In this document: positions 1 through 64,000 of the stretch, piece after piece
How the letters are laid out: the number at the start of each line of letters is the position of its first letter
Numbering within the stretch: the first letter of the stretch is position 1
Source: Chryseobacterium joostei
GTDB lineage: Bacteria; Bacteroidota; Bacteroidia; Flavobacteriales; Weeksellaceae
Direction: 5' to 3'
Assembly (NCBI RefSeq): GCF_003815775.1
Contig: NZ_CP033926.1
Location: 4,402,001-4,466,000, forward strand
Length of the DNA stretch: 64,000 nt
Position numbers and translations under genes: made by a program
Notes under the pieces: generated by a model
Databases searched by the model: none
What the model was told of the DNA's origin: nothing
What the model saw: the letters and a program-made list of their open reading frames with translations, nothing else

Positions 1-608
1 ATCGGATTGTTTAGGATTGAGTTAGCAAGCTTCTGAATCTCACCAGGCATTGTTGCTGAAAAGAATAAAGTTTGTCTTTTCTGAGGTAAAAGCTTGATGA
101 TTCTTTTAACATCATGTACAAAGCCCATGTCAAGCATTCTGTCAGCTTCATCAAGGACAAATATTTCAATATTTTTTAAGCTGATAATTCCCTGTGCAAT
201 AAAATCAAGAAGTCTTCCTGGTGTTGCAACCAAAATATCAATTCCTTTTCTTAAAGCTGCTTCCTGATTTCCTTGCTTTACGCCTCCAAAAATAACAAGT
301 TGCTTTAAAGGAAGGTATTTACCGTAAGCATTAATGTTTTCCTCAATTTGAATAGCCAACTCTCTGGTTGGAGTAAGGATTAATGCCTTTATATGTTTAT
401 TCGGAATTTTATTTTTAGATAAGTTCTGTAAAATAGGGATAGAAAAAGCTGCTGTTTTTCCAGTTCCTGTCTGTGCACAGCCTAAAAAGTCTCTGCCATC
501 TAAAATATCAGGAATTGATCTTTCCTGAATGGGTGTTGGAGTTGTATATCCTTGTTCCTTAATTGCTTTCGCAATAGGTTCTATTAAGTTTAAGTCTGTA
601 AAATTCAA
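1..608 (-). CDS. DEAD-box RNA helicase (RhlE-like), 3' end outside window
   Basis: The minus strand translates to the N-terminal ~200 residues of a DEAD-box ATP-dependent RNA helicase. In order I can read the Q motif ([11 protein letters not shown]), motif I (AQTGTGKT), Ia (PTRELA), Ib (TPGRL), motif II (DEAD, followed by RMLDMGF) and motif III (SAT). The [11 protein letters not shown] context is typical of the RhlE group, which unwinds structured RNA in ribosome maturation and cold adaptation. No in-frame ATG fits the family N-terminus; the natural start is a TTG at 606-608 giving [11 protein letters not shown]. The C-terminal helicase lobe lies beyond the left edge. Family is certain, subfamily is inferred. 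Confidence 0.9.
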
Positions 609-759
609 ATGAATTATTTTAAAATTTATATAAAAATTCTTTCTGTTTGAAAGAATTGCATCCTGCAAAGGTAGTCTAAAAAAAATTAAAAATTTCGCAT
701 TATTCTTTTTGACTGATTATGGAGTTATTGGTTTCTTCATGTATAAGGAATTAGATGAG

Positions 760-788
760 AAATGGCTGCCCAGTATAGGCAGCCATTT
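760..788 (-). terminator. hairpin downstream of barrel gene 1
   Basis: An 11-bp perfect stem (AAATGGCTGCC / GGCAGCCATTT) with a 7-nt loop lies just past the stop of the barrel gene. The identical hairpin occurs after the neighbouring paralogue (1672-1700), so it belongs to the duplicated unit. Confidence 0.7.
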
Positions 789-814
789 GTTTTTATATTA
801 TAATTATTAAGTTC

Positions 815-1441
815 TTATTTGAATCGGTATCCTAGACCAGCCTGGAAAAATCCAATATTAACTGGAGAAGAGGTTTCAAAGAAATTGAAATTATATCGTG
901 CATCAACGAAAATATGTTTATTAATCTTATATTCCGTACCTAGGAAAGGAAATATCATCATTTTTTTTATCCCATCATTGTCAGCTGCATCTTCATAAGT
1001 ATCACCCGTATTGTCTTTTACCACTATCTTTGTGGAGGCTGTAAATCCCAAATTTATACCTGCAGAAACTGAAAAATTAGGAATAAAATAATATTTTAGG
1101 GAAACAGGAACTTGTATCTGGTTTATTTGATAATCATAAGTTCTATCTCCCATGTATATAATTTGTTGGTTCATAACAACAAACCAAGGGTATACGTCTT
1201 TTCCTCCCAATTGTGTATATTGTATTTCACCCTGAATGCCAAATTTAGGAGATAAGGGATACTCTGCTACAACACCTGCATAGAAATAAGATTTTGATGA
1301 CAAACTAGTGTCATATATTTTCATGTTGGATAAAGTATATCCTCCTTTCACTCCAAAACTGATAGGTTTATCCGGAGTCTTTTGTGCATTAAGGAATGAT
1401 GAAACAGCTAATAGTACACCGAAAAGAATGTTCTTCTTCAT
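815..1441 (-). CDS. PorT-family outer-membrane beta-barrel protein, paralogue 1
   Basis: A 208-residue exported protein. A signal peptide (residues 1-19, ending LNAQ) is followed by the opening strand motif FGVKGGYTLSNM and repeated amphipathic strands separated by turns, ending in the aromatic strand AGLGYRFK that is typical of outer-membrane barrels. This matches the outer-membrane beta-barrel family PF13568. Function of the family is usually unknown. The gene at 1723-2355 is a close paralogue with a nearly identical signal peptide and the same strand plan, and the two downstream hairpins are identical. The pair therefore arose by tandem duplication. Confidence 0.85.
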   Translation of the reverse strand: MKKNILFGVLLAVSSFLNAQKTPDKPISFGVKGGYTLSNMKIYDTSLSSKSYFYAGVVAEYPLSPKFGIQGEIQYTQLGGKDVYPWFVVMNQQIIYMGDRTYDYQINQIQVPVSLKYYFIPNFSVSAGINLGFTASTKIVVKDNTGDTYEDAADNDGIKKMMIFPFLGTEYKINKHIFVDARYNFNFFETSSPVNIGFFQAGLGYRFK

Positions 1442-1481
1442 GTTTATTTTTTGAGTTAAATGATTACGTTTTTATAAAAAA

Positions 1482-1510
1482 AATAATTCCTTCGTATGGA
1501 GGGAATTATT
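1482..1510 (-). terminator. terminator left behind by the decayed DUF6438 copy
   Basis: Stem AATAATTCC / GGAATTATT; on the minus strand a run of Ts follows directly. It corresponds to the terminator at 2394-2422 behind the intact DUF6438 gene. Confidence 0.7.
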
Positions 1511-1543
1511 TCTGCAAATATAGTTTAAATATTTTATAAAGAT

Positions 1544-1661
1544 CTATTGAACCTTTATCCATCCCTGATTTTCCTTAAGTTCTCGAAGAAATGGTATACT
1601 TTAGAAATCTTTCTTGATTGTTCCTGTAAAAGTGCTTTCGTGAGTTTTTGGAAGTTCATTG
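1544..1661 (-). pseudogene. internally deleted remnant of a DUF6438 lipoprotein gene
   Basis: This stretch aligns by eye with two separated parts of the gene at 2455-2943. Positions 1544-1608 match its 3' end (shared words include CCTTAAGT and ATATACTT-like stretches). Positions 1609-1661 match the region around 2690-2740 (shared GATTGTTCCTGTAAAAGT). About 165 bp present in the intact gene are missing between them, and the 5' half, including the lipoprotein signal, is absent. The remnant sits upstream of barrel paralogue 1 exactly as the intact gene sits upstream of paralogue 2, so it marks a duplicated two-gene unit in which this member decayed. Confidence 0.75.
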
Positions 1662-1671
1662 TTGGAAAATA

Positions 1672-1700
1672 AAATGGCTGCCCAGTATAGGCAGCCATTT
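1672..1700 (-). terminator. hairpin downstream of barrel gene 2
   Basis: Identical in stem and loop to 760-788 (AAATGGCTGCC / GGCAGCCATTT), 22 bp past the stop of the second barrel gene. Confidence 0.7.
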
Positions 1701-1722
1701 GTTTTTTATTAAGAAATAGATA

Positions 1723-2355
1723 CTATTTAAATCTATATCCTACACCTGCTTGCAGAAAGCCTACTTTCACTGGAATGCTATTGTTTTTGTTAATTTCAAT
1801 GAAGTTGAAATTATATCTTGTATCCACAAAAAATTGATCATTGATCTTATATTCTGCCCCTAAAAATGGGAAAAGGCTTAATGTCTTTATTCCATCATAG
1901 TTTCTCTTATCAGTTCCAGTAATAGCGTTGCTTGATTCTGCTTTTGTTGAAATATTAAATCCAAAATTCATCCCTGCAGATGCAGAAAGATTTGGAATAA
2001 TATAATACTTTACAGAAATAGGAACCTGAATTTGGTTAAGGCGATATTCGAATGTTGTATCTCCTGTTTCCACAATTTCACTTCCTATTAAGGCTACTGT
2101 AGAATATGCAACTTTACCTCCTAATTGAGTATAAAGAACTTCAGCCTGTAATCCAAATTTAGGTGATAATGCTTGTTCTGCTACAATACCTGCATAGAAA
2201 TAAGATTTTGAATCCAGCTTTTCATCAAAAAACTTCATACTGGATAAATTATATCCTCCTTTTACTCCAAAACTTATAGGTTTATCCTGTGTCTTTTGTG
2301 CATTAATTAAAGTTGGAACAGCTAATAGTACACCGAAAAGAATGTTCTTCTTCAT
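1723..2355 (-). CDS. PorT-family outer-membrane beta-barrel protein, paralogue 2
   Basis: A 210-residue exported barrel protein. Signal peptide residues 1-19 (ending INAQ), first strand FGVKGGYNLSSM, closing strand AGVGYRFK. It shares long identical blocks with the 815-1441 product, including the N-terminal 13 residues and the QIQVP, SVKYY and PFLGAEYKIN segments. The two differ most in surface-loop-like stretches, for example residues 85-100 and 140-155. It belongs to the same PF13568-type family with no established ligand. The intact DUF6438 lipoprotein gene lies directly upstream on the same strand, but a terminator hairpin at 2394-2422 separates them. Confidence 0.85.
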   Translation of the reverse strand: MKKNILFGVLLAVPTLINAQKTQDKPISFGVKGGYNLSSMKFFDEKLDSKSYFYAGIVAEQALSPKFGLQAEVLYTQLGGKVAYSTVALIGSEIVETGDTTFEYRLNQIQVPISVKYYIIPNLSASAGMNFGFNISTKAESSNAITGTDKRNYDGIKTLSLFPFLGAEYKINDQFFVDTRYNFNFIEINKNNSIPVKVGFLQAGVGYRFK

Positions 2356-2393
2356 GTTTGTTTTTTGAGTTAATTGATTATTGTTTTAAAAAA

Positions 2394-2422
2394 AATAATT
2401 CTTCCAAAATGAAAGAATTATT
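2394..2422 (-). terminator. intrinsic terminator of the DUF6438 gene
   Basis: Stem AATAATTCTT / AAGAATTATT with a short loop. On the minus strand it is followed by an uninterrupted T run (plus-strand A run at about 2387-2394), a textbook intrinsic terminator. Confidence 0.8.
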
Positions 2423-2454
2423 GTACAAAAATAATTTAAATATTTTAAATGGGA

Positions 2455-2943
2455 CTACTGGACCTTAGTCCATTCCTGGTTCTTCCTTAAGTCTTCAATA
2501 AAATGATATACTTCCGAAAGTTTTTCACTGCCACGTTTTCCGTAATCTTCTACATTTTTAGAAGTTCCATCATTGAAGTTAATTCTTAAATAAGCTGTAG
2601 AAAGATCAGTGATGTTTCTGCTTCCATATTTATCCTTTAAGTTTTTTACATCCAAGCCATCAAGCAAACGGATCAATTTATTGTAATCCTTTTCCTTGAT
2701 TGTTCCTGTAAAAGTACCTTCACGAGGTTTTGAAAACTCATCCTTTGAGGGTTTATCATTGAAATTAAAATGCTCTGCTTCAAAAATGGCAGTTCTATCC
2801 GCATTGATGGTCATTTTAAAAACAGGACAAAATCCAAAGCAAGCACCTGCCTGATATTCAATTTTAGTATATTTTGAATTCGTTGTCTGTGGAGTACACG
2901 AAAATAAAAAGATAAATGCACAAAGGCCTAGTAAATATTTCAT
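2455..2943 (-). CDS. DUF6438 domain lipoprotein
   Basis: A 162-residue predicted lipoprotein: hydrophobic signal 1-15 and lipobox LFSC with acylated Cys16. The mature part starts with the DUF6438 signature, a Cys-rich stretch (AGACFGFCPVFKMTI) followed by a threonine- and glycine-rich strand segment and the conserved FTGTI near residue 78. Function is unknown. The paired cysteines in CFGFCP could be redox-active or metal-binding, but that is inference. A degraded second copy lies at 1544-1661. Confidence 0.8.
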   Translation of the reverse strand: MKYLLGLCAFIFLFSCTPQTTNSKYTKIEYQAGACFGFCPVFKMTINADRTAIFEAEHFNFNDKPSKDEFSKPREGTFTGTIKEKDYNKLIRLLDGLDVKNLKDKYGSRNITDLSTAYLRINFNDGTSKNVEDYGKRGSEKLSEVYHFIEDLRKNQEWTKVQ

Positions 2944-3022
2944 AGTTTAAATTTCAGAATGGTCTTTCAATAATTATTCCAATTGGAACAGGGGAAGAAT
3001 TGATAGTGTGAACATGGTAAAA

Positions 3023-3056
3023 AAATAAAGAGAAGCACGATTGCTCCTCTTTATTT
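3023..3056 (-). terminator. terminator downstream of obgE
   Basis: Stem AAATAAAGAGAAGCA / TGCTCCTCTTTATTT around a short loop, flanked by A and T runs. It lies 43 bp past the obgE stop. Confidence 0.75.
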
Positions 3057-3098
3057 TATTTCTAACAATATTAATCACGAGTAGTGATCAAAATTATT

Positions 3099-4082
3099 TT
3101 ATCCATGTAACTGTTTCCAGATAGCATCTTTCAATTCTACAAGCCCTTCCCCTGTTACTCCTGAGAAAAATAGCGGTTGCTTGTTTTCCGGAAATTCTGC
3201 TGAGATTTCCTTTTTCAGCTCATCATCCAAAAGATCGGATTTTGAAACAGAAATAATGAAATCTTTATCCAATAGCTCCGGATTGTACTCTTTTAATTCA
3301 TTTTCAAGAATTTTAAATTCCTGGAAGTGATTTTCAGAATCTGCAGGAATTAAAAACAACAGAATTGAGTTTCTTTCGATGTGTCTCAGGAATCTGTGTC
3401 CTAATCCTTTTCCTTCTGCTGCACCTTCAATAATTCCCGGGATATCAGCCATTACAAATGACTTGTAATTTCTATAATCAACAATCCCAAGGTTAGGAGT
3501 CAATGTGGTAAACGCATAGTTTGCAATCTTAGGCTTAGCTGCCGAAACAGAAGCCAGAAGTGTAGATTTTCCTGCATTTGGAAACCCTACTAAACCTACA
3601 TCTGCCAAAATCTTAAGTTCAAAGACAATATAGCCTTCCTCACCTTCCATTCCGGGTTGAGCATATCTTGGAGTTTGATTGGTAGAAGACTTGAAAAACT
3701 CATTTCCTCTTCCTCCTTTTCCACCTTGCATTAAAATAATTTCCTGCTTGTCTTCAAGGATTTCTCCGATAATTTCTCCTTCTTCATTTTTAGCGATGCT
3801 TCCAATGGGAACATCGATGTAAATATCAGAACCATCAGCTCCTGTAAGCTGGTTTTTCGCTCCGTTTTCACCACGTTCAGCTTTTATGTGACGGGTATAA
3901 CGAAGCGGAAGTAAAGTCCATTCCTGAGCATTTCCTCTCATGATAACGTGTCCTCCACGGCCTCCGTCACCACCATCAGGACCTCCCTTGGGAATATATT
4001 TTTCACGGCGAAGGTGGGCAGAACCTGCTCCTCCGTGTCCGCTTTTACAATGAATCTTTACGTAATCTACAAAGTTTGACAT
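3099..4082 (-). CDS. obgE: Obg family GTPase
   Basis: A 327-residue ribosome-associated GTPase acting in late 50S assembly and stress control. The N-terminal Obg fold (residues 1-158) is glycine-rich ([20 protein letters not shown]). The G domain shows G1 GFPNAGKS (166-173), switch I TTLTP (192-196), G3 DIPG (213-216), G4 written SKSD (280-283) in place of the usual NKxD, and G5 around SGVTGEG (307-313). Length is full for the short Obg form lacking the C-terminal extension. It is followed on the same strand by repeat-containing DNA and preceded by adk, a common flavobacterial order. Confidence 0.95.
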
Positions 4083-4084
4083 AA

Positions 4085-4161
4085 TTTTTAGGGTTTAGGC
4101 CTTAGGGGTTAGGGAATAGATATTTAACTATGCTAAATCCTAATCCCTAAATCCTAAATCC
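4085..4161. repeat. TTAGGG-rich imperfect inverted repeat between adk and obgE
   Basis: The left arm reads as irregular copies of TTTAGGG/TTAGGGG and the right arm as their complements (CCTAATCCCTAAATCC). The arms pair over about 24 bp with a central AT stretch of roughly 20 bp. It resembles dispersed palindromic intergenic repeats of flavobacteria. It is not a telomere. Confidence 0.55.
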
Positions 4162-4740
4162 TTATTTAATTTTCTCTACCTCAGCGAAAAGTTTTTGGGA
4201 AATTTCATCAATTTCACCTACGCCGTTTACTTCTACATACTTTCCTTGCTGCTTATAAAGTTCGGCTACTTCTGCTGTTTTAGCATAATATTCTTTAATT
4301 CTGTTTTCGATGATCTCTACATTGCTGTCGTCAGATCTACCGCTGGTTTCTCCTCTTTTAAGAAGTCTTTCAACCAAAATTTTATCTTCTACTATCAATG
4401 AAAGACAGATATCAATCTCATCATTCAGTTCTTCCTTAACGATTTTCTCCAAGGCTTCTGTCTGAGCAGTTGTTCTTGGGTAACCATCAAAGATAAAACC
4501 ATTGGTATCAGTAGGTTTTTTAATCTCATCAATCAGCATATCTGTTGTTACCTGATCCGGAACCAATTCTCCCTTATCGATGTAAGACTTAGCCAGTTTT
4601 CCAAGTTCAGTATCATTTTTCATGTTATATCTGAAAAGGTCACCTGTTGAAACCTGCTTTAAGTTGAATTTTTCGATTAGATTCTGAGCTTGTGTTCCTT
4701 TTCCACTTCCTGGAGGGCCGAACAGAACAATGTTTATCAT
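4162..4740 (-). CDS. adk: adenylate kinase
   Basis: A 192-residue adenylate kinase that interconverts ATP plus AMP and two ADP. The P-loop GPPGSGKGT is at residues 8-16. AMP-site motifs are STGDLFR (32-38) and GFIFDGYPRT (81-90). The LID is of the short type (LLKRGETSGRSDD) with no zinc cysteines. Length agrees with the short-LID bacterial form. It lies between obgE and hpt on the same strand, but palindromic spacers of about 80 and 130 bp separate the three, so they may be separately transcribed. Confidence 0.95.
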   Translation of the reverse strand: MINIVLFGPPGSGKGTQAQNLIEKFNLKQVSTGDLFRYNMKNDTELGKLAKSYIDKGELVPDQVTTDMLIDEIKKPTDTNGFIFDGYPRTTAQTEALEKIVKEELNDEIDICLSLIVEDKILVERLLKRGETSGRSDDSNVEIIENRIKEYYAKTAEVAELYKQQGKYVEVNGVGEIDEISQKLFAEVEKIK

Positions 4741-4779
4741 AATTTTGATTCGCTTCCGGTCTATAATAATCGTATAATA

Positions 4780-4862
4780 GTTGACCTTTAGCTTTTTTAA
4801 GTTAATATTTTACTTTTATTTCGATTAAGTTTTAAAGCTAAAGGCCAATAGCCGGTAGCTAA
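4780..4862. repeat. palindromic intergenic repeat between hpt and adk
   Basis: CCTTTAGCTTTTTTAA on the left is complementary to TTAAAGCTAAAGG on the right, around an AT-rich centre. A tail (GCCAATAGCCGGTAGCTAA) can fold again. No coding capacity is visible. It looks like a dispersed REP-type element, possibly also acting as terminator for hpt. Confidence 0.5.
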
Positions 4863-4871
4863 TGACAATAA

Positions 4872-5426
4872 TTAATGGTTGATTTGTCCGTCTTCTAATT
4901 GGTATAAATTAGGTAGGTTTCTTCCCAATTCATCATAATCTAATCCATAACCAAGTACAAATTTATTTGGAATTTCCTTTCCAATATAATCCAACTTGAA
5001 ATCTTTCTTATAAATCTCCGGTTTCAATAAGAAACTTGCCAGTTTTACAGATTTAGGACGCTGAGTTTCCTTAAAGTATTTGAAAAGACTTTCAACCGTA
5101 TTTCCTGTATCTACGATGTCTTCTACAAGAATAATGTGACGGTCTCTTACATCCTTAGTAAGCTCCATTTTTTGGTAAACAATCCCTGTGGATTCAGTCC
5201 CAACATAAGAACTCATCTGAATGAAGGCAATTTCGCATTCACCTGGATAATACTTTAAAAGATCTGAGAAGAACATGACCACTCCATTCAATACACCAAT
5301 GAAAACAGGAACTTCATCCTTGTAATCTTCATAAATTCTTAACGCTGTCTCTTTTACAATTTCCTGAATTTCGGACTCCTTTAAATAAGGAACGAAATTT
5401 TTGTCGTGAACTTTAATGCTTTCCAT
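4872..5426 (-). CDS. hpt: hypoxanthine phosphoribosyltransferase
   Basis: A type I phosphoribosyltransferase that salvages hypoxanthine/guanine to IMP/GMP using PRPP. The PRPP loop VEDIVDTGNTV is clear, as is the upstream flexible-loop segment with SSYVGTESTG and the C-terminal GYGLDYDE. I place the start at the ATG at 5424-5426 (MESIKVHDKNF). An in-frame TTG at 5447 would add seven residues (MPPTKNF), but these have no family equivalent. This gives 184 residues, normal for the family. It is on the same strand as adk. Confidence 0.93.
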   Translation of the reverse strand: MESIKVHDKNFVPYLKESEIQEIVKETALRIYEDYKDEVPVFIGVLNGVVMFFSDLLKYYPGECEIAFIQMSSYVGTESTGIVYQKMELTKDVRDRHIILVEDIVDTGNTVESLFKYFKETQRPKSVKLASFLLKPEIYKKDFKLDYIGKEIPNKFVLGYGLDYDELGRNLPNLYQLEDGQINH

Positions 5427-5621
5427 AAAATTTTTAGTAGGAGGCAAAGTTACGGATTTTTGATTTTTGAATAAAATCTTTTTGTGTTTAATCCCGGATT
5501 TGTCCTATATTTGTTCTTTCAAAACCCATAAATACAGACATGTAGGATATAATTTCTTTCAGATTCATTAAAACGGTAACCAATAAGTTACTGGTGTTTA
5601 ACCATTATTAAGAAAGAAATC

Positions 5622-7211
5622 ATGATTTTACTTCAAAATATATCCTTTGGGTTTCCGGGAGGAAATCTTCTATTTAATCATATCAATTTTACGATACAAT
5701 CTCATACTAAATCGGCTTTAGTAGGGAGTAACGGCATGGGGAAATCTACCTTGCTGAAAATAATCGCTCATGAAACACAGCCCTTAAGCGGAAATATAAA
5801 TATTCAGGGCGAAATATTCTACGTTCCCCAGATGTTTGGAAACTTTAATCACTTAACGATCTCAGAGTGCTTGAAAATAGATCAAAAGCTCAATGCACTT
5901 GACAAAATAACAAACGGAGAGGTCGATGAAAAATATTTTGAAATTTTAAATGACGACTGGGACATTGAGGAACGCTGTCAGAATACCCTGCAATATTGGG
6001 GACTTCAGGATTTTGATTTGAATCAAAAACTAGAGGGATTAAGCGGCGGGCAGAAGACAAAGGTTTTTCTGGCCGGAATTCAAATTAATCATCCTGACAT
6101 TATTATTTTGGATGAGCCTACTAATCACCTGGATCTGGAGGGAAGAAAACTATTGTATGACCTTATAGAAAAAATAAGTGCGACGGTTATTATTGTAAGC
6201 CACGACAGATCACTGTTGAATCTGGTTGATACTATATTTGAACTAAGCAACCAGGGAATCACTGCCTATGGCGGAAACTTCGATTTCTATACAGAGCAGA
6301 AAGAAGTTGAAGAGGAGGCTTTACATAATGATATCAATGCCAAGGAACGTGCTTTAAAAAAGGCAAAAGAAAAGGAGCGGGAAACCTTGGAGCGTAAACA
6401 AAAGCTCGATGCAAGGGGAAAACAGAAACAGGAGAAATCGGGAGTTGCCAGAATTATGATGAACACGCTCCGGAACAATGCAGAAAAAAATACCTCTAAG
6501 CTGAAAAATATACATGCTGAGAAGATCAATGATATTTCAGGAGATCTGCGGGATCTGCGTTCTACTGTAAGGAACTTTGATCAAATGAAAGTGAATTTTA
6601 ATGATTCCAGCCTGCATTCTGGTAAGCTTTTATTAGCTGTGGAGAATATCAATTTTAAATATAGAACGGATAAGCTTTGGGCTGAAAATCTTAACCTTGA
6701 AGTTCGAAGTGGAGACAGAATTTCCATTAAGGGATCAAACGGATCCGGGAAGACTACCTTGATAAAGCTTTTATTAGGAAACATTGAGCCTTTTGAGGGG
6801 AAAGTAAGCAGGGCAGAATTCCAAAGCATTTATGTTGATCAGGAATATTCCTTAATTAATCCTGAATTAACGGTTTATGATTTTATTCAGACCTTTAATG
6901 ACAGTGCGTTACAAGAATCGGAAGTAAAGACCTTGTTATCGAGATTTTTGTTTGGTAAGGAAACTTGGGATAAAAAATGTGAATTCCTTAGTGGTGGAGA
7001 GCGTTTAAGATTACTTCTGTGTGGGCTTTCAATAAGCAATAAAGCTCCGGATTTAATTATTTTAGATGAGCCAACGAACAATCTGGATCTGCAGAATGTG
7101 GAGATTCTGACCAACTCTATTAAAGATTATCACGGAACTCTATTGGTGATTTCCCATGATGAGATTTTTCTTGATGAGATTGGAATTGGTGGGGAAGTAG
7201 TGTTGAAATAA
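5622..7211 (+). CDS. ABC-F family ATPase
   Basis: A 529-residue soluble protein with two ABC domains and no membrane segments, the layout of ABC-F translation factors that act at the ribosomal E site. Domain 1 has Walker A GSNGMGKST (35-43), signature LSGGQKTK and Walker B IIILDEPTNHLDLEG. A long charged linker with coiled-coil character (EEEALHNDINAKERALKKAK and onward, about residues 225-300) joins it to domain 2, with GSNGSGKTT, LSGGERLRL and LIILDEPTNNLDLQ. It could be a housekeeping Uup/EttA-like factor or an antibiotic-protection member; the sequence alone does not decide. It is the only plus-strand gene among minus-strand neighbours. Confidence 0.9.
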   Translation: MILLQNISFGFPGGNLLFNHINFTIQSHTKSALVGSNGMGKSTLLKIIAHETQPLSGNINIQGEIFYVPQMFGNFNHLTISECLKIDQKLNALDKITNGEVDEKYFEILNDDWDIEERCQNTLQYWGLQDFDLNQKLEGLSGGQKTKVFLAGIQINHPDIIILDEPTNHLDLEGRKLLYDLIEKISATVIIVSHDRSLLNLVDTIFELSNQGITAYGGNFDFYTEQKEVEEEALHNDINAKERALKKAKEKERETLERKQKLDARGKQKQEKSGVARIMMNTLRNNAEKNTSKLKNIHAEKINDISGDLRDLRSTVRNFDQMKVNFNDSSLHSGKLLLAVENINFKYRTDKLWAENLNLEVRSGDRISIKGSNGSGKTTLIKLLLGNIEPFEGKVSRAEFQSIYVDQEYSLINPELTVYDFIQTFNDSALQESEVKTLLSRFLFGKETWDKKCEFLSGGERLRLLLCGLSISNKAPDLIILDEPTNNLDLQNVEILTNSIKDYHGTLLVISHDEIFLDEIGIGGEVVLK

Positions 7212-7247
7212 CGAACAATTTTTTTGCGGATTGTATAAAACTCAATA

Positions 7248-7269
7248 AAAGCGGACTTTAGTCCGCTTT
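7248..7269. terminator. bidirectional terminator between convergent genes
   Basis: Stem AAAGCGGAC / GTCCGCTTT with a 4-nt TTTA loop, between the ends of the converging ABC-F and HEAT-repeat genes. Confidence 0.85.
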
Positions 7270-7272
7270 CTG

Positions 7273-7791
7273 TTATTTCTTTGTCTTTTTAATGGCATCC
7301 AGATAAATCTTCTTAATGCTGTTCTTTTCTTCTTTCTCACTGATGCTTTCAAGAGTAGGGAGAAGCGTTGTATTATATTTGGTTTTTAATTTAAGTATTT
7401 CGCCCAATGCAAATGCGGCGCTCCAGCGTACCACGGTTCCTTCATGATCTGTATTGGCTAGTAAATTTGTAATTGCCTTATCCAAATTTTCAATGAATAA
7501 ATGAGCGGTATTACCTATTACCTTTGCGCTTTCCCATTTTATTCTTGGTGCTTTTTCAGTAAGTGTATTGGTGACAAATGTAAATACAGTTTCATCTGCA
7601 AGGCTTGGGGTCTGCTTGGTAGCATATTCAATGGCTTCTATGCAGGTTCCTTTTACAGGATCCTTAGATGTTTCTGCAAAGGCAATCAGTTCATCGGTAG
7701 GAAGAGATGTGTCAATGATCCATTTGCTGAGAATTTCGGTTTTTTCCTTTGCTTTTGTTGTTTTGTCTTTAAAAAGTTCTTCTATGATCAC
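7273..7791 (-). CDS. HEAT-repeat protein
   Basis: A 172-residue soluble, almost entirely helical protein. Repeating units such as VKGTCIEAIEYATKQ, RIKWESAKVIGNTA and VVRWSAAFALGEILK carry the paired-helix pattern of HEAT/armadillo repeats. No signal peptide or catalytic motif is present. Such proteins are usually interaction scaffolds and the partner is unknown. The next gene on this strand, an alpha/beta hydrolase, starts about 1 kb upstream (stop at 7880, 88 bp away), so a common transcript is possible. Confidence 0.75.
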   Translation of the reverse strand: MIIEELFKDKTTKAKEKTEILSKWIIDTSLPTDELIAFAETSKDPVKGTCIEAIEYATKQTPSLADETVFTFVTNTLTEKAPRIKWESAKVIGNTAHLFIENLDKAITNLLANTDHEGTVVRWSAAFALGEILKLKTKYNTTLLPTLESISEKEEKNSIKKIYLDAIKKTKK

Positions 7792-7879
7792 AGTGATTGA
7801 TTTTGTTTTTTCAGTGTCCTAAAATAGTAATTTCTTTTAAAAATAGAGATCTGCAAAAATCCTTTAAACCTGTGATAGA

Positions 7880-8812
7880 TTATTTACAATGCTTTAAAAT
7901 CCATTCGTAAATTTCATTAAGTACTTCCTCTCGTATCTCTTCATTGAGAATCTCATGACGCATATCCGGATAGATCTGGGTATCTACATCCTGAAATCCA
8001 TCAGCTTTTAAATGATCAACAGTATAGATAACACCTTTACTAAAATCTCCAATCGGGTCATTCTGCCCGCTTACAAACAATAACGGAAATGATGAGGAAA
8101 TAGAAGAAGCCCAATCTCTTGCCGTAGCCCTTTTGTAAACAGTAAATAAAGTATAAAATGCATTATGAGTGAAAGGAATTCCGCAAAGTTTATCCTGTTC
8201 AAAGGCAGTTCTGTTTTTAGGATTAATACTAAGCCAGCTGGTGGCTCCAAAATCTTTATCCTTTTTAAAATGCTTGTTATTAACATTCGTGAAAACAGAA
8301 TTCAAAAAAGTACGATGACGTGGAGCAATGGCATTAGCTAATGATAAATACCCCCTTAAAATATCGATTCCTGGCAAAGGTCCACCGGTTCCCGTAATGA
8401 TAGCGCCAGAAAATTTAGTACTTGCCTTTTGCAGAAGACAACGAGTGATGAAGGATCCCATAGAATGTCCAAGAATAAAATGAGGTACATCAGGATATTG
8501 CTTTGCAAGATGGTCTGCCATCATTTCTGCATCTGCAACCAATCTCTCATCCGGCTTTTCAAGCTGGAAAAACCCAATGTCTTTTTTATCTTTTACAGAT
8601 TTTCCATGTCCCAGATGATCATAGGTTAATACAGCAATTCCATGAGCTGCAAAATATTCTGCAATCTCAGAATACCTACCACTATGTTCCTGCATGCCGT
8701 GAACGATGAGCAGCGTGGCTTTTGCTGTTTCCGGAGAAAACAGGGTGTGGAAAAGCAGGGATTCATTGTCTATTTTGGATGGTAAATACGCAGATTCTTG
8801 GGATAGAGACAT
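7880..8812 (-). CDS. alpha/beta hydrolase, monoacylglycerol-lipase type
   Basis: A 310-residue cytoplasmic hydrolase of the serine aminopeptidase S33 / Hydrolase_4 group. The oxyanion segment is LLIVHGMQEHSGRY (34-47). The nucleophile elbow is GHSMG (115-119) with Ser117. The remaining triad is Asp252 in SGQNDPIG and His286 in DMRHEILNE. The arrangement HGMQEHSGRY is typical of lysophospholipase or monoglyceride lipase relatives, so an ester of a glycerolipid is the likely substrate, though this is inferred from the family. No signal peptide is present. Length is normal. Confidence 0.85.
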   Translation of the reverse strand: MSLSQESAYLPSKIDNESLLFHTLFSPETAKATLLIVHGMQEHSGRYSEIAEYFAAHGIAVLTYDHLGHGKSVKDKKDIGFFQLEKPDERLVADAEMMADHLAKQYPDVPHFILGHSMGSFITRCLLQKASTKFSGAIITGTGGPLPGIDILRGYLSLANAIAPRHRTFLNSVFTNVNNKHFKKDKDFGATSWLSINPKNRTAFEQDKLCGIPFTHNAFYTLFTVYKRATARDWASSISSSFPLLFVSGQNDPIGDFSKGVIYTVDHLKADGFQDVDTQIYPDMRHEILNEEIREEVLNEIYEWILKHCK

Positions 8813-9045
8813 AATATTTTTTGTTTCAGGATAATCAAAGATATAAAGAGAATTCTATAGATTAAGAATATAACAAGGTTAATTTTTTCTTGGCATTACT
8901 ATTCTATTAAGACATATAAGTAAATAAATTTAAATTTTCACTAAAATCAGTCTGTTAACGATGAGTGTTTGGAGTTTATTAACTTATATTTTGGTTTCTC
9001 AACCCCATGATTTTCACCCCAACCCAAAATAAATATCCCCTATAA

Positions 9046-9077
9046 TTTGGCCGTCATTTTTTTTAAAAGTAATTTTG
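9046..9077 (+). promoter_or_regulatory. Bacteroidota-type promoter of purA
   Basis: TTTG at 9046-9049 and TAATTTTG at 9070-9077, spaced by 20 bp, match the Bacteroidota sigma-ABfr consensus (TTTG, about 19-20 bp, TAnnTTTG). The predicted start lies 20-odd bases before the purA ATG at 9104. Confidence 0.75.
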
Positions 9078-9103
9078 CATGAATCTAAAAACAAAAGTAC
9101 ATT

Positions 9104-10390
9104 ATGTCAACTTATGTAGTTGTAGGTCTTCAGTACGGAGATGAAGGCAAAGGAAAAATCACGGATGTTTTATCAGCAAAATCTGACTATGTAGTGCGTT
9201 TCCAAGGGGGAGACAACGCTGGTCACACGGTTTATGTGGGTGAAGAGAAATTCGTTTTACACCTTCTTCCTTCAGGAGTTCTTCAATGCAAAGGGAAATG
9301 TATCATTGCGAACGGAGTAGTGGTAAACCCTAAATCTTTCATTAAAGAAGTTGGTCAGATCGAGAGCAAAGGCTTGAGAACAGATCACATTTTTATCAGC
9401 AGAAGAGCGCATGTTATCATGCCTTACCACATCCTTTTGGATACTTACCGTGAAGAAGAACACGGAGGAACTCAAATCGGAACAACCAAAAAAGGAATCG
9501 GACCTTGCTATGAAGATAAAATCGCAAGAGTTGGAATCAGAATGGTTGACCTTTTGAATCCTGAAATTTTAAGAGATAAAATTGAGAAAAACCTTAAGGT
9601 TAAAAACTCTCTATTTGAAAAATATTACGGAAAGCCAACATTAGACGTTGAAGAAATCTACAACGAATATTTAGAAATCGGAAAACAACTTCAAGACAGA
9701 ATCGTTGATACTGAATTAGAGCTGAACGAAGCGATCAGAGATGGTAAAAACGTTTTATTCGAAGGAGCACAGGCTTTGATGCTTGATATCGACTTCGGTA
9801 CTTATCCATACGTTACTTCATCTTCTCCATCTACAGGAGGAGTTTGTACAGGAGCGGGAGTTCCGCCAACTTCACTTCAAAACTTGATCGGTGTTGCAAA
9901 AGCATACTGTACAAGAGTAGGAAACGGACCTTTCCCATCTGAACTGGATAACGAATTAGGTGAAAAAATCAGACAAATTGGTGGTGAATTTGGAGCTACA
10001 ACAGGTAGACCAAGAAGAACAGGTTGGTTAGACCTTGTTTCTCTAAAGCACGCTTGTATGATTAACGGGATCAACAACCTTGTAATAACAAAACTAGATG
10101 TTCTTACAGGAATTGAAAACCTTAAAATTGTTACTCATTATAAAACTGAAGACGGAAAAGTTATCGACTATTTCACTTCATCTACAGAGAAATTATACAA
10201 TTACGAGCCAATTTACCAGGATTTACCAGGTTGGGAGGAAGATATCACAAAAGCAAGAAGCTACGATGAACTTCCAGACAATGCTCAGAAATACATCGAA
10301 TTTATCGAGAAGTATTTAGGAATCAACGTATATTTGGTTTCTGTAGGACCGGAAAGAAGCCAGAACATTATCAGAAAAGAATTATTCTAA
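9104..10390 (+). CDS. purA: adenylosuccinate synthetase
   Basis: A 428-residue enzyme converting IMP, aspartate and GTP to adenylosuccinate, the first committed step to AMP. The GTP-binding P-loop variant GDEGKGK is at residues 12-18, the IMP-site NAGHT motif follows near residue 38, and GTTKKGIGPCYEDK and GRPRRTGWLD are the other signatures. Length and start (MSTYVVVGLQYGDEGKGK) are standard. The base composition is less AT-rich than the surroundings, consistent with high expression. A clear promoter lies upstream and a terminator downstream, so it is monocistronic. Confidence 0.97.
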   Translation: MSTYVVVGLQYGDEGKGKITDVLSAKSDYVVRFQGGDNAGHTVYVGEEKFVLHLLPSGVLQCKGKCIIANGVVVNPKSFIKEVGQIESKGLRTDHIFISRRAHVIMPYHILLDTYREEEHGGTQIGTTKKGIGPCYEDKIARVGIRMVDLLNPEILRDKIEKNLKVKNSLFEKYYGKPTLDVEEIYNEYLEIGKQLQDRIVDTELELNEAIRDGKNVLFEGAQALMLDIDFGTYPYVTSSSPSTGGVCTGAGVPPTSLQNLIGVAKAYCTRVGNGPFPSELDNELGEKIRQIGGEFGATTGRPRRTGWLDLVSLKHACMINGINNLVITKLDVLTGIENLKIVTHYKTEDGKVIDYFTSSTEKLYNYEPIYQDLPGWEEDITKARSYDELPDNAQKYIEFIEKYLGINVYLVSVGPERSQNIIRKELF

Positions 10391-10412
10391 TAATATTCTT
10401 TGAACATAAAAT

Positions 10413-10450
10413 AAAAAAGAGACTGTCAGTTTGGGCGGTCTCTTTTTTTA
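10413..10450 (+). terminator. terminator of purA
   Basis: An A run, then AAAGAGACTG paired with CGGTCTCTTT around an 11-nt loop, then a T run. Confidence 0.85.
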
Positions 10451-10517
10451 TAAATCACCCCCGATTATCTCTCATAGTTGTTGATAATGCCTATATTTAA
10501 TCAATTAATTCTATCAA

Positions 10518-10808
10518 ATGGAGGATAATAATAAATCTCATAATATGCTGAACAATATACTATTCAGCTTGCTTTTTACAGTGGCTTACGGAGTTTTGCT
10601 ATTTATATATAATGAAATGCCCCTTGATCAAATCAGTAATTTTAGATTCAAACTATTTATTGTCTGCGGTTTGGTATTTACTTTAGCGGCTATTTTTTCC
10701 GCAGCAAAAAGTTATAAAGAGGTAAAGAAGAGTTCAATTATTCTGATCATTATTAATTCATTAGGATTATTAATTCCTCTGGCTCTCTTGTTGGTGGTTT
10801 TTACATAA
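10518..10808 (+). CDS. small inner-membrane protein, unknown function
   Basis: A 96-residue protein with three hydrophobic stretches (about residues 12-30, 45-63 and 73-95), separated by short charged segments (NEMPLDQISNFRFK and AAKSYKEVKKSS). It starts with a polar MEDNNKSHN tail. No family motif is recognised. It stands alone between purA and the TonB gene on the same strand, with about 240 bp of AT-rich sequence behind it. The continuous hydrophobic pattern in one frame argues that the ORF is real. Confidence 0.6.
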   Translation: MEDNNKSHNMLNNILFSLLFTVAYGVLLFIYNEMPLDQISNFRFKLFIVCGLVFTLAAIFSAAKSYKEVKKSSIILIIINSLGLLIPLALLLVVFT

Positions 10809-11054
10809 TTCAATATTCTCAAACTCAGCAGCTATAAGCTTACTGTAGTATTCTCATTCCTCTAAAAAATAATTCGAATTTCAAGAAAGTGTTCAAGTTT
10901 TAAATGTTAAATTTTCAACTTTGTCATAAATTTTTGTAAAATTATGTTGTTTTGATAAAATTATGGCAGATATTTTGATATTGACTCATTGCTTATCGAT
11001 AAGAACTAATAAAACTAATAATCACTTTTTTTAACAGTTTAAATAGTAATAGTG

Positions 11055-11900
11055 ATGAAACACCTGAACCAAAATCAAGAATTTCGATTCAACGAAGTTC
11101 TTTTTGAGCACCGGAACAAAGAATATGGTGCCTATGCATTAAGAAACGAATCAGATAGAATTTTAACCAAAGCGCTTTTTATAGGAGCGAGTTTAATGGC
11201 TGCCGTATCAATTACGCCGTTTGTAATTTCAGCATTTAAAACTCCGGAAATTGTAGAAGATACCTGGAAGCTTCCTCCACCAGTGATCATTCCTGATGAT
11301 CCGGTTGCTCCACCAGTGACAATTACTCCTGTGAAACCTACAGTATCTTCAAATAAGAAAACGTTTGACAGTACAGTTCCTACACCATCAAGTACAGCTC
11401 GGGATAATGTGAAAAAAGACCCTGTTCCTGATGATGCAGTTGCAGGCTTAGTGAATCATTTTAAAGGAGATCCAGTGGCTCCTAATACACCAAATGTCCC
11501 AACTGTATCAGTTGGAACAGGCCCTGTAATTAATACACCTACACCAGTAGTTTCTGATCCGGTGGATAAAAATAAAATTGTAGATGCTGGAGAACTAGGT
11601 GTAGAAGCCAATTTTAATGGAGGAATAGATGCTTTCAGAAATAAAGTAATGAGCAACTTCGACAGTTCTGGTTTTGAATCAGGAGATGTCATGAAAACTA
11701 CGGTAACCTTTATTGTAGAAATGGACGGAACAATATCAGGGGTAAAAGCTAATGGAACCAACGCCGATTTTAATAATGAGGCAATCAGAACAGTGAAATT
11801 AATTTCCAACAAAGGAAAATGGACTCCTGCCAAAAATAAAAAAGGAGAATTTGTAAGAAGTTACTTCAAAATTCCAATTTCCATGAAGTTTGATAATTAA
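11055..11900 (+). CDS. TonB-family energy transducer
   Basis: A TonB-type protein that couples the inner-membrane proton motive force to TonB-dependent outer-membrane receptors. A short cytoplasmic N-terminus with the flavobacterial motif EVLFEHRNKEYGAYALR precedes a single membrane helix (about residues 42-62). A proline/valine-rich periplasmic spacer follows (PVIIPDDPVAPP and many VTPTP-like segments). The C-terminal TonB domain runs over the last ~90 residues (TVTFIVEMDGTISGVKANG, ending in SMKFDN). I use the ATG at 11055 instead of the overlapping GTG at 11052. Partner ExbB/ExbD genes are not in the window. Confidence 0.88.
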   Translation: MKHLNQNQEFRFNEVLFEHRNKEYGAYALRNESDRILTKALFIGASLMAAVSITPFVISAFKTPEIVEDTWKLPPPVIIPDDPVAPPVTITPVKPTVSSNKKTFDSTVPTPSSTARDNVKKDPVPDDAVAGLVNHFKGDPVAPNTPNVPTVSVGTGPVINTPTPVVSDPVDKNKIVDAGELGVEANFNGGIDAFRNKVMSNFDSSGFESGDVMKTTVTFIVEMDGTISGVKANGTNADFNNEAIRTVKLISNKGKWTPAKNKKGEFVRSYFKIPISMKFDN

Positions 11901-11924
11901 TATCAAAAAACAATTTTTTTAAAG

Positions 11925-11954
11925 TTATCCACAAAGATTTTTTTTTGTGGATAA
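11925..11954. other. inverted pair of perfect DnaA-box 9-mers; also a terminator-like hairpin
   Basis: TTATCCACA at 11925-11933 and its exact complement TGTGGATAA at 11946-11954 are separated by 12 bp of A/T-rich sequence. Each is a perfect match to the classical DnaA box. The same bases form a 9-bp stem followed by a T run, so it may simply terminate the tonB transcript. It lies about 110 bp upstream of parA in strongly AT-rich DNA. Confidence 0.6.
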
Positions 11955-12064
11955 TTTTTTTAACAGTTAAAATGTTTATTAACAATACTTTAACTCAATT
12001 TTGATTTTCGCCACTCATCGAGAGCAAAGAAAAAAGTGTATTTTTGAAACTTAAAGTTCTAATA

Positions 12065-12838
12065 ATGGCAAAAATCATAGGTATTGCTAATCAAAAAGGA
12101 GGTGTTGGGAAAACTACCACCGCTGTAAATTTAGCAGCAGCATTAGGAGTATTGGAAAAAAGAATATTAATTATTGACGCTGATCCTCAGGCTAATGCTA
12201 CATCAGGATTAGGCGTTGAAGATGTTCAGTATTCTACATATAATCTACTGGAGCATAGTGCTGATACAAGAGTTTGTATCAAGAGAACTGCTACCCCGAA
12301 TCTGGATATTATCCCGTCACATATTGACTTGGTAGCAGCAGAAATCGAACTGGTAGACAAAGAAGACCGTGAATATATGCTGAAAAAGGCTTTAGCGAGT
12401 GTGAGAGATGATTATGACTATATCATTATCGACTGTGCACCGAGTTTAGGTCTTATTACAGTGAACGCTCTTACTGCAGCTGACTCTGTAATTATCCCTA
12501 TCCAGTGCGAATACTTTGCATTAGAAGGACTTGGGAAACTTTTGAATACCGTTAAGAATGTTCAAAAGATCCACAATAAAGACCTGGGAATAGAAGGACT
12601 TCTTCTTACCATGTATGACAGCAGACTAAGATTGTCAAATCAGGTAGTGGAAGAAGTAAACCTACACTTCCCGGAAATGGTTTTTGAAACAATAATCAGC
12701 AGAAATGTAAGATTGAGCGAAGCACCAAGCTTCGGAGAAAGTATCCTGAACTATGATGCCGAAAGTAAAGGAGCGGTTCAGTATATTCAGCTAGCAGAAG
12801 AAGTTCTTCTAAAGAACGAAAACTTAATAAAGAATTAA
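12065..12838 (+). CDS. parA: ParA chromosome-partitioning ATPase
   Basis: A 257-residue Walker-type ATPase that forms the nucleoid-bound gradient moving ParB-parS complexes. The deviant Walker A is KGGVGKTT (residues 11-18), the A' motif is IDADPQANAT, Walker B is IIIDCAPSLG, and the Soj-type end SEAPSFGESILNYD is present. The start is the ATG at 12065 (MAKIIGIANQKGG); an in-frame TTG at 12044 would only add seven unconserved residues. parB follows after a 69-bp spacer containing a palindromic repeat. Confidence 0.95.
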   Translation: MAKIIGIANQKGGVGKTTTAVNLAAALGVLEKRILIIDADPQANATSGLGVEDVQYSTYNLLEHSADTRVCIKRTATPNLDIIPSHIDLVAAEIELVDKEDREYMLKKALASVRDDYDYIIIDCAPSLGLITVNALTAADSVIIPIQCEYFALEGLGKLLNTVKNVQKIHNKDLGIEGLLLTMYDSRLRLSNQVVEEVNLHFPEMVFETIISRNVRLSEAPSFGESILNYDAESKGAVQYIQLAEEVLLKNENLIKN

Positions 12839-12907
12839 ATTAATAATAAATGGGAAATGAGTGAATGCTAGTCATCACTTATTAAACATCATTTATCAAT
12901 TATATCT
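12839..12907. repeat. palindromic spacer between parA and parB
   Basis: Contains the imperfect palindrome GAGTGAATGCTAGTCATCAC and the 12-mer CATCATTTATCA, which recurs in the dapB-lepB spacer. No coding capacity. Confidence 0.4.
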
Positions 12908-13798
12908 ATGAAGGACAAAAAAAGAGCTATGGGACGTGGTTTGGGCGCCATATTAAGTGCAGAATCTAAAGCAACTATCAATTCAGCTACTGATGAAGGA
13001 GCAGATAAGTTTGTGGGAAATATAGTAGAAGTTGCGCTTGAAGATATTTATCCGAATCCGACGCAGCCGAGAACTTATTTTGATGAAAAAGCATTAAACG
13101 AACTTGCACAGTCTATTAAGAATCTGGGAGTAATCCAGCCGATTACCCTAAGGAAAGATGGTGAGAAGTTTGAGATTATATCAGGGGAAAGACGTTACAG
13201 AGCAACTAAAATTGCCGGTTTAACAACTATTCCTGCCTATATCCGTTTAGTAAACGATCAGGAACTTCTAGAGATGGCTCTTGTTGAAAATATTCAGAGA
13301 GAAGATCTTGACGCCATTGAAATTGCCCTTACTTATCATAGACTTTTGGAGGAGATTGGTCTTACCCAGGAAAATCTGAGCCAGAGAATCGGAAAAGACA
13401 GAAGTACAATTACCAATTCCATCAGGCTTTTAAGATTAAATCCGGATATTCAGAATGCCATCAGAAGCGGTGAAATTTCTGCAGGACACGGAAGAGCAAT
13501 CATCAGTCTTGAAAGTGAGGAAGATCAACAGGTTTTATTTGACCTTATTATCAAGGAAAAATTAAATGTTCGTCAGGCTGAGCAGGCAGCTGCTGCATTG
13601 AAAAACCCAAAATCTCCTGCCGCAAAAAAAGTAAATGCCGAGCTTTCCAATAACTATAAAAGAGCACAAAAGACCATCGCTGACATCCTGGATGTAAAAG
13701 TGGAAATCAAGGCTTCTGGAAATGGTAAAAAAGGTAAAATTGTTCTGGACTTCAAAAACGAAGAAGAGCTGGAATATATTTTATCCCATATTAAATAA
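12908..13798 (+). CDS. parB: ParB/Spo0J CTPase partition protein
   Basis: A 296-residue centromere-binding protein. Domain order: a basic N-terminus (KRAMGRGLGAIL) that contacts ParA; the ParB/Srx CTPase domain with PNPTQPRTYFDEKAL and GERRYRA (about residues 50-105) and ENIQREDLDAIE; an HTH for parS recognition (LTQENLSQRIGKDRSTITNS); and a C-terminal dimerisation region rich in lysine. Length is normal for a chromosomal ParB. The next gene begins at the base after its stop codon, which implies translational coupling. Confidence 0.95.
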   Translation: MKDKKRAMGRGLGAILSAESKATINSATDEGADKFVGNIVEVALEDIYPNPTQPRTYFDEKALNELAQSIKNLGVIQPITLRKDGEKFEIISGERRYRATKIAGLTTIPAYIRLVNDQELLEMALVENIQREDLDAIEIALTYHRLLEEIGLTQENLSQRIGKDRSTITNSIRLLRLNPDIQNAIRSGEISAGHGRAIISLESEEDQQVLFDLIIKEKLNVRQAEQAAAALKNPKSPAAKKVNAELSNNYKRAQKTIADILDVKVEIKASGNGKKGKIVLDFKNEEELEYILSHIK

Positions 13799-14440
13799 AT
13801 GAAGAAAATATTTTTCACATTTTTCTTGTGTATGGCTGTATTGGCTTATTCACAAGTTGTAGCCCCTATTGATACTGTTCAGGTACTAACACCTCCGAAA
13901 GAGAATGTTCCTGCAGTAAAACCTGGGAAAACAGAATCTAAGATCATTGCAGACTTAGAAAATGCCAACGGGCCCACAAGAAAAACCATAAAGTTAAATC
14001 CTACCAAAGCAGGTCTGTATTCAGCTGTTTTACCGGGATTGGGACAGTTTTACAATAAAAAATACTGGAAGATTCCAATTGTTTGGGGAGCTGTAGGAGC
14101 AGGTGTTGGTATTGCAGTCTGGAATGACAATCAGTACAAGAAATACCGCGAATACTACGTCGCTAAACTTAACGGTACGCCTAATGAATTCGTAGACAGT
14201 CATCCTTGGCTGGACAAGAAAGCTTTAGGAAATGCACAGGACAGGGCTAAAAGACAAAGAGACTATGCCATTGCCATTACGGGATTAATCTACATTTTAA
14301 ATATTGTAGATGCAGTAGTGGATGCCCATCTTTATGAGAGCCGTCATGATCCGGATCTTACCTTTAAGCCATCGGTTATTCAGGATCAATATGGTTATGA
14401 TGCGCCAAAAACAGGATTTGTTTTAAGTTATAGATTTTAA
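13799..14440 (+). CDS. DUF5683 domain membrane-associated protein
   Basis: A 213-residue exported protein with a cleavable signal (residues 1-18, ending AYSQ). The DUF5683 core starts at TKAGLYSAVLPGLGQFYNKKYWK, followed by two hydrophobic helices (IPIVWGAVGAGVGIAVW and AIAITGLIYILNIVDAVVDA). The GLGQFYN plus DAVVDAHL pattern is shared with TM2-like and DUF5683 proteins. Molecular role is unknown. It starts one base after the parB stop, and the parA-parB-DUF5683-dapB order suggests one transcription unit with dapB and perhaps lepB. Confidence 0.8.
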   Translation: MKKIFFTFFLCMAVLAYSQVVAPIDTVQVLTPPKENVPAVKPGKTESKIIADLENANGPTRKTIKLNPTKAGLYSAVLPGLGQFYNKKYWKIPIVWGAVGAGVGIAVWNDNQYKKYREYYVAKLNGTPNEFVDSHPWLDKKALGNAQDRAKRQRDYAIAITGLIYILNIVDAVVDAHLYESRHDPDLTFKPSVIQDQYGYDAPKTGFVLSYRF

Positions 14441-14494
14441 CATACAATATATAAAGCCTAGAGGCTGTATGTAACAATAAAAATAAAAGATTAT

Positions 14495-15196
14495 ATGAAA
14501 ATAGCATTAGTTGGTTACGGGAAAATGGGTAAGATCATTGATGAGATTGCACAGAAAAGAGGTCATGAAGTTGTTGCCCGCCTAAAGGAAACCCCAACTG
14601 CTGAAAATCTTAATAATCCCGATGTTGTTATCGAGTTTTCCTTGCCGGAAGTTGCATTTGAAAATATTAAGGCTTGCCTTGAAAATAAAATTCCTGTTAT
14701 CTGTGGAACCACAGGGTGGCTTGAGAAAAGAGACGAAATAGAAAAATTGGCTGTAGAAAATGATACAGCATTCCTATATGGTTCAAACTTCAGTTTAGGA
14801 GTGAATCTGTTCTTTGCTTTAAACGAAAGACTTGCTGATCTAATGAAAAATGTAGATGAATACTCTTGTCAATTAGAAGAAATTCATCACATTCACAAAA
14901 AAGATGCACCCAGCGGAACCGCTATTTCAATAGCTGAAGGAATTATCAATAACAATCCAAAGTTTGAAGCATGGAAACTGGAAGAAACCCAGGGAGATCA
15001 ACTTGGAATTTTTGCCATTCGTGAGGATGAGGTTCCGGGTACCCACAGCGTTTTCTACAGAAGTGAAGTAGACGAAATCGAGATCAAGCATACTGCATTC
15101 AACAGAAACGGTTTTGCATTAGGAGCTGTAGTTGCCGCAGAATGGATCAAAGATAAAAAAGGAAACTTCGGAATGAAAGATGTTTTGGGGCTTTAA
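14495..15196 (+). CDS. dapB: 4-hydroxy-tetrahydrodipicolinate reductase
   Basis: A 233-residue enzyme of the diaminopimelate/lysine pathway. The Rossmann motif GYGKMGKI is at residues 7-14. CGTTGW appears at about residue 70. The substrate-binding signature EIHHIHKKDAPSGTA, with the catalytic histidines and the lysine, is near residue 130. The C-terminal strand FALGAVVAAEWI is typical. Length matches the compact Bacteroidota form. It is followed after a palindromic spacer by lepB. Confidence 0.95.
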   Translation: MKIALVGYGKMGKIIDEIAQKRGHEVVARLKETPTAENLNNPDVVIEFSLPEVAFENIKACLENKIPVICGTTGWLEKRDEIEKLAVENDTAFLYGSNFSLGVNLFFALNERLADLMKNVDEYSCQLEEIHHIHKKDAPSGTAISIAEGIINNNPKFEAWKLEETQGDQLGIFAIREDEVPGTHSVFYRSEVDEIEIKHTAFNRNGFALGAVVAAEWIKDKKGNFGMKDVLGL

Positions 15197-15229
15197 TTTG
15201 TAACAAATTCTGTAAATTGCAGACAAATT

Positions 15230-15310
15230 ATACAGATGAATGATGAATAGTGAATTATAAATAGCATACAGCTGTTATCATTTATTACTCATCATTTATC
15301 ATTTTATATC
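15230..15310. repeat. palindromic spacer between dapB and lepB
   Basis: GATGAATGATGAATAGTGA on the left is roughly complementary to TTACTCATCATTTATCATT on the right, around ACAGCTGT. It shares the 12-mer CATCATTTATCA with the parA-parB spacer, suggesting a dispersed palindromic element. Confidence 0.4.
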
Positions 15311-15333
15311 ATAAGAATAGGCACAAAAAATTT

Positions 15334-16980
15334 ATGAATTATTTTTTAACTTATACAGTGTATGTCCTCATTTTATCCATATTAATGGGGATTTCAACTT
15401 GGAAGTTGTTCAAGAAAATGGGCTATAGCCCTTTATTTGCATTTATACCTTTCTACAACTACTTTATCATTTTAAAAGAAACAAAACATCCAAAGTGGTG
15501 GGCAATCCTGTCATATCTTCCGATTGTAGGGCCAATCATGATGTCTGTTTTTCATCTTTATTTAATGAAAAAATTTGGAAAGTCACTTTTCAAAGATCAA
15601 ATCCTTACAGTGATTCTGCCGTTTATTTATATGGCTACTGTAAACTACTCTAAAGATGTAGAGTTGGAAGACGAAAATGCAAATAACCTATTCCTTACAG
15701 ATGAAGAAAAAGAAGCAAAGAAAAAAGATACATTCTTAGGCTCTATAACCTTTGCCGTTGTTTTTGCTACAATTATCCACGTTTTTGTAACCCAGCCGTT
15801 CGGAATTCCTACAGGATCCATGGAAAGAACATTATTGGTAGGAGACTTCCTTTTTGTAAACAAATGGAGCTACGGATACAGACTTCCAATGCGTCCTTTA
15901 GCAATACCTTTCCTTCAGGGAACAATCATGGATACAGGACAAAAAGGAAATCCAAAAGATGATCCCAAATCTTATGTAGATGGAGTGAAGCTTCCTTACA
16001 CAAGAATTTTGCAATTCAATAAACCACAGAAAAATGATGTAGTTGTTTTCAACTATCCTCAGGATTCAGTACATACAGCGATTGATAGAAAAGATCCTTA
16101 TGTAAAAAGATGTGTGGCTACAGCAGGAGATACTTTTGAAATGAGAGCCGGAAGACTTTTCGTTAACGGCAAACCGGAAACCGTTTTAGGAGATCAGGAA
16201 GTACAGCACAGATATATTGTAACTACAGAAAACCAACTGGATATCCCAACTTTATATAAAGCCTATGGATTTTTACCCGTTCAGGAGGTACAACAGCCTA
16301 ATGGAGGATATCTTTATGCTTTTCAAGGGTTAACTGATAAAACAGCAAAGGAAATTAAAGAGCTTCCTCAGGTAATTGATATGAAGGAGGATGTTTCAAT
16401 TAAAGGAGAAGCTGCTGTATATTATAAAGATGAAGCTAAAACAAAAATTGATACAACGCAGTCAATATTCCCAATCAACAAACCTTGGAACCAGGATTGG
16501 TATGGCCCGCTAAGAATTCCTAAAAAAGGAGATGTTGTAGCGATCAATCAGGAAACACTTCCAATGTACCAGTGGATTATTTCCGAATATGAGCACAATA
16601 GTTTGGAGAAAAAGAACGGGAAAATCCTTATCAACGGAAAAGAAGCCAATCAATATACCATTCAACAAGATTATTACATGATGGTTGGAGATAACAGAGA
16701 TGCTTCTCTAGATGCAAGATTCTTTGGTTTTGTTCCTGAAGAAAATATTGTAGGAAAACCAATGTTTACATGGATGAGTGTGCAGGGGGTATTCCCGGAT
16801 GCAAGTTCAACGTATCAGGCCCCTAAGAAAATCCGTTGGGAGAGAATGTTTAAGGCAACGAATACAGGTGAGTCCAATAAAACCTCTTACTGGTGGATTG
16901 CGGCGATGATCCTGATCTTGTTCTTTGGTTGGGACTATTTCATGAAATTATTCAGAAAGGAAAAAACTGAAAATAATTAA
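15334..16980 (+). CDS. lepB: signal peptidase I with N-terminal multi-helix domain
   Basis: A 548-residue type I signal peptidase, inner-membrane anchored with the active site facing the periplasm. The N-terminal ~105 residues hold several hydrophobic helices and a DUF5684-like region (YSPLFAFIPFYNYFIILKET), followed by a charged linker and a further helix (about 135-153). The S26 catalytic core has the nucleophile Ser162 in PTGSMERTL and the general base Lys258 in DPYVKRCVA. Box E reads MVGDNRDASLDARFFGFV. A long insert (about residues 270-415) separates the catalytic regions. A C-terminal helix (WIAAMILILFFGWDYFM) ends the protein. This large form is usual in flavobacteria. Confidence 0.93.
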   Translation: MNYFLTYTVYVLILSILMGISTWKLFKKMGYSPLFAFIPFYNYFIILKETKHPKWWAILSYLPIVGPIMMSVFHLYLMKKFGKSLFKDQILTVILPFIYMATVNYSKDVELEDENANNLFLTDEEKEAKKKDTFLGSITFAVVFATIIHVFVTQPFGIPTGSMERTLLVGDFLFVNKWSYGYRLPMRPLAIPFLQGTIMDTGQKGNPKDDPKSYVDGVKLPYTRILQFNKPQKNDVVVFNYPQDSVHTAIDRKDPYVKRCVATAGDTFEMRAGRLFVNGKPETVLGDQEVQHRYIVTTENQLDIPTLYKAYGFLPVQEVQQPNGGYLYAFQGLTDKTAKEIKELPQVIDMKEDVSIKGEAAVYYKDEAKTKIDTTQSIFPINKPWNQDWYGPLRIPKKGDVVAINQETLPMYQWIISEYEHNSLEKKNGKILINGKEANQYTIQQDYYMMVGDNRDASLDARFFGFVPEENIVGKPMFTWMSVQGVFPDASSTYQAPKKIRWERMFKATNTGESNKTSYWWIAAMILILFFGWDYFMKLFRKEKTENN

Positions 16981-17039
16981 TAGAAAAATTAAACTTAAAA
17001 TAGAATGAAGTATTTGAAAAAATGCTTCATTTTTGTATT

Positions 17040-17663
17040 ATGAATATGACGAATGTATTATTGCCGGCATTTTATATGCCCCCAATCTCATGGTTCTCAG
17101 TGTTTTTGAATCCTGAGAATGAAATTGTATTTGAACAGTTTGAAAATTTTCCGAAACAGACCTATAGAAACAGAGCGAATATCTATGGAGCGAACGGAAA
17201 ACTATCTCTGATTATTCCTATCAATCATAACGGGAAGAGAGAGATGAAAGATATAGAGATCTCTTACAGAGAAGATTGGAGAGGACTTCACTGGAAGTCA
17301 ATCAAAACAGCCTATCAGAGTTCTCCCTATTTTGAATACTACGAAGATAAATTCAGAAAGATATTTGACCTTAAAGAAAAGTTTCTTTTAGACTTTAACC
17401 TTAAGGGGCTGGAGGTAATCCAACAGATACTTAAAACAGAAAAGGCACACTCTTTGAATGAAGAATATATCAAAAATCCTGAAAGTATCAATTTTAGAGA
17501 GAAATTCTCTGCAAAGACTTCCTCAGAATTTGAAATGGAAGACTATTATCAGACTTTCTCAGATAAGTTAGGATTTTTGGAAGATTTATCGATTCTGGAT
17601 CTTGTTTGTAACAAAGGCCCCGAATCACTTACCTATATAAAGAAAATAAAACAGTCATATTAA
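17040..17663 (+). CDS. WbqC family protein
   Basis: A protein of about 207 residues of the WbqC family (PF08889), found near polysaccharide and lipid-carbohydrate genes, whose catalytic role is not settled. The N-terminal signature NVLLPAFYMPPISWFS and the following YRNRANIYGANGK(L)SLIIPI segment are diagnostic. ATGs at 17022, 17040 and 17046 are all in frame. I choose 17040 because the upstream residues MLHFCI have no family counterpart. It is on the same strand as lepB, 59 bp downstream of it. Confidence 0.8.
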   Translation: MNMTNVLLPAFYMPPISWFSVFLNPENEIVFEQFENFPKQTYRNRANIYGANGKLSLIIPINHNGKREMKDIEISYREDWRGLHWKSIKTAYQSSPYFEYYEDKFRKIFDLKEKFLLDFNLKGLEVIQQILKTEKAHSLNEEYIKNPESINFREKFSAKTSSEFEMEDYYQTFSDKLGFLEDLSILDLVCNKGPESLTYIKKIKQSY

Positions 17664-17753
17664 TATGAAATCGTTGTAACCGGATTTTCTGGCAAATAAA
17701 AACAGATGACCTTGACGATTGCATGTGACTTTATAATAAATAAATATCAACAT

Positions 17754-19436
17754 ATGAAAAAGGTATTATTAGCTGCAGTTTTTTTGACAGGTTTTAGCTA
17801 CTCTTTTGCACAAGAGTCTAAAACTAAAAGTATTGACTCGAAAGAAGATAAAAATCTGATGATGTGGTATCACAAAGATTTTGCCACTTCAAAAGTATAT
17901 GGTGTAAATACAGAAAATGCATATAAATATCTGGAGTCGAAAGGTTTGAAGCCAAAAACAGTAATCGTAGGGGTTTTGGATAGTGGAGTACAGGTAGATC
18001 ACCCAGGATTGGTGAAAAATATGTGGACGAATCCCAACGAGGTACCAGGAAATGGTAAGGATGATGATGGAAACGGATATATCGATGACATCCATGGATG
18101 GAACTTTATAGGTGGAAAGAATGGCGATATTGGAATTGATAACATGGAAGTAACCAGAGTTGTTGCGAAATATCAACCAATTTTCGAAGGAGATGATTCT
18201 ACTAAAAACAAAGCAAACCAAGCCCAAATGCCGGAAGAATTTGCTATGTATATGAAAGCAAAAGGGCTTTTCACAAAGAAAAGCATCGAAGCAAAGCAAA
18301 ACTTCCAAACCTATTCAATGATCAATGATCTTATCCCGAACATGGTAAAGTTGTTGGCAGGAAAATCGGTGACAGCAGAAAATATTTCAGCAATTAAGAA
18401 ACCTACAGAACAGAAAGATGCAATCGCTTTGGAAATTCTGGGACAGGTATCTCAAGGACCTGAGTTTAAAGGGAAATCATCTGCGGAATTTGAAAAACTG
18501 ATGAAAGAGCAAATGAAAGAGGCAATCGATCATTATGCCCCTTCAGCAAAACAATATGACCTTTCATATGATCCAAGAAAAGAAATTGTAGGAGATAATT
18601 ATGATGACTATTCCGAAAAGAACTACGGAAATAATCATTATGAAGGCCCTGATGCTGAGCACGGAACACACGTAGCAGGAATCATTGCCGGACTTCCACA
18701 AGGAAAAGAAATACAACATGGTATAGCCTCTAAGGTAGCTAAAATCATGACGGTAAGAGCCGTGCCAGATGGTGATGAAAGAGATAAAGACGTTGCCAAT
18801 GCCATAAAATATGCTGTAGATAATGGTGCTAAAGTTCTGAATATGAGTTTTGGCAAACCCGTTTCCCCAGGTAAAAATGTAGTGTGGGATGCTTTCAAAT
18901 ATGCAGAAGATAAAGGAGTGCTTTTAGTAAAAGCTGCCGGAAATGAGAACGAAGATGTAGCAGAACATTTGGCATATCCTACAAATTTTAAAAACGTTAC
19001 TGATGAAAAACCATTTGTTAATAACGTAATTGTTGTTGGTGCAAGTACCAATGATAACAATGCCTTAAGAGCAAGCTTCTCCAACTATAATAAAAAAATG
19101 GTGGATGTTTTTGCTCCGGGAGAAAGAATTTATTCTACCGTTAAAGGAAGCAAATACGAATATCTGGATGGAACATCCATGGCATCTCCGGTGGTAGCAG
19201 GGGCTGCTGCAGTGTTATTGGCTTATATGCCAAATCTGACACCTGTTCAGGTTATTGAAGCATTGAAAAAATCAAGCAATCTAAGTACATCCAATGGTTT
19301 CAGTGACTTTTCTGGAGCAGGAGGAGTTATAGATGTAAAAAAAGCAGCAGAATATGCATATAACAATTTTTATAGCGGGACTAAAGCTCCTGTTGTAAAA
19401 AAAGCAAAAAAAGCAAAAAAAGCTGTTAGAAAATAA
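17754..19436 (+). CDS. S8 subtilisin-like serine protease, exported
   Basis: A 560-residue secreted subtilase. A signal peptide (MKKVLLAAVFLTGFSYSFAQ) supports the ATG at 17754 over an upstream ATG that would hide it. The triad is Asp76 (GVLDSGVQVDHPG), His306 (HGTHVAGI) and Ser475 (DGTSMASPVVAG). About 230 residues separate Asp from His, a large charged insert typical of the Bacteroidota subtilases and much longer than in subtilisin. The C-terminus is a lysine/alanine tail (KKAKKAKKAVRK) with no T9SS sorting domain. Role, such as periplasmic or surface protein turnover, is inferred. Confidence 0.9.
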   Translation: MKKVLLAAVFLTGFSYSFAQESKTKSIDSKEDKNLMMWYHKDFATSKVYGVNTENAYKYLESKGLKPKTVIVGVLDSGVQVDHPGLVKNMWTNPNEVPGNGKDDDGNGYIDDIHGWNFIGGKNGDIGIDNMEVTRVVAKYQPIFEGDDSTKNKANQAQMPEEFAMYMKAKGLFTKKSIEAKQNFQTYSMINDLIPNMVKLLAGKSVTAENISAIKKPTEQKDAIALEILGQVSQGPEFKGKSSAEFEKLMKEQMKEAIDHYAPSAKQYDLSYDPRKEIVGDNYDDYSEKNYGNNHYEGPDAEHGTHVAGIIAGLPQGKEIQHGIASKVAKIMTVRAVPDGDERDKDVANAIKYAVDNGAKVLNMSFGKPVSPGKNVVWDAFKYAEDKGVLLVKAAGNENEDVAEHLAYPTNFKNVTDEKPFVNNVIVVGASTNDNNALRASFSNYNKKMVDVFAPGERIYSTVKGSKYEYLDGTSMASPVVAGAAAVLLAYMPNLTPVQVIEALKKSSNLSTSNGFSDFSGAGGVIDVKKAAEYAYNNFYSGTKAPVVKKAKKAKKAVRK

Positions 19437-19572
19437 TTATTAAAATATGTTTATTGTATCCATTTTCATAATCGGATAATCTGTAGGTTTCGGATGGGAA
19501 GCCAATGCAGGAGTATAAAAATTACCAGATGGGAACATGTTAAAATATTCATTTTTAAACACCTAATAAAGG

Positions 19573-19598
19573 AGTCCGAATTTTTTCGGACTTTTTTA
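19573..19598 (+). terminator. intrinsic terminator
   Basis: AGTCCGAA / TTCGGACT with a 4-nt T loop followed by a T run. It lies about 135 bp after the subtilase stop. Confidence 0.85.
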
Positions 19599-19606
19599 TT
19601 TTTAAA

Positions 19607-19638
19607 TTGAAATTTTGGCACGGTTTTTTGTAACTTTA
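19607..19638 (+). promoter_or_regulatory. putative promoter of the lipocalin-like gene
   Basis: TTG at 19607-19609 and TAACTTTA at 19631-19638 with a 21-bp spacer approximate the Bacteroidota consensus; the -7 element ends in A instead of G. Confidence 0.4.
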
Positions 19639-19663
19639 TTGTAACAAAATAATAAACAACAAA

Positions 19664-20155
19664 ATGAAAAAGTTACTACTTGCAGGGATGTTAGGAACAT
19701 CACTTTTTGCAGTGTCTTGTTCCTCTGTGAATAACGCAGCTACAGCTCAAAATCAAAAGGCAGAATTTCTTAAATTAAAAGGAGATTGGCAGATTGTGAG
19801 CGTAGATTACGAAAAAGGATATAAAATTAAGCCTTTTGACGAAGGAGCAGATGCTCAGTGTTTCGTAGGAAGCCACTGGAGACTGATTCCTAATAACTGG
19901 ACAGGTGCTTATACCCTGAATGGGGGTGGAAGCTGCCCGGCTATTACACAACCTATCAAATTTGAAATAAAAAACGGTGATACGTTTATGTTTAAAAAAA
20001 TTATGGAGGGTACAAAAGCAAAACAAAATACTGCAGGTTATACTTTAACGGTAATCAACCAAAGTACAGATCAATTTTCTCTTCAGCAAGACGTTCCATT
20101 TGAAAATGGAAGTGTAAAAGTTGTTTACAACTTCGAAAGAGCTGGAATGAAATAA
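19664..20155 (+). CDS. lipocalin-like lipoprotein
   Basis: A 163-residue predicted lipoprotein with lipobox AVSC (acylated Cys19). After a serine/alanine linker comes a lipocalin-like barrel of the PF13648 type: it begins LKGDWQIVSVDYE (G-x-W motif) and continues with CFVGSHWRLIPN and the glycine-rich strand YTLNGGGSCP. Family members bind small hydrophobic ligands or act in envelope maintenance; no ligand can be inferred here. The OmpA-type lipoprotein gene follows after 24 bp and they likely form one transcript ending at the 20896-20920 terminator. Confidence 0.8.
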   Translation: MKKLLLAGMLGTSLFAVSCSSVNNAATAQNQKAEFLKLKGDWQIVSVDYEKGYKIKPFDEGADAQCFVGSHWRLIPNNWTGAYTLNGGGSCPAITQPIKFEIKNGDTFMFKKIMEGTKAKQNTAGYTLTVINQSTDQFSLQQDVPFENGSVKVVYNFERAGMK

Positions 20156-20179
20156 TTTATAACATAAAAGATCAAAAAA

Positions 20180-20869
20180 ATGAAATTTACTAAAACATAC
20201 GTAGGAGCTCTTTTCTTGTCATCAGCATTATTATTGACAAGTTGTGAAGCCGTTCAAAATTCAAATCACCAACAAAGAGGTACCGCTGTAGGTGCTGCAT
20301 CAGGAGCTGTATTAGGAGGTATCCTTGGAAACAATGTAGGTAGAGGTGGGAATGGTGCTATTGGTGCTGTACTAGGAGGTATTATCGGTGGTGTTGCAGG
20401 TAACGTTATCGGTAACAAAATGGATAAGCAGGCTAGAGATATTAAAGAAACATTACCAGGTGCTCAGGTAGAAAGAGTAGGAGATGGTATTAAAGTTACA
20501 ATGAATGAAAGTATTGTAAACTTTGCCTTTGACTCTTCAAACCTTACTTCTGTAGCTCAGGCTAACCTAGAAAAATTAGCTCAGGTATTGGTTAACAACC
20601 CTGATACCAATATCAACATCTATGGTCACACAGACAGCGTTGGTAAAGATGCTTACAACGTAGCCCTTTCTCAAAGAAGAGCAGATGCTGTAAAAGCTTA
20701 TTTAGTAGGAAAAGGAATTGCCGGAAGCAGAATGTTCACAAAAGGTGAAGGTAAAAATATGCCAGTTGCAAGCAATGATACAGATGAAGGAAGAGCTAAA
20801 AACAGAAGAGTTGAATTCGCTATTACTGCAAATGAAAAAATGATTAATGATGCCAAGCAAGGGCAGTAA
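20180..20869 (+). CDS. OmpA-family lipoprotein with glycine zipper
   Basis: A 229-residue lipoprotein (lipobox LLTSC). A glycine-zipper segment (AVGAASGAVLGGILGNNVG and two more G-rich repeats, about residues 35-80) may insert in or associate with the membrane. The C-terminal OmpA domain (about 110-220) shows NFAFDSSNLT, the peptidoglycan-binding IYGHTDSVG (conserved Asp) and the NRRVEFAI end with the conserved Arg. It is expected to tether the outer membrane to peptidoglycan. The architecture resembles the YiaD/Pal group. Confidence 0.88.
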   Translation: MKFTKTYVGALFLSSALLLTSCEAVQNSNHQQRGTAVGAASGAVLGGILGNNVGRGGNGAIGAVLGGIIGGVAGNVIGNKMDKQARDIKETLPGAQVERVGDGIKVTMNESIVNFAFDSSNLTSVAQANLEKLAQVLVNNPDTNINIYGHTDSVGKDAYNVALSQRRADAVKAYLVGKGIAGSRMFTKGEGKNMPVASNDTDEGRAKNRRVEFAITANEKMINDAKQGQ

Positions 20870-20895
20870 TTAATTTAACATATAAATATTTTCGT

Positions 20896-20920
20896 AAAAG
20901 ACCGCTTCGGCGGTTTTTTT
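20896..20920 (+). terminator. intrinsic terminator
   Basis: AAAAGACCGC TTCG GCGGTTTTTTT: a short GC stem with a stable UUCG tetraloop and T run, 27 bp after the OmpA stop. Confidence 0.9.
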
Positions 20921-20976
20921 CGTATTTTTAGGCTGGTAATTTTGAATTTATTATTTTTGTAATTGAAATAACATAA

Positions 20977-21864
20977 ATGAAGAAATATTTTAAACTGCTC
21001 CGTGTGGAGCAATGGGTGAAAAACCTTTTTGTATTTGTCCCTCTATTCTTTTCTGGTAACATTACCAATGTAGAACTCCTTGCCAAAAGCATCTTTGCTT
21101 TTATCATCTTTTCGTTAGCCGCAAGTGTCGTTTATATTCTGAATGATTATAATGACATTGAAGCAGACAGAAAGCATCCTGAAAAGAGAAGACGTCCGTT
21201 AGCAAGTGGTGCAATCTCTAAATCCAAGGCGATAGGAATTCTCATCGGGCTTGTCATTGCAGACATTGCTCTTGTGTTCATTGCTCAGCTTTATTTCCAT
21301 CAGTTCTTATGGAAATTCGGTACCATCATTGCTTTTTATGTGGTGATGAATCTTGCTTATACATTTAGATTGAAGCATGTTCCTATTATTGATATCTTTA
21401 TCATTGCCATAGGATTTGTATTGCGAGTTCTTGCGGGTGGTTACATTACCGGGATTAGTATTTCACAATGGGCGATCTTGCTTACGTTTGTATTAGCATT
21501 GGTGCTTGCCATTGGAAAAAGGAGAGGAGAGCTTATCAACGCTCAGGTTTCAGGAAAAACAAGAAAAGCATTAGATGGATATAATGTTCAGTTTGCAGAT
21601 ATTGCGCTGTCTATTTCCATAACGCTTGCTATTGTATGTTACCTGATGTTTACCCTGTCGCCGGAAGTTCAGGCAAGATTCCATGAAAGAGTTTTCTACA
21701 CAGTAGTTTTTGTAGTTTTTGCCCTTTTGAGGTATCTGCAACAGACACTTGTTTACAACAGAACAGAATCTCCCACAAAAATTGTGTACAGAGATCGTTA
21801 TATACAGGTTACCCTATTACTTTGGGTTGCCGCATTTTTAATTCAAATTTACTTTAAGAAATGA
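20977..21864 (+). CDS. UbiA-family polyprenyl-phosphate phosphoribosyltransferase (DPPR synthase-like)
   Basis: A 295-residue polytopic membrane enzyme with about eight hydrophobic helices. The first UbiA aspartate motif is NDYNDIEAD (N56, D57, D60, D64), followed by RKHPEKRRRPLASG. The RKHPxKxxRP extension is characteristic of decaprenyl-phosphate 5-phosphoribosyltransferases (mycobacterial Rv3806c), which transfer ribose 5-phosphate from PRPP to a polyprenyl phosphate. Its ATG lies inside the next gene junction: the stop overlaps the start of the DprE1-like gene by 4 bp. The neighbouring oxidase and reductase make the DPPR-synthase assignment much stronger than sequence alone. Confidence 0.85.
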   Translation: MKKYFKLLRVEQWVKNLFVFVPLFFSGNITNVELLAKSIFAFIIFSLAASVVYILNDYNDIEADRKHPEKRRRPLASGAISKSKAIGILIGLVIADIALVFIAQLYFHQFLWKFGTIIAFYVVMNLAYTFRLKHVPIIDIFIIAIGFVLRVLAGGYITGISISQWAILLTFVLALVLAIGKRRGELINAQVSGKTRKALDGYNVQFADIALSISITLAIVCYLMFTLSPEVQARFHERVFYTVVFVVFALLRYLQQTLVYNRTESPTKIVYRDRYIQVTLLLWVAAFLIQIYFKK

Positions 21865-23180
21865 AGCCGAATTTCACACAGAAAGTTACAAACTGGGGCA
21901 ATTTCCCGGTAGTGGAAAAAGAAATGAGATCTGAAGACAGCTTCAAAAAAATAAAAGAGTTTGTACTCAATCATAATGAAGTTATAGCAAGAGGAAACGG
22001 AAGATGCTATGGAGATGCTTCGTTGGGAGAGACCATATTTTCTACCAAAAAACTAAATAAATTCATCAGTTTTGACCGTTTAAATGGAGTTATAGAGTGC
22101 GAATCCGGAGTATTGCTTTCGGACGTACTTGAAATATCAGTTCCACAGGGGTATTTTCTTTATGTAACCCCGGGAACAAAATTTATTTCGGTAGGAGGTG
22201 CCATTGCTTCTGATGTTCATGGGAAAAACCATCACGCAGAAGGTTGTTTTTCAGAATATGTTATTGAATTTAAATTAATGACTGAAAAAGGGGAAATCAT
22301 TACCTGTTCAAGAGAAGAGAATTCTGAGAAGTTTTGGGCTACCATTGGTGGTATGGGACTTACAGGAATTATTCTTACTGCAAAATTTAAGCTTAAGAAC
22401 ATAGAATCTGCATACATCCGTCAGGAAAGTATTAAAGCAGAAAATCTGGATGAGATCTTTAAGCTGTTTGATGAAAGTGAAAGCTGGACGTATACCGTAG
22501 CATGGATTGATTGTCTTCAAAAAGGAAAAAATATCGGAAGAAGTATTCTGATGAGAGGTGAGCATGCCTTTCAGCATGAGCTGCCTCAAACTATGGCAAA
22601 AACTCCTTTAAGATTAAAGAAAAAATTACAACCTACAATTCCGTTCTATTTTCCAGGATTTGTATTGAATGCATTGACGGTAAAAATCTTCAATTGGCTG
22701 TACTATAAAAAACAATCTAAAAAGGAGGTAAAGAACTTTATCGATTATGAAACGTTCTTCTATCCTTTGGATGCCATTAATGAATGGAATAAAATCTATG
22801 GAAAATCTGGATTTATACAATATCAGATGGTTATTCCTAAAGAAGCAGGAAAAGAGGGAATGAAAAAAATTCTTGAAACAATAGCCAATAGTGGGAATGG
22901 TTCATTTCTGGCGGTGTTAAAGCTTTTTGGAAAACATAATCCGGAAGCTTACAACTCATTTCCGGTTGAGGGATATACGTTGGCACTGGATTTTAAAGTG
23001 AATTCAAAACTAAAAAAGCTAGTGGATCAATTAGACAGCATCGTACAGGAGTTTGGTGGAAGAATTTATCTTACCAAGGACAGTATGAGCAGATCATCAT
23101 TGACCAATTACCTGAAAAATATTCAAAGTCCTAAATTTGTGTCTTTACAGCACAAAAGAATCATAAATAATAACTCATAA
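21861..23180 (+). CDS. FAD-dependent oxidase, DprE1-like
   Basis: A 439-residue flavoprotein of the vanillyl-alcohol-oxidase fold. FAD-binding segments are ARGNGRCYGDASLG (43-56) and GGAIASDVHGKNHH (112-125). It matches DprE1, which oxidises the 2'-OH of decaprenylphosphoryl-ribose. The C-terminal substrate region aligns by eye with mycobacterial DprE1: GYTLALDF here against GWNICVDF, and LTKDS with Lys406 corresponding to the catalytic Lys418. At the benzothiazinone-target position Cys387 this protein has Ala375. It overlaps the UbiA gene by 4 bp and the following reductase by 1 bp, indicating tight coupling. Confidence 0.87.
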   Translation: MKPNFTQKVTNWGNFPVVEKEMRSEDSFKKIKEFVLNHNEVIARGNGRCYGDASLGETIFSTKKLNKFISFDRLNGVIECESGVLLSDVLEISVPQGYFLYVTPGTKFISVGGAIASDVHGKNHHAEGCFSEYVIEFKLMTEKGEIITCSREENSEKFWATIGGMGLTGIILTAKFKLKNIESAYIRQESIKAENLDEIFKLFDESESWTYTVAWIDCLQKGKNIGRSILMRGEHAFQHELPQTMAKTPLRLKKKLQPTIPFYFPGFVLNALTVKIFNWLYYKKQSKKEVKNFIDYETFFYPLDAINEWNKIYGKSGFIQYQMVIPKEAGKEGMKKILETIANSGNGSFLAVLKLFGKHNPEAYNSFPVEGYTLALDFKVNSKLKKLVDQLDSIVQEFGGRIYLTKDSMSRSSLTNYLKNIQSPKFVSLQHKRIINNNS

Positions 23181-23905
23181 TGATAGTTCTGGGAAGTACA
23201 TCTGAAGTGGCACAAGCATTTGTGGAAAAAGCACTTCTGGAAGGAGAAAAGTTTGAAAAAATCTATCTATTTACCTCAAATAAAGAAACTACAGAAAGAT
23301 TTGCAAGACATATTGATGTAAAGTTTCTGCATCAGTCGGAAGTCATAGAACTGGATCTGATGAAGGAAATTGATTATAATAGATTTGATAATATCAATTC
23401 AAATGTATTATTTTGTGCCGTAGGATATTTAGGAGACGGAACAGAAGAGGGTTTGTATGATAATAAGAATACAGAACGTATTATTAATATCAATTACTCT
23501 AAGCTGATTCCGTTAATGAATTATTTTGCCCATAAATTTGAAAGCAGAAGGTCGGGAACAATCATTGGTCTTTCATCAGTGGCTGGGGATAGAGGTAGAC
23601 AGAGTAACTTTATTTATGGAAGTGCAAAGGCTGCTTTTACGGCATATCTGAGTGGTTTGAGGAACTATCTTTTTAGTAAAAAAGTACATGTTCTGACGAT
23701 AAAACCAGGATTTATGGCTACCAAAATGACAGAAGGATTACCTTTGAATCCTAAGTTAACAGCCACTCCCAAGCAAGCCGCAGCCAGCATTTATAAGGCT
23801 TTTAAAAAGCAAAAAGATGTAGCATATGTCTTGCCGATTTGGAGTATTATTATGATGATTATCAGGAATATTCCTGAATTTATATTTAAAAAGTTAAAGC
23901 TTTAA
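23180..23905 (+). CDS. short-chain dehydrogenase, DprE2-like
   Basis: A 241-residue SDR. The N-terminal nucleotide-binding segment is MIVLGSTSEVAQAF, lacking the common TGxxxGxG form as also in DprE2-type proteins. The catalytic Ser132/Ser133 (GLSSVAG), Tyr146 and Lys150 (YGSAK) are present. A hydrophobic C-terminal segment (VLPIWSIIMMIIRNIPEFI) could anchor it to the membrane. In mycobacteria DprE2 reduces the 2'-keto intermediate to decaprenylphosphoryl-arabinose. The assignment here rests on the SDR family plus the immediate neighbours. Confidence 0.85.
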   Translation: MIVLGSTSEVAQAFVEKALLEGEKFEKIYLFTSNKETTERFARHIDVKFLHQSEVIELDLMKEIDYNRFDNINSNVLFCAVGYLGDGTEEGLYDNKNTERIININYSKLIPLMNYFAHKFESRRSGTIIGLSSVAGDRGRQSNFIYGSAKAAFTAYLSGLRNYLFSKKVHVLTIKPGFMATKMTEGLPLNPKLTATPKQAAASIYKAFKKQKDVAYVLPIWSIIMMIIRNIPEFIFKKLKL

Positions 23906-23907
23906 AA

Positions 23908-24495
23908 ATGAAAAAATTGTATTGTTTTGATTTTGACGGAACCCTGACATATAAGGATACCATGTTTATGTATCTTAAATTTTATGATTCTACAAAATAT
24001 AGAATACAATTTTTAAGACACGTTCCTCTTTTTATCCTGTTAAAGCTTAAATTGGCAGACACAGAAAAAGTAAAGAAAAGTTTTATCGGATCTATCCTAA
24101 AGGGACAGACCCAGGAAAAAATTGAGCTAAAGTCTAAGCAATTTTTTGAGCAACACTACCCTAAGATTGTAAGAGAAAATGCTTTAGACTTTATACAAAA
24201 TATCGATAGGAATAATACACAGAGTTTATTAGTAACTGCCTCATTGGATATTTGGGTAAAACCTTTTGCAGAGAAACTGAAAATGGAGCTTGTTTCTACG
24301 CGTGCAGAGTTTAAAAACGGTGTTTTCACAGGAAACTTTATCGGTAAAAATTGTAACGGAAAGGAAAAACTAGTCAGAATAAAGGAAGAAATCAATGATT
24401 CTAGATATGATAAAATTATCGCATTTGGGGATACTTCCGGAGATAAGCCAATGTTGAAATGGGCAAATGAGGGACATTACCAATTTTTTCACTAA
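23908..24495 (+). CDS. HAD-IB family phosphatase
   Basis: A 195-residue HAD phosphatase of subfamily IB (SerB-like). Motif I is DFDGT (nucleophile Asp8, acid/base Asp10), motif II is VTAS, and motif III is GDTSGD near the C-terminus, with a helical cap of the C1 type. It starts 3 bp after the reductase stop. The arabinose-precursor route needs a phosphatase to remove the 5'-phosphate after the UbiA step. In mycobacteria that gene (Rv3807c) is of a different family, so this HAD protein is a plausible non-homologous replacement. That role is inference; a phosphoserine-phosphatase-like activity is the alternative. Confidence 0.8.
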   Translation: MKKLYCFDFDGTLTYKDTMFMYLKFYDSTKYRIQFLRHVPLFILLKLKLADTEKVKKSFIGSILKGQTQEKIELKSKQFFEQHYPKIVRENALDFIQNIDRNNTQSLLVTASLDIWVKPFAEKLKMELVSTRAEFKNGVFTGNFIGKNCNGKEKLVRIKEEINDSRYDKIIAFGDTSGDKPMLKWANEGHYQFFH

Positions 24496-24519
24496 TTTTG
24501 GGTGATAAAAGTGTAAAAA

Positions 24520-24996
24520 ATGAAAAGCCTGTTAATTGCATTGGCGGCACTGCTTATGAGCTGTACCAGTGCAACATCATCTCAACAAAAATCGCCCGAT
24601 ATGCAGAAAAATGTAGAATTTATTGTTTCCCAATCACAGGGAGGTACACAGCAGGCCGGTTTTAGAATCATTAAAGAAGAAAAAGATTTTCGCAATATAA
24701 TCAAAGGAAGTTTTGGCGTTATAGATGCAGGGGGAGATGACTCTTACATCAAATACCCGCAATTTCCTAAAAATAAAAAAGTTGTTTTATATAATTTGGG
24801 AAGTTTCAGATCAGGAAGCCATACCATTAATGAAATTAAAAGCATCTCTGTAAAGAATAATGTCCTGTATGTAGAAGTTCCGGAAGGAGAACCATCCGGC
24901 GGAATGGAAATTCAGGTGCTTTCTAACCCGTGGTTTCTTTTTGCTGTTCCTGCAGATTACCAGTTTACCTCCGTAGAATTAAAATATTCAAAATAA
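24520..24996 (+). CDS. PrcB-like lipoprotein
   Basis: A 158-residue predicted lipoprotein (lipobox LMSC, Cys15). The mature domain (FIVSQSQGGTQQAGFRIIKEEKDF through LFAVPADY) resembles the PrcB C-terminal domain, in which a protease-complex subunit supports a subtilisin-like protease in spirochaetes. The family label is moderately supported. Role here is unknown. It is part of the contiguous run from the UbiA gene to the cysteine desulfurase, with only 2 bp to the next gene. Confidence 0.6.
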   Translation: MKSLLIALAALLMSCTSATSSQQKSPDMQKNVEFIVSQSQGGTQQAGFRIIKEEKDFRNIIKGSFGVIDAGGDDSYIKYPQFPKNKKVVLYNLGSFRSGSHTINEIKSISVKNNVLYVEVPEGEPSGGMEIQVLSNPWFLFAVPADYQFTSVELKYSK

Positions 24997-24998
24997 TA

Positions 24999-26174
24999 AT
25001 GGATAAAATATATTTAGATAATGCCGCAACCACTCCGCTTGCAGAAGAAGTTATAGATGCAATGGTTGGTACAATGAAGATGAACTTCGGAAACCCATCT
25101 TCAACCCACAGTTTTGGCCAGGAAGCAAAAATCCTTATTGAAAATGTAAGAAGACAGGTTGCAGACTATCTTCATGTAACTCCTGCTGAGATCATTTTCA
25201 CATCTTGCGGAACTGAATCCAACAATATGATCATCAAATCCTCAGTAGAACATCTAGGGGTAGAAAGGATCATAAGCTCTCCTTTAGAACACAAATGTGT
25301 TTCTGAAAGTATTTTGGATATGAAAAGCAGAAAGGGAGTAGAAGTAAACTACATCCGTCCTAATGAGAAAGGAGATATTGACCTGAATAAATTAGAAGAG
25401 CTGTTAAAAGCTTCAGATAAAAAAACGTTGGTAAGCTTAATGCATGCCAATAATGAAATCGGAAATATCGTTGATATTAAAAAAATTGCAGCATTATGCA
25501 AAGCGAATAATGCTCTTTATCATTCTGATACAGTGAAGACAATGGCCCACATGGAATTTGATTTTTCAGATACCCTTGTAGATTTTGCTTCTTGCAGCGC
25601 TCATAAATTTCACGGTCCAAAAGGAGTAGGCTTTGCTTTTATTAGAAAGGCTACTGGTTTAAAAGGAATTATTACTGGTGGACCTCAGGAAAGAAGCCTT
25701 AGAGCCGGAACTGAAAATGTTGCGGGTATCGTAGGTTTGGGTAAGGCTTTAGAGCTTTGCATCAACAATATGGAGGCTTATGCTGCCCATATCAGAGAAA
25801 TTAAAGCATACGCTATCGAAAAACTATCTGCAGAGGTTTCCAATATTAAATTCAATGGAAGAAGTGGGGAAATGGAGAATAGTGTCGACAGTGTTTTAAG
25901 TGTATTGCTTCCATATAAAAATCCTTTGATTGGTCTTCAGTTGGATATGAAAGGGATTGCAATTTCTCAGGGAAGTGCATGCTCCTCTGGTGCATCTAAA
26001 CCGTCAATGGTTATGATGATGGTTCTTTCTGAAGATGAGATGGACCACTGCACACCATTGCGTATTTCTTTTAGCCATTTGACCACCAAGTCTGATATAG
26101 ATGCATTGGCGAATGCTCTAAAGGAAATTTCAAGTGATTACACTATAGAAAAAACTAATGTTGAGCATAGATAG
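24999..26174 (+). CDS. cysteine desulfurase (NifS/IscS type)
   Basis: A 391-residue PLP enzyme that removes sulfur from cysteine for Fe-S cluster or thio-modification pathways. It starts at the ATG at 24999 (MDKIYLDNAATTPL). An upstream in-frame start would only read backwards into the PrcB gene. The PLP lysine is in SCSAHKFHGPKGVG, the helix-start motif HANNEIG is present, and the persulfide cysteine lies in SQGSACSSGA. The class I loop supports the NifS/IscS group over SufS. No iscU or other Fe-S genes adjoin it. Confidence 0.93.
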   Translation: MDKIYLDNAATTPLAEEVIDAMVGTMKMNFGNPSSTHSFGQEAKILIENVRRQVADYLHVTPAEIIFTSCGTESNNMIIKSSVEHLGVERIISSPLEHKCVSESILDMKSRKGVEVNYIRPNEKGDIDLNKLEELLKASDKKTLVSLMHANNEIGNIVDIKKIAALCKANNALYHSDTVKTMAHMEFDFSDTLVDFASCSAHKFHGPKGVGFAFIRKATGLKGIITGGPQERSLRAGTENVAGIVGLGKALELCINNMEAYAAHIREIKAYAIEKLSAEVSNIKFNGRSGEMENSVDSVLSVLLPYKNPLIGLQLDMKGIAISQGSACSSGASKPSMVMMMVLSEDEMDHCTPLRISFSHLTTKSDIDALANALKEISSDYTIEKTNVEHR

Positions 26175-26258
26175 TCTTATGATGTAAAAATCGTAATTTT
26201 GAAGACTCAATAAAGGGAAAAACAAGAAAATAATATTAATTAAAATAAAAGAAACAAA

Positions 26259-26576
26259 ATGGCTTTAGAAATTACAGACAGCTCATTCCAGGATACCGTT
26301 TTAAAATCAGACAAACCAGTATTAGTAGACTTCTGGGCAGTATGGTGTGGACCTTGTAGAACTTTGGGACCAATCATTGAAGAAGTTGCTTCAGATTTTG
26401 AAGGAAAAGCAGTAGTAGGAAAAGTGGATGTAGACAACAACCAGGAAATTTCAATGCAATATGGTATCAGAAATATTCCTACTGTTCTTATTTTTAAGAA
26501 TGGAGAGGTTGTAGATAAGTTAGTAGGTGTAGCTCCAAAAGAGGTAATCGCTGAAAAATTAAGCGCTCACTTATAA
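26259..26576 (+). CDS. trxA: thioredoxin
   Basis: A 105-residue classical thioredoxin with the active site FWAVWCGPC (Cys30, Cys33), the following KVDVDNN strand and the cis-proline motif NIPT. No signal peptide, so it is cytoplasmic and reduces protein disulfides with thioredoxin reductase. Length is canonical. It is a single gene followed by a terminator, then the tRNA array. Confidence 0.95.
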   Translation: MALEITDSSFQDTVLKSDKPVLVDFWAVWCGPCRTLGPIIEEVASDFEGKAVVGKVDVDNNQEISMQYGIRNIPTVLIFKNGEVVDKLVGVAPKEVIAEKLSAHL

Positions 26577-26596
26577 AAAAACAATTGTGATAATGA

Positions 26597-26627
26597 ACGC
26601 CTTCCGTTATTGGGAGGCTTTTTTTTT
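26597..26627 (+). terminator. terminator of trxA
   Basis: GCCTTCC / GGGAGGC stem with a 6-nt loop followed by nine Ts. Confidence 0.85.
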
Positions 26628-26635
26628 GAAAATAA

Positions 26636-26666
26636 TTTGCAGGTAATAAAAAAAGGTGTAATTTTG
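26636..26666 (+). promoter_or_regulatory. promoter of the tRNA-Asp array
   Basis: TTTG at 26636-26639, 19-bp spacer, TAATTTTG at 26659-26666: a near-perfect Bacteroidota promoter about 38 bp ahead of the first tRNA. Confidence 0.75.
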
Positions 26667-26703
26667 CAACCACGAAAAAGAAACGAAGTTCTTTAACAAA
26701 TCA

Positions 26704-26777
26704 GATCCGGTAGTTCAGCTGGTTAGAATGCCGCCCTGTCACGGCGGAGGTCGCGGGTTCGAGTCCCGTCCGGATCG
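26704..26777 (+). tRNA. tRNA-Asp (GTC), copy 1
   Basis: 74 nt. The acceptor stem GATCCGG pairs with CCGGATC, the discriminator base is G, the anticodon loop is CTGTCAC (GTC) on a CCGCC/GGCGG stem, and the T arm is GCGGG-TTCGAGT-CCCGT. CCA is not encoded (GCA follows). Confidence 0.97.
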
Positions 26778-26809
26778 CAAAAGTTTTATCAATTTACTTT
26801 AAAAAAATT

Positions 26810-26883
26810 GATCCGGTAGTTCAGCTGGTTAGAATGCCGCCCTGTCACGGCGGAGGTCGCGGGTTCGAGTCCCGTCCGGATCG
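26810..26883 (+). tRNA. tRNA-Asp (GTC), copy 2
   Basis: Identical to copy 1. It is separated from it by 32 bp and shares its spacer sequence, so the unit repeats with a 106-bp period. Confidence 0.97.
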
Positions 26884-26915
26884 CAAAAGTTTTGTCAATT
26901 TACTTTAAAAAAATT

Positions 26916-26989
26916 GATCCGGTAGTTCAGCTGGTTAGAATGCCGCCCTGTCACGGCGGAGGTCGCGGGTTCGAGTCCCGTCCGGATCG
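26916..26989 (+). tRNA. tRNA-Asp (GTC), copy 3
   Basis: Identical tRNA sequence. The spacer before it differs from the first spacer by one base (TTTTG for TTTTA). Confidence 0.97.
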
Positions 26990-27021
26990 CAAAAGTTTTA
27001 TCAATTTACTTTAAAAAAATT

Positions 27022-27095
27022 GATCCGGTAGTTCAGCTGGTTAGAATGCCGCCCTGTCACGGCGGAGGTCGCGGGTTCGAGTCCCGTCCGGATCG
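27022..27095 (+). tRNA. tRNA-Asp (GTC), copy 4; probable integration target
   Basis: Identical tRNA sequence. Its 3' flank departs from the repeated spacer right after GCAA, and a tyrosine recombinase gene begins 246 bp downstream. Its 3' end is therefore the likely attachment site. No second copy of the tRNA 3' end is seen in the window. Confidence 0.95.
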
Positions 27096-27118
27096 CAACT
27101 ATTAAATCATAATAGTAC

Positions 27119-27153
27119 AAAACGCTTTAAAACTTATGTTTTAAAGCGTTTTT
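27119..27153 (+). terminator. terminator of the tRNA-Asp array
   Basis: AACGCTTTAAAAC / GTTTTAAAGCGTT perfect 13-bp stem with TTAT loop and T run. Confidence 0.85.
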
Positions 27154-27198
27154 CGTTTTATATCTGTTCAAAAAGAGATAAAAAAGCACAATCTAAAA

Positions 27199-27241
27199 GT
27201 GACCTATTCGGTGTCCTAAATAAATAGGGCAAAAAAGGTCA
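27199..27241. repeat. inverted repeat ahead of the recombinase gene
   Basis: GTGACCT at the left pairs with AGGTCAC at the right, and inside it CCTATT pairs with AATAGG. It could be a recombinase or excisionase recognition site at the element end. No experimental parallel is known to me. Confidence 0.4.
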
Positions 27242-27341
27242 CCAAAATTAGGTGAAACCCTTTACGGGAGGGAGTTCAACGAGTGAACATCTTGTGCTAT
27301 GGTTTTACTAAGGTTAGTTTTCAATCTTAAAACCATATAAA

Positions 27342-28580
27342 ATGAACAAGACATTTAATTTACTTTTTTATGTAAAAAAAACTAAGACTAATAAGGCAGG
27401 TGAAGTTACAATTTATTTACGTATTACCATTGATGGTAAGAGAACTGAGATTAGCACAAAGCGTACAATAAAATCTTCAAAGTGGAATTCTGATTCTCAG
27501 AAAGTCGCTGGTTCCTCTGAAGAAAGCAAAACACTTAATTTTTTTCTGAAGACATTCGAACAGAAAATTTACAATACCTATCACAGTTTGATGAAAGATG
27601 ATGAGGGGGTAACATGTGAAACTCTTAAAAATCGGTTATTGGGAAAAGACGAATTCAAAAGAACCCTAATTCCTATTTTTAATGACCATAATGACCGAAT
27701 GGAGAAACTTGTAGGAAAAGAGTTTGCTCTTGGTACATTGGGAAGATATAGAACTTGTCTCAGCCATATCAAGGAATTTCTAAATTGGAAATTGGAAGTA
27801 TCTGATATAGATGTAACAAAAATTAATTATACTTTTCTGAACGATTTTGAATTCTTTTTAAGAACTGAAAAATCTTGTAATAACAATTCGGCGGTAAAAT
27901 ATATAAAGAACTTTGGTAAGATTATTCGTAGTTGCCTTGCTAATGGTTGGATGGAAAAAGATCCATTCCTTAATTATCACTCAAATTTTGATGAAGTAAA
28001 AAGAGTTTTTTTAAATGAACAAGAATTAGAGAAGTTGTTCAATAAAGATTTTAAAAATGAACGTTTATCTCAAGTTAGATATATCTTTCTTTTTAGTTGT
28101 TACACAGGTTTAGCATACATAGATACACAAAAGCTAACAAAAAATCACATCAATATTGGTTTAGATGGTAATAAATGGATTTATACAGTTCGACAGAAAA
28201 CTAAAACAACTTCTAATATCCCAGTACTTCCTCAAGCAGAGGATATTATTAGGCGGTATATAAACCATCCTATCTGTATTAACACTGGAAAGTTGCTACC
28301 TGTACTAAGTAATCAGAAAATGAATGCTTATCTTAAAGAGATTGCAGATTTGTGTGGTATCAATAAAGAACTTACTTATCATATTGCACGTCATACTTTT
28401 GCTACAACGGTAACCTTATCCAATGGGGTTCCTATAGAGAGTGTAAGTAAAATGTTAGGGCATAAAAATATCAAGACGACCCAGCACTATGCAAAAATTC
28501 TTGATAAAAAAGTGAGTGAAGATATGGTTGCATTGAAAAGCGTTCTGGAAGAAAAGGAACTGCAAAGAAAACTGGCGTAG
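27342..28580 (+). CDS. tyrosine recombinase (integrase) of Bacteroidota mobile-element type
   Basis: A 412-residue integrase. The N-terminal arm-type DNA-binding domain (YLRITIDGKRTEISTKR, residues 25-41) and a SAM-like core-binding domain (about 108-205) precede the catalytic domain. The visible active site is HIAR (His347, Arg350), GH (His374) and Tyr383 in TTQHYAKI, with candidate catalytic lysines at 286-288. The usual first arginine (TGLR) is replaced: TGLAYID has Ala258, a substitution also seen in the IntDOT group, where a non-Arg residue occupies this place. It presumably inserted an element beside the tRNA-Asp genes. No excisionase or relaxase gene is visible. Confidence 0.92.
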   Translation: MNKTFNLLFYVKKTKTNKAGEVTIYLRITIDGKRTEISTKRTIKSSKWNSDSQKVAGSSEESKTLNFFLKTFEQKIYNTYHSLMKDDEGVTCETLKNRLLGKDEFKRTLIPIFNDHNDRMEKLVGKEFALGTLGRYRTCLSHIKEFLNWKLEVSDIDVTKINYTFLNDFEFFLRTEKSCNNNSAVKYIKNFGKIIRSCLANGWMEKDPFLNYHSNFDEVKRVFLNEQELEKLFNKDFKNERLSQVRYIFLFSCYTGLAYIDTQKLTKNHINIGLDGNKWIYTVRQKTKTTSNIPVLPQAEDIIRRYINHPICINTGKLLPVLSNQKMNAYLKEIADLCGINKELTYHIARHTFATTVTLSNGVPIESVSKMLGHKNIKTTQHYAKILDKKVSEDMVALKSVLEEKELQRKLA

Positions 28581-28619
28581 TAATAAATCATATTTCATAT
28601 AGCAATTTCTATAGTAATA

Positions 28620-28655
28620 AAAAAAGCATCAGTTATCATTAGCTGATGCTTTTTT
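28620..28655 (+). terminator. terminator of the recombinase gene
   Basis: A run, AGCATCAG / CTGATGCT stem, T run. Confidence 0.85.
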
Positions 28656-28843
28656 AGGTTACGTAACTATATATTTTGTACGTATTGAATTAGATAGTTG
28701 AGATGGATTATGTTTTAAAGTGAGAGAATTTACAATTTTATAAAAGTAGGTTACCACATATTTTGGATATAGATAAAAATTCTTCAGTCCTTGAGGAAAA
28801 ATTATTAACTTGGTGATACAAAAACTAATACGCCATAATAATT

Positions 28844-29581
28844 ATGAATAAGCATGCCATTTTAATTGGTGTTAATGAAGTGCCACATTTGGATTATCTC
28901 TCAACACCTTCTTCCTATGCGATAGCGATGAATGACTGGGCTATTAGCCAAGGATTTAAAACATTTCTTTTTGTTGACGAACCTGACGATCGAATTGTTG
29001 CAGGTAATTGTTCTCGCACAGATATACTTAGGAGCATTCGTGGAATCATCGAGGAGACAGATCAACTTCTTATTTATTTTGCAGGGCATGGTGTTGAAAG
29101 CACCGCTACTAATGATATATGGTTATTGCCTGGATATAAGGACGATCCGAGTGATTGTATAAGTATTTCTTTGAACAAGGCTCTAGCTTACTCTTCTGGT
29201 GTACCCCACGTAATTTTTATTTCGGACGCTTGCCGTTCTCCTTCTAATACAGACTATCTTAGGGCTGCTACAGGCTCGGCCATTTTACCCAAACTTGAGC
29301 GATTAAATCCCACAACAGAAGTTGATGTTCTCTTTTCAACTTGGCCAGGAAAAATTTCTGTAGATGTTAGAGATGAAAAAGGAATTTATAGAAGCACATA
29401 TAGTGATTGTCTGCTTGAATGTCTTCATGGTCAAATAAAGGAGGTCATATTAGAGGTTAGAAAAGTAAAGCCTGGATTTCCGGCGGTTATGACAGATGAG
29501 CTAAATAGTTATCTTAAAAAGACTGTGCCATTGGAAATGGAAAAAAAGGTAGAACTGCACAGTTTCCGATGGGAGAAGTAA
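28844..29581 (+). CDS. caspase-like (peptidase C14) protein, N-terminal part of a probable longer product
   Basis: A 245-residue caspase-fold protease. It opens with AILIGVNEVPHLDYL, a typical first strand of bacterial caspase-like proteins. The catalytic dyad is His82 in YFAGHG and Cys130 in ISDACRS. There is no signal peptide. The ORF ends abruptly 10 codons past an A AAA AAG heptamer (29542-29548). Reading on in the -1 frame from that point joins it without a stop to the next ORF, giving a 457-residue protein. Caspase-like proteins beside integrases often act as abortive-infection effectors; that role is inference here. Confidence 0.82.
   Translation: MNKHAILIGVNEVPHLDYLSTPSSYAIAMNDWAISQGFKTFLFVDEPDDRIVAGNCSRTDILRSIRGIIEETDQLLIYFAGHGVESTATNDIWLLPGYKDDPSDCISISLNKALAYSSGVPHVIFISDACRSPSNTDYLRAATGSAILPKLERLNPTTEVDVLFSTWPGKISVDVRDEKGIYRSTYSDCLLECLHGQIKEVILEVRKVKPGFPAVMTDELNSYLKKTVPLEMEKKVELHSFRWEK
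29542..29548 (+). other. A AAA AAG slippery heptamer at the caspase ORF overlap
   Basis: Within the caspase frame (codons GAA AAA AAG, residues 233-235) the seven bases A AAA AAG match the most efficient bacterial -1 frameshift heptamer in exactly the right phase. After a -1 slip translation continues GGT AGA ACT GCA CAG TTT CCG into the following ORF. A GC hairpin (CGCGC/GCGCG) lies at 29594-29609, farther downstream than usual stimulators. A one-base homopolymer deletion explains the same picture. Confidence 0.6.
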
Positions 29582-30216
29582 ATTCAAGGGATCCGCGCTT
29601 CTTAGCGCGTTTTGATGAATCTTGTCTAGTTTCGGAAGGAGATATAGAAACTCCGGTTAGGAGTGTAGAAGATACACATCTTAAAGAAGAGAAAACTGTG
29701 TCAGAAAAATTAAATGCATTCCTCAATTTAAATAAATCGGAAGAAATAGATTCTATAGATATAAATTTTGACAAATCTCTTGAAAAAACCGAAAGATGGA
29801 TTAATCATTTATATTTTTCTCAAGATATGCTCTATGATAAATCTAGTTCTTCAATGGTCACTATATCGGGGCTTAAGAATGCTGTAGTTTTTAATAATTC
29901 GGACTTAGACTATACTTTTTATCGAGATTTTCCATCAACTCAGCAACAATCAATAGCATTAAATAATGGAAAGGATCGAAATGCAAAGTTGATATTGATA
30001 GGTGAGAATGAAGAGCGGTGCTATGCTATAAATGTTCTTTATGGATTCCATACTTCAATCATTTTTGATAGAGGCGAACTCATCTCTGTTGATTATTATC
30101 CTATGAATAGGGAGTTTAGCCCTTATAGAAGAGAGTTGTTTAAAGAAATTACAGAACGAAAAGCAGTTATTATTTCAGCTGCGAAAAATGGAATTTTTTT
30201 GGGAATGAAGAATTAG
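29569..30216 (+). CDS. C-terminal partner/extension of the caspase-like protein
   Basis: A 215-residue ORF overlapping the caspase ORF by 13 bp in the -1 frame. Its first ATG (MGEVNSRDPRFLARF) continues an open frame that extends back to the slippery heptamer (GRTAQFP before the Met), which suggests it is the C-terminal half of one protein. A low-complexity acidic stretch (SEKLNAFLNLNKSEEIDSID) is followed by a probable alpha/beta domain (residues 85-210) with VTISGLKNAVVFNN and ERKAVIISAAKNGIFLG. No family is recognised. It may be a sensor, substrate or regulatory domain for the protease. Confidence 0.6.
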   Translation: MGEVNSRDPRFLARFDESCLVSEGDIETPVRSVEDTHLKEEKTVSEKLNAFLNLNKSEEIDSIDINFDKSLEKTERWINHLYFSQDMLYDKSSSSMVTISGLKNAVVFNNSDLDYTFYRDFPSTQQQSIALNNGKDRNAKLILIGENEERCYAINVLYGFHTSIIFDRGELISVDYYPMNREFSPYRRELFKEITERKAVIISAAKNGIFLGMKN

Positions 30217-30238
30217 CAAAATATCTCCGAAGATTACA

Positions 30239-30491
30239 TCTTCAGCAGGTTCTAATTGGCAAGTTTGTTTTATAAAAACCTTTTTGTCGATGATATGATT
30301 CGTCAGAACAAAATTAAATAAGATTTAGCTATAAATAAATTCATATTAAGTTTCTTGTAGTTGTAGCTTTTTTACAATATAATTTTAAATATTTGAAGCA
30401 ATCGAAGTTATCATAGTTTGACTTTATTTTACTTAGGTTGCCTTACAATCAAGTTTACTTCTCTATGAACAATAAAATTGATTTTAAAAAC
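30239..30491. repeat. 253-bp direct repeat R, left copy
   Basis: Nearly identical to 55256-55508, with two mismatches (CTTTTTTAC versus CGTTTTTGC) and no gap, at a constant offset of 25,017 bp. It is non-coding and AT-rich, and begins 22 bp after the caspase-partner stop. A short part of its end (CAATAAAATTGATTTTAAAA) is repeated again at about 30553-30574. Confidence 0.93.
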
Positions 30492-30580
30492 TATATATTT
30501 TAATGTACCAGATTTATTTTACACTAAAAAAAATAATTTTATTTCTCTATAGACAATAAAATTGATTTTAAAATAAGTAG

Positions 30581-30769
30581 TATTTTTTATCACCTGAAAA
30601 AATTCCTCAAAAACCGAAATTTTGTGAGCCTGAAGATTTTGTTTTAAAGGGAAAACATAATGCTGAATTGGCTGACCAAATAGAAAATATCTTCGTTATC
30701 ATACCAATTGAAACAGCAAAAAGAGCAATCGATAAGGATAAAAAAATAGCAGGAGAATATTGGGACTAA
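30581..30769 (+). pseudogene. 5'-truncated ORF remnant after repeat R
   Basis: An open frame without any start codon, reading PQKPKFCEPEDFVLKGKHN then ELADQIENIFVIIPIETAKR and ending AGEYWD before a stop at 30767-30769. It begins at a stop codon just past the repeat and looks like the C-terminal end of a lost gene. The remaining 596 bp between the caspase partner and the sensor kinase hold only this and repeat R. Confidence 0.5.
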
Positions 30770-30812
30770 AAAAGCTAGTGAAAATTATTTAAATTTACAT
30801 TAAACCTCATTT

Positions 30813-33785
30813 GTGAAATTTCTTTGTATTTTCTTTCTGTTTCTAATTACTCTGTTTTTTTCTCAGGGAAATCCTGTTTATTTCAGTAAGAAAAAAATAA
30901 CTCAGGAAGATGGTCTTTCTCAAGGTTCCAATTATTTCCGTTTCGAAGACCGGAAAGGTTTTATGTGGATTACCTGCAATGATGCACTTAATAGGTATGA
31001 TGGCTCTTCTGTAAAGGTTTATAATTTGAATCGTTTCTTCAAAAATTGTCCGGCTTTACAGCAGGGTTATGGTTTTGCAGAAGACGAGAAAAACTTGTAC
31101 ATAGGCAGTACTCGTGGCTTGTATGTTTATGATTATGAAACAGATATATTCAGTTTTATAGATGTTTACAAAAATATTTCTACCTCTAAAACAGCTATGC
31201 CCATTGGCTTTTCAGAAGGAAAAATCTGGATTTTTAACGAAACTTATCAATTGGTAAGTTTCGATGTAAGATCAAAAAAAATAAAATTGGAAGTACAGGT
31301 TCCAATTGAACCGATAAAATCTATTCACGTTTATGATAATGAGGGGAATTTATTTTATTTCCGTATGCCCTTTATCGATAAACATAATAATATCTGCTTT
31401 ATCGGGAAAAATGAAGTTGCGGTCTATAACCTTATCACCAAGAAATCATCAAAAGTTATACAGCCTAAAGATACAGACGAAATGCTATGCAGTGCTTATG
31501 ATAAAAAGAATGACCAGCTTTTCATCGGAACTCAAAATAAGGGAATTTTAGTTTTAGAAAAACAATACCAACATTTTTTTTATATTTTAAATAATAAAAA
31601 ATCCATTGGAAGTATTGCTATAAATGAGGACAATATTTTTTTTAATTCGGATCTTATTTTCAATGTGTTTGATAGAAAAATAAAACGAAATACTTCACTT
31701 GAAAGTAATCCATTAGGATATGTGTTTGGGTTTGATAAAGTTGGCAGGCTATGGAGCTGCGATGATGGGGTAGGGCAAATTATTATGAATTTCAAAGGAA
31801 ATATGTTGCAAAACTATAATGATATTCAGAATGGGCATCCTGCATTCAAATCCGGTGTCGGCAATTTTACTGAACTTTCCGATGGAAAAGTTTTGATACA
31901 ATCCGAAATCCTTTTTGATTACAAAACATTTATGTCCAAAACTTTGGAAAATTCAAGTTCCAGAAGCTATCAAAATCCATATTCAAAAGACATTTGGATG
32001 ATTTCCAACCATCCGGCAACCACTTTTGAGTTTGAAAGATTATCTCAAAATTTCACAAAAAAAATTCAAATTAATATTGAAAAATCTAAATTTGGTGTAT
32101 TTCAAAATATGACATTTTTTAAAAACAGTTTTCCACTCCTGGCATTTTCCACCGGATTGTTCTGGCTGAATACAGAAGATAAAAAACTTGAAAAAATAAC
32201 TTCACTTCCGAAAAAAAATTCTTTTTTCATTTCTAAAATTAGCGGTGACAGAATTGCTGTTAGCTATCTTAACGGCGATATGGTTCTGGCAAAACTTCAT
32301 TCGGATAATTCGTTGGAAAATCTCGGCAAAATTCTACCAGGAATGCAAAGTTTCTATCTTCAGGAATATGAAAAGAAACAACAATTTTGGGCTGGAACCA
32401 ATGAAGGTGTTTTTCTTCTGGATAAAAATTTTAAAATCTTAAAAAAATTCGATAGCAATAACGGACTCGCCGGAACGTATATTTACGGAATTCTGATGGA
32501 TGATTTCGGGAAAATCTGGTGCAGCCATCAAAGAGGGTTAAGCAGTATAGATACCGAAAATTATTCCATCATAAATTTTGATAAAAATGACGGAATCCAG
32601 CATTGGGATTTCAACAACCGAGCGTTTTTGAAAACCTCGGATGGTACTTTGTTTTTCGGTGGAGTAAATGGTTTTAATTTTTTTAAACCTCCGCTTCAGT
32701 TCAAAAGTTTCTATAAGCCTGAAATTTATTTTGATGAAATCCGGATTAATAATGCCATTTTCAGCTATCAAAAAGGATTAAATTCATTAAAAATTTTAGA
32801 TTTGAAAAATGATGAAAATAATGTAACTATAAAAGCTTTTATCAAAGATTTGGAGTTTGGAGAAATTCGGGAATTAATGTACCGGATAAAAAGTACGGAC
32901 CATTCTTGGAAAAAAATTCCAAAAAAAACACCTCTTATTTTAACAGGACTTGCTCCTGGAAAATATGAAGTCGAATTTGCTTACACAGACAAATTCAGCA
33001 AAAAAATAATATCTCAGAAATCTTTGCAGCTCAATATTCAAAAAGCTTTTTATCAATCGTATTGGTTCTGGGGGATTTTGGGCGGTTTGTTTTTCGGGGG
33101 AATTATTTATGCAGTAGGAAGATGGAAATTATTTAAGCAGAAGAATGAGTTCAGTGAAAAAATGGCTTTAGAAAAACAGCGAGAAAAGATAACGGCAGAC
33201 TTGCACGATGATATCGGCTCCACCCTGAGTAGCTTGCAGATAAACTCTGTAATTGCCAATCAATTAATTGATAAACAAAAACTTCCCGAAGCCAAAAATG
33301 TTTTAATAAAAATAGAAAACCAATCTCAGAAACTATCAGAAAATATCGGAGATTTTGTCTGGAGCATGAAACCAAATGAAACAGCACTCATGACTTTAAG
33401 CACAAGAATACGGAATTTTGCCAATGAAATTTTAGGAAATACCAATATCAATTATCACATAAAAATTGATGAGAATATAGATCAAGAAATTACTGATTTT
33501 GCAATGAGGAAAAATATCATTCTCATTGTAAAAGAAGCGTTGAATAATGCTGCAAAATACAGTAATGCTAAAGATTTACAGCTTAATTTTGTGCAAAATA
33601 ATTCCAATTTTCTATTGAAAATTTCAGATGACGGAATAGGTTTTGAGCTGCCTGTAAAAATAGGTAACGGATTACAAAACATGAAAAAAAGAGCAGAAGA
33701 GATGAATGGTATTTTTGAAATTACTTCTACAAAAGGAACACACATAAAAATCAGTATTCCTAAAATTAGGGATCAATATCCTTAA
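30813..33785 (+). CDS. hybrid-architecture sensor histidine kinase, NarL-type HisKA_3
   Basis: A 990-residue membrane kinase with GTG start and signal peptide (residues 1-18). The periplasmic part is a two-propeller sensor of the Reg_prop type (repeats such as FEDRKGFMWITCNDALNRYDG, IGSTRGLYVYD and ILMDDFGKIWCSHQRGLSSID), ending in a Y_Y_Y domain near residue 650-740. One membrane helix (YWFWGILGGLFFGGIIYAVG) follows. The cytoplasmic core is HisKA_3 with His798 in ADLHDDIGS, then HATPase_c with N-box KEALNNAAKYS and G-box DDGIGF. The cognate LuxR/NarL regulator lies 47 bp downstream. The input is probably a glycan or other surface cue, by family analogy. Confidence 0.92.
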   Translation: MKFLCIFFLFLITLFFSQGNPVYFSKKKITQEDGLSQGSNYFRFEDRKGFMWITCNDALNRYDGSSVKVYNLNRFFKNCPALQQGYGFAEDEKNLYIGSTRGLYVYDYETDIFSFIDVYKNISTSKTAMPIGFSEGKIWIFNETYQLVSFDVRSKKIKLEVQVPIEPIKSIHVYDNEGNLFYFRMPFIDKHNNICFIGKNEVAVYNLITKKSSKVIQPKDTDEMLCSAYDKKNDQLFIGTQNKGILVLEKQYQHFFYILNNKKSIGSIAINEDNIFFNSDLIFNVFDRKIKRNTSLESNPLGYVFGFDKVGRLWSCDDGVGQIIMNFKGNMLQNYNDIQNGHPAFKSGVGNFTELSDGKVLIQSEILFDYKTFMSKTLENSSSRSYQNPYSKDIWMISNHPATTFEFERLSQNFTKKIQINIEKSKFGVFQNMTFFKNSFPLLAFSTGLFWLNTEDKKLEKITSLPKKNSFFISKISGDRIAVSYLNGDMVLAKLHSDNSLENLGKILPGMQSFYLQEYEKKQQFWAGTNEGVFLLDKNFKILKKFDSNNGLAGTYIYGILMDDFGKIWCSHQRGLSSIDTENYSIINFDKNDGIQHWDFNNRAFLKTSDGTLFFGGVNGFNFFKPPLQFKSFYKPEIYFDEIRINNAIFSYQKGLNSLKILDLKNDENNVTIKAFIKDLEFGEIRELMYRIKSTDHSWKKIPKKTPLILTGLAPGKYEVEFAYTDKFSKKIISQKSLQLNIQKAFYQSYWFWGILGGLFFGGIIYAVGRWKLFKQKNEFSEKMALEKQREKITADLHDDIGSTLSSLQINSVIANQLIDKQKLPEAKNVLIKIENQSQKLSENIGDFVWSMKPNETALMTLSTRIRNFANEILGNTNINYHIKIDENIDQEITDFAMRKNIILIVKEALNNAAKYSNAKDLQLNFVQNNSNFLLKISDDGIGFELPVKIGNGLQNMKKRAEEMNGIFEITSTKGTHIKISIPKIRDQYP

Positions 33786-33832
33786 AAACTTCTGCTACCT
33801 TTGTATCTACAAAATAATTAACGCTCCTTCTG

Positions 33833-34453
33833 ATGATCAGAATTTTTGCATACGATGATAACGCAGAGCGGCTGCACAGTCTTCAGGCTCTGATAGAAAT
33901 GACTGACAACATGCAATATGTTGGAGGTTCGTATTGTTGTGAAATGGTAGAAACAGAGATGGAAACATATGCTCCCGATGTTGTTTTGATGGATATTAAT
34001 ATGCCTGTGGTAGACGGTTTGGAAGGCTTGAGAATTATTAAATCCAAATTTCCTGGCATTAAAGTTTTGGTTCAGACTGCTTTTGATGATAGTGAAAAAA
34101 TTTTTAGTTCCATTTCCGGTGGTGCAAGCGGTTATATCCTGAAAAGCGATTCCCCGAGAAGAATTCTTCAGGCTATTGAAGAGGTATACGAAGGAGGTGC
34201 TTCAATGAATCCAGCAATTGCCAAAAGGGTTTTGGAATATTTTATGCCCAAAAATGAAGAGAAAATCCTGACTCAGAAAGAAAGAGAAGTACTGAAGTTT
34301 TTGTCTGAGGGAATGAGTTATAAAATGGTTGCTAATCAACTTGGGGTAAGTTATTCCACGGTGAACACGCACATCAAACATATTTACGAGAAACTGCACA
34401 TTTCTTCTCTTGGAGAAGCGATTGCATGGTTTTATAAAAACATTCGTGAATAA
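33833..34453 (+). CDS. NarL/FixJ-type response regulator
   Basis: A 206-residue DNA-binding regulator. The receiver domain contains the phosphoacceptor Asp54 (VVLMDINMP), a Thr near residue 82 (VQTAFDD) and Lys104-region GYILKSDS. The C-terminal LuxR HTH reads LTQKEREVLKFLSEGMSYK and STVNTHIKHIYEKLHI. It is the partner of the HisKA_3 kinase immediately upstream. The plausible targets are the exported-protein genes that follow, from about 34.5 kb on (inference). Confidence 0.93.
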   Translation: MIRIFAYDDNAERLHSLQALIEMTDNMQYVGGSYCCEMVETEMETYAPDVVLMDINMPVVDGLEGLRIIKSKFPGIKVLVQTAFDDSEKIFSSISGGASGYILKSDSPRRILQAIEEVYEGGASMNPAIAKRVLEYFMPKNEEKILTQKEREVLKFLSEGMSYKMVANQLGVSYSTVNTHIKHIYEKLHISSLGEAIAWFYKNIRE

Positions 34454-34483
34454 TCATTTTTTAATTTTAACTAATTCTTTTCA

Positions 34484-34507
34484 GTCCCTATAATTAGGGA
34501 TTTTTTT
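34484..34507 (+). terminator. terminator of the kinase-regulator pair
   Basis: TCCCTATAATTAGGGA hairpin followed by seven Ts, 30 bp after the regulator stop. Confidence 0.8.
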
Positions 34508-34558
34508 GTGTTTGGTTTTAAAGGAATTTTGAATCAGAAAATCTTTAAAATACTTACC

Positions 34559-35266
34559 ATGAAAAAAAAATATTTTATTACACTTTGTTTTTTAAGTTCA
34601 TCACTATATTTTTCTCAACTTCCTTTGGACTTAGATCAGGATGGAATTCTAAATTCGACAGACAATTGCATCCTCAAATACAATCCTTCTCAATCGGATG
34701 AAGACAGTGATGGAATTGGAGACAGTTGTGATTGCAGTCCATCATTTGCCAATCCAAACGGACAACAAACTCCGGATGTTCTTATTTGGAACGTACCTTC
34801 CAATCCTATATCAACAGGAACGTTGGTCACTTTTAAAGCGGAAATTTATAACGGTACGCCTACCTATCAATGGAAAAAAAACGGAAATAATGTAGGAAGT
34901 AATTCTTCCATTTATACCGATAATACTCTTGTAAATGGTGATCAAATTATTTGCAAGCTTATAAATTTCGATCCCTGCAATTCCGGAAATATAGAATCTG
35001 TTAGCAATACAATATCCATTTCCACTAGTTCTTTGGCAATTTCAGAAATCGCTTTCAAAGAAAATTTAATTTTCCCGGTTCCTGCAAAAGACATCATCCA
35101 TTTCAAAAATTTTAAAAACAATACGAAAGCCGAAGTTTATGATATGAATGGAAAACTGATTACAGTTTTAAAAATCATTAATGAATCCGCAAATATAGCC
35201 ATGCTAAAATCCGGATTGTACATTTTAAAAATGGATGGGTTAAAAACAAAACTGATTATCCAATAA
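34559..35266 (+). CDS. T9SS-secreted protein with thrombospondin type-3 repeats
   Basis: A 235-residue secreted protein. The signal peptide starts at the ATG at 34559 (MKKKYFITLCFLSSSLYFSQ); an upstream start would bury it. Two calcium-binding type-3 repeats follow (DLDQDGILNSTDNC and DEDSDGIGDSCD). A central Ig-like or PKD-like segment (TLVTFKAEIYNGTPTYQWKK) comes next. The last ~70 residues are a type A T9SS sorting domain (FPVPAKDIIHF, AEVYDMNGKL, LKSGLYILKM). It should be exported by the type IX system and attached to or released from the surface. The next gene starts 11 bp later. Confidence 0.85.
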   Translation: MKKKYFITLCFLSSSLYFSQLPLDLDQDGILNSTDNCILKYNPSQSDEDSDGIGDSCDCSPSFANPNGQQTPDVLIWNVPSNPISTGTLVTFKAEIYNGTPTYQWKKNGNNVGSNSSIYTDNTLVNGDQIICKLINFDPCNSGNIESVSNTISISTSSLAISEIAFKENLIFPVPAKDIIHFKNFKNNTKAEVYDMNGKLITVLKIINESANIAMLKSGLYILKMDGLKTKLIIQ

Positions 35267-35277
35267 AACATAAAACT

Positions 35278-37245
35278 ATGAAAAACTTCAAATGCAAAAT
35301 CTTCATCAATCTGATGCTGATTTTATCAATGAGCACTTTCGCACAAAAATCCGACGCTGGCGGGCATGTAAAGTTATTAAAGAAATATCCCGCACGAATT
35401 TTTCTCGGAGGAGGAATTTCTATACCGAACCCAACTGCAAAAGATGCTGTATCTTTTGAAAACCTCACGAACATTAACATTAGTGCATATATCCCTGTAA
35501 AATCTTTTGACAAACGGAGTTGGGGAATTGAAGGAGGCTTTAATTACGGCTGGAACAATAGCGATATTTGTCCTGCAATTGAGCCTTTTCAGATTTTGGG
35601 GCAAAATTCGCCGCCGGTTCTCACAGAAAAAGGGTCAGGAGTTCCAAGACAAGCAAATTTTAGAATAGGAATCGGTCCCGGTGCGGAATTTTCGCTGGGA
35701 GATAAATTTTCAATATTGCCTTCAATCCAAGCAGCTTACATCAGTTTTTCCGAAAGCAAATGTTCAATTACACAAAATTCTTCGATAAACGGAATTTCTT
35801 ACGATTGGAATCTTTGTGACAGAATTACAGAAAAATCTTCCGGAATCGGATTTTTACCCAAATTAAAATTTATCTACCAATTTGGGCGAATTGGGCTTTG
35901 GATAGAGGGAAATTACTTATTGGGACAAAAAATGAAAACCACTACCACAACTCTTGTTCCTGAAGGAAATGCACAAAACGGTTTTTATAATGTGGGGCAA
36001 ATGAATTTCGCAACTTACCAAACAACGGTGAAAAATGCGACATACTCTGCTTTTGGTATCAATGGAGGAATCGTCATCGGATTGGGAAAAGGAATTACCG
36101 AAAAAGGCATTAAAAAAAATGAGAAAACAAAAAACACTGCCATTCATCAGGAAATAACTTCCGAAGATGAAAAATTTCCGCCCAATATTCAGAAATTAAT
36201 TGATGAGCAGGACAGAAAAGCCAACAACACATTTCAATATGTTAATGAAAGCAGTAAAAAATCGGCACAATCCAAATGTAATTTCGAGGTGGTAAAAGTC
36301 GATATACAATGCAACGGAAAAGACCAGAACGGAAACAAAAAATATTCGGTTTCCATTCAGTACAAAAATTTGTCAACTTCGGGGAGTTCAAAATTGGGAC
36401 ATTACGCCATTGCTTGTACACCAAATACATCGAACGGAAATTACCTGAATGTTCTTCCGGCAAATTCCGCCACGATTTCAAATCTTTCTCCGGCAAATTC
36501 AGCTTCCACAATCATTGCACCAGGAGCTACACAAACCATTATTTTTGATTTTGTTCCGCAACCAGGTTTCAGCTCTTTGAATATTCAGGGAAATACCATT
36601 AATGCAATAACAGGATGCGGAAATTGTGATGACAATATTTCTCTTAATTTACCGAATTGCTGCGATGGCTGCGAAAAAAATCCGGTGGTAGTAAAACCAG
36701 TTTCTATCGTTTCCGTAAATCCAAATACGGGAGTTTTGCAAGTCACAAATTCGGTTTCCACGCCAAATAATATTGTACGGATTGATTCCGATTTGGTTGC
36801 CGTGAAATACTTTCCGACCAATTCAGATTGTGTGAAATGCAACAATTTGCTACAAAATCAGAATAATTTTATTGATGCCAATAAAATTCAGGGAACAGGC
36901 TGGAAAAACAGCGGAAACGGAAAATATGTCGGTGAAAATACCAATCCTAATATTTCGCGATCCTTAACTTTTGCTTCCGCAAATAGTAATGGAATTCCGC
37001 TTGCAAATCCTGCAAATATTGTTCATAAAATAGGAGTTTCGCCGGTTTCCTGTTGTGATGATACAGTAGAAATCTGGATTCGTTATACGGTTTGGGACAA
37101 AGACTGCAATGTTTGCGACAAACTTGTAAAATCTGTAATCTCAAGAAAAGGAAGTTGCTCAGGAACTTCAACCGGAGGAACTTCCGGACCTTTCAATCCT
37201 CATTCTTCCGAAGCGGAAATCCAAATTAAAAACCTTAAAAACTAA
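35278..37245 (+). CDS. exported protein: barrel-like N-terminus and Cys-rich C-terminus
   Basis: A 655-residue exported protein with signal peptide (ending STFAQ). Residues 35-275 have alternating amphipathic strands with glycine turns and close with GINGGIVIGLGKG, resembling an outer-membrane barrel. A charged linker (about 280-330) leads to a C-terminal part dense in paired cysteines (GCGNCDD, NCCDGCEK, DCVKCNN, CCDDTVEIWIRYTVWDKDC, CNVC). The C-terminal pattern of CC-x5-V-x-IRxTxWDxxCxxC recurs in the next gene product. No T9SS tail. The product is unknown; a surface structure assembled from this pair is a reasonable guess. Confidence 0.7.
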   Translation: MKNFKCKIFINLMLILSMSTFAQKSDAGGHVKLLKKYPARIFLGGGISIPNPTAKDAVSFENLTNINISAYIPVKSFDKRSWGIEGGFNYGWNNSDICPAIEPFQILGQNSPPVLTEKGSGVPRQANFRIGIGPGAEFSLGDKFSILPSIQAAYISFSESKCSITQNSSINGISYDWNLCDRITEKSSGIGFLPKLKFIYQFGRIGLWIEGNYLLGQKMKTTTTTLVPEGNAQNGFYNVGQMNFATYQTTVKNATYSAFGINGGIVIGLGKGITEKGIKKNEKTKNTAIHQEITSEDEKFPPNIQKLIDEQDRKANNTFQYVNESSKKSAQSKCNFEVVKVDIQCNGKDQNGNKKYSVSIQYKNLSTSGSSKLGHYAIACTPNTSNGNYLNVLPANSATISNLSPANSASTIIAPGATQTIIFDFVPQPGFSSLNIQGNTINAITGCGNCDDNISLNLPNCCDGCEKNPVVVKPVSIVSVNPNTGVLQVTNSVSTPNNIVRIDSDLVAVKYFPTNSDCVKCNNLLQNQNNFIDANKIQGTGWKNSGNGKYVGENTNPNISRSLTFASANSNGIPLANPANIVHKIGVSPVSCCDDTVEIWIRYTVWDKDCNVCDKLVKSVISRKGSCSGTSTGGTSGPFNPHSSEAEIQIKNLKN

Positions 37246-37250
37246 AAATC

Positions 37251-39080
37251 ATGAGAAAAATATTAGCCATACTATTTATTTGTTTTTTTGCAAATCTCAC
37301 TTTTGCCCAGGATCTCAAAAAGATTGCAGAAAAAAATGCAATTAGTGAAAAAATTCCTCAAAAAGATGTTGAAAAATTTGTTCAAAATCAGATTTCGGCT
37401 TTATCAAAAATTCAATCTATTTCAAAAATATCGCAGACGCTTCCTCCTTACACAAATGAGATATGTGATGACGGAGGTTTTGAAACTAAAAATTTTTCAC
37501 AATGGGGATGGACAGCTGCAATGAATTTTAGAAATAGCAGCAGTAATGCGAATTTTAGTAATTATCAGCCGCTTTCAGGTTTTATAACATCAGTAAACAG
37601 CGGTTCTACAAATTTTTTATGGGAAATTGTAAGTACCGGAAATGATCCACTATATAGTGGTCTATCAAAAGTTCACACTGGAGTAAAGGCTTTAAAATTA
37701 GGTAGTTCAGGGGTTAATTTCAGTGCAGAATCAATAATGAAAACTGTAACAATAGATGCTTCTAATGCAAATCTTAGCTTCTGGTATGCATTGGTTTTAG
37801 AAGATCCTGGTCATGGAACGGGCAATCCTTTCTTTGGCGTAAGAATCCACACACTATCTTCAGTTAATTTTGTTCCTCTACTGCCCACGATAGGATCAAT
37901 GAATACTTCACCCCTTGTTTCTGATGCCAGTAGTTTTTGGATTAATTCAGGAACAAACAGAATACGTCCTTGGACTTGTGCAAAAGTTGATTTGTCAAAG
38001 TATATCGGTCAACAAGTCACTATTGAGTTTTTGGTTTCGGATTGTGCAGCAGGAGCACATTTTGGGTATGCTTATATTGATGATATATGCATGGGTTGCA
38101 AAGGATCTGATTTAGGAGATGCAAGTATTTCTGGCATGTCAAAAGATTGTGGATCAAATGCTGTGGTAAATGGTAACTATACATTGCCCAATTCTCCTAC
38201 AAATACAGGAACTTTAAATTCTCTTCAAGCTCAGTTATACCAAAATGGAATTGCTGTAGGAACTCCGATTATGATTCCCTCATCATCTATTAACACTACA
38301 TTAAAAACGTTTAGCTTTTCAATGTTATTGTTTGGAACAGTAGCTTCAGGAAATTATGACATTGTGATTACGGGGAATTTTACTTTTTCAGGTTCTTCCT
38401 TTTCTACAAGCTCTCCTTCCTACGGATTTGTTGCCGGAATTAATAATGATTGGCAAACTGATTGTCCGTTTAATTCCGCATTATGCTGCAAAAACACATT
38501 GAGCTTATCATCAGCAGCAACGATTCCGCCAAGTTATCCTTATAACGAAGGAACTTATGCCGTTGAAAAATATAATTTTACGGCTCTTTCTAATGCTCCA
38601 ATTACTGAATTGAAAGTAGAGGTAATCAGTTTCGAATGGTTGGATGGCCCCGAAGACTGCAAGCAATGTCAAATAAAAAGCACTAATCTGGGTTCTATTT
38701 TTGGCGGAATTAATATTGGCGGTTTAATGATTCCCGCATCGATACAACCCTATGGTAACGGAATTTCTACTACATCCAATAATAATGAAGTGGTATTTTC
38801 TTTTTCAAATGGAAGAAACATCAATTCCGGAGATTTTTTAAGACTCGTTTATCTTCTTCCTCCGGAAAAAAACTTGACATGTTGTGAAACAAAAGCGAAG
38901 GTGTGTCGAAAAATTACTTGGAAAGATATTAATTGCGGTTATTGTGAAGTGTATGACTGTTCTACTGTAGATCTGAAAAGTAAAAGTGAGTTGCCAATAG
39001 GATTTACATTACCCAATATTACGACACTATATTTGAATTCAAGAGATATTTTTGCAAATGGAAGAGCGGCTGGTTTCTGA
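37251..39080 (+). CDS. exported jelly-roll and Cys-rich protein
   Basis: A 609-residue exported protein (signal peptide ending TFAQ), 5 bp after the previous gene. Residues 70-280 (ICDDGGFETKNFSQWGW through GYAYIDDICMGC) look like a carbohydrate-binding or MAM-like jelly roll: DGGFE at the start and YIDDI at the end are typical of that fold. The C-terminal ~180 residues share with the previous product a module containing DC-x2-C, LGS/GG-rich turns and CC...W-x-D-x2-C-x2-C (CRKITWKDINCGYC). No sorting tail or catalytic motif. The tight spacing indicates co-expression with the previous gene. Confidence 0.7.
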   Translation: MRKILAILFICFFANLTFAQDLKKIAEKNAISEKIPQKDVEKFVQNQISALSKIQSISKISQTLPPYTNEICDDGGFETKNFSQWGWTAAMNFRNSSSNANFSNYQPLSGFITSVNSGSTNFLWEIVSTGNDPLYSGLSKVHTGVKALKLGSSGVNFSAESIMKTVTIDASNANLSFWYALVLEDPGHGTGNPFFGVRIHTLSSVNFVPLLPTIGSMNTSPLVSDASSFWINSGTNRIRPWTCAKVDLSKYIGQQVTIEFLVSDCAAGAHFGYAYIDDICMGCKGSDLGDASISGMSKDCGSNAVVNGNYTLPNSPTNTGTLNSLQAQLYQNGIAVGTPIMIPSSSINTTLKTFSFSMLLFGTVASGNYDIVITGNFTFSGSSFSTSSPSYGFVAGINNDWQTDCPFNSALCCKNTLSLSSAATIPPSYPYNEGTYAVEKYNFTALSNAPITELKVEVISFEWLDGPEDCKQCQIKSTNLGSIFGGINIGGLMIPASIQPYGNGISTTSNNNEVVFSFSNGRNINSGDFLRLVYLLPPEKNLTCCETKAKVCRKITWKDINCGYCEVYDCSTVDLKSKSELPIGFTLPNITTLYLNSRDIFANGRAAGF

Positions 39081-39250
39081 TAAAGTTGAACAGAAAAAAG
39101 ATTCCTAAAACTCTTTCTATTTAGGATAGATATTACACACTCTCTTGACATGAATACCGATTTTCTAATTAGCAAACAGAATTAGAAAATCATCAATTTC
39201 ATTGCGTATAACAATTTTCTTAATCTACAAAGTCTAAAGTTTATTAAAAA

Positions 39251-39278
39251 CTAAACCGCAACAAAAGTTGCGGTTTAG
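39251..39278 (+). terminator. strong hairpin terminator
   Basis: CTAAACCGCAAC / GTTGCGGTTTAG 12-bp perfect stem with AAAA loop, about 170 bp past the previous stop. Confidence 0.75.
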
Positions 39279-39314
39279 TTCTTGTTTAAGTACTAAGTAT
39301 TGCTGAAAAGCTAT

Positions 39315-39569
39315 CTATTTCTCAAAATTAGGCTCGTTTTTGATAAATTTAAAATGCTCATCACTCATTAATATGATCCAGTTTGGGATTTTTAAATCTC
39401 CCACAAATCCTCCGTAATTATGATTGGCATATTCATCCATAATAACGGTTCTTCCTTGTTGCATTTTCAAAGTACGTGTCGTCGATTGATATTTCTCGAT
39501 TAGAGGTCTTTTTGAATCTGCTATATGATTCTCAATACAGCTTTGGGAAAGAAATATTTTAGATATCAC
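39315..39569 (-). CDS. small hypothetical protein, possibly a fragment
   Basis: An 84-residue ORF on the minus strand between two plus-strand operons. It contains a plausible conserved-looking C-terminus (TVIMDEYANHNYGGFVGDLK then WIILMSDEHFKFI). There is no signal peptide and no recognised family. A further open minus-strand fragment lies at 39694-39804 but in a separate frame context, so both may be remnants of one or more decayed genes. Confidence that it is expressed is low. Confidence 0.35.
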   Translation of the reverse strand: MISKIFLSQSCIENHIADSKRPLIEKYQSTTRTLKMQQGRTVIMDEYANHNYGGFVGDLKIPNWIILMSDEHFKFIKNEPNFEK

Positions 39570-39693
39570 TATATTTTTTACCGGATATTTTAATCAAGGA
39601 ATATATTATAAATGTAAAATATTTTGTTTTTCAATAATTTATGTTTGTGGAATAATCAGGCTTCTGCCATCGCTTCTTCTAAAACTTTCGAGT

Positions 39694-39804
39694 TTACTCT
39701 TTCTTCTCAGTCTTCGCCTTTTCAGCCGCTATTTTTGTCATCAACATATCAGGTAAAGTTCCTTTTTCAAATTGAATATATTCAATACGATAAAAATACC
39801 AACT
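39694..39804 (-). pseudogene. short ORF remnant without start
   Basis: An open minus-strand stretch of 36 codons reading WYFYRIEYIQFEKGTLPDML and then a lysine/glutamate-rich end (KAKTEKKE) before a stop. No start codon near its beginning and a stop directly upstream. The otherwise empty 39570-39910 interval holds only this and the cold-shock leader. Confidence 0.25.
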
Positions 39805-39836
39805 TCATTTTTTGTTTACAGATCGATTAATTGCTT

Positions 39837-39874
39837 TGATACTATTAGTATCAATAAGGCAATGGCACGTGCCA
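39837..39874 (+). promoter_or_regulatory. structured leader of the cold-shock gene
   Basis: Two small palindromes, TGATACT ATT AGTATCA (39837-39853) and TGGCACGTGCCA (39863-39874), lie within 75 bp of the cold-shock gene start. Structured leaders are common for csp mRNAs, so a regulatory role is plausible but unproved. Confidence 0.35.
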
Positions 39875-39910
39875 AAATAGTTTTAATACATAATTTTATA
39901 ATATAATACA

Positions 39911-40102
39911 ATGCAACAAGGAACAGTAAAATTCTTTAATGACGCCAAAGGTTTTGGTTTTATTACACCATCAAATGGAGGTCAGGATATTTTCGTACAT
40001 ACATCAGGTTTAATTAATGATATACGCGAAAATGACACTGTAACATTCGATTTAGAGAACGGTAAAAAAGGCATTAACGCAGTTAATGTACGAGTAGCAT
40101 AA
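39911..40102 (+). CDS. cold-shock domain protein
   Basis: A 63-residue single cold-shock domain, a small RNA/ssDNA-binding protein acting as an RNA chaperone. RNP1 is KGFGFI (residues 13-18) and RNP2 is DIFVHTS (25-31). Start MQQGTVKFFND is canonical and the length is full. A long AT-rich structured leader precedes it and a strong terminator follows. It sits oddly alone within the accessory block. Confidence 0.93.
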   Translation: MQQGTVKFFNDAKGFGFITPSNGGQDIFVHTSGLINDIRENDTVTFDLENGKKGINAVNVRVA

Positions 40103-40140
40103 ATTCAGTAGAAAGCTTAAGCTTTCTTGATGTTAAAATC

Positions 40141-40170
40141 AGCAGATAACATAAGTGTTATCTGCTTTTT
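40141..40170 (+). terminator. terminator of the cold-shock gene
   Basis: AGCAGATAACA TAAG TGTTATCTGCT perfect 11-bp stem followed by nine Ts. A separate palindrome AGAAAGCTTAAGCTTTCT is at 40111-40128. Confidence 0.88.
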
Positions 40171-40225
40171 TTTTGGTGTACCAATAGGAAAATATGAGGA
40201 TTACAGTTAACTCTGGAAAGAAGGA

Positions 40226-40381
40226 ATGTACCAACTAAGACAATATGCAAAGCCTCTTGTAATAAATATAAAGCCTGAGATTTTTAATAATTTTGATAAA
40301 GAAAATTACCTTAACATTGAAACATATTCCGGATTATTTGGTATAGAATGTATCTATTACCACTGGAAACATAAAGCCTGA
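40226..40381 (+). CDS. 51-residue hypothetical ORF, possibly a gene fragment
   Basis: Reads MYQLRQYAKPLVINIKPEIF and continues with a plausible soluble sequence ending CIYYHWKHKA. There is no recognised family. It lies in the 447-bp gap between the cold-shock gene and the second kinase, which otherwise holds only the terminator and upstream sequence of the kinase. It could be the tail of a lost gene. Confidence 0.3.
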   Translation: MYQLRQYAKPLVINIKPEIFNNFDKENYLNIETYSGLFGIECIYYHWKHKA

Positions 40382-40549
40382 TAAATAATATTTAAGTTAT
40401 ACTTTGATATTTTAAAATTAAACTTTCCACTTCATCAATCAGCTTTCACACTTTATAAACCCTGACAATCTCCGTCGGAAGAAAATGAGTACTTTTGAAA
40501 AACAGTATCATCCGGAAAATTTACGGATAATCCTATGGTTTCCTGATAA

Positions 40550-43501
40550 ATGAGAAAAAACATTACATTTCATTTATATCTTTTCCTGTTTGTTATTATG
40601 AACGGCGTGCAATCTTTTGCACAATCCAATTACAAAGTTCAGAGTTATAAGTACACAGATGGTTTGCCTTCGGATAACATTTTGTCAATAGACAAAAAAG
40701 ATGGGTTTTTGTATGTGGGAACCCAAAGAGGACTTAGCTTATTCGATGGTTATCGCTTTCTGAATCAAAAATTTTTAACAGAACCAATCAGTTCATTATT
40801 CTTAAAAAATAATGTTCAATATCTTAGTTCGGGTAGTCGGGGTATTTGTAGTTTGAGTAATTTTTACAATCAGCCAAAGGTTATTACAAAAGTTAATTTT
40901 AATGATGATAATACCAATAATGACCATTACGATAATCTCTTCATAGACGGCAAAAAACGAATATGGTGCAGTGACCAGAACAACCTGAAATTCTTTTCAT
41001 CCAACAGAAATAAAAACTGGAAAATCGATGAATCCGGAAATCTTTCGGAAAATAAATTACGATTTTTTCAAGTAGATAATGAAGTCTGGGTAGCAACTCC
41101 AAAAGGTATTTTTGTCTGGAATGAAAAACTAAAAACCCTACAAAAACATTCCAATCCTGTTTTAGCAAAAAATGCATTTGTATCAGGATTTTCTGTTTCT
41201 GAAAATGAAATTTTTCTTAGTAGTTTTTCAGGAGAAATTTTTCTATTTGAACCTCAAAAAGGAAAAATTTCATTATTAAAATCAATTCAAAATCTTCCGC
41301 TTTATCTTGTGAAATCTTTTTCAGGAAATGATAATTTTTTGCTGATTTACAACAAAAATGAAATTTATAAGTATGATAAAAAACTGAATAAATCTGAGTT
41401 GATATTCTCTTCAAAAAATGAAATCAATACTGTTTTTTACGATAAGGAAACCAGAATAATCTGGGCTGGAACCAATCGTGGTCTGCAGAAAATAATTTCC
41501 AATGAAGAGAGCATAGAAAATATTCATTTTTCAAGAAAAGATAACCAAACGATTACAACTATTACGGAGGACAAAAACCACAATCTTTGGATGACCAATA
41601 ATACTTCTGAAATCTATTGCCTGAAAACGGATAAAAATATTGAAGTATTTCATTCAGTCTCTCCAAAAACTGTTTTTACGAATGTTTTTATTGATGATAA
41701 AATTTTTATTTCTGCCTCTGACGGTGTTTATATCATCCAGAATCATCAGATTAAAAAAGTAATTTCTTTGCCTTTTCCTGTTAAAAAAATTATTAAGGAC
41801 TATAAAAATCAATTATGGGTTCTATCGTCTAAAAATGGAATTAAGGTATTTGATTCCAACACTTTCAAGGAAAATAAAAACGCCATCCAGAATTCTGAAA
41901 GTTATTGGAAAACCAATACAAGCAATGATATTTCGGTAGCAAAAGATGGTACAATATGGCTTGCGAGCTGGATGCCGAAAGATTATGGTATTTCTTTTTT
42001 TGATGAAAAACAGCATTTGTTTAAAGAAATTAATAGTCTGAAATCATTCAAAAATGAATCGAAATTCATCACTGATTATTACAACAGAATTACTTTGACC
42101 AAAAATCAAAATATCCTGTTTTCCGGTTATGGTGGCTGGAATTTGGTGTCTCCAAAAGGCGAAATTCTACGTTCATTTTTCACCTCAGAATATAAAATAG
42201 CGAATGATCATATCGAAGGAATTGCCGAAGATTCCCTCGGAAATATCTGGTTTGCCTGCGCAGAAGGGCTTTACCAATATAATTTTGCAACAGACAAAGC
42301 TATTAGGATTTTTCAATTAGACGGTCTGGAAAATAATGACCTCACGTTCGGGTTTTATAAATTTAATGATAACAGGATTGCTGTGGCTGTTGATAGCGGA
42401 ATACAGATCCTGAATTTGGATAAAATTGTTAAAACTCAATTAATCAATGAACTAAAATTAACTTCCGTAAAAAAAGACAATGTAGAAATTCCAGTTACGT
42501 CCAACGAATTTAATTTTGATTACAACTTTACAGAGTTGGATTTTAATTTCTCAGCGCTTAGTTTTTCGGACAATGAAAAAATCGTTTACCGGTACAGGTT
42601 TTCTGATGAAAAAAAATGGAATTACCTTGGAACAACACCCAAACTTTCACTGATAAAACTTCCTCCTAGCAATTATGAAATCATCATAGAAGCCGGAGAC
42701 AATTTAGGGAACTGGCAACAGAAACAATTAAAAATTAACCTGAAAATCAATCCGCCGTTCTATCTCAGATTTTGGTTTATAGGAATGATGATATTGCTGT
42801 TGATATTCGTTGGATATTTGATTTTCCGCTATCTTCTGAATCAGGAAAAAGAAAAAAGCAAACTGAAACAGACCATCAAAGACGTGGAGATGCAAATACT
42901 TCGTTCTCAGATGAATCCGCATTTTTTGTTCAATTCTTTAAACTCGATTAATAGTTTTATTGTTCAGCAAAAAAGTAAGGAAGCAAGCACTTATCTCACG
43001 ACTTTTTCCAAATTGATGAGAAATATTCTGGATAATTCAAGACACGAAACCATCAACCTGGAAAAGGAAATTGAAACCCTGAAAATGTATCTAAAGCTGG
43101 AAACAGCCAGATTAGACCATTGTTTTGATTACCAAATCATTATTGACAAAGATATTGATACAGAATTTGTTCAGATTCCACCGCTTATCATTCAGCCTTT
43201 TGTGGAGAATGCGATTTGGCACGGTCTGGTTAATAAAAAAGAGAATGGATTTCTGAAAATTGAAGTTTCTGAAATACAGGAATCTATGCTCAATATTAAA
43301 ATTACGGATAACGGAATTGGCAGGGAAGCTTCCGCTTTGCTGAAAAAAGAACAGATAAAGCATAAATCTTACGGAATAGAAATTACCCGACAAAGAATAG
43401 AAATACTGAACCCTAAAAACCAAATTCTGATAACGGATTTGGATGATGGAAACGGGAATAAAGGAACATTGGTAGAATTAAACATAATGTATTATGATTA
43501 A
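40550..43501 (+). CDS. propeller-type sensor histidine kinase, LytS-like
   Basis: A 983-residue membrane kinase. A signal peptide (ending QSFAQ) and a periplasmic propeller sensor with repeats such as LYVGTQRGLSLFDGYRF, IIWAGTNRGLQKI and GNIWFACAEGLYQYN lead to a Y_Y_Y domain (about 640-725) and one membrane helix (FWFIGMMILLLIFVGYLIF). The cytoplasmic part is the His_kinase (PF06580) type: His791 in SQMNPHFLFNSLNS, then an ATPase domain with VENAIWHGL and DNGIGR. It overlaps its LytTR regulator by 8 bp. It shares the input architecture of the 30.8-kb kinase but not the output type. Confidence 0.92.
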   Translation: MRKNITFHLYLFLFVIMNGVQSFAQSNYKVQSYKYTDGLPSDNILSIDKKDGFLYVGTQRGLSLFDGYRFLNQKFLTEPISSLFLKNNVQYLSSGSRGICSLSNFYNQPKVITKVNFNDDNTNNDHYDNLFIDGKKRIWCSDQNNLKFFSSNRNKNWKIDESGNLSENKLRFFQVDNEVWVATPKGIFVWNEKLKTLQKHSNPVLAKNAFVSGFSVSENEIFLSSFSGEIFLFEPQKGKISLLKSIQNLPLYLVKSFSGNDNFLLIYNKNEIYKYDKKLNKSELIFSSKNEINTVFYDKETRIIWAGTNRGLQKIISNEESIENIHFSRKDNQTITTITEDKNHNLWMTNNTSEIYCLKTDKNIEVFHSVSPKTVFTNVFIDDKIFISASDGVYIIQNHQIKKVISLPFPVKKIIKDYKNQLWVLSSKNGIKVFDSNTFKENKNAIQNSESYWKTNTSNDISVAKDGTIWLASWMPKDYGISFFDEKQHLFKEINSLKSFKNESKFITDYYNRITLTKNQNILFSGYGGWNLVSPKGEILRSFFTSEYKIANDHIEGIAEDSLGNIWFACAEGLYQYNFATDKAIRIFQLDGLENNDLTFGFYKFNDNRIAVAVDSGIQILNLDKIVKTQLINELKLTSVKKDNVEIPVTSNEFNFDYNFTELDFNFSALSFSDNEKIVYRYRFSDEKKWNYLGTTPKLSLIKLPPSNYEIIIEAGDNLGNWQQKQLKINLKINPPFYLRFWFIGMMILLLIFVGYLIFRYLLNQEKEKSKLKQTIKDVEMQILRSQMNPHFLFNSLNSINSFIVQQKSKEASTYLTTFSKLMRNILDNSRHETINLEKEIETLKMYLKLETARLDHCFDYQIIIDKDIDTEFVQIPPLIIQPFVENAIWHGLVNKKENGFLKIEVSEIQESMLNIKITDNGIGREASALLKKEQIKHKSYGIEITRQRIEILNPKNQILITDLDDGNGNKGTLVELNIMYYD

Positions 43502-44234
43502 AAGTATTATTGTAGATGATGAGAAGCACTGTATCATCACGCTTCAACATTTGATTTCGGAGATGGACAATATCGAAGTCGTTGCAAGTACACAAGAAAG
43601 TATTACTGCAAAAGAACTGATAGAAAAACACAGTCCTGACATAGTATTTCTGGACATAGAAATGCCTGTGATGAACGGTTTTGAGCTATTGAGCCAGTTT
43701 GATTCTCTGCCTTTCAAGGTCATTTTTACCACCGCTTACGACCAATACGGAATCAAGGCTCTCAAAATGAATGCCTTGGATTATCTTCTTAAACCTATTT
43801 CTACAGAAGATTTGGAAGAAAGTATTCAAAAGTATAACGCCAATGAAATGCAGATTTCACAGGAACAAATCTACCAGGTACATCAGTTCATTCGTGGAAA
43901 AATCCAGGATACTTTGGCGCTTTCCACACAACAGGGATTGATTTTTATAAAAACCGAAAATATCTCTTATCTTGAAGCGGACGGTTCTTATACACACATC
44001 GTGATGAACGACAAATCCAGACATTTGGCGAGCAAACCTTTGTCTAATTTTGAGGATATTTTACAAGATAATTCGCTTTTCTTCCGGGCACAAAAATCCT
44101 TCATCATCAACCTGAAAAATATCAAACAATACATCCGTGGCGAAGGTGGAGAAATCATTATGGAAGATGGTAAAAACATCGCTTTGAGCCGCAATAAAAA
44201 ACAAGAATTTTTATCATTTTTTCACAAAATCTAA
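43494..44234 (+). CDS. LytTR-type response regulator
   Basis: A 246-residue regulator. The receiver domain has the acidic pocket VDDE (7-10) and the phosphoacceptor Asp54 in VFLDIEMP. The switch Thr is in FTTAYDQY, and the Lys is in DYLLKPIS. The C-terminal LytTR DNA-binding domain (about 140-246) shows FIKTENISYLEADGSYT, FFRAQKSFIINLKNI and ALSRNKKQEF. It is translated from an 8-bp overlap with the LytS-like kinase, so the two form a stoichiometric pair. Confidence 0.93.
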   Translation: MIKSIIVDDEKHCIITLQHLISEMDNIEVVASTQESITAKELIEKHSPDIVFLDIEMPVMNGFELLSQFDSLPFKVIFTTAYDQYGIKALKMNALDYLLKPISTEDLEESIQKYNANEMQISQEQIYQVHQFIRGKIQDTLALSTQQGLIFIKTENISYLEADGSYTHIVMNDKSRHLASKPLSNFEDILQDNSLFFRAQKSFIINLKNIKQYIRGEGGEIIMEDGKNIALSRNKKQEFLSFFHKI

Positions 44235-44261
44235 GAATAGATTAATTTTATATCTTAGTGT

Positions 44262-44307
44262 CACAGATGCACAGATAAGTCATCAAGCCATTATCTGTGC
44301 ATCTGTG
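44262..44307. repeat. perfect 17-bp inverted repeat upstream of the GxxExxY gene
   Basis: CACAGATGCACAGATAA (44262-44278) and its exact complement TTATCTGTGCATCTGTG (44291-44307) around a 12-nt loop. Each arm itself contains two CACAGAT-like units. The right arm ends 15 bp before the ATG. Confidence 0.9.
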
Positions 44308-44322
44308 GCAAAAACACAAACT

Positions 44323-44700
44323 ATGGAAAATTTCCCTTTAAAAGAAGAAACATACCGTATAATCGGTATTTGTATGGAAGTACACAATCAACTTGGTGCT
44401 GGATTTTTGGAAATCGTGTACAAAGATGCATTGGAAATCGAATTTCAACGTGCTGGTATTTTCTACGAACGGGAAAAAGAGTACAGCGTCTATTACAAAG
44501 GGATTTTGCTTCCACATAAATTTTATGCCGATTTTGTGGTTTTTGACAATGTGATATTAGAAGTGAAAGGACTTCAAAGAGGAATTGCGGATGAGCACAT
44601 TGCACAAGTTATCAATTACTTGAAAGTTTCACAAAACAAAATCGGATTAATTGTAAATTTTGGAGAACTGAAATTGAATTATAAAAGACTCATTTTTTAG
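44323..44700 (+). CDS. GxxExxY family protein
   Basis: A 125-residue protein of the GxxExxY family. The name-giving motif lies in HNQLGAGFLEIVYKDAL. It is followed by a beta-strand core FYADFVVFDNVILEVKG and QVINYLKVSQNKIGLIVNFG, a pattern resembling the PD-(D/E)xK nuclease fold (Asp, then ExK). I use the ATG at 44323; an in-frame GTG at 44305 lies within the upstream palindrome. The gene is bracketed by CACAGAT-type palindromes on both sides. Function is unproven; nuclease-like activity on the flanking repeats is a hypothesis. Confidence 0.82.
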   Translation: MENFPLKEETYRIIGICMEVHNQLGAGFLEIVYKDALEIEFQRAGIFYEREKEYSVYYKGILLPHKFYADFVVFDNVILEVKGLQRGIADEHIAQVINYLKVSQNKIGLIVNFGELKLNYKRLIF

Positions 44701-44723
44701 CCACTGATATTTTTTGTTTTATG

Positions 44724-44757
44724 CTACAGATACACAGATGAAAATAATTATCTGTGG
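44724..44757. repeat. CACAGAT-type palindrome downstream of the GxxExxY gene
   Basis: CTACAGATACACAGATG followed after a short AT stretch by TTATCTGTGG: the same repeat unit as upstream but less perfect, 24 bp past the stop codon. Confidence 0.7.
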
Positions 44758-44854
44758 CAAATGCCCACTTCAAAAACCCATCCCCACACTTCACAAAATA
44801 CGATATTTTTTTTGCCCGGTTTCGATACAACTTTGATGACAGTAAATCTTACAA

Positions 44855-45310
44855 ATGGTCATTCGGAACAAAAAAATCATCGGTCTCATATCATTCCTTG
44901 TCGGATTGATAATTTTTGGATATATGGTTTTTAAGATACGTGTGATTTTTTATGGAAATAAAACCGAAGCAGTGGTTACAGGATTTGTAGTCCATCAAAA
45001 CGGAGCCAGAAAAGTACTGAATGAGAATGGCAGTAGTAAAAAACCGTTCAGCGGAAGAAGTCCGTTTGTAAAATTCAGAATAAAAAACGGAAGTGAGGTA
45101 GAAACATACAGCAAAGTTTTGCAGATGTTCTTTTTTACAGGTTATCATTTGGGTAACAAAGTAACGGTGATTTACAATCCCAAGAATCCACGGGAAATTT
45201 TCATTCTGAATGCAAAGGAAATTCCTGGTTCGCTGCTTATGACGGCATTCGGAATTTTATTGATTGTGATGGGCAAAAGTTTCATTTTTCCAAAAAATAG
45301 AGTAGTATGA
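44855..45310 (+). CDS. DUF3592 membrane protein
   Basis: A 151-residue protein with membrane helices at about residues 8-28 and 127-143 enclosing an extracytoplasmic beta-rich DUF3592 segment (TEAVVTGFVVHQNG, FVKFRIKNGSEVETYSK, GNKVTVIYNPKNPREIFI). The VxVxYxPxNP pattern near the second helix is characteristic. Role is unknown. The last codon overlaps the next gene start by 4 bp. Confidence 0.78.
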   Translation: MVIRNKKIIGLISFLVGLIIFGYMVFKIRVIFYGNKTEAVVTGFVVHQNGARKVLNENGSSKKPFSGRSPFVKFRIKNGSEVETYSKVLQMFFFTGYHLGNKVTVIYNPKNPREIFILNAKEIPGSLLMTAFGILLIVMGKSFIFPKNRVV

Positions 45311-46092
45311 AAATCTTTCAATCCTTATATTATTTCTTTGGGCAACTTATCCGCCCTCCGTTCCCGCTATTTTTTGCCAAAGCTTTTCCCAAGCAAAAAA
45401 ATGAGCTCCACTCAGGTCGGGTTGCGAGTGATTCGACGTTCCAAAATATATGGAAATTAGCAATTGCAATTATTCTGACTTTATTTATTTCCTGCAACAG
45501 TTCATCATTCTATCACAACGTGAACGATATGGGAGGACAACCAGCCACGCTTTACCTGAACAACGGAAAGGTATTGAACGGGAAATTGGAAATCAGAAGC
45601 TTTGATGAATTTTCATCTGTACAGAAAATCACATTTAAGGAAAACAGCAGCAATACTTACCAATGGTTTTATCCGCAGGATATTGCCGGGATTTATTTCA
45701 ATGGGGCCAAATATTCTCTAGAACTGGTTCAGGCAATGGATATGTGGAACAAACGTGCCTACAAATTCCTGAAAAACATCACTCCAAATGACGGAAATCT
45801 TCAACTATTTGAAGACGAATACACGCAGAAAAATTCCTTTGGAGATATCGAGAGAATAACCAAACTCTACATCAAACTTGCAAGAAGCAACGAAGTTTTT
45901 GATGCACAATCTGACCGTTTTGTTCCCAATTTCAATGAGAAGGTAAGCCGTTTTCTATCCGATTGCCCTTCGGTTTCCCAAAAAATTCTGAACAAGGAAA
46001 AAGACTTTTCCTACGCTTTCGTCAATCAGGGCGAAACCCAAAGAAAACAGGTCTGGATGAACATCGCTTTTGAATATAACCTTTGTAAATAA
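45307..46092 (+). CDS. probable lipoprotein with a repeat-derived N-terminal extension
   Basis: A 261-residue ORF as read from the ATG at 45307. The first ~50 residues (PPFPLFFAKAFPKQKNELHS) come from a palindromic REP-like DNA element. After them a normal lipoprotein signal follows (IWKLAIAIILTLFISC, Cys at about residue 63) and then an exported domain (QPATLYLNNGKVLNGKLEI and onward to the C-terminal KQVWMNIAFEYNLCK). The original start was probably near residue 47-49, but no good ATG is in frame there. The gene may now be fused to, or damaged by, the element. The domain itself is not recognised. Confidence 0.6.
   Translation: MKIFQSLYYFFGQLIRPPFPLFFAKAFPKQKNELHSGRVASDSTFQNIWKLAIAIILTLFISCNSSSFYHNVNDMGGQPATLYLNNGKVLNGKLEIRSFDEFSSVQKITFKENSSNTYQWFYPQDIAGIYFNGAKYSLELVQAMDMWNKRAYKFLKNITPNDGNLQLFEDEYTQKNSFGDIERITKLYIKLARSNEVFDAQSDRFVPNFNEKVSRFLSDCPSVSQKILNKEKDFSYAFVNQGETQRKQVWMNIAFEYNLCK
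45352..45430. repeat. REP-like palindromic element inserted at the 5' end of a gene
   Basis: CCGTTCCCGCTATTTTTTGC on the left and GCAAAAAAATGAGCTCC plus CAGGTCGGG on the right. The T-run/A-run arms around AAAGCTTTT are complementary. The CCCGCTA...AGCTCC...CAGGTCGGG pattern is, from memory, common in intergenic repeats of Bacteroidota. Confidence 0.5.
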
Positions 46093-46129
46093 ACTGATTA
46101 TGAGAAATTTAATTCTTATTCTATCAAAA

Positions 46130-46984
46130 ATGAAAAAACTCATTTCCATAATCATCATTTTTTTCTCGTTGCAAAGTCATTCGCAATGCCGGAACACTTT
46201 TGTATATGGTTTTGAGCTGGTTGGCATTGCAGCCCCCGAATTGGTCACGGCTAATATTTTTTACAAGGGAAAACCCATCGTTCCAAAAACTGAAACTATC
46301 TGCGGAAAACAGTTGAAAATCAAAAAGCAATTTACTTTTCTCCAAAATTCAACAAAAAACCTAGACGGTATCAAACTGCCGTATCAGCTTCCTGCAAATC
46401 GTTTTTATTGGTTGATGACCGATGATATGACCGTTGAAATGGCAACTCATCCAGACCGATTTAAAATAGTATTAAATTCTAATGATAAAACTCTGAAAGC
46501 AAAATACGAATTACCCATCACTTACGATTTTCTTTCGCAAAATGCCATTTACTTGGACTTGATAAATAAAGATAAAATCAGTGTCCAAAAGGAATTCAAA
46601 GACAAAATATGGAAGTTGGCCTTGTATGAAAAAGGAAATAAATCCACGTTGAAAGATACGATTTTGGTGTACTCGGCAAGGGAAAAAATTCCTGATGGAA
46701 TTTTGTTTCGTTTTCCGGAACTGAAAAATACGGGAAACAGACATTCGGTGGAAGATTTTTGGGCATCGGGAATACTTTTTAACCAAAAATTGTTCCTGAA
46801 AATATCCGAAAACAAAATCCCGAAACCGGAACAGCAAAATGGTCTTTACATTTCTATGGACGGTAAGAAATGTGCCACATCCGGTGGAATCACAGGCGGC
46901 GGTTTTGGAGAATGTGCAGGCGCAACTAATCAGAAAGGTAAAAAACCAGTTCTGTATCAAATCAATATTCAGATAGAACCTTAA
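46130..46984 (+). CDS. exported protein of unknown function
   Basis: A 284-residue exported protein. The start at 46130 gives a clear signal peptide (MKKLISIIIIFFSLQSHSQ); earlier in-frame ATGs at 46070 and 46100 would precede it and reach into the previous gene. The mature part contains Cys pairs and a glycine-rich C-terminal segment (CATSGGITGGGFGECAGAT). No family is recognised. It belongs to a run of exported-protein genes (44.9-54.2 kb) with spacings of 12-80 bp, so it is probably part of a long operon. Confidence 0.7.
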   Translation: MKKLISIIIIFFSLQSHSQCRNTFVYGFELVGIAAPELVTANIFYKGKPIVPKTETICGKQLKIKKQFTFLQNSTKNLDGIKLPYQLPANRFYWLMTDDMTVEMATHPDRFKIVLNSNDKTLKAKYELPITYDFLSQNAIYLDLINKDKISVQKEFKDKIWKLALYEKGNKSTLKDTILVYSAREKIPDGILFRFPELKNTGNRHSVEDFWASGILFNQKLFLKISENKIPKPEQQNGLYISMDGKKCATSGGITGGGFGECAGATNQKGKKPVLYQINIQIEP

Positions 46985-46996
46985 AATAATTGAGTT

Positions 46997-48136
46997 ATGA
47001 AAAAATGTGTAATCCTGCTAATTGCTTTCATCAGTTTTTTTATGAAAAGCTACGCACAGCTTCCGTCCCAGACTGATAATTCGCAGTATAACATTGCTCA
47101 GATGATAGATGCGAAGGCCAAACTGCGCAACCTTGGAGCAATCCACAGCGAGAGTCCTAAAATGCGTCCGACGGCAGGCAAGGGTGGTTGGTTTTTACGC
47201 TACGAGAAAGGCTGGGTATATTATAACCCGAAACTAAACCAGGCCTTTGCAATAATGGAAAATATGATGAAAAAATGGGGAGAAGCAGGTTATGAGATCG
47301 GCTGGATGGGCTTTCCGATATCAGATAATCTGGAAACACCTAAAGTGTATGGTTTTTACACCGCATTCGAAAATGGCAGCATCTATAGCAGTGCCAAAAA
47401 CGGAACGCATTATGTAGGTGGTGCTTTCAGAAACGAATGGGCAAAAAGAGGCTACGAAAATAGCCCGGATTTAGGTTTTCCGAAAACAGACGAAGTCGCT
47501 ATTTCTGTAAACGGATATACACGCTACCAACAATTTGAAAGAGGAACATTATTTTTTGGGAACGGAAAAGATGTATTGTATTCCAATAATCCCAATGCAA
47601 CAAGTCCGCCGGAAGTTCAAAAATATCAATTAAGCTTTACGCCCAATTATACCAGTGGAGGGGAACCGGGCGGTGATTTGGACGGCATAGATTTATACGG
47701 ATGGATGGACATTAGGGTTTACAAAGCAAATGGAAGTGAAATTAACGATATAGATGGGAAATCGTATTCGTTATTCAATATCCCAAAAGATAAATATATG
47801 GCTGATGAGGGATTCAAAACCCATTTAAGCTTTATTCCTACGAATAGAGATTTTATCAGGAATTATGCTGTTACTCAAAATGATATTAATGAAAATGCTT
47901 TCGTAAGGATTGTCTATTGGCTAAATGATTATGATAAATCAAGCTCGGATGATTATCTGAAATTGAAAACGGCAACAGGCTCTATTTATTATAACAACGG
48001 CAACCATCCTTATAAAGATATCAAACTACAAGAAATCGTAAAATACAACAACAGGACAACCAGAGAAGATGATTTGTCAGATGGCAGCGGCGATTCTTAC
48101 CGCGTAGGTTATATCCTGTCATTAAGTAAAAAATAA
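46997..48136 (+). CDS. exported LGFP-repeat protein 1
   Basis: A 379-residue exported protein (signal peptide ending SYAQ). Residues 60-200 contain LGFP-type repeats: WGEAGYEIGWMGFPISD, WAKRGYENSPDLGFPKTDE and an earlier partial unit, each followed by an FENGSIY-like strand (YTAFENGSIYSS, YQQFERGTLFF). These repeats are best known from cell-wall-associated proteins of mycolate-containing actinobacteria and various esterases, where they are thought to bind wall glycan. The C-terminal ~170 residues form a separate domain with GDLDGIDLYGWMD, possibly beta-sandwich. No catalytic domain is present. Confidence 0.8.
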   Translation: MKKCVILLIAFISFFMKSYAQLPSQTDNSQYNIAQMIDAKAKLRNLGAIHSESPKMRPTAGKGGWFLRYEKGWVYYNPKLNQAFAIMENMMKKWGEAGYEIGWMGFPISDNLETPKVYGFYTAFENGSIYSSAKNGTHYVGGAFRNEWAKRGYENSPDLGFPKTDEVAISVNGYTRYQQFERGTLFFGNGKDVLYSNNPNATSPPEVQKYQLSFTPNYTSGGEPGGDLDGIDLYGWMDIRVYKANGSEINDIDGKSYSLFNIPKDKYMADEGFKTHLSFIPTNRDFIRNYAVTQNDINENAFVRIVYWLNDYDKSSSDDYLKLKTATGSIYYNNGNHPYKDIKLQEIVKYNNRTTREDDLSDGSGDSYRVGYILSLSKK

Positions 48137-48169
48137 AATTTAGTATCAGAAACAAAGTAAAAACTACAT

Positions 48170-48667
48170 ATGAAACAATTTATCCTCGTTTTTCTTGTAC
48201 TATTTGCAATAAAAACACAAGCGCAACAAGACAGTCCAGAATTTAGAGCGAAAATACGGGCTATGTCCGCCAAAATGCAAAAACAACAAAGCAAGCCACA
48301 AGGAAAGACCATTGGAAAAATCAGCTACACCGTAAATGGAAAAACCTACACTGAGACTAAGGAAGTAAGCACAGTCATTATCAACGGACAAATCGGAGAT
48401 ATCGCAAACGACAGGCATAATGTATCGATTGGTGACGGAACGCCACATTCATTCAAAGTCGGGCAAGCCTATCCCTGTAAAAGCCTTACTCTGATGGTTG
48501 ACGGATTGCAGTACTCCAGAAGAAGCAAAGACAATGTTGCCACAATTACCTATTACGACGGCAAAACCGTGAAAGGCAAATTCTCCGGAACTGTTTATAA
48601 TGAAAAAACAAAAAAGACACTTTCCGTTTCGGGAACTTTTGAAACAAATAATGTTACGGTGCTCTAA
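48170..48667 (+). CDS. exported protein of unknown function
   Basis: A 165-residue exported protein with signal peptide (ending KTQAQ). A charged helix (FRAKIRAMSAKMQKQQ) is followed by a beta-rich domain with a GxxY/ITYYDG pattern and threonine-rich strands. The helical stretch AKIRAMSAKM resembles AKIRAKGQKLS at the same place in the next gene product, suggesting a common pro-region or binding helix. It lies between the two LGFP-repeat genes, with 33 and 24 bp of spacing, so a joint function is likely. Confidence 0.65.
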   Translation: MKQFILVFLVLFAIKTQAQQDSPEFRAKIRAMSAKMQKQQSKPQGKTIGKISYTVNGKTYTETKEVSTVIINGQIGDIANDRHNVSIGDGTPHSFKVGQAYPCKSLTLMVDGLQYSRRSKDNVATITYYDGKTVKGKFSGTVYNEKTKKTLSVSGTFETNNVTVL

Positions 48668-48691
48668 TGAATAATTTTAAATCTTAAAAAA

Positions 48692-49828
48692 ATGAAAACA
48701 ATATTCAGATTATTTTTATTGCTTTTTGTCCTAGTTTTAAGTACTGGAGTAAGTGCTCAGGATAAGGATGCCATCATTGCCAAAATTCGTGCAAAGGGAC
48801 AAAAATTAAGCCTAAAGCTGGAACCCGGCGATTTGCAGGCTTTCGATTATTCGGTGGGCAGCAGGGCATATTTTCTTTCATTCAATGGATACGACTGCAA
48901 TGTCTATTTCAAAGTGGGTGCTCCTGAAGCTTATGCGGTTCGCGGCGATATTTTTAAGTTGTATGATAAAATGTTGTGGGGCGATTCGCAAAAAGGAAAA
49001 GATGGAAGACTTAAGAGTGTAAACCAAAAACTGTTCATCGGTGCACCTATTAGCGATGAATTTCCAACACCGCAGAAAAGAGGTGCAGGACAACATTTCG
49101 ATGGCGGAAGTATCTACTGGAGCCAACCAACCGGAGCGCACGAAGTTCACGGAGATATCCTTAATAAATGGAAATCTTTGGGATGGGAAAATTCGTTTTT
49201 AGGCTTTCCTGTTACGGATGAAACGGCTACACCGGATGGATATGGAAGATTCAATTTTTTTGAAGGCGGAGCCATTTATTACCATCCAAATCTGGGCACT
49301 TTCGCTGTTCCGAAAATGATAGCTGAAGTCTGGAAAAAACAAGGCTGGGAAAAAGGAAAACTGGGCTATCCGACAAGTGATGAGATAATTAAAAACAACA
49401 ATTCTGTACAGAAATTTGAATTTGGGGCCGTGATATCCACAAAAGCCGCACCTTATCAAATCATTTTTAATGGTACCAATCGCCAACGTGGGCTTTATAA
49501 CAAATGGCTGGAAACTGGTGCAGAAAACTCTTTTCTGGGTGATTTGGTAACCCCCAACCGCAATTATCCGAAAAATCCTTATCAGTATTTTGCCGAGTTT
49601 CAGAAAGGATATATCTACGAAAGCTTTACAAAAGGGACAAACAAAGTGGACGCTTTTGTGATACACAAAGGGCCAATTTTCGACTATTATGCTTCCAAAA
49701 AATGGGAACAGGGCTATTTAGGTTTACCTACCAGTGATGAGTATAATTCGGGAGATGGTGTAGCGCAGAATTTTCAGGGCGGGATTATCTATTACACCAA
49801 GTTGCAAGGCGCGTATGAGAAGAAGTAG
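48692..49828 (+). CDS. exported LGFP-repeat protein 2
   Basis: A 378-residue exported protein (signal peptide ending VSAQ). It is built almost wholly of LGFP repeats: FIGAPISDEFPTPQ, LNKWKSLGWENSFLGFPVTD, VWKKQGWEKGKLGYPTSDE, WLETGAENSFLGDLVTP and KKWEQGYLGLPTSDE. Each is followed by a QxFxGGxIYY-type strand. This gives five units, enough for a closed or extended repeat structure. No enzyme domain or sorting tail. It probably binds a surface glycan, as proposed for LGFP modules in other bacteria. Confidence 0.82.
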   Translation: MKTIFRLFLLLFVLVLSTGVSAQDKDAIIAKIRAKGQKLSLKLEPGDLQAFDYSVGSRAYFLSFNGYDCNVYFKVGAPEAYAVRGDIFKLYDKMLWGDSQKGKDGRLKSVNQKLFIGAPISDEFPTPQKRGAGQHFDGGSIYWSQPTGAHEVHGDILNKWKSLGWENSFLGFPVTDETATPDGYGRFNFFEGGAIYYHPNLGTFAVPKMIAEVWKKQGWEKGKLGYPTSDEIIKNNNSVQKFEFGAVISTKAAPYQIIFNGTNRQRGLYNKWLETGAENSFLGDLVTPNRNYPKNPYQYFAEFQKGYIYESFTKGTNKVDAFVIHKGPIFDYYASKKWEQGYLGLPTSDEYNSGDGVAQNFQGGIIYYTKLQGAYEKK

Positions 49829-49857
49829 TTAATATAAAAAATTATAAATGACTTTAT

Positions 49858-51147
49858 ATGAAAAAAAATATCTACTTATTGTTTTTACTGATGTACTCAT
49901 TTGCTTTCTCACAAATGGGCGTTTCCAGAAAATATATTACCAAAAACGGAAGCAATGTCATTTTGAGGGGTATCAATTATCCTTTTATAGATGATGGAAA
50001 CATTAATCTTGCATCGCCGTCCAGCTATCAGTATTACCTGAACGAAGCTTCCAAAACAGGAGCCAATGCAATGAGAATAGCTTGGTATCTTCCGGGAACA
50101 CATTGGCGGGATATCCAAACTGCGGGAACGGTGCAGGGATATATCAACAACGGACATCTTGGTAATATTCTGACTTATGTGGAGTCCAAAAATATGATTC
50201 CAATTTTGGAAATCCATAACGGTGCGTGTGGGAATGACTGGTCTCTGTTCAACAATTCTATTGTCCCGTTTTGGAAAAGTACGCAGATGGTTTCTATCAT
50301 TCAGGCTCATCAGAACAATCTGATTATCAATCTTGCCAATGAGTTTGGTAATGCGAGATGGACGGGAAATGTCACAACAGCAATGACCACTTTCAAGACC
50401 AATTACAAAAATGCCATTACCCAGCTCAGAAATGCAGGTATCAACGTTCCGATTATGATAGATGCGCCGGATTGCGGGACTTCTTCTTCCGAACTTTTGT
50501 CGGTGGCGCAGGAGATTTATAATCACGACCCACTTCACAAAATCATTTTCTCAGCACACGCTTATTGGTCGGACTATGCACCAACAACGGCTAATATGGA
50601 AACCAAACTTACTGAAATGACGAACTCCGGATTGTGCTGGTTTTTGGGAGAAATTGCGAATAATCAGGATGGAAACAGCTGCGGCAGCATAGATTTATCT
50701 TCCTATTACCCGACTTTACTTACCAAATTGTGCCAGAGAGAAATCGGATGGCTTGCGTGGGCTTACGACCAGGATTGTTCATCGACACGGGAACTGACCA
50801 CCAATGGTGTTTTTGCAAACCTTACTGTTTATGGAAATGATATTGTTTACAACCCCAATTATGGCTTGAAGTCTACATCAGGTTGTGGTGCTTCTCCATC
50901 AGGGACATTGTCTGGTTCTGAAACGAATATTGAAATTAAGGAAAAAGTTTATCCCACTTTTTTTAAAGAACATATTTATATCGAAACTAATAATGAAAGT
51001 TCCTTTCAGATTTTCGGAATGGATGGGAAATTACTGATTAAAGGAGTCTTAAATAAAGGCAAAAATGAAATCTTCACCGCCAATTTGCTTAAAGGAATTT
51101 ATCTTTTTAAAACGAAAACCGGAACATACAAACTGATTAAAAATTAA
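49858..51147 (+). CDS. T9SS-secreted GH5-family glycoside hydrolase
   Basis: A 429-residue secreted (beta/alpha)8 glycosidase of the GH5/cellulase clan. Signal peptide 1-19 (ending AFSQ). Typical features are VILRGINYPF near residue 35, the acid/base Glu162 in NLANEFGN, AHAYW (233-237) and the nucleophile Glu265 in WFLGEIANN. After the catalytic domain (to about residue 345) a Ser/Gly linker leads to a T9SS type A tail (VYPTFFKEHIYIET, FGMDGKLLIKG, LLKGIYLFKT). The substrate may be a mannan or beta-glucan; subfamily cannot be read by eye. Confidence 0.87.
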   Translation: MKKNIYLLFLLMYSFAFSQMGVSRKYITKNGSNVILRGINYPFIDDGNINLASPSSYQYYLNEASKTGANAMRIAWYLPGTHWRDIQTAGTVQGYINNGHLGNILTYVESKNMIPILEIHNGACGNDWSLFNNSIVPFWKSTQMVSIIQAHQNNLIINLANEFGNARWTGNVTTAMTTFKTNYKNAITQLRNAGINVPIMIDAPDCGTSSSELLSVAQEIYNHDPLHKIIFSAHAYWSDYAPTTANMETKLTEMTNSGLCWFLGEIANNQDGNSCGSIDLSSYYPTLLTKLCQREIGWLAWAYDQDCSSTRELTTNGVFANLTVYGNDIVYNPNYGLKSTSGCGASPSGTLSGSETNIEIKEKVYPTFFKEHIYIETNNESSFQIFGMDGKLLIKGVLNKGKNEIFTANLLKGIYLFKTKTGTYKLIKN

Positions 51148-51225
51148 AAACGATTTCGACCTTTCTATCGATTCTATGTTCCAATATAAAAATCACAAGA
51201 ACCACTAATAATTAAAACAGATAAG

Positions 51226-52776
51226 ATGAAAATACTCAGACTTCTAACCTTATTTTTTTCTGTCGGAAATGTATTCACTTATTCCGCCCAGACCTTGACT
51301 TTGGTAAAAGACATCAATCCTTTGGGAAGTTCCAATCCGCATTCTTTACTGCCTTTCAATAATAAAATATATTTTGTTGCCAATCCGGGAACGGGGGACA
51401 AAATATACAGTTCAGACGGCACTTCTTCCGGGACACAATTGGTTGGTCCGTCTGTCGGTTCAGGAATTTTGTATCCTTTTATTTCTTATAATAATACATT
51501 TTTTTTCAATTATGATGATGGCACCAATGGCGCCGAGCTGTGGAAATCCGATGGAACAACTGCAGGAACTGTTTTAATTAAAGATATTCTTCCAGGTAGT
51601 TCAGGTTCTAATCCGCAATATCTGGCAGGCGCAAATGGCAAAGTTTTTTTTATTTCGGGAACCAAACTTTGGACTTCCGACGGAACCAATGCAGGAACTC
51701 TGCAACTTACAGACAATACTATGATTGCAGAAAGTTTCAACCATCAGCTTGCTTTGCCCTCTTACAATAATGCGGTCTATTTCGTAGGAAATAACGGAAA
51801 TCCCGGACTTTGGAAAAGCGATGGAACTGTTGCGGGAACTCAGCTTTTGAAGAATATCAGTGTCAATGCTTATTTGGAAAACGTGGCAATTTATAACAAC
51901 GAGATGTATTTTGCTGCAGGAGACAGTTCCATTGGTTACGAGCTCTGGAAAACCAACGGAACAGCAGCCGGAACAGTTTTGGTGAAAAATATTAATGCTG
52001 GTTCAGACAGTAATCCGACAAGGTTTTTGGTAAGCAACAATAAGATTTTTTTCCTTGCAAATGATGGAACTTCCGGCGAAGAACTTTGGGTTTCTGATGG
52101 AACTTCAGCAGGAACACAGCTGGTAAAAGACATTACGGCAGGTAACACTGGCTCGAATATACAAACGTTGACAGCTTTCAGTAATCAGGTTTATTTTTTT
52201 GCTCTTAGTGGCTCAAACAGGCTTCTTTATAAAACGGATGGAACGTCTGCGGGAACAGTTCTCGTGAAGACTATTCCGTACAGTGTTGTTCCTTATGCTT
52301 ATGTTTTTAATGATAAGTTGTATTTTCTGGCAAAAAGTCTTGCATCCACCTATCTTTTTGAAAGTGATGGTACGGAAGCCGGAACTAAACAAATTACACC
52401 AAACATTTCCTCCGAAAATTATTCTGATATCAATTTTCTGAATTACAATTCTGAACTTTATCTGCCTTGCTACAACGGTAATTTGGGTGTAGAGCTGAAC
52501 AAGCTGACATTCTCTAATTTATCGGCAACATCAAGCGGGAAATCAGATTTTAAAATCTATCCTAATCCCGTTACAGATGTGGTTTGGATTCAGAATGAAG
52601 GCTTACAAAAAAACTGGAATTATCAATTGTTGGATTTGTCGGGCAGAGTTTTCCAGGAAGGGAAATTAACTTCGGATAAAATTTCTGTTTACGTTGGGAA
52701 TTATTCTCCAGGAATCTATATCTTACATTTACAATCTGACACTGAATATAAAGATTTTAAAATTCTGAAAAAATAA
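51226..52776 (+). CDS. T9SS-secreted ELWxxDGTxxGT-repeat protein
   Basis: A 516-residue secreted protein. After the signal peptide (ending YSAQ) come eight copies of the ELWxxDGTxxGT repeat: KIYSSDGTSSGT, ELWKSDGTTAGT, KLWTSDGTNAGT, GLWKSDGTVAGT, ELWKTNGTAAGT, ELWVSDGTSAGT, LLYKTDGTSAGT and YLFESDGTEAGT. These are spaced by about 45-50 residues, with blades such as NKIFFLANDG between them, probably forming a propeller. The C-terminal ~75 residues are a T9SS type A sorting domain (IYPNPVTDVVWI, YQLLDLSGRVF, PGIYILHL). Expected to be cell-surface exposed; ligand unknown. Confidence 0.9.
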   Translation: MKILRLLTLFFSVGNVFTYSAQTLTLVKDINPLGSSNPHSLLPFNNKIYFVANPGTGDKIYSSDGTSSGTQLVGPSVGSGILYPFISYNNTFFFNYDDGTNGAELWKSDGTTAGTVLIKDILPGSSGSNPQYLAGANGKVFFISGTKLWTSDGTNAGTLQLTDNTMIAESFNHQLALPSYNNAVYFVGNNGNPGLWKSDGTVAGTQLLKNISVNAYLENVAIYNNEMYFAAGDSSIGYELWKTNGTAAGTVLVKNINAGSDSNPTRFLVSNNKIFFLANDGTSGEELWVSDGTSAGTQLVKDITAGNTGSNIQTLTAFSNQVYFFALSGSNRLLYKTDGTSAGTVLVKTIPYSVVPYAYVFNDKLYFLAKSLASTYLFESDGTEAGTKQITPNISSENYSDINFLNYNSELYLPCYNGNLGVELNKLTFSNLSATSSGKSDFKIYPNPVTDVVWIQNEGLQKNWNYQLLDLSGRVFQEGKLTSDKISVYVGNYSPGIYILHLQSDTEYKDFKILKK

Positions 52777-52785
52777 ATTGACTTG

Positions 52786-54201
52786 ATGATGAAAAAAATT
52801 CTCTCCTTGCTGTTTACCGTCTTTGGTCTTTACCTTTCTCTTGCCCAATCAGAAAGTTATGGTGTTTCATTAGATAAATTAGTTTCACTCTACAATTCTG
52901 AGAAGTATGATGAGATTTATCAGAATTTTTCTCCACAGATGAAAGGTGCAATTACATTAAAAGAAAATAGGGATTTTTTTCTGGAGACATCTAAAGAATT
53001 TGGAAAAATAGAAAGTACGGAATTTGTTTCCCAAAAAAGCAAAAATGAAAGATTTGCATTGTACAAAGGCAAAGCTGATAAGGGTTTTGTGAATATTCTT
53101 TTCGCATTAAATAAAAATAATGAAATCGACGGAATAGACATTACACCTTTTATCGAAAAAAAAACAGCGGCCAATCAGCTTTCTAAAATCCCGGAGGATT
53201 ATAAAAAAATACTTTTCGATTATTCTAAAACATTCCCGGATCAGACTCAGATTTCTATTGCTGTCATCAAAAACGGGAAGACGTCATTTTATGGAATCAT
53301 CAGGAAAAATGATACTTTGAAAACCATTGATAACCATCAAAAACTATTTGAGATAGGCTCGGTTACCAAACTTTTTACGGCAACTATTCTTGCGCAGCTG
53401 GTTTTGGAGAAAAAATTAAAATTAGAGGATAATGTCAATCGGTTCTACAATTTTCCTTTTAAAAATAATATTAAGCTTTCTTTCGGTATGTTGGCAAATC
53501 ATTCTTCGGGATTGTACAGAATTCCGAAAAACCTGGAAGAAAATATAGAAGAAAATAATCCTTATAAAAATTACGCTGCGGACAAATTGGAAGACTATCT
53601 TCAAAATTCATTAATACTTGAAAATGCTTCCGGTAAAAACTACGGATATTCAAATCTTGCTTTTGGCCTGCTCGGTTTTACAATGGCTATAGAAGAGAAG
53701 ACAACTTTTCAGAAATTGTTACAGAAACGGATTTTTGATAAGTTCGGGATGACCAATTCTTTTACCAATGTAACATTTGCAGAAAAGGACGGGAAACTTA
53801 TAAAAGGTTTGGATAAGGACGGGAAAGAGACCTCGCAGTGGGATTTTGACGCTTTGTCAGGTTGCGGTTCTGCTGTAAGTTCTGTACAGGATTTAGCCGG
53901 ATTTTCTTTGGCACAGTTCAATTTCAGCAACAAAGATTTACAGCTTACGCAAATACCAACTTTCACAAAAGATAAAAAAACAAAAGTCGGTCTTGCGTGG
54001 CATATTTACCAAGATGATTCCCAACGCAAATTGCTGTGGCACAATGGAGGGACAGGTGGTTATTCATCTTCCTTACTTCTGAATCCTAAAACAAAAAATG
54101 GAGTAGTGGTTCTGTCCAATGTTGCTACGGGTAATCTGGATCACGATAATATTGAGAAAATTGCGTTTGATATTCTTAAAGTTTTGGATGTTAGAAAGTA
54201 A
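52786..54201 (+). CDS. exported serine beta-lactamase-like hydrolase with N-terminal DUF3887-like domain
   Basis: About 471 residues, exported (signal ending LSLAQ). The N-terminal ~100 residues of the mature protein (VSLYNSEKYDEIYQNFSPQM and following) resemble the DUF3887 module that often precedes these hydrolases. The class C/serine hydrolase domain has SVTK (SxxK, near residue 190), YSN (GYSNLAFG, near 285) and HNGGTGG (the HxG/KTG box, near 415). A peptidase or esterase acting on D-amino-acid peptides or esters is more likely than true beta-lactamase activity. In-frame starts at 52783 (TTG), 52786 and 52789 are equally possible. Confidence 0.87.
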   Translation: MMKKILSLLFTVFGLYLSLAQSESYGVSLDKLVSLYNSEKYDEIYQNFSPQMKGAITLKENRDFFLETSKEFGKIESTEFVSQKSKNERFALYKGKADKGFVNILFALNKNNEIDGIDITPFIEKKTAANQLSKIPEDYKKILFDYSKTFPDQTQISIAVIKNGKTSFYGIIRKNDTLKTIDNHQKLFEIGSVTKLFTATILAQLVLEKKLKLEDNVNRFYNFPFKNNIKLSFGMLANHSSGLYRIPKNLEENIEENNPYKNYAADKLEDYLQNSLILENASGKNYGYSNLAFGLLGFTMAIEEKTTFQKLLQKRIFDKFGMTNSFTNVTFAEKDGKLIKGLDKDGKETSQWDFDALSGCGSAVSSVQDLAGFSLAQFNFSNKDLQLTQIPTFTKDKKTKVGLAWHIYQDDSQRKLLWHNGGTGGYSSSLLLNPKTKNGVVVLSNVATGNLDHDNIEKIAFDILKVLDVRK

Positions 54202-54300
54202 CCATATTGATTAAGGCTGCTATATATTTCTGTAATCTTCTTTCAGAAAAATTTTATATTTGTTACAAAAAAAGTGAAAATTCATATTAGGTAATGGTAC

Positions 54301-54324
54301 AGATGTGGAGTTTTTAATTAACTT
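54301..54324. repeat. 24-bp direct repeat near the transposase, copy 1
   Basis: AGATGTGGAGTTTTTAATTA plus ACTT; 21 of 24 bases equal the copy at 54456-54479. It is possibly an end sequence of the IS1-like element or of a relative inserted earlier. Confidence 0.6.
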
Positions 54325-54356
54325 CATTGATTATCAATACCATACAAAGATATAAT

Positions 54357-54390
54357 AAAAAAAACGATGTACTATAATGCATCGTTTTTT
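54357..54390 (+). terminator. terminator-like hairpin
   Basis: A run, AAAACGATG / CATCGTTTT stem and T run, between the hydrolase and transposase genes. Confidence 0.75.
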
Positions 54391-54455
54391 ATTTTTGCCG
54401 ACTAAAAAAGCAAAATAGCGACTCCGGAATGTACTGATTTTATATCAGATGGTTT

Positions 54456-54479
54456 AGATGTGGAGTTACTAATTTACTT
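54456..54479. repeat. 24-bp direct repeat near the transposase, copy 2
   Basis: AGATGTGGAGTTACTAATTT plus ACTT, ending 9 bp before the transposase ATG. Partner of 54301-54324. Confidence 0.6.
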
Positions 54480-54488
54480 TAAATCATT

Positions 54489-55154
54489 ATGAATAAACGG
54501 CAGAATCAATGTATTCACTGTAATTACAGCTACTGTATCAAGGCGGGAATAACATCACAAAATAAGCAGCGCTATCAGTGCAAAAAATGCAACAAGAAGT
54601 TCATTGGGAACTATTCTTATCGTGCATATCACAAAAGTACAAATCATAATATTCAACAGCTGATAAAAGAAGGAGTTGGTATAAGAGGTATTAGCAGATT
54701 ACTTGAAGTCAGCAAGACGACTGTACTAAAAAAGATTTTAAAAATCGCTTCTAAAGTTGTTAAGCCACCAATCCCTCAGAATATAACAATCGAAATTGAT
54801 GAGTTAAAGACATACACTAAAAGTAAAACCAATGAACGGTGGGTAGTTGCAGCTTATTGCAGAGAGACAAAGAAAGTAATTGACTATAAACTTGGTAGAA
54901 GAATGACCAAGACAATACAATGTATTATAGATACTTTACTTTATGCAAATCCAAAAAAGATATATAGTGATCGCCTGAACATCTATCCTAAATTAATTCC
55001 AAAACATCTTCACAGTACTAAACGAAGAGAAATCAATCATATCGAACGGAAATTTCTTGATCTACGAACTCACATAAAGCGATTAGGAAGGAAAAGTATT
55101 AGTAAAGCTCAAAAAGATAAATATACAGACGCTATATTGAAAATCTATTTTTGA
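54489..55154 (+). CDS. IS1-like single-ORF transposase
   Basis: A 221-residue transposase. The N-terminal zinc ribbon has CIHC and CKKC pairs (QCIHCNYSYC, YQCKKCNKKF). An HTH follows (GIRGISRLLEVSKTTVLKKI). The catalytic acidic residues are in IEIDELKTY, IYSDRLNIY and NHIERKFLDLR, giving the DDE layout of IS1 InsAB fused in one frame. Length fits Bacteroidota IS1 members. It sits about 100 bp left of the right 253-bp repeat, at the end of the 25-kb block. No clean terminal inverted repeats are found, so the element may be truncated. Confidence 0.85.
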   Translation: MNKRQNQCIHCNYSYCIKAGITSQNKQRYQCKKCNKKFIGNYSYRAYHKSTNHNIQQLIKEGVGIRGISRLLEVSKTTVLKKILKIASKVVKPPIPQNITIEIDELKTYTKSKTNERWVVAAYCRETKKVIDYKLGRRMTKTIQCIIDTLLYANPKKIYSDRLNIYPKLIPKHLHSTKRREINHIERKFLDLRTHIKRLGRKSISKAQKDKYTDAILKIYF

Positions 55155-55183
55155 GGAATTTCATTTAATGAAAATAAGGAATC

Positions 55184-55217
55184 TAATAGTTTGTCTTATT
55201 TGTAGGTCAAACTATTA
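55184..55217 (+). terminator. hairpin after the transposase gene
   Basis: TAATAGTTTG / CAAACTATTA stem with a 14-nt loop, 30 bp after the stop. It has no strong T run, so a structural role at the IS end is also possible. Confidence 0.5.
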
Positions 55218-55255
55218 ATTCAAATTATCCAAATAAGTAAAAATAGGGGCAAATG

Positions 55256-55508
55256 TCTTCAGCAGGTTCTAATTGGCAAGTTTGTTTTATAAAAACCTTT
55301 TTGTCGATGATATGATTCGTCAGAACAAAATTAAATAAGATTTAGCTATAAATAAATTCATATTAAGTTTCTTGTAGTTGTAGCGTTTTTGCAATATAAT
55401 TTTAAATATTTGAAGCAATCGAAGTTATCATAGTTTGACTTTATTTTACTTAGGTTGCCTTACAATCAAGTTTACTTCTCTATGAACAATAAAATTGATT
55501 TTAAAAAC
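55256..55508. repeat. 253-bp direct repeat R, right copy
   Basis: Matches 30239-30491 at a constant offset of 25,017 bp with two substitutions. It occupies most of the 473-bp gap between the transposase and the next gene. Immediately after it an open frame without a start codon leads into the next gene. Confidence 0.93.
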
Positions 55509-55627
55509 AAGTAGTATATTTAATTTGGTACATTCAAATATATTATAACCTTAAAATCTATCCAGATATTTCTTCTTCCGAATATGATGATATCATTTCT
55601 ATCATTACTCAAATAAAAAACGATACT

Positions 55628-56125
55628 ATGATTTCTAACGAAGAACTCAAGAAAATTTTGACAGATGGGATGATGAAATACTGTAATAAAAGCAACGAGA
55701 GTAATCTTGCAATTCTTAATATTTATGATGGAATCAATAGGATTAAAAAACTAGGAATTGATGAACAGCTTTCTACTATTTATCAAAAGAATTGGACGAA
55801 ACCGAAAGAACCAGATTATGCGGAAATTAAGCAACAAGTTTCTGGCAGATTCAAAATGCTGTTGACAAAAGAAATGATAACCAAACAAGAATTTGAGAAT
55901 TATACTCAAACAATTATTCAAGATGTTGAGTTCTGTGAAAAAAATAAAGATAAAGAACAAATAAAAGCTCGATTATTATTAAGTTTAAAGAGCCTGAAAA
56001 ATGCAGGACTTGATACCGAAGATAGAGAAGCAATCAGTGAATGGTATTTTCTTCTTTCTCAAAAAAATAAAATTGATATAAAAAATGATTTGAATAAGTG
56101 GCTCTATGATTTTAACCCGAATTAA
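55628..56125 (+). CDS. hypothetical helical protein, perhaps 5'-truncated
   Basis: A 165-residue soluble, largely helical protein with no signal peptide (MISNEELKKILTDGMMKYC to LNKWLYDFNPN). The reading frame is open for about 30 further codons upstream (YPDISSSEYDDIISIITQIK) back to the end of repeat R, but contains no ATG there. The original gene may therefore have been longer and lost its 5' end at the repeat boundary. No family is recognised with confidence. The next gene begins 32 bp downstream. Confidence 0.6.
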   Translation: MISNEELKKILTDGMMKYCNKSNESNLAILNIYDGINRIKKLGIDEQLSTIYQKNWTKPKEPDYAEIKQQVSGRFKMLLTKEMITKQEFENYTQTIIQDVEFCEKNKDKEQIKARLLLSLKSLKNAGLDTEDREAISEWYFLLSQKNKIDIKNDLNKWLYDFNPN

Positions 56126-56157
56126 ATAAAAGAAAACTCAAAAAAAAACAAAAACAA

Positions 56158-57291
56158 ATGAATGAAATAAAACATCAACTGATTGACTACAAATCGGATA
56201 AAATAATAAATCTTATCTTGAAAGATAGGATGTTAATTTCTGAAACGGGTAAAACCGACAAATTTAAAACAACCAAAAAAGAATTTTCCAGTAATGAAGA
56301 TGCTTTGAAAAACTTTTATAAGAAGGAATGGGAATCTTTGAAAAAAGGATTTGTTTTAAATAATGAAAATGCAAAAATCGGACAACCAGTCTTGCATAAA
56401 TTTCTTGGTGGAGTTTATACAGGGGCAATATCGTTCGCACCTACACCAAAGGGGATTTTTGTTTATAAAGATGAATCAGAAAATGAAGGAATAAAAGGCT
56501 CTCTTAATTTAATCGACCTAGTTGGAAATGTCCTAAAAACTATAGAATTACCCAAACCGTTGGCTTGGAATATAGAGTACAGGAAAGAAAGAAACTCGTT
56601 AATTATGGATATTGACCATTATATTTATGAGTTCGATATTGAGAATGGAGTATTCCATAATATAGGAAAAGAAAATAGCCACATAGACAGTTTTGTCTCT
56701 GTTGCAAATGATAAAACGGCGTTTGCGACATTGAACCAGTTATCGATAGTAGATAATCACAATAAAATTTTGCATACAAAAAGTTATGAAATTGAAATTA
56801 TAAATGGGAGCTCTCCATTCTGTGGAAAATTATCAAAAGACGGTAATTTGCTGGCATTTCATAACAAGGAAGGAGAAATTCAAATCTTCGATACAAAAAC
56901 AGGGAATCTTCTGAAAAAAATTGTTGCGGATTTTAGAATGGTGTATCAGTTTGAGTTTGCTGACAACAATCAATTATTAGTTGTTAGAGAGCAGTACGGA
57001 ACTTGGGGAATGCGATATTTCGACCTATCCACGGCTGATGAAATCCAAATAAAAGAATTAGAAATTCCGGAATACACAAAAGATGTAAATGCTTTTTGCT
57101 TCAATGAAGACCAAACAAAATTAGTTCTTCTTCAACGAGCAGATGTGTATGTATTCGACTTTACAGATAAAAAACTTTTACATAGTTTTAAAATAGAACA
57201 TCTTGTAAAAAGCTGTAAAATTAAATTTGTTGCAGAAAATTTATTATGTGTACGAACTGATTATGGTTGTTTTAGCATTTATAACGTATAA
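56158..57291 (+). CDS. cytoplasmic WGR-like / beta-propeller protein
   Basis: A 377-residue protein without signal peptide. The N-terminal ~65 residues resemble a WGR domain: LISETGKTDKFKTTKKEFSS followed by a helix ending in WESLKKGFVL, which corresponds to the F-x-KK-x-KGY end of WGR domains. The remaining ~300 residues are WD40-like blades (GNLLAFHNKEGEIQIFDTKT, YVFDFTDKKLLHSFKI). WGR domains bind DNA or poly(ADP-ribose)-type ligands in other proteins, and a MolR-like regulator has a related layout. Function here is open. The base composition is very AT-rich. Confidence 0.6.
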   Translation: MNEIKHQLIDYKSDKIINLILKDRMLISETGKTDKFKTTKKEFSSNEDALKNFYKKEWESLKKGFVLNNENAKIGQPVLHKFLGGVYTGAISFAPTPKGIFVYKDESENEGIKGSLNLIDLVGNVLKTIELPKPLAWNIEYRKERNSLIMDIDHYIYEFDIENGVFHNIGKENSHIDSFVSVANDKTAFATLNQLSIVDNHNKILHTKSYEIEIINGSSPFCGKLSKDGNLLAFHNKEGEIQIFDTKTGNLLKKIVADFRMVYQFEFADNNQLLVVREQYGTWGMRYFDLSTADEIQIKELEIPEYTKDVNAFCFNEDQTKLVLLQRADVYVFDFTDKKLLHSFKIEHLVKSCKIKFVAENLLCVRTDYGCFSIYNV

Positions 57292-57341
57292 AATAATCTA
57301 ACCGTATTTCTAAGTATAGACATTCTCATTACATAAAATTT

Positions 57342-58097
57342 ATGAAAGCAATTCTCATCATCTCGCTATCAATATTTTACAGCTTTTCGTTTTCTCAAGA
57401 CAGAGATTCATTAATAGATGGATTTAGCGAAAATTTAAAAGCCTATAAAAATACAATTGATGGAACATTTTTACTAAAAAAGAATAATAAGGTAAAATTT
57501 AAAAATTTGAAATTTATTCTGCCAATTTGGGGATATTTTCAAGTTTTAGATGAAAATAATCTTAAGTTTTATATTGACAATAAAGGCAGAAAACAAAAGA
57601 AAACTAAAATCAATTTAGGTTTATGTGGAACTGTACCACATTATACTTGTGAAATTAAAATTGATAACGATAAGTTCATCATTACCAAAGATGAAACTTT
57701 CTACGACTATGGAAACAAAGAACCCTTTGAGGTAATTGATTCAATCAAAAAAGAAGGAATAGATAAAATATATTTCACCAATAAATTGCAGAAAATCAAT
57801 TATAATGAAAATGACTTTGTATTTAATTTTACCAAGACATTTCCCTATGCTGTAATTATTGAAAAAGGCACAAAAAAAGGAATTTTATATAATGGACAAT
57901 TGAGTTTTTACGACGAAATTATTGAAACCAAAAATTGGATTACAAAGGTTAAAATAGACAATAAAGTTGGATTTTATAATTTGACAGAAATAAAATATTC
58001 AGACCTAAGCGACTTTATTTTTGGATTGGCAAGATTCACATTAGAAGATGGTAAAAAAGGCTATGTTGATATAAATGGAAAAGAATATTTTGATTAA
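57342..58097 (+). CDS. exported protein with WG-repeat-like segments
   Basis: A 251-residue exported protein (signal peptide 1-18, ending FSFSQ). The mature part is beta-rich with KGTKKGILYNGQLSFYDEI, DNKVGFYNLTEIKYSD and GKKGYVDINGKEYFD. These follow the G-K-x-G-(F/Y)-x-(N/D)-x-x-G pattern of WG/KWG repeats. Function unknown. It is separated by 50 bp from the preceding WGR-like gene. Confidence 0.6.
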   Translation: MKAILIISLSIFYSFSFSQDRDSLIDGFSENLKAYKNTIDGTFLLKKNNKVKFKNLKFILPIWGYFQVLDENNLKFYIDNKGRKQKKTKINLGLCGTVPHYTCEIKIDNDKFIITKDETFYDYGNKEPFEVIDSIKKEGIDKIYFTNKLQKINYNENDFVFNFTKTFPYAVIIEKGTKKGILYNGQLSFYDEIIETKNWITKVKIDNKVGFYNLTEIKYSDLSDFIFGLARFTLEDGKKGYVDINGKEYFD

Positions 58098-58211
58098 AAA
58101 CTTGCTGCTAGTAAGGGTTGTAAATTAGATTGACCGAAGTACAAAATTCAGATGTAGTTCTTCATATTTAGAAATTATTTCAACTTAAACGTTCCCAATA
58201 CAAGTAAAACT

Positions 58212-59237
58212 ATGCATTTATATACCTTTATTTTTTTAATAATTCCTGTGTCTCTTTTTTCTCAATACAAAGAAATACCAAGACAGAAGGTTAAAAATAA
58301 CTCCAATGTTCATTTTTATAAAAATAAGCCACTACACGGGAAATACAAAATTTATAATAGAAGTGAAAAAGAGGATTATGAAATGATAAACTTTGTAAAC
58401 GGTCTCAAGCACGATTCTCTAGCATTTACTTATTACCTTGGAGCAGCTTCAAAAGGAAAATATGTAAAAGGTTTAAAAGAAGGGATATGGACAAGTACAA
58501 ACCGTGAAGGGAAGTTATATGATATTTCCAATTATAACAATGGAAAGAAGAATGGACGGTCAATAAAATTTAACTATAATGGTACTCTACAAGATACTCT
58601 AACTTATAAAAATGATAAATTAGAAGGTTGGCAAATTAGAGGTGTAGAAAATGGGAAAAGAAAAGAGCTTTTTGAAAATGATGTATTAAAGGAATCAATT
58701 CAGCAACAAAATAATGGGAACTTTTCTTTCAAATTAAAATATATTCGACTGAATTTTCAAGACTATTCTTGGGGAAATAGAATCTGGAGCAAAAACGGGA
58801 AAAAGTTTTCGGACAGCATCACTTTATATTATGACGATAAAAAAATAGAAAGAACAGTCTATACCAAATTGAACGATTCTTTGTATCATAAAATTCAAAC
58901 TGTAAAAGATAGAACTCGGGATGAAGTAACTATAAACTTCTATAACAAAAGAAATAAACTTTATATGAAATACCTTTTGTCCTACGTAAGCAGTTCTGCA
59001 AACGAGATTTTGTTTGAAGACTTTTTCTTCTCTACACAATATGATGAAGAAACAAAAAGTATAGAAGTAGGGCTTTGTAATCCTTGTCAAATATGGGAGG
59101 GAATTGGGAGGAAAAATTTTACAGTATATACATATGATGACGAAAATAAGGAGCATTACTATAATGTTCGGTGGATAAAATCGGATGGTGATATGTTGGC
59201 TGATTTTTGTTATCCTAATGTAAGGTGTGAGGAATAA
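58212..59237 (+). CDS. exported MORN-2-repeat (YwqK-like) protein
   Basis: A 341-residue exported protein (signal ending SLFSQ). Residues 30-150 contain MORN-2 type repeats (GKYKIYNRSEKEDYEMINFV, KEGIWTSTNREGKLYDISNY, KNGRSIKFNYNGTLQDTLTY), the repeat found in the so-called YwqK family of putative antitoxin or immunity proteins. The C-terminal half is not recognised. The following spacer contains a half copy of the cassette-like motif (59254-59303). Secretion argues against a cytoplasmic antitoxin role. Confidence 0.65.
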   Translation: MHLYTFIFLIIPVSLFSQYKEIPRQKVKNNSNVHFYKNKPLHGKYKIYNRSEKEDYEMINFVNGLKHDSLAFTYYLGAASKGKYVKGLKEGIWTSTNREGKLYDISNYNNGKKNGRSIKFNYNGTLQDTLTYKNDKLEGWQIRGVENGKRKELFENDVLKESIQQQNNGNFSFKLKYIRLNFQDYSWGNRIWSKNGKKFSDSITLYYDDKKIERTVYTKLNDSLYHKIQTVKDRTRDEVTINFYNKRNKLYMKYLLSYVSSSANEILFEDFFFSTQYDEETKSIEVGLCNPCQIWEGIGRKNFTVYTYDDENKEHYYNVRWIKSDGDMLADFCYPNVRCEE

Positions 59238-59253
59238 TAATGAACATTGAAGA

Positions 59254-59303
59254 TTTGCACTTCGATTTTCTCACTATTACAAAGCCCCGTAACGATATAA
59301 GCC
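59254..59303. repeat. cassette-like spacer motif, right half
   Basis: TTTGCACTTCGATTTTCTCA followed by CTATTACAAAGCCCCGTAAC. It shares the CCATCaCAAAGCCCCGtAAC core seen at 60671-60805 and, weaker, at 59965-60072. Confidence 0.5.
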
Positions 59304-59347
59304 AACATAGTGCGACACTCAACTGAACAAAAAATATAAAGAAACAG

Positions 59348-59968
59348 ATGGTTTCAACTCAAAAACTAAATTTACCTGACAGACAAAAATTGCAGACAAT
59401 TTGTAAAGCTATTTCTGTTTTAGACGCAATCCTTTCGCAAGAATGGGAATATCGCTATTATTCATATAACAATAAATGGGCAGACAAAGAAGAGTTTTGC
59501 GAAATGCGAAATGATTCTGGTGACCAAATGCTAATTTTATTTAGACAAGATGGCTGTGTAATAAATGGATTTGCACACGAATATCAACAGCAAGAAAAAG
59601 AGAAACTAACAAAGGATTTGCCTTCTATTTTTAACGAATTTATTTTCGGAGAACCTGTAAAAACAATCGGAACCACATTTTGCATTTGGACAACTGAAGC
59701 GAAAAATTGGCAAACTGGACAAATTGAAAATTACGAAGATAATTCTGAGGGAATGTTGAGCATTTTTGACGGAAATCCACAAACTTACATTGATTGGGCA
59801 ACAGAATATTTTGACGAAAGTGGTATCCCATTGGAAACTGTGAAAGAAATTTATAACGGAAAAACGCTTACAAAACAGATGGTTTTGACAATCGTTGAGG
59901 AACTTGAAGATTGGGAACAACTTGAAGCCGACCTAAACGAAATTGGTTATCCGTATAACTTTAACTAA
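59348..59968 (+). CDS. hypothetical cytoplasmic protein
   Basis: A 206-residue soluble acidic protein without signal peptide (LNLPDRQKLQTICKAISVLD at the start; EELEDWEQLEADLNEIGYPY at the end). Tryptophan- and tyrosine-rich segments (SQEWEYRYYSYNNKWADKEE) suggest a compact alpha/beta domain. No Pfam family comes to mind. It is bounded on both sides by the cassette-like spacer motif and has no promoter of its own that I can see, as expected for a captured gene cassette. Confidence 0.6.
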   Translation: MVSTQKLNLPDRQKLQTICKAISVLDAILSQEWEYRYYSYNNKWADKEEFCEMRNDSGDQMLILFRQDGCVINGFAHEYQQQEKEKLTKDLPSIFNEFIFGEPVKTIGTTFCIWTTEAKNWQTGQIENYEDNSEGMLSIFDGNPQTYIDWATEYFDESGIPLETVKEIYNGKTLTKQMVLTIVEELEDWEQLEADLNEIGYPYNFN

Positions 59969-60072
59969 CAAAAGCGCCAGACGGTAACAATGGTTTTATA
60001 ATAGTAGAGCGAAATTAAAAGTTCAAAAGTTCTTTCTCCATCATCTCAAAACCTCGAAACGTAACCTGCAAT
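59965..60072. repeat. cassette-like spacer motif, complete
   Basis: Starts CTAACAAAAGCGCC at the stop codon of the preceding ORF and includes TAGAGCGAAATTAAAAGTTC. It ends CGAAACGTAACCTGCAAT. The left part matches 61567-61617 and the right part matches 60671-60805. Confidence 0.6.
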
Positions 60073-60104
60073 GTGAACAGACCGTAATACAAAAAACAAG
60101 AGTA

Positions 60105-60659
60105 ATGAAAATCGTCAAAAATAGTTTTTACATTTTAATATTTATGCTATCTGTAACTATATCTTTTGGACAGACATTAAAAGTATCCGACTTAAGAAAA
60201 GCTTTTAATTATTATAAACCGACTGAACATAAACAATTATTATCGAAAGGCTTTAAAATATTAAATGATACCTCTTCAGGAAACCAAAAAAAAATTAATT
60301 TCATCAAATCAGATACAAAAGAAATTGTTGAGCTAATATTTACAGAGGATGTTGAAGGTGGCGAATATTTAAGTATAACATATTATTTACCATCAGAACT
60401 TACTTATAATAGATTTATTGCAACTTTAACAACGTATAAATTCAAGTATAGCAAAAGAAATAAACGTTATCAGCTTCCAACAAGCTCATATTCTGGTGAA
60501 AATGTTTATCCGAAAGGCTTGACGCTGAATAATGAAAAGAAATATTATTCTTTGGAATATGTTAGTTACATAGATAAAGCATTATCAGGACCACGACCTG
60601 GTCTTAGAAATGATATTGAAACCCCACCAATAAATGACAGCATAAATAGACCAAAATAG
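60105..60659 (+). CDS. exported hypothetical protein
   Basis: A 184-residue exported protein (signal peptide 1-22, ending ISFGQ). The mature domain is predicted alpha/beta (LRKAFNYYKPTEHKQLLSKG, VEGGEYLSITYYLPSELTYN), with a polar C-terminus rich in Pro/Arg/Asn. No family recognised. It lies between two spacer motifs and so forms a single-gene cassette-like unit. Confidence 0.6.
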   Translation: MKIVKNSFYILIFMLSVTISFGQTLKVSDLRKAFNYYKPTEHKQLLSKGFKILNDTSSGNQKKINFIKSDTKEIVELIFTEDVEGGEYLSITYYLPSELTYNRFIATLTTYKFKYSKRNKRYQLPTSSYSGENVYPKGLTLNNEKKYYSLEYVSYIDKALSGPRPGLRNDIETPPINDSINRPK

Positions 60660-60670
60660 AGATATAGTAG

Positions 60671-60805
60671 ATAACAAAGAGGTTTGCAATAGCGAGACAA
60701 AACTGCAGAGTTCAACGGTAGTTTTTTGATTGAACTTTTATATAAAAATTAAAGGTTTGTGCTTTGATTGCGTACCATCACAAAGCCCGAAAAATTACCT
60801 GCAAT
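60671..60805. repeat. cassette-like spacer motif, complete
   Basis: Begins ATAACAAAGAGGTTTGCAAT and contains GAGTTCAACGG. It ends ACCATCACAAAGCCCGAAAA then ATTACCTGCAAT. The outer parts match the other copies; the centre varies in length, as in recombination-site palindromes. Confidence 0.6.
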
Positions 60806-60831
60806 ACATAAAAATAAGCAACAAAAACAAA

Positions 60832-60889
60832 ATGAATTGGAATAATTATTTATTAGAAAAGAAAAGCCCTTCTTGGCGATTATGCACAT
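60832..60889 (+). pseudogene. frameshifted 5' end of the LRR gene
   Basis: The ATG at 60832 reads MNWNNYLLEKKSPS and then runs into a stop in frame 1. Shifting frame near 60871-60876 continues as LGDYAHLGVFEGAVGG into the LRR ORF. One base appears to be missing in the CCTTCTTGG stretch. Confidence 0.65.
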
Positions 60890-61555
60890 TTGGGTGTCTT
60901 TGAAGGAGCTGTGGGAGGAATTTTTGACTTATCAACAATTCCAACTGACACCAAGATTTTGGAAATGTCAACTCCTCTAAAGAAGTTTAAATTAAAATAC
61001 ACCAATCTTTCTGCATTAAAAAACAACACAAATATTGAGGCAATAATATTAGGAGAAATTGATGATGAACGAGTTGCTGTTTTTTCTACATTGCCGAATT
61101 TAAAATACCTTCATATAAGCATAAATAAGCAAACAGAAATACCAGACTTGTCACCCTTAAAAAACCTTGAGGTATTGATTCTTTCAAGTATTAAGAAAGT
61201 AGAAAATATCAATTTTCTTAAAGGATTGACCCATCTAAAAACTTTGTATATCTACGAGATAAACAATTTGTATGATTTGGAACCATTATCTTCTTTGGCA
61301 AGTTTGGAAGAGCTTTTTTTAGACCACGGAAAAATAAGTGGAACAGGACAATCGGTCAAAAGTATGGAGCCACTATCAAAACTGACCAATCTAAAATATC
61401 TGGCTTTTATCTTGAATGTAGAAAAAAAGAATGATGACATCAATCCTTTGCTATCACTTAAAAAATTGCAAAAACTACACATTCTTCCAAGATATTTGGA
61501 AAATGGTCATAGAGAAAAACTTTTAAACGAATTACCATTATTAGACGAATTATAA
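60890..61555 (+). CDS. leucine-rich-repeat protein (5' end frameshifted)
   Basis: A 221-residue cytoplasmic protein as read from a TTG at 60890; the true N-terminus is probably the ATG at 60832 in another frame. Leucine-rich repeats of the bacterial 22-residue kind run from about residue 40: LSALKNNTNIEAIILGEI, PNLKYLHIS, LSPLKNLEVLILSS, LKGLTHLKTLYIYEI, LSSLASLEELFL, LSKLTNLKYLAFIL and LLSLKKLQKLHIL. Such proteins mediate protein binding. It sits in a cassette-like unit. Unless translated by frameshifting, the gene is damaged. Confidence 0.7.
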   Translation: MGVFEGAVGGIFDLSTIPTDTKILEMSTPLKKFKLKYTNLSALKNNTNIEAIILGEIDDERVAVFSTLPNLKYLHISINKQTEIPDLSPLKNLEVLILSSIKKVENINFLKGLTHLKTLYIYEINNLYDLEPLSSLASLEELFLDHGKISGTGQSVKSMEPLSKLTNLKYLAFILNVEKKNDDINPLLSLKKLQKLHILPRYLENGHREKLLNELPLLDEL

Positions 61556-61566
61556 ACGAGCTATCA

Positions 61567-61617
61567 CTAACAAAGGTTTTGCAAATACTAGAGCGAAGAG
61601 TAAAGGTTCAAATATGA
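61567..61617. repeat. cassette-like spacer motif, left half
   Basis: CTAACAAAGGTTTTGCAAAT followed by ACTAGAGCGAAGAGTAAAGG and TTCAA: the best match to the left part of 59965-60072. The right half is missing; the array ends here, where minus-strand genes begin. Confidence 0.55.
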
Positions 61618-61721
61618 AGTTAATTAAAAACTCGATATCTGAACCTTTTAGAGTTAGGTTTACTATTTACAATCGTGAAATTGTGATAATTAATGTAGTC
61701 TGTATATGACTTCTTATTTTT

Positions 61722-62360
61722 TTATAATTTTTTTAATTGCAACTTTTTTTGGTGAGCGAGAAAAAAGGTATCGGAATTTTTATTGATTTCTTCATACTCA
61801 TCACGGAATTTTTTATAATGTTCCACCGATTTGAATAGATGTGTTTGTATGTTGAGCTGACTTAGTATCGTACTCCAATAGTAATTAAAAATTCCACTTA
61901 GCTGTTCATCAAGTTTATTAACTAAAAAATAGTAATACAACCTCCAACGAAACCAATCATCATAATCTCCATAAGTTAGCCAATTATTAAGGTGCAAAGT
62001 TATATAATGATTTAAGGCATCAATTCTAAATTCATATTCGATTTGAACATTTTCTTGCCCAAATATTTTACTTTCTAAATCTGAAATATTACTTGCATAA
62101 ACATTTTTTCCATAACTGTTTTTGAAAAATACTCTGTAATAATAATCATTATTTTGTAGATACTCATACTTGCCAGTTAAGATATCTTCTAATTCAGAAA
62201 CTTGATAAATCTCTAAACTGTTATGTTCAATAGAGCCATTTTGTAACCAATTTTTAAAATTAAAATCTTGGATTAAATTTTTTCCCATATGGTTTGCAAA
62301 TTCGACAGCTCGATCCATAGCGCTCCACCATATCTGTGGAGAAAAATTAATTCCAGTCAT
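61722..62360 (-). CDS. hypothetical protein, partner of the HEPN-like gene
   Basis: A 212-residue soluble protein rich in aromatic residues (SPQIWWSAMDRAVEFANHMG, LNNWLTYGDYDDWFRWRLYYYFL), predicted mostly helical in the C-terminal half. No signal peptide and no recognised family. It starts 110 bp downstream of the stop of the larger minus-strand gene, so the two may be co-transcribed. Antitoxin, effector or accessory roles are all possible; the sequence itself decides nothing. Confidence 0.55.
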   Translation of the reverse strand: MTGINFSPQIWWSAMDRAVEFANHMGKNLIQDFNFKNWLQNGSIEHNSLEIYQVSELEDILTGKYEYLQNNDYYYRVFFKNSYGKNVYASNISDLESKIFGQENVQIEYEFRIDALNHYITLHLNNWLTYGDYDDWFRWRLYYYFLVNKLDEQLSGIFNYYWSTILSQLNIQTHLFKSVEHYKKFRDEYEEINKNSDTFFLAHQKKLQLKKL

Positions 62361-62470
62361 ACTTTTTTATTACAAATATAACTTGTGATTTTAAATAAAG
62401 ATACAATTCTAATGGAATTTCTTTATACTTCACTTGCTATAAATCTCATATTATTTACTTGTGCAAATTT

Positions 62471-63661
62471 TTAGGTTTCGCTTAATAAAATTTTTGAAGA
62501 AAATTCATTCATTTTAATCTCATGTACTCTTATTTCATTGACAATACAATTTATTTTTTCATTATTCAATGTCAATGTTTGTTCAAAAAGAGATTCTTGT
62601 AGTTCCTTTTGTCTTTCGTAACAAAAAATCAATTCATTATGAAGGTCTTTTTTATGTATTGGTGCAGTAACAGACCTTAATTTTATTAATGTATCATTCA
62701 AGTATGAAATCAGAGAAGTTAAGTTTTCTTTAATCTTAATGAGCTTCTTTTCAAGATTTGATTCATTGTTAACTTCTTGTTCATTATGAATTGACTTATA
62801 TTGTCTTTCATTGAAAATCTTTTTAATTTTTATTCTCCAATTTTCAGTAAGAAAAACTGATTGAAAAGATGGCAGATCAAGCAAAACTTTAGATAGTAAC
62901 TTTTCGTGTAAATCCTGAAGGTTTTTCAAATCCAAATCTGAAATCGTTCTGTTGTGAGCTTCCTCTCTTCTCAATTTATTTAAATTATCCATTAATGTTT
63001 CAAATTGAGTTTGAAAATATGACTTGAATAAATCAAAATGAGTTAATATGATTTTTTTTAATTGTAAAGTAAATGTGTAGGCTATTAAAATATCACCATT
63101 AGTACAATCAATATCAAATTGCTTGGAATACATCTCTTTCACGTCCGCTCCAAGCTTGTTGTTCAATCCAATACCCCACCATTCTTCTCCAAATTTACTT
63201 CTAAGCTTAGTTTTTACTATTTCTCTTAGGCCGTTCTCAATTTCAGAAATTATTTTCTTTGCCTGTGATAAACGATAATCTTCTGTGTTTTCTTGAAAAA
63301 GAGTTAGTTTGAGCCATTCAATTGAATTTCCTTTCCCTATTAATTCTGCAGCAGATTTAGTTGATAAAGCATTCAATATTTCATTATCATTAATGTCATA
63401 AGCTCTCACCGCATAGTAATTAAGATTAACATTTTCATAGTTTGTATCTCTGAAAAAGCCATTGAAAAATCCCATAATTGTAACAATTTCCAACTTGATA
63501 TCATTCGAGTTTTTTGAAACAGGATAAAAACTACAACATAAAGTATCCTCATTTAATAAAGTGACTTCCTTTACATTTATCTCATCACAATTATCATTTA
63601 AAATATGAAGCATTTTAAGTGTTGTGCTAACTATTTTGGTTAAATTGTCAATTGTTATCAT
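62471..63661 (-). CDS. HEPN-like domain protein (Swt1/RloC-type helical)
   Basis: A 396-residue cytoplasmic protein. The middle part (about residues 115-245) is helical and carries features of the Swt1-type HEPN fold. These are a helix LSQAKKIISEIENGLREIVK, a GEEWWG turn and, at the end, LNKLRREEAHNRTIS with Arg231-x4-His236, the Rx4-6H signature of HEPN ribonucleases. The C-terminal ~150 residues look like coiled coil (NNESNLEKKLIKIKENLTSL and following). HEPN proteins are frequent in toxin-antitoxin and phage-defence modules. Domain assignment is by eye. Confidence 0.6.
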   Translation of the reverse strand: MITIDNLTKIVSTTLKMLHILNDNCDEINVKEVTLLNEDTLCCSFYPVSKNSNDIKLEIVTIMGFFNGFFRDTNYENVNLNYYAVRAYDINDNEILNALSTKSAAELIGKGNSIEWLKLTLFQENTEDYRLSQAKKIISEIENGLREIVKTKLRSKFGEEWWGIGLNNKLGADVKEMYSKQFDIDCTNGDILIAYTFTLQLKKIILTHFDLFKSYFQTQFETLMDNLNKLRREEAHNRTISDLDLKNLQDLHEKLLSKVLLDLPSFQSVFLTENWRIKIKKIFNERQYKSIHNEQEVNNESNLEKKLIKIKENLTSLISYLNDTLIKLRSVTAPIHKKDLHNELIFCYERQKELQESLFEQTLTLNNEKINCIVNEIRVHEIKMNEFSSKILLSET

Positions 63662-63838
63662 TTGTAAGTAATTCTAAGTTCCTATTAAGTATATCCATTT
63701 TGTAAAGTAAAAAGAATGCTACGCAATGTATTTGCATAGTTTTTATAAAAAAATATTTGTTGAAAAAATATTAAGATTTATACATTCTATTTTTCATTTT
63801 TATCGGTTCCTATGGATTTTATAATATAGAAATAAATA

Positions 63839-64000
63839 TTACATAAGACTTTTTTGTTTTAGAAAGTTTTTTAATGTTTGTTCTTCTCCAATTAAGAATC
63901 TTTCAGCATTCTGATATTGCTCATAATTAGAAGTCAGGTTTTGGGTGTAAGAAAGAATGTCTGTAAGATTGTTTCTAATTATCAGTTTTTTATTAGATTC
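63839..64000 (-). CDS. C-terminal end of an unidentified protein, runs off the right edge
   Basis: The minus strand is open from the window edge to a TAA at 63839-63841, giving 53 residues (NNLTDILSYTQNLTSNYEQY, QNAERFLIGEEQTLKNFLKQ). It is too short to assign. It points the same way as the two preceding genes and would be the first gene of that group; the 177-bp gap between them is AT-rich without an obvious terminator. Confidence 0.55.
   Translation of the reverse strand, partial: ESNKKLIIRNNLTDILSYTQNLTSNYEQYQNAERFLIGEEQTLKNFLKQKSLM

Follow-up and report, generated by a model that had tools for sequence, protein, structure and literature searches.

A caspase-like gene split at an A AAA AAG heptamer in Chryseobacterium joostei is probably a recently broken copy of a single-ORF peptidase

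Does a caspase-like open reading frame (ORF) that ends shortly after an in-phase A AAA AAG heptamer use -1 programmed frameshifting to produce two proteins, or is it the front part of a longer gene that has been broken at a run of adenines? The question is raised by a locus in the window, by which we mean the whole stretch of 64,000 nucleotides of Chryseobacterium joostei DNA that was analyzed (contig NZ_CP033926.1, positions 4,402,001 to 4,466,000). A sequence-only reading of this DNA had left the choice between deliberately made isoforms and a lesion. We conclude, with a probability of about 0.85, that the locus represents a caspase-like peptidase gene of about 575 codons, a single ORF in its relatives, that was broken recently, and not a programmed frameshift.

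Anatomy of the split gene

The arrangement that raises the question is exact to the base. The zero-frame codons of the heptamer are AAA AAG; ten sense codons and the ORF1 stop follow. The -1 frame coincides with the ORF2 frame, which remains open to position 30216 (Table 1). The length of 457 residues proposed for the -1 product follows from these coordinates. The caspase-like identity of ORF1 is likewise borne out, given that it matches Pfam PF00656 (Peptidase C14) with an E value of 7.7e-11 and a score of 42.5 bits against a gathering cut-off of 21.4. His82 and Cys130, which we take to be the catalytic pair of Peptidase C14 in ORF1, occupy nearly invariant columns in an alignment with 31 relatives.

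Table 1. Features of the caspase-like locus and its left flank, in window coordinates
Feature	Position	Strand	Details
Four tandem tRNA-Asp genes	26704-27096	+	period 106; left island edge
Tyrosine integrase	27342-28580	+	412 aa; Pfam PF00589, PF13102, PF17293
ORF1, caspase-like peptidase module	28844-29581	+	245 aa; residues 1-235 homologous to relatives, last 10 out of frame
A AAA AAG in phase, first frame break	29542-29548	+	within A7 run 29541-29547
ORF2, middle part of same protein	29569-30216	+	215 aa; P0026 residues 234-451 align in ORF2 frame
T7 run, second frame break	30194-30200	+	also in-phase T TTT TTG at 30195-30201
Last recognizable family stretch, third frame	30195-30266	+	P0026 residues 449-472; 58% identity over 24 aa
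Family's last ~102 residues and partner alpha/beta hydrolase not recognizable	30267-30812	+	

ORF2 yields no match at E≤1 in Pfam, PADLOC or NCBIfam. The earlier statement that the C-terminal domain matches nothing thus holds for these three collections, but not for proteins at large, because ORF2 corresponds to a regular part of a family of proteins of about 575 residues. A search for known RNA elements between 28500 and 30900 gave no Rfam match at E≤1. Among solved structures, no sequence match was found for ORF1 (E≤1), for the family alignment (E≤0.1) or for P0026, the closest relative of the window copy (E≤10).

Alignment of P0026 (574 aa; 86% identity to ORF1 and 65% to ORF2) with the window by tblastn reveals how the two ORFs are related. 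Specifically, residues 1-235, 234-451 and 449-472 match collinearly in three different frames, and the homology in the ORF2 frame begins upstream of the ORF2 ATG. The frame changes meet at the A7 and T7 runs, and both breaks coincide with a slippery-looking heptamer. In the same search, nothing recognizable of the last 102 residues of P0026 was found beyond 30266. The conserved C-terminal motifs of the family, LGLFAAYAYFQ, GWSYL and PGLWTSF, belong to this missing part. The window copy therefore lies in three frames, with two breaks and a lost 3′ end, where the family has a single uninterrupted ORF of about 570-590 codons. The second break and the loss of the 3′ end are features that the sequence-only reading had not described. 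Since the C-terminal motifs lie past the second break, a -1 shift at the first heptamer still yields a protein that lacks the C-terminal end of the family, and even an efficient slip would not make the full protein.

What remains of the gene is well preserved. Every strictly invariant position is retained in the window (33 of 33 and 10 of 10). With the threshold lowered to 90% conservation, mismatches occur at 3 of 71 and 4 of 21 positions, a level comparable to that of P0026 (1 of 71 and 6 of 22). Either any decay is recent, therefore, or selection still acts on ORF1 alone. Strict conservation of this kind is also expected of a functional gene, and to that extent it counts against our preferred explanation.

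Two direct repeats of 39 nt, 90% identical and 84 nt apart (30451-30489 and 30535-30573), follow the lost 3′ end in DNA that lacks long ORFs. Farther on, an open stretch of 62 codons with no good start (30581-30766) resembles the tail of another lost gene; its peptide has no Pfam match at E≤0.5.

Uninterrupted relatives and a partner hydrolase

An uninterrupted ORF of 575 codons in a genome of the same genus (L003/L013) spans both pieces found in the window. With this natural protein as the query, 64 proteins were recovered from candidates of about 316-1006 residues, of which the 8000 sharing most words were scored. We aligned 31 of these 64 (P0001-P0031, 569-588 aa) with the two window pieces, and all 31 cross the junction uninterrupted. 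Named members include P0001 (C. flavum), P0009 (C. viscerum) and P0022 (a Sphingobacterium metagenome-assembled genome); the family is annotated as ‘caspase family protein’ and occurs in Chryseobacterium and other Bacteroidota. Pfam recognizes only the caspase domain in P0026 and in L003, aside from one weak, chance-level match in L003. A PADLOC match of P0026 to PglX is weak (E 0.0033) and was taken as chance.

Four relatives were read as DNA. None has a stop, none carries A AAA AAG at the junction, and none has an A run of seven or more at the junction itself, although in one of them (G157) an A8 run lies some ten codons ahead of it. It had been set out beforehand that homologues encoded as single ORFs without the heptamer would indicate a lesion, and the outcome favors a lesion over programming. 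With 31 uninterrupted relatives and four of four DNA-read copies free of the junction heptamer, the lesion half of the original alternative gains support and the deliberate isoforms lose it.

Short or split forms were sought by separate protein searches with ORF1 and ORF2. The ORF1 search returned five proteins, namely the window's own cluster (P0065), three of 381, 333 and 228 residues, and P0066 (193 aa), whereas the ORF2 search returned the window's own cluster (P0069) as its sole match. Among the short proteins found in this way, a split at the junction is known for the window's own clusters alone. Clusters P0065 and P0069 each have two member sequences on two contigs, and another assembly may thus carry the same split. 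P0066 aligns to ORF1 as far as residue 187 and then ends, and is perhaps another copy that was broken elsewhere.

In whole-genome searches, counting the genome of origin in each case, ORF1 was found in 7 of 147 genomes and ORF2 in 2 of 147, P0001 in 7 of 173 genomes of the genus, and P0026 in 8 of 320 genomes of the taxonomic family and in 2 of 395 of the phylum, the second being G541 (E 8.8e-16). A contig scan with the C. flavum protein, limited in reach to close relatives, matched C. flavum itself alone, and viral contigs gave no pattern match to P0026. Among the papers listed by our literature searches, none was recognized as being about this gene.

Intact copies of the caspase gene have a constant neighbor. 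At 8 of 8 loci examined in seven genomes, an alpha/beta-hydrolase gene lies directly 3′ of the caspase gene, as judged by coordinates in all eight and by reading the overlapping ORFs in four; this count leaves out seven places with weaker caspase matches (G011, three in G092, G115, G116 and G541). The intact unit is represented by L013 (1501-4133), by L014-L016 and by longer relatives in G015, G204, G705 and G157. It encodes a caspase-like protein of 575-581 or about 614-618 residues followed by a hydrolase of about 294-301 residues. The Pfam matches of the hydrolase are weak, of alpha/beta-hydrolase type and below cut-off (best LCAT, E 0.0014), and the L013 hydrolase has no PADLOC or NCBIfam match at E≤0.1. 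No hydrolase gene lies directly 3′ of the window copy. Indeed, the hydrolase query had no match anywhere in the window's own genome, with matches in seven other genomes serving as the positive control.

Assembly error, a surviving peptidase or a programmed frameshift

Could the damage reside in the assembly, such that the real gene is less damaged? Both breaks fall within 7-base runs, and the authors of GeneTack, in the portion of their article available to us, expect singleton breaks with BLASTp validation to stem from sequencing error and not from genuine indels (PMC3711429). We consider this explanation unlikely. In a survey of frame integrity, 81 ORFs of relatives (at least 120 aa, on either strand and including antisense ORFs, with more than 45% identity) align to the window in a single frame for more than 90% of their length. 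These fall in 31 bins of 300 nt, which represent mostly genes to the left of the island described below, where one gene may fill more than one bin and partial single-frame hits are uncounted. The only two candidate breaks elsewhere are ORFs antisense to two neighboring window ORFs, across their gap. Moreover, A/T runs of eight (22 cases) and nine (7 cases) are present in the window, and both ORF clusters have a second member. Neither the lost 3′ end nor the missing hydrolase depends on run lengths. We therefore reject wholesale assembly error as the main cause, though not for each individual base.

ORF1 might instead persist by itself as a shortened, stand-alone caspase. It retains the catalytic residues as well as each of the 33 strictly invariant caspase positions, and yet a recent break would lead us to expect this anyway; of the five short proteins found, the window's own cluster is the only one known to stop at that point. 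The likelihood of such a protein is, in our estimate, low.

Programmed -1 frameshifting, which would generate a short protease and a 457-residue protease with a C-terminal domain, is the explanation suggested by the heptamer itself. The motif is in phase, the -1 frame is open, and in E. coli few motifs shift as readily as A AAA AAG, according to the sections of two studies on which we rely (PMC4066793, PMC5009743). Some leakage at this site is possible. How unusual, then, is the motif in this DNA? Our background set comprised 55 window ORFs (53,214 nt), which remained of the 67 in the window once the two focal ORFs, nine antisense ORFs and one truncated at the window edge had been set aside. 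In-phase A AAA AAG occurs eight times in 7 of these 55 ORFs, and in-phase homopolymeric slippery heptamers occur 43 times across the set. The heptamer alone is not above chance expectation. Such a motif is also readily left behind when a base is lost: removing one base leaves an in-phase heptamer in 11 of the 18 A/T runs of at least eight in these ORFs, and a 7-base run followed by G contains one in two of three phases.

Other evidence against programming comes from the relatives and from the surroundings of the site. None of the 31 aligned relatives is split at the junction, and besides the window's own clusters no protein known to be split there was found; the GeneTack authors require a conserved site before calling a frameshift programmed, as far as the text consulted indicates (PMC3711429). 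The ORF of the intact G157 copy is unbroken, with A AAA AAG in phase at codon 63 and, within its A8 run, A AAA AAA at codon 227. The 30 nt upstream of the heptamer contain none of the five Shine-Dalgarno (SD)-like patterns listed in PMC4066793. Downstream, a small hairpin is predicted 3 nt from the heptamer, but the 80-nt segment has a fold z of -0.79, and 47 of 200 shuffles are equally stable, so that no significant structure is found in a test that excludes pseudoknots. Finally, the -1 product itself would stop at the second frame break, short of the conserved C-terminal motifs. Given the uninterrupted relatives, the lack of detected stimulators, and the second break and truncation behind the site, we reject programmed frameshifting, which we regard as very improbable. 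Least probable of all is that the homopolymers serve as phase-variable on/off switches: A7 and T7 runs do lie in coding sequence, but the window holds many runs of this length (76 of seven bases), the gene would still be without its 3′ end and its partner, and the four DNA-read relatives lack a comparable A run at the junction.

A broken copy of the caspase gene, the reading that we prefer, would have originated as the upstream member of a gene pair with an alpha/beta hydrolase, as in the intact relatives examined. Its frame would then have been broken at the A7 and T7 runs and its C-terminal end lost, along with the hydrolase gene that was not found. The in-phase slippery heptamer would be a frequent leftover of a frame break in an A run. 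We infer that the locus is a nonfunctional remnant of recent loss, and that intact copies form a defense or cell-death effector pair, a function suggested by analogy from the relatives and the literature. The intactness of ORF1, including its catalytic residues, counts against this explanation, and ORF1 could still be made and active. There is also a very slim chance that the A run, perhaps together with the T run, allows a few ribosomes or RNA polymerases to read on, so that the truncated caspase would be accompanied by small amounts of a longer product. If true, the locus would be a tuned-down, hydrolase-free version of the effector.

This outcome disposes of an attractive false positive. 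When a homopolymer in an A/T-rich genome suffers a one-base break, the result often mimics an in-phase slippery site with an open -1 frame, and break and programming are told apart by relatives, by stimulators and by the state of the rest of the gene. The intact caspase and alpha/beta-hydrolase unit of Chryseobacterium, in turn, emerges as a candidate defense module.

Island setting and comparison with known systems

As the sequence-only reading had noted, the caspase gene sits directly behind a tRNA-Asp integrase. This is a tyrosine integrase, and four tandem tRNA-Asp genes lie ahead of it. Past the end of the window, at window coordinates 69382-69456, there is a fifth, identical tRNA-Asp, which is followed at its 3′ side by a short terminator-like sequence that is also present behind the tRNA-Asp array in genomes G005 and G006. 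An island of about 42 kb (27097-69381) therefore lies between the fourth and fifth tRNA-Asp genes. The caspase gene is the first cargo behind its integrase. G005 and G006 look like empty sites. In G031, a related integrase lies behind the same tRNA-Asp array with different cargo, in a block of 3.26 kb with 82% DNA identity that also takes in thioredoxin and tRNAs; G034 has a partial related integrase behind this array, and G019 and G022 carry an extra tRNA-Asp copy about 17 kb downstream. Other island cargo includes a 990-aa sensor kinase with propeller repeats (30813-33785), which at E≤1e-100 was found only in its own genome among 59 genomes. About 1.5 kb within the island (39081-40549) lack any ORF of at least 100 aa.

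The in-phase A AAA AAG is common to the window and to the programmed -1 frameshift of dnaX, as described in the available parts of two reports (PMC3711429, PMC5009743). Of the features of a dnaX-type site, the window has the in-phase heptamer and the open -1 frame; unlike dnaX as portrayed there, it has no SD-like stimulator 6-17 nt upstream, no significant downstream stem-loop and no conservation of the site.

The likeness to an EACC1-associated caspase (NCBIfam NF047832) is weak and extends over the caspase domain (E 1.3e-7); at 31.3 bits against a cut-off of 140, the window protein falls outside that family. In the ~575-aa caspase family (P0001, P0009, P0022 and P0026), by contrast, both the caspase module and the middle domain are homologous to and collinear with the window copy, which differs in being broken twice, in lacking the last ~102 residues and in having no hydrolase gene behind it.

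In VMAP conflict systems, caspase domains always have an alpha/beta-hydrolase gene as a neighbor, according to the passages of Kaur et al. that we consulted (Kaur et al., 2020; PMC7159879), and the pairing observed in the intact relatives is thus of a known kind. Among the NTP-dependent conflict systems covered in that material, the caspase and alpha/beta-hydrolase pairing occurs in VMAP systems and, as effectors, in GAP1-N1 systems. The intact relatives resemble the VMAP and GAP1 systems in having the caspase-hydrolase pair, whereas the window copy is without the hydrolase.
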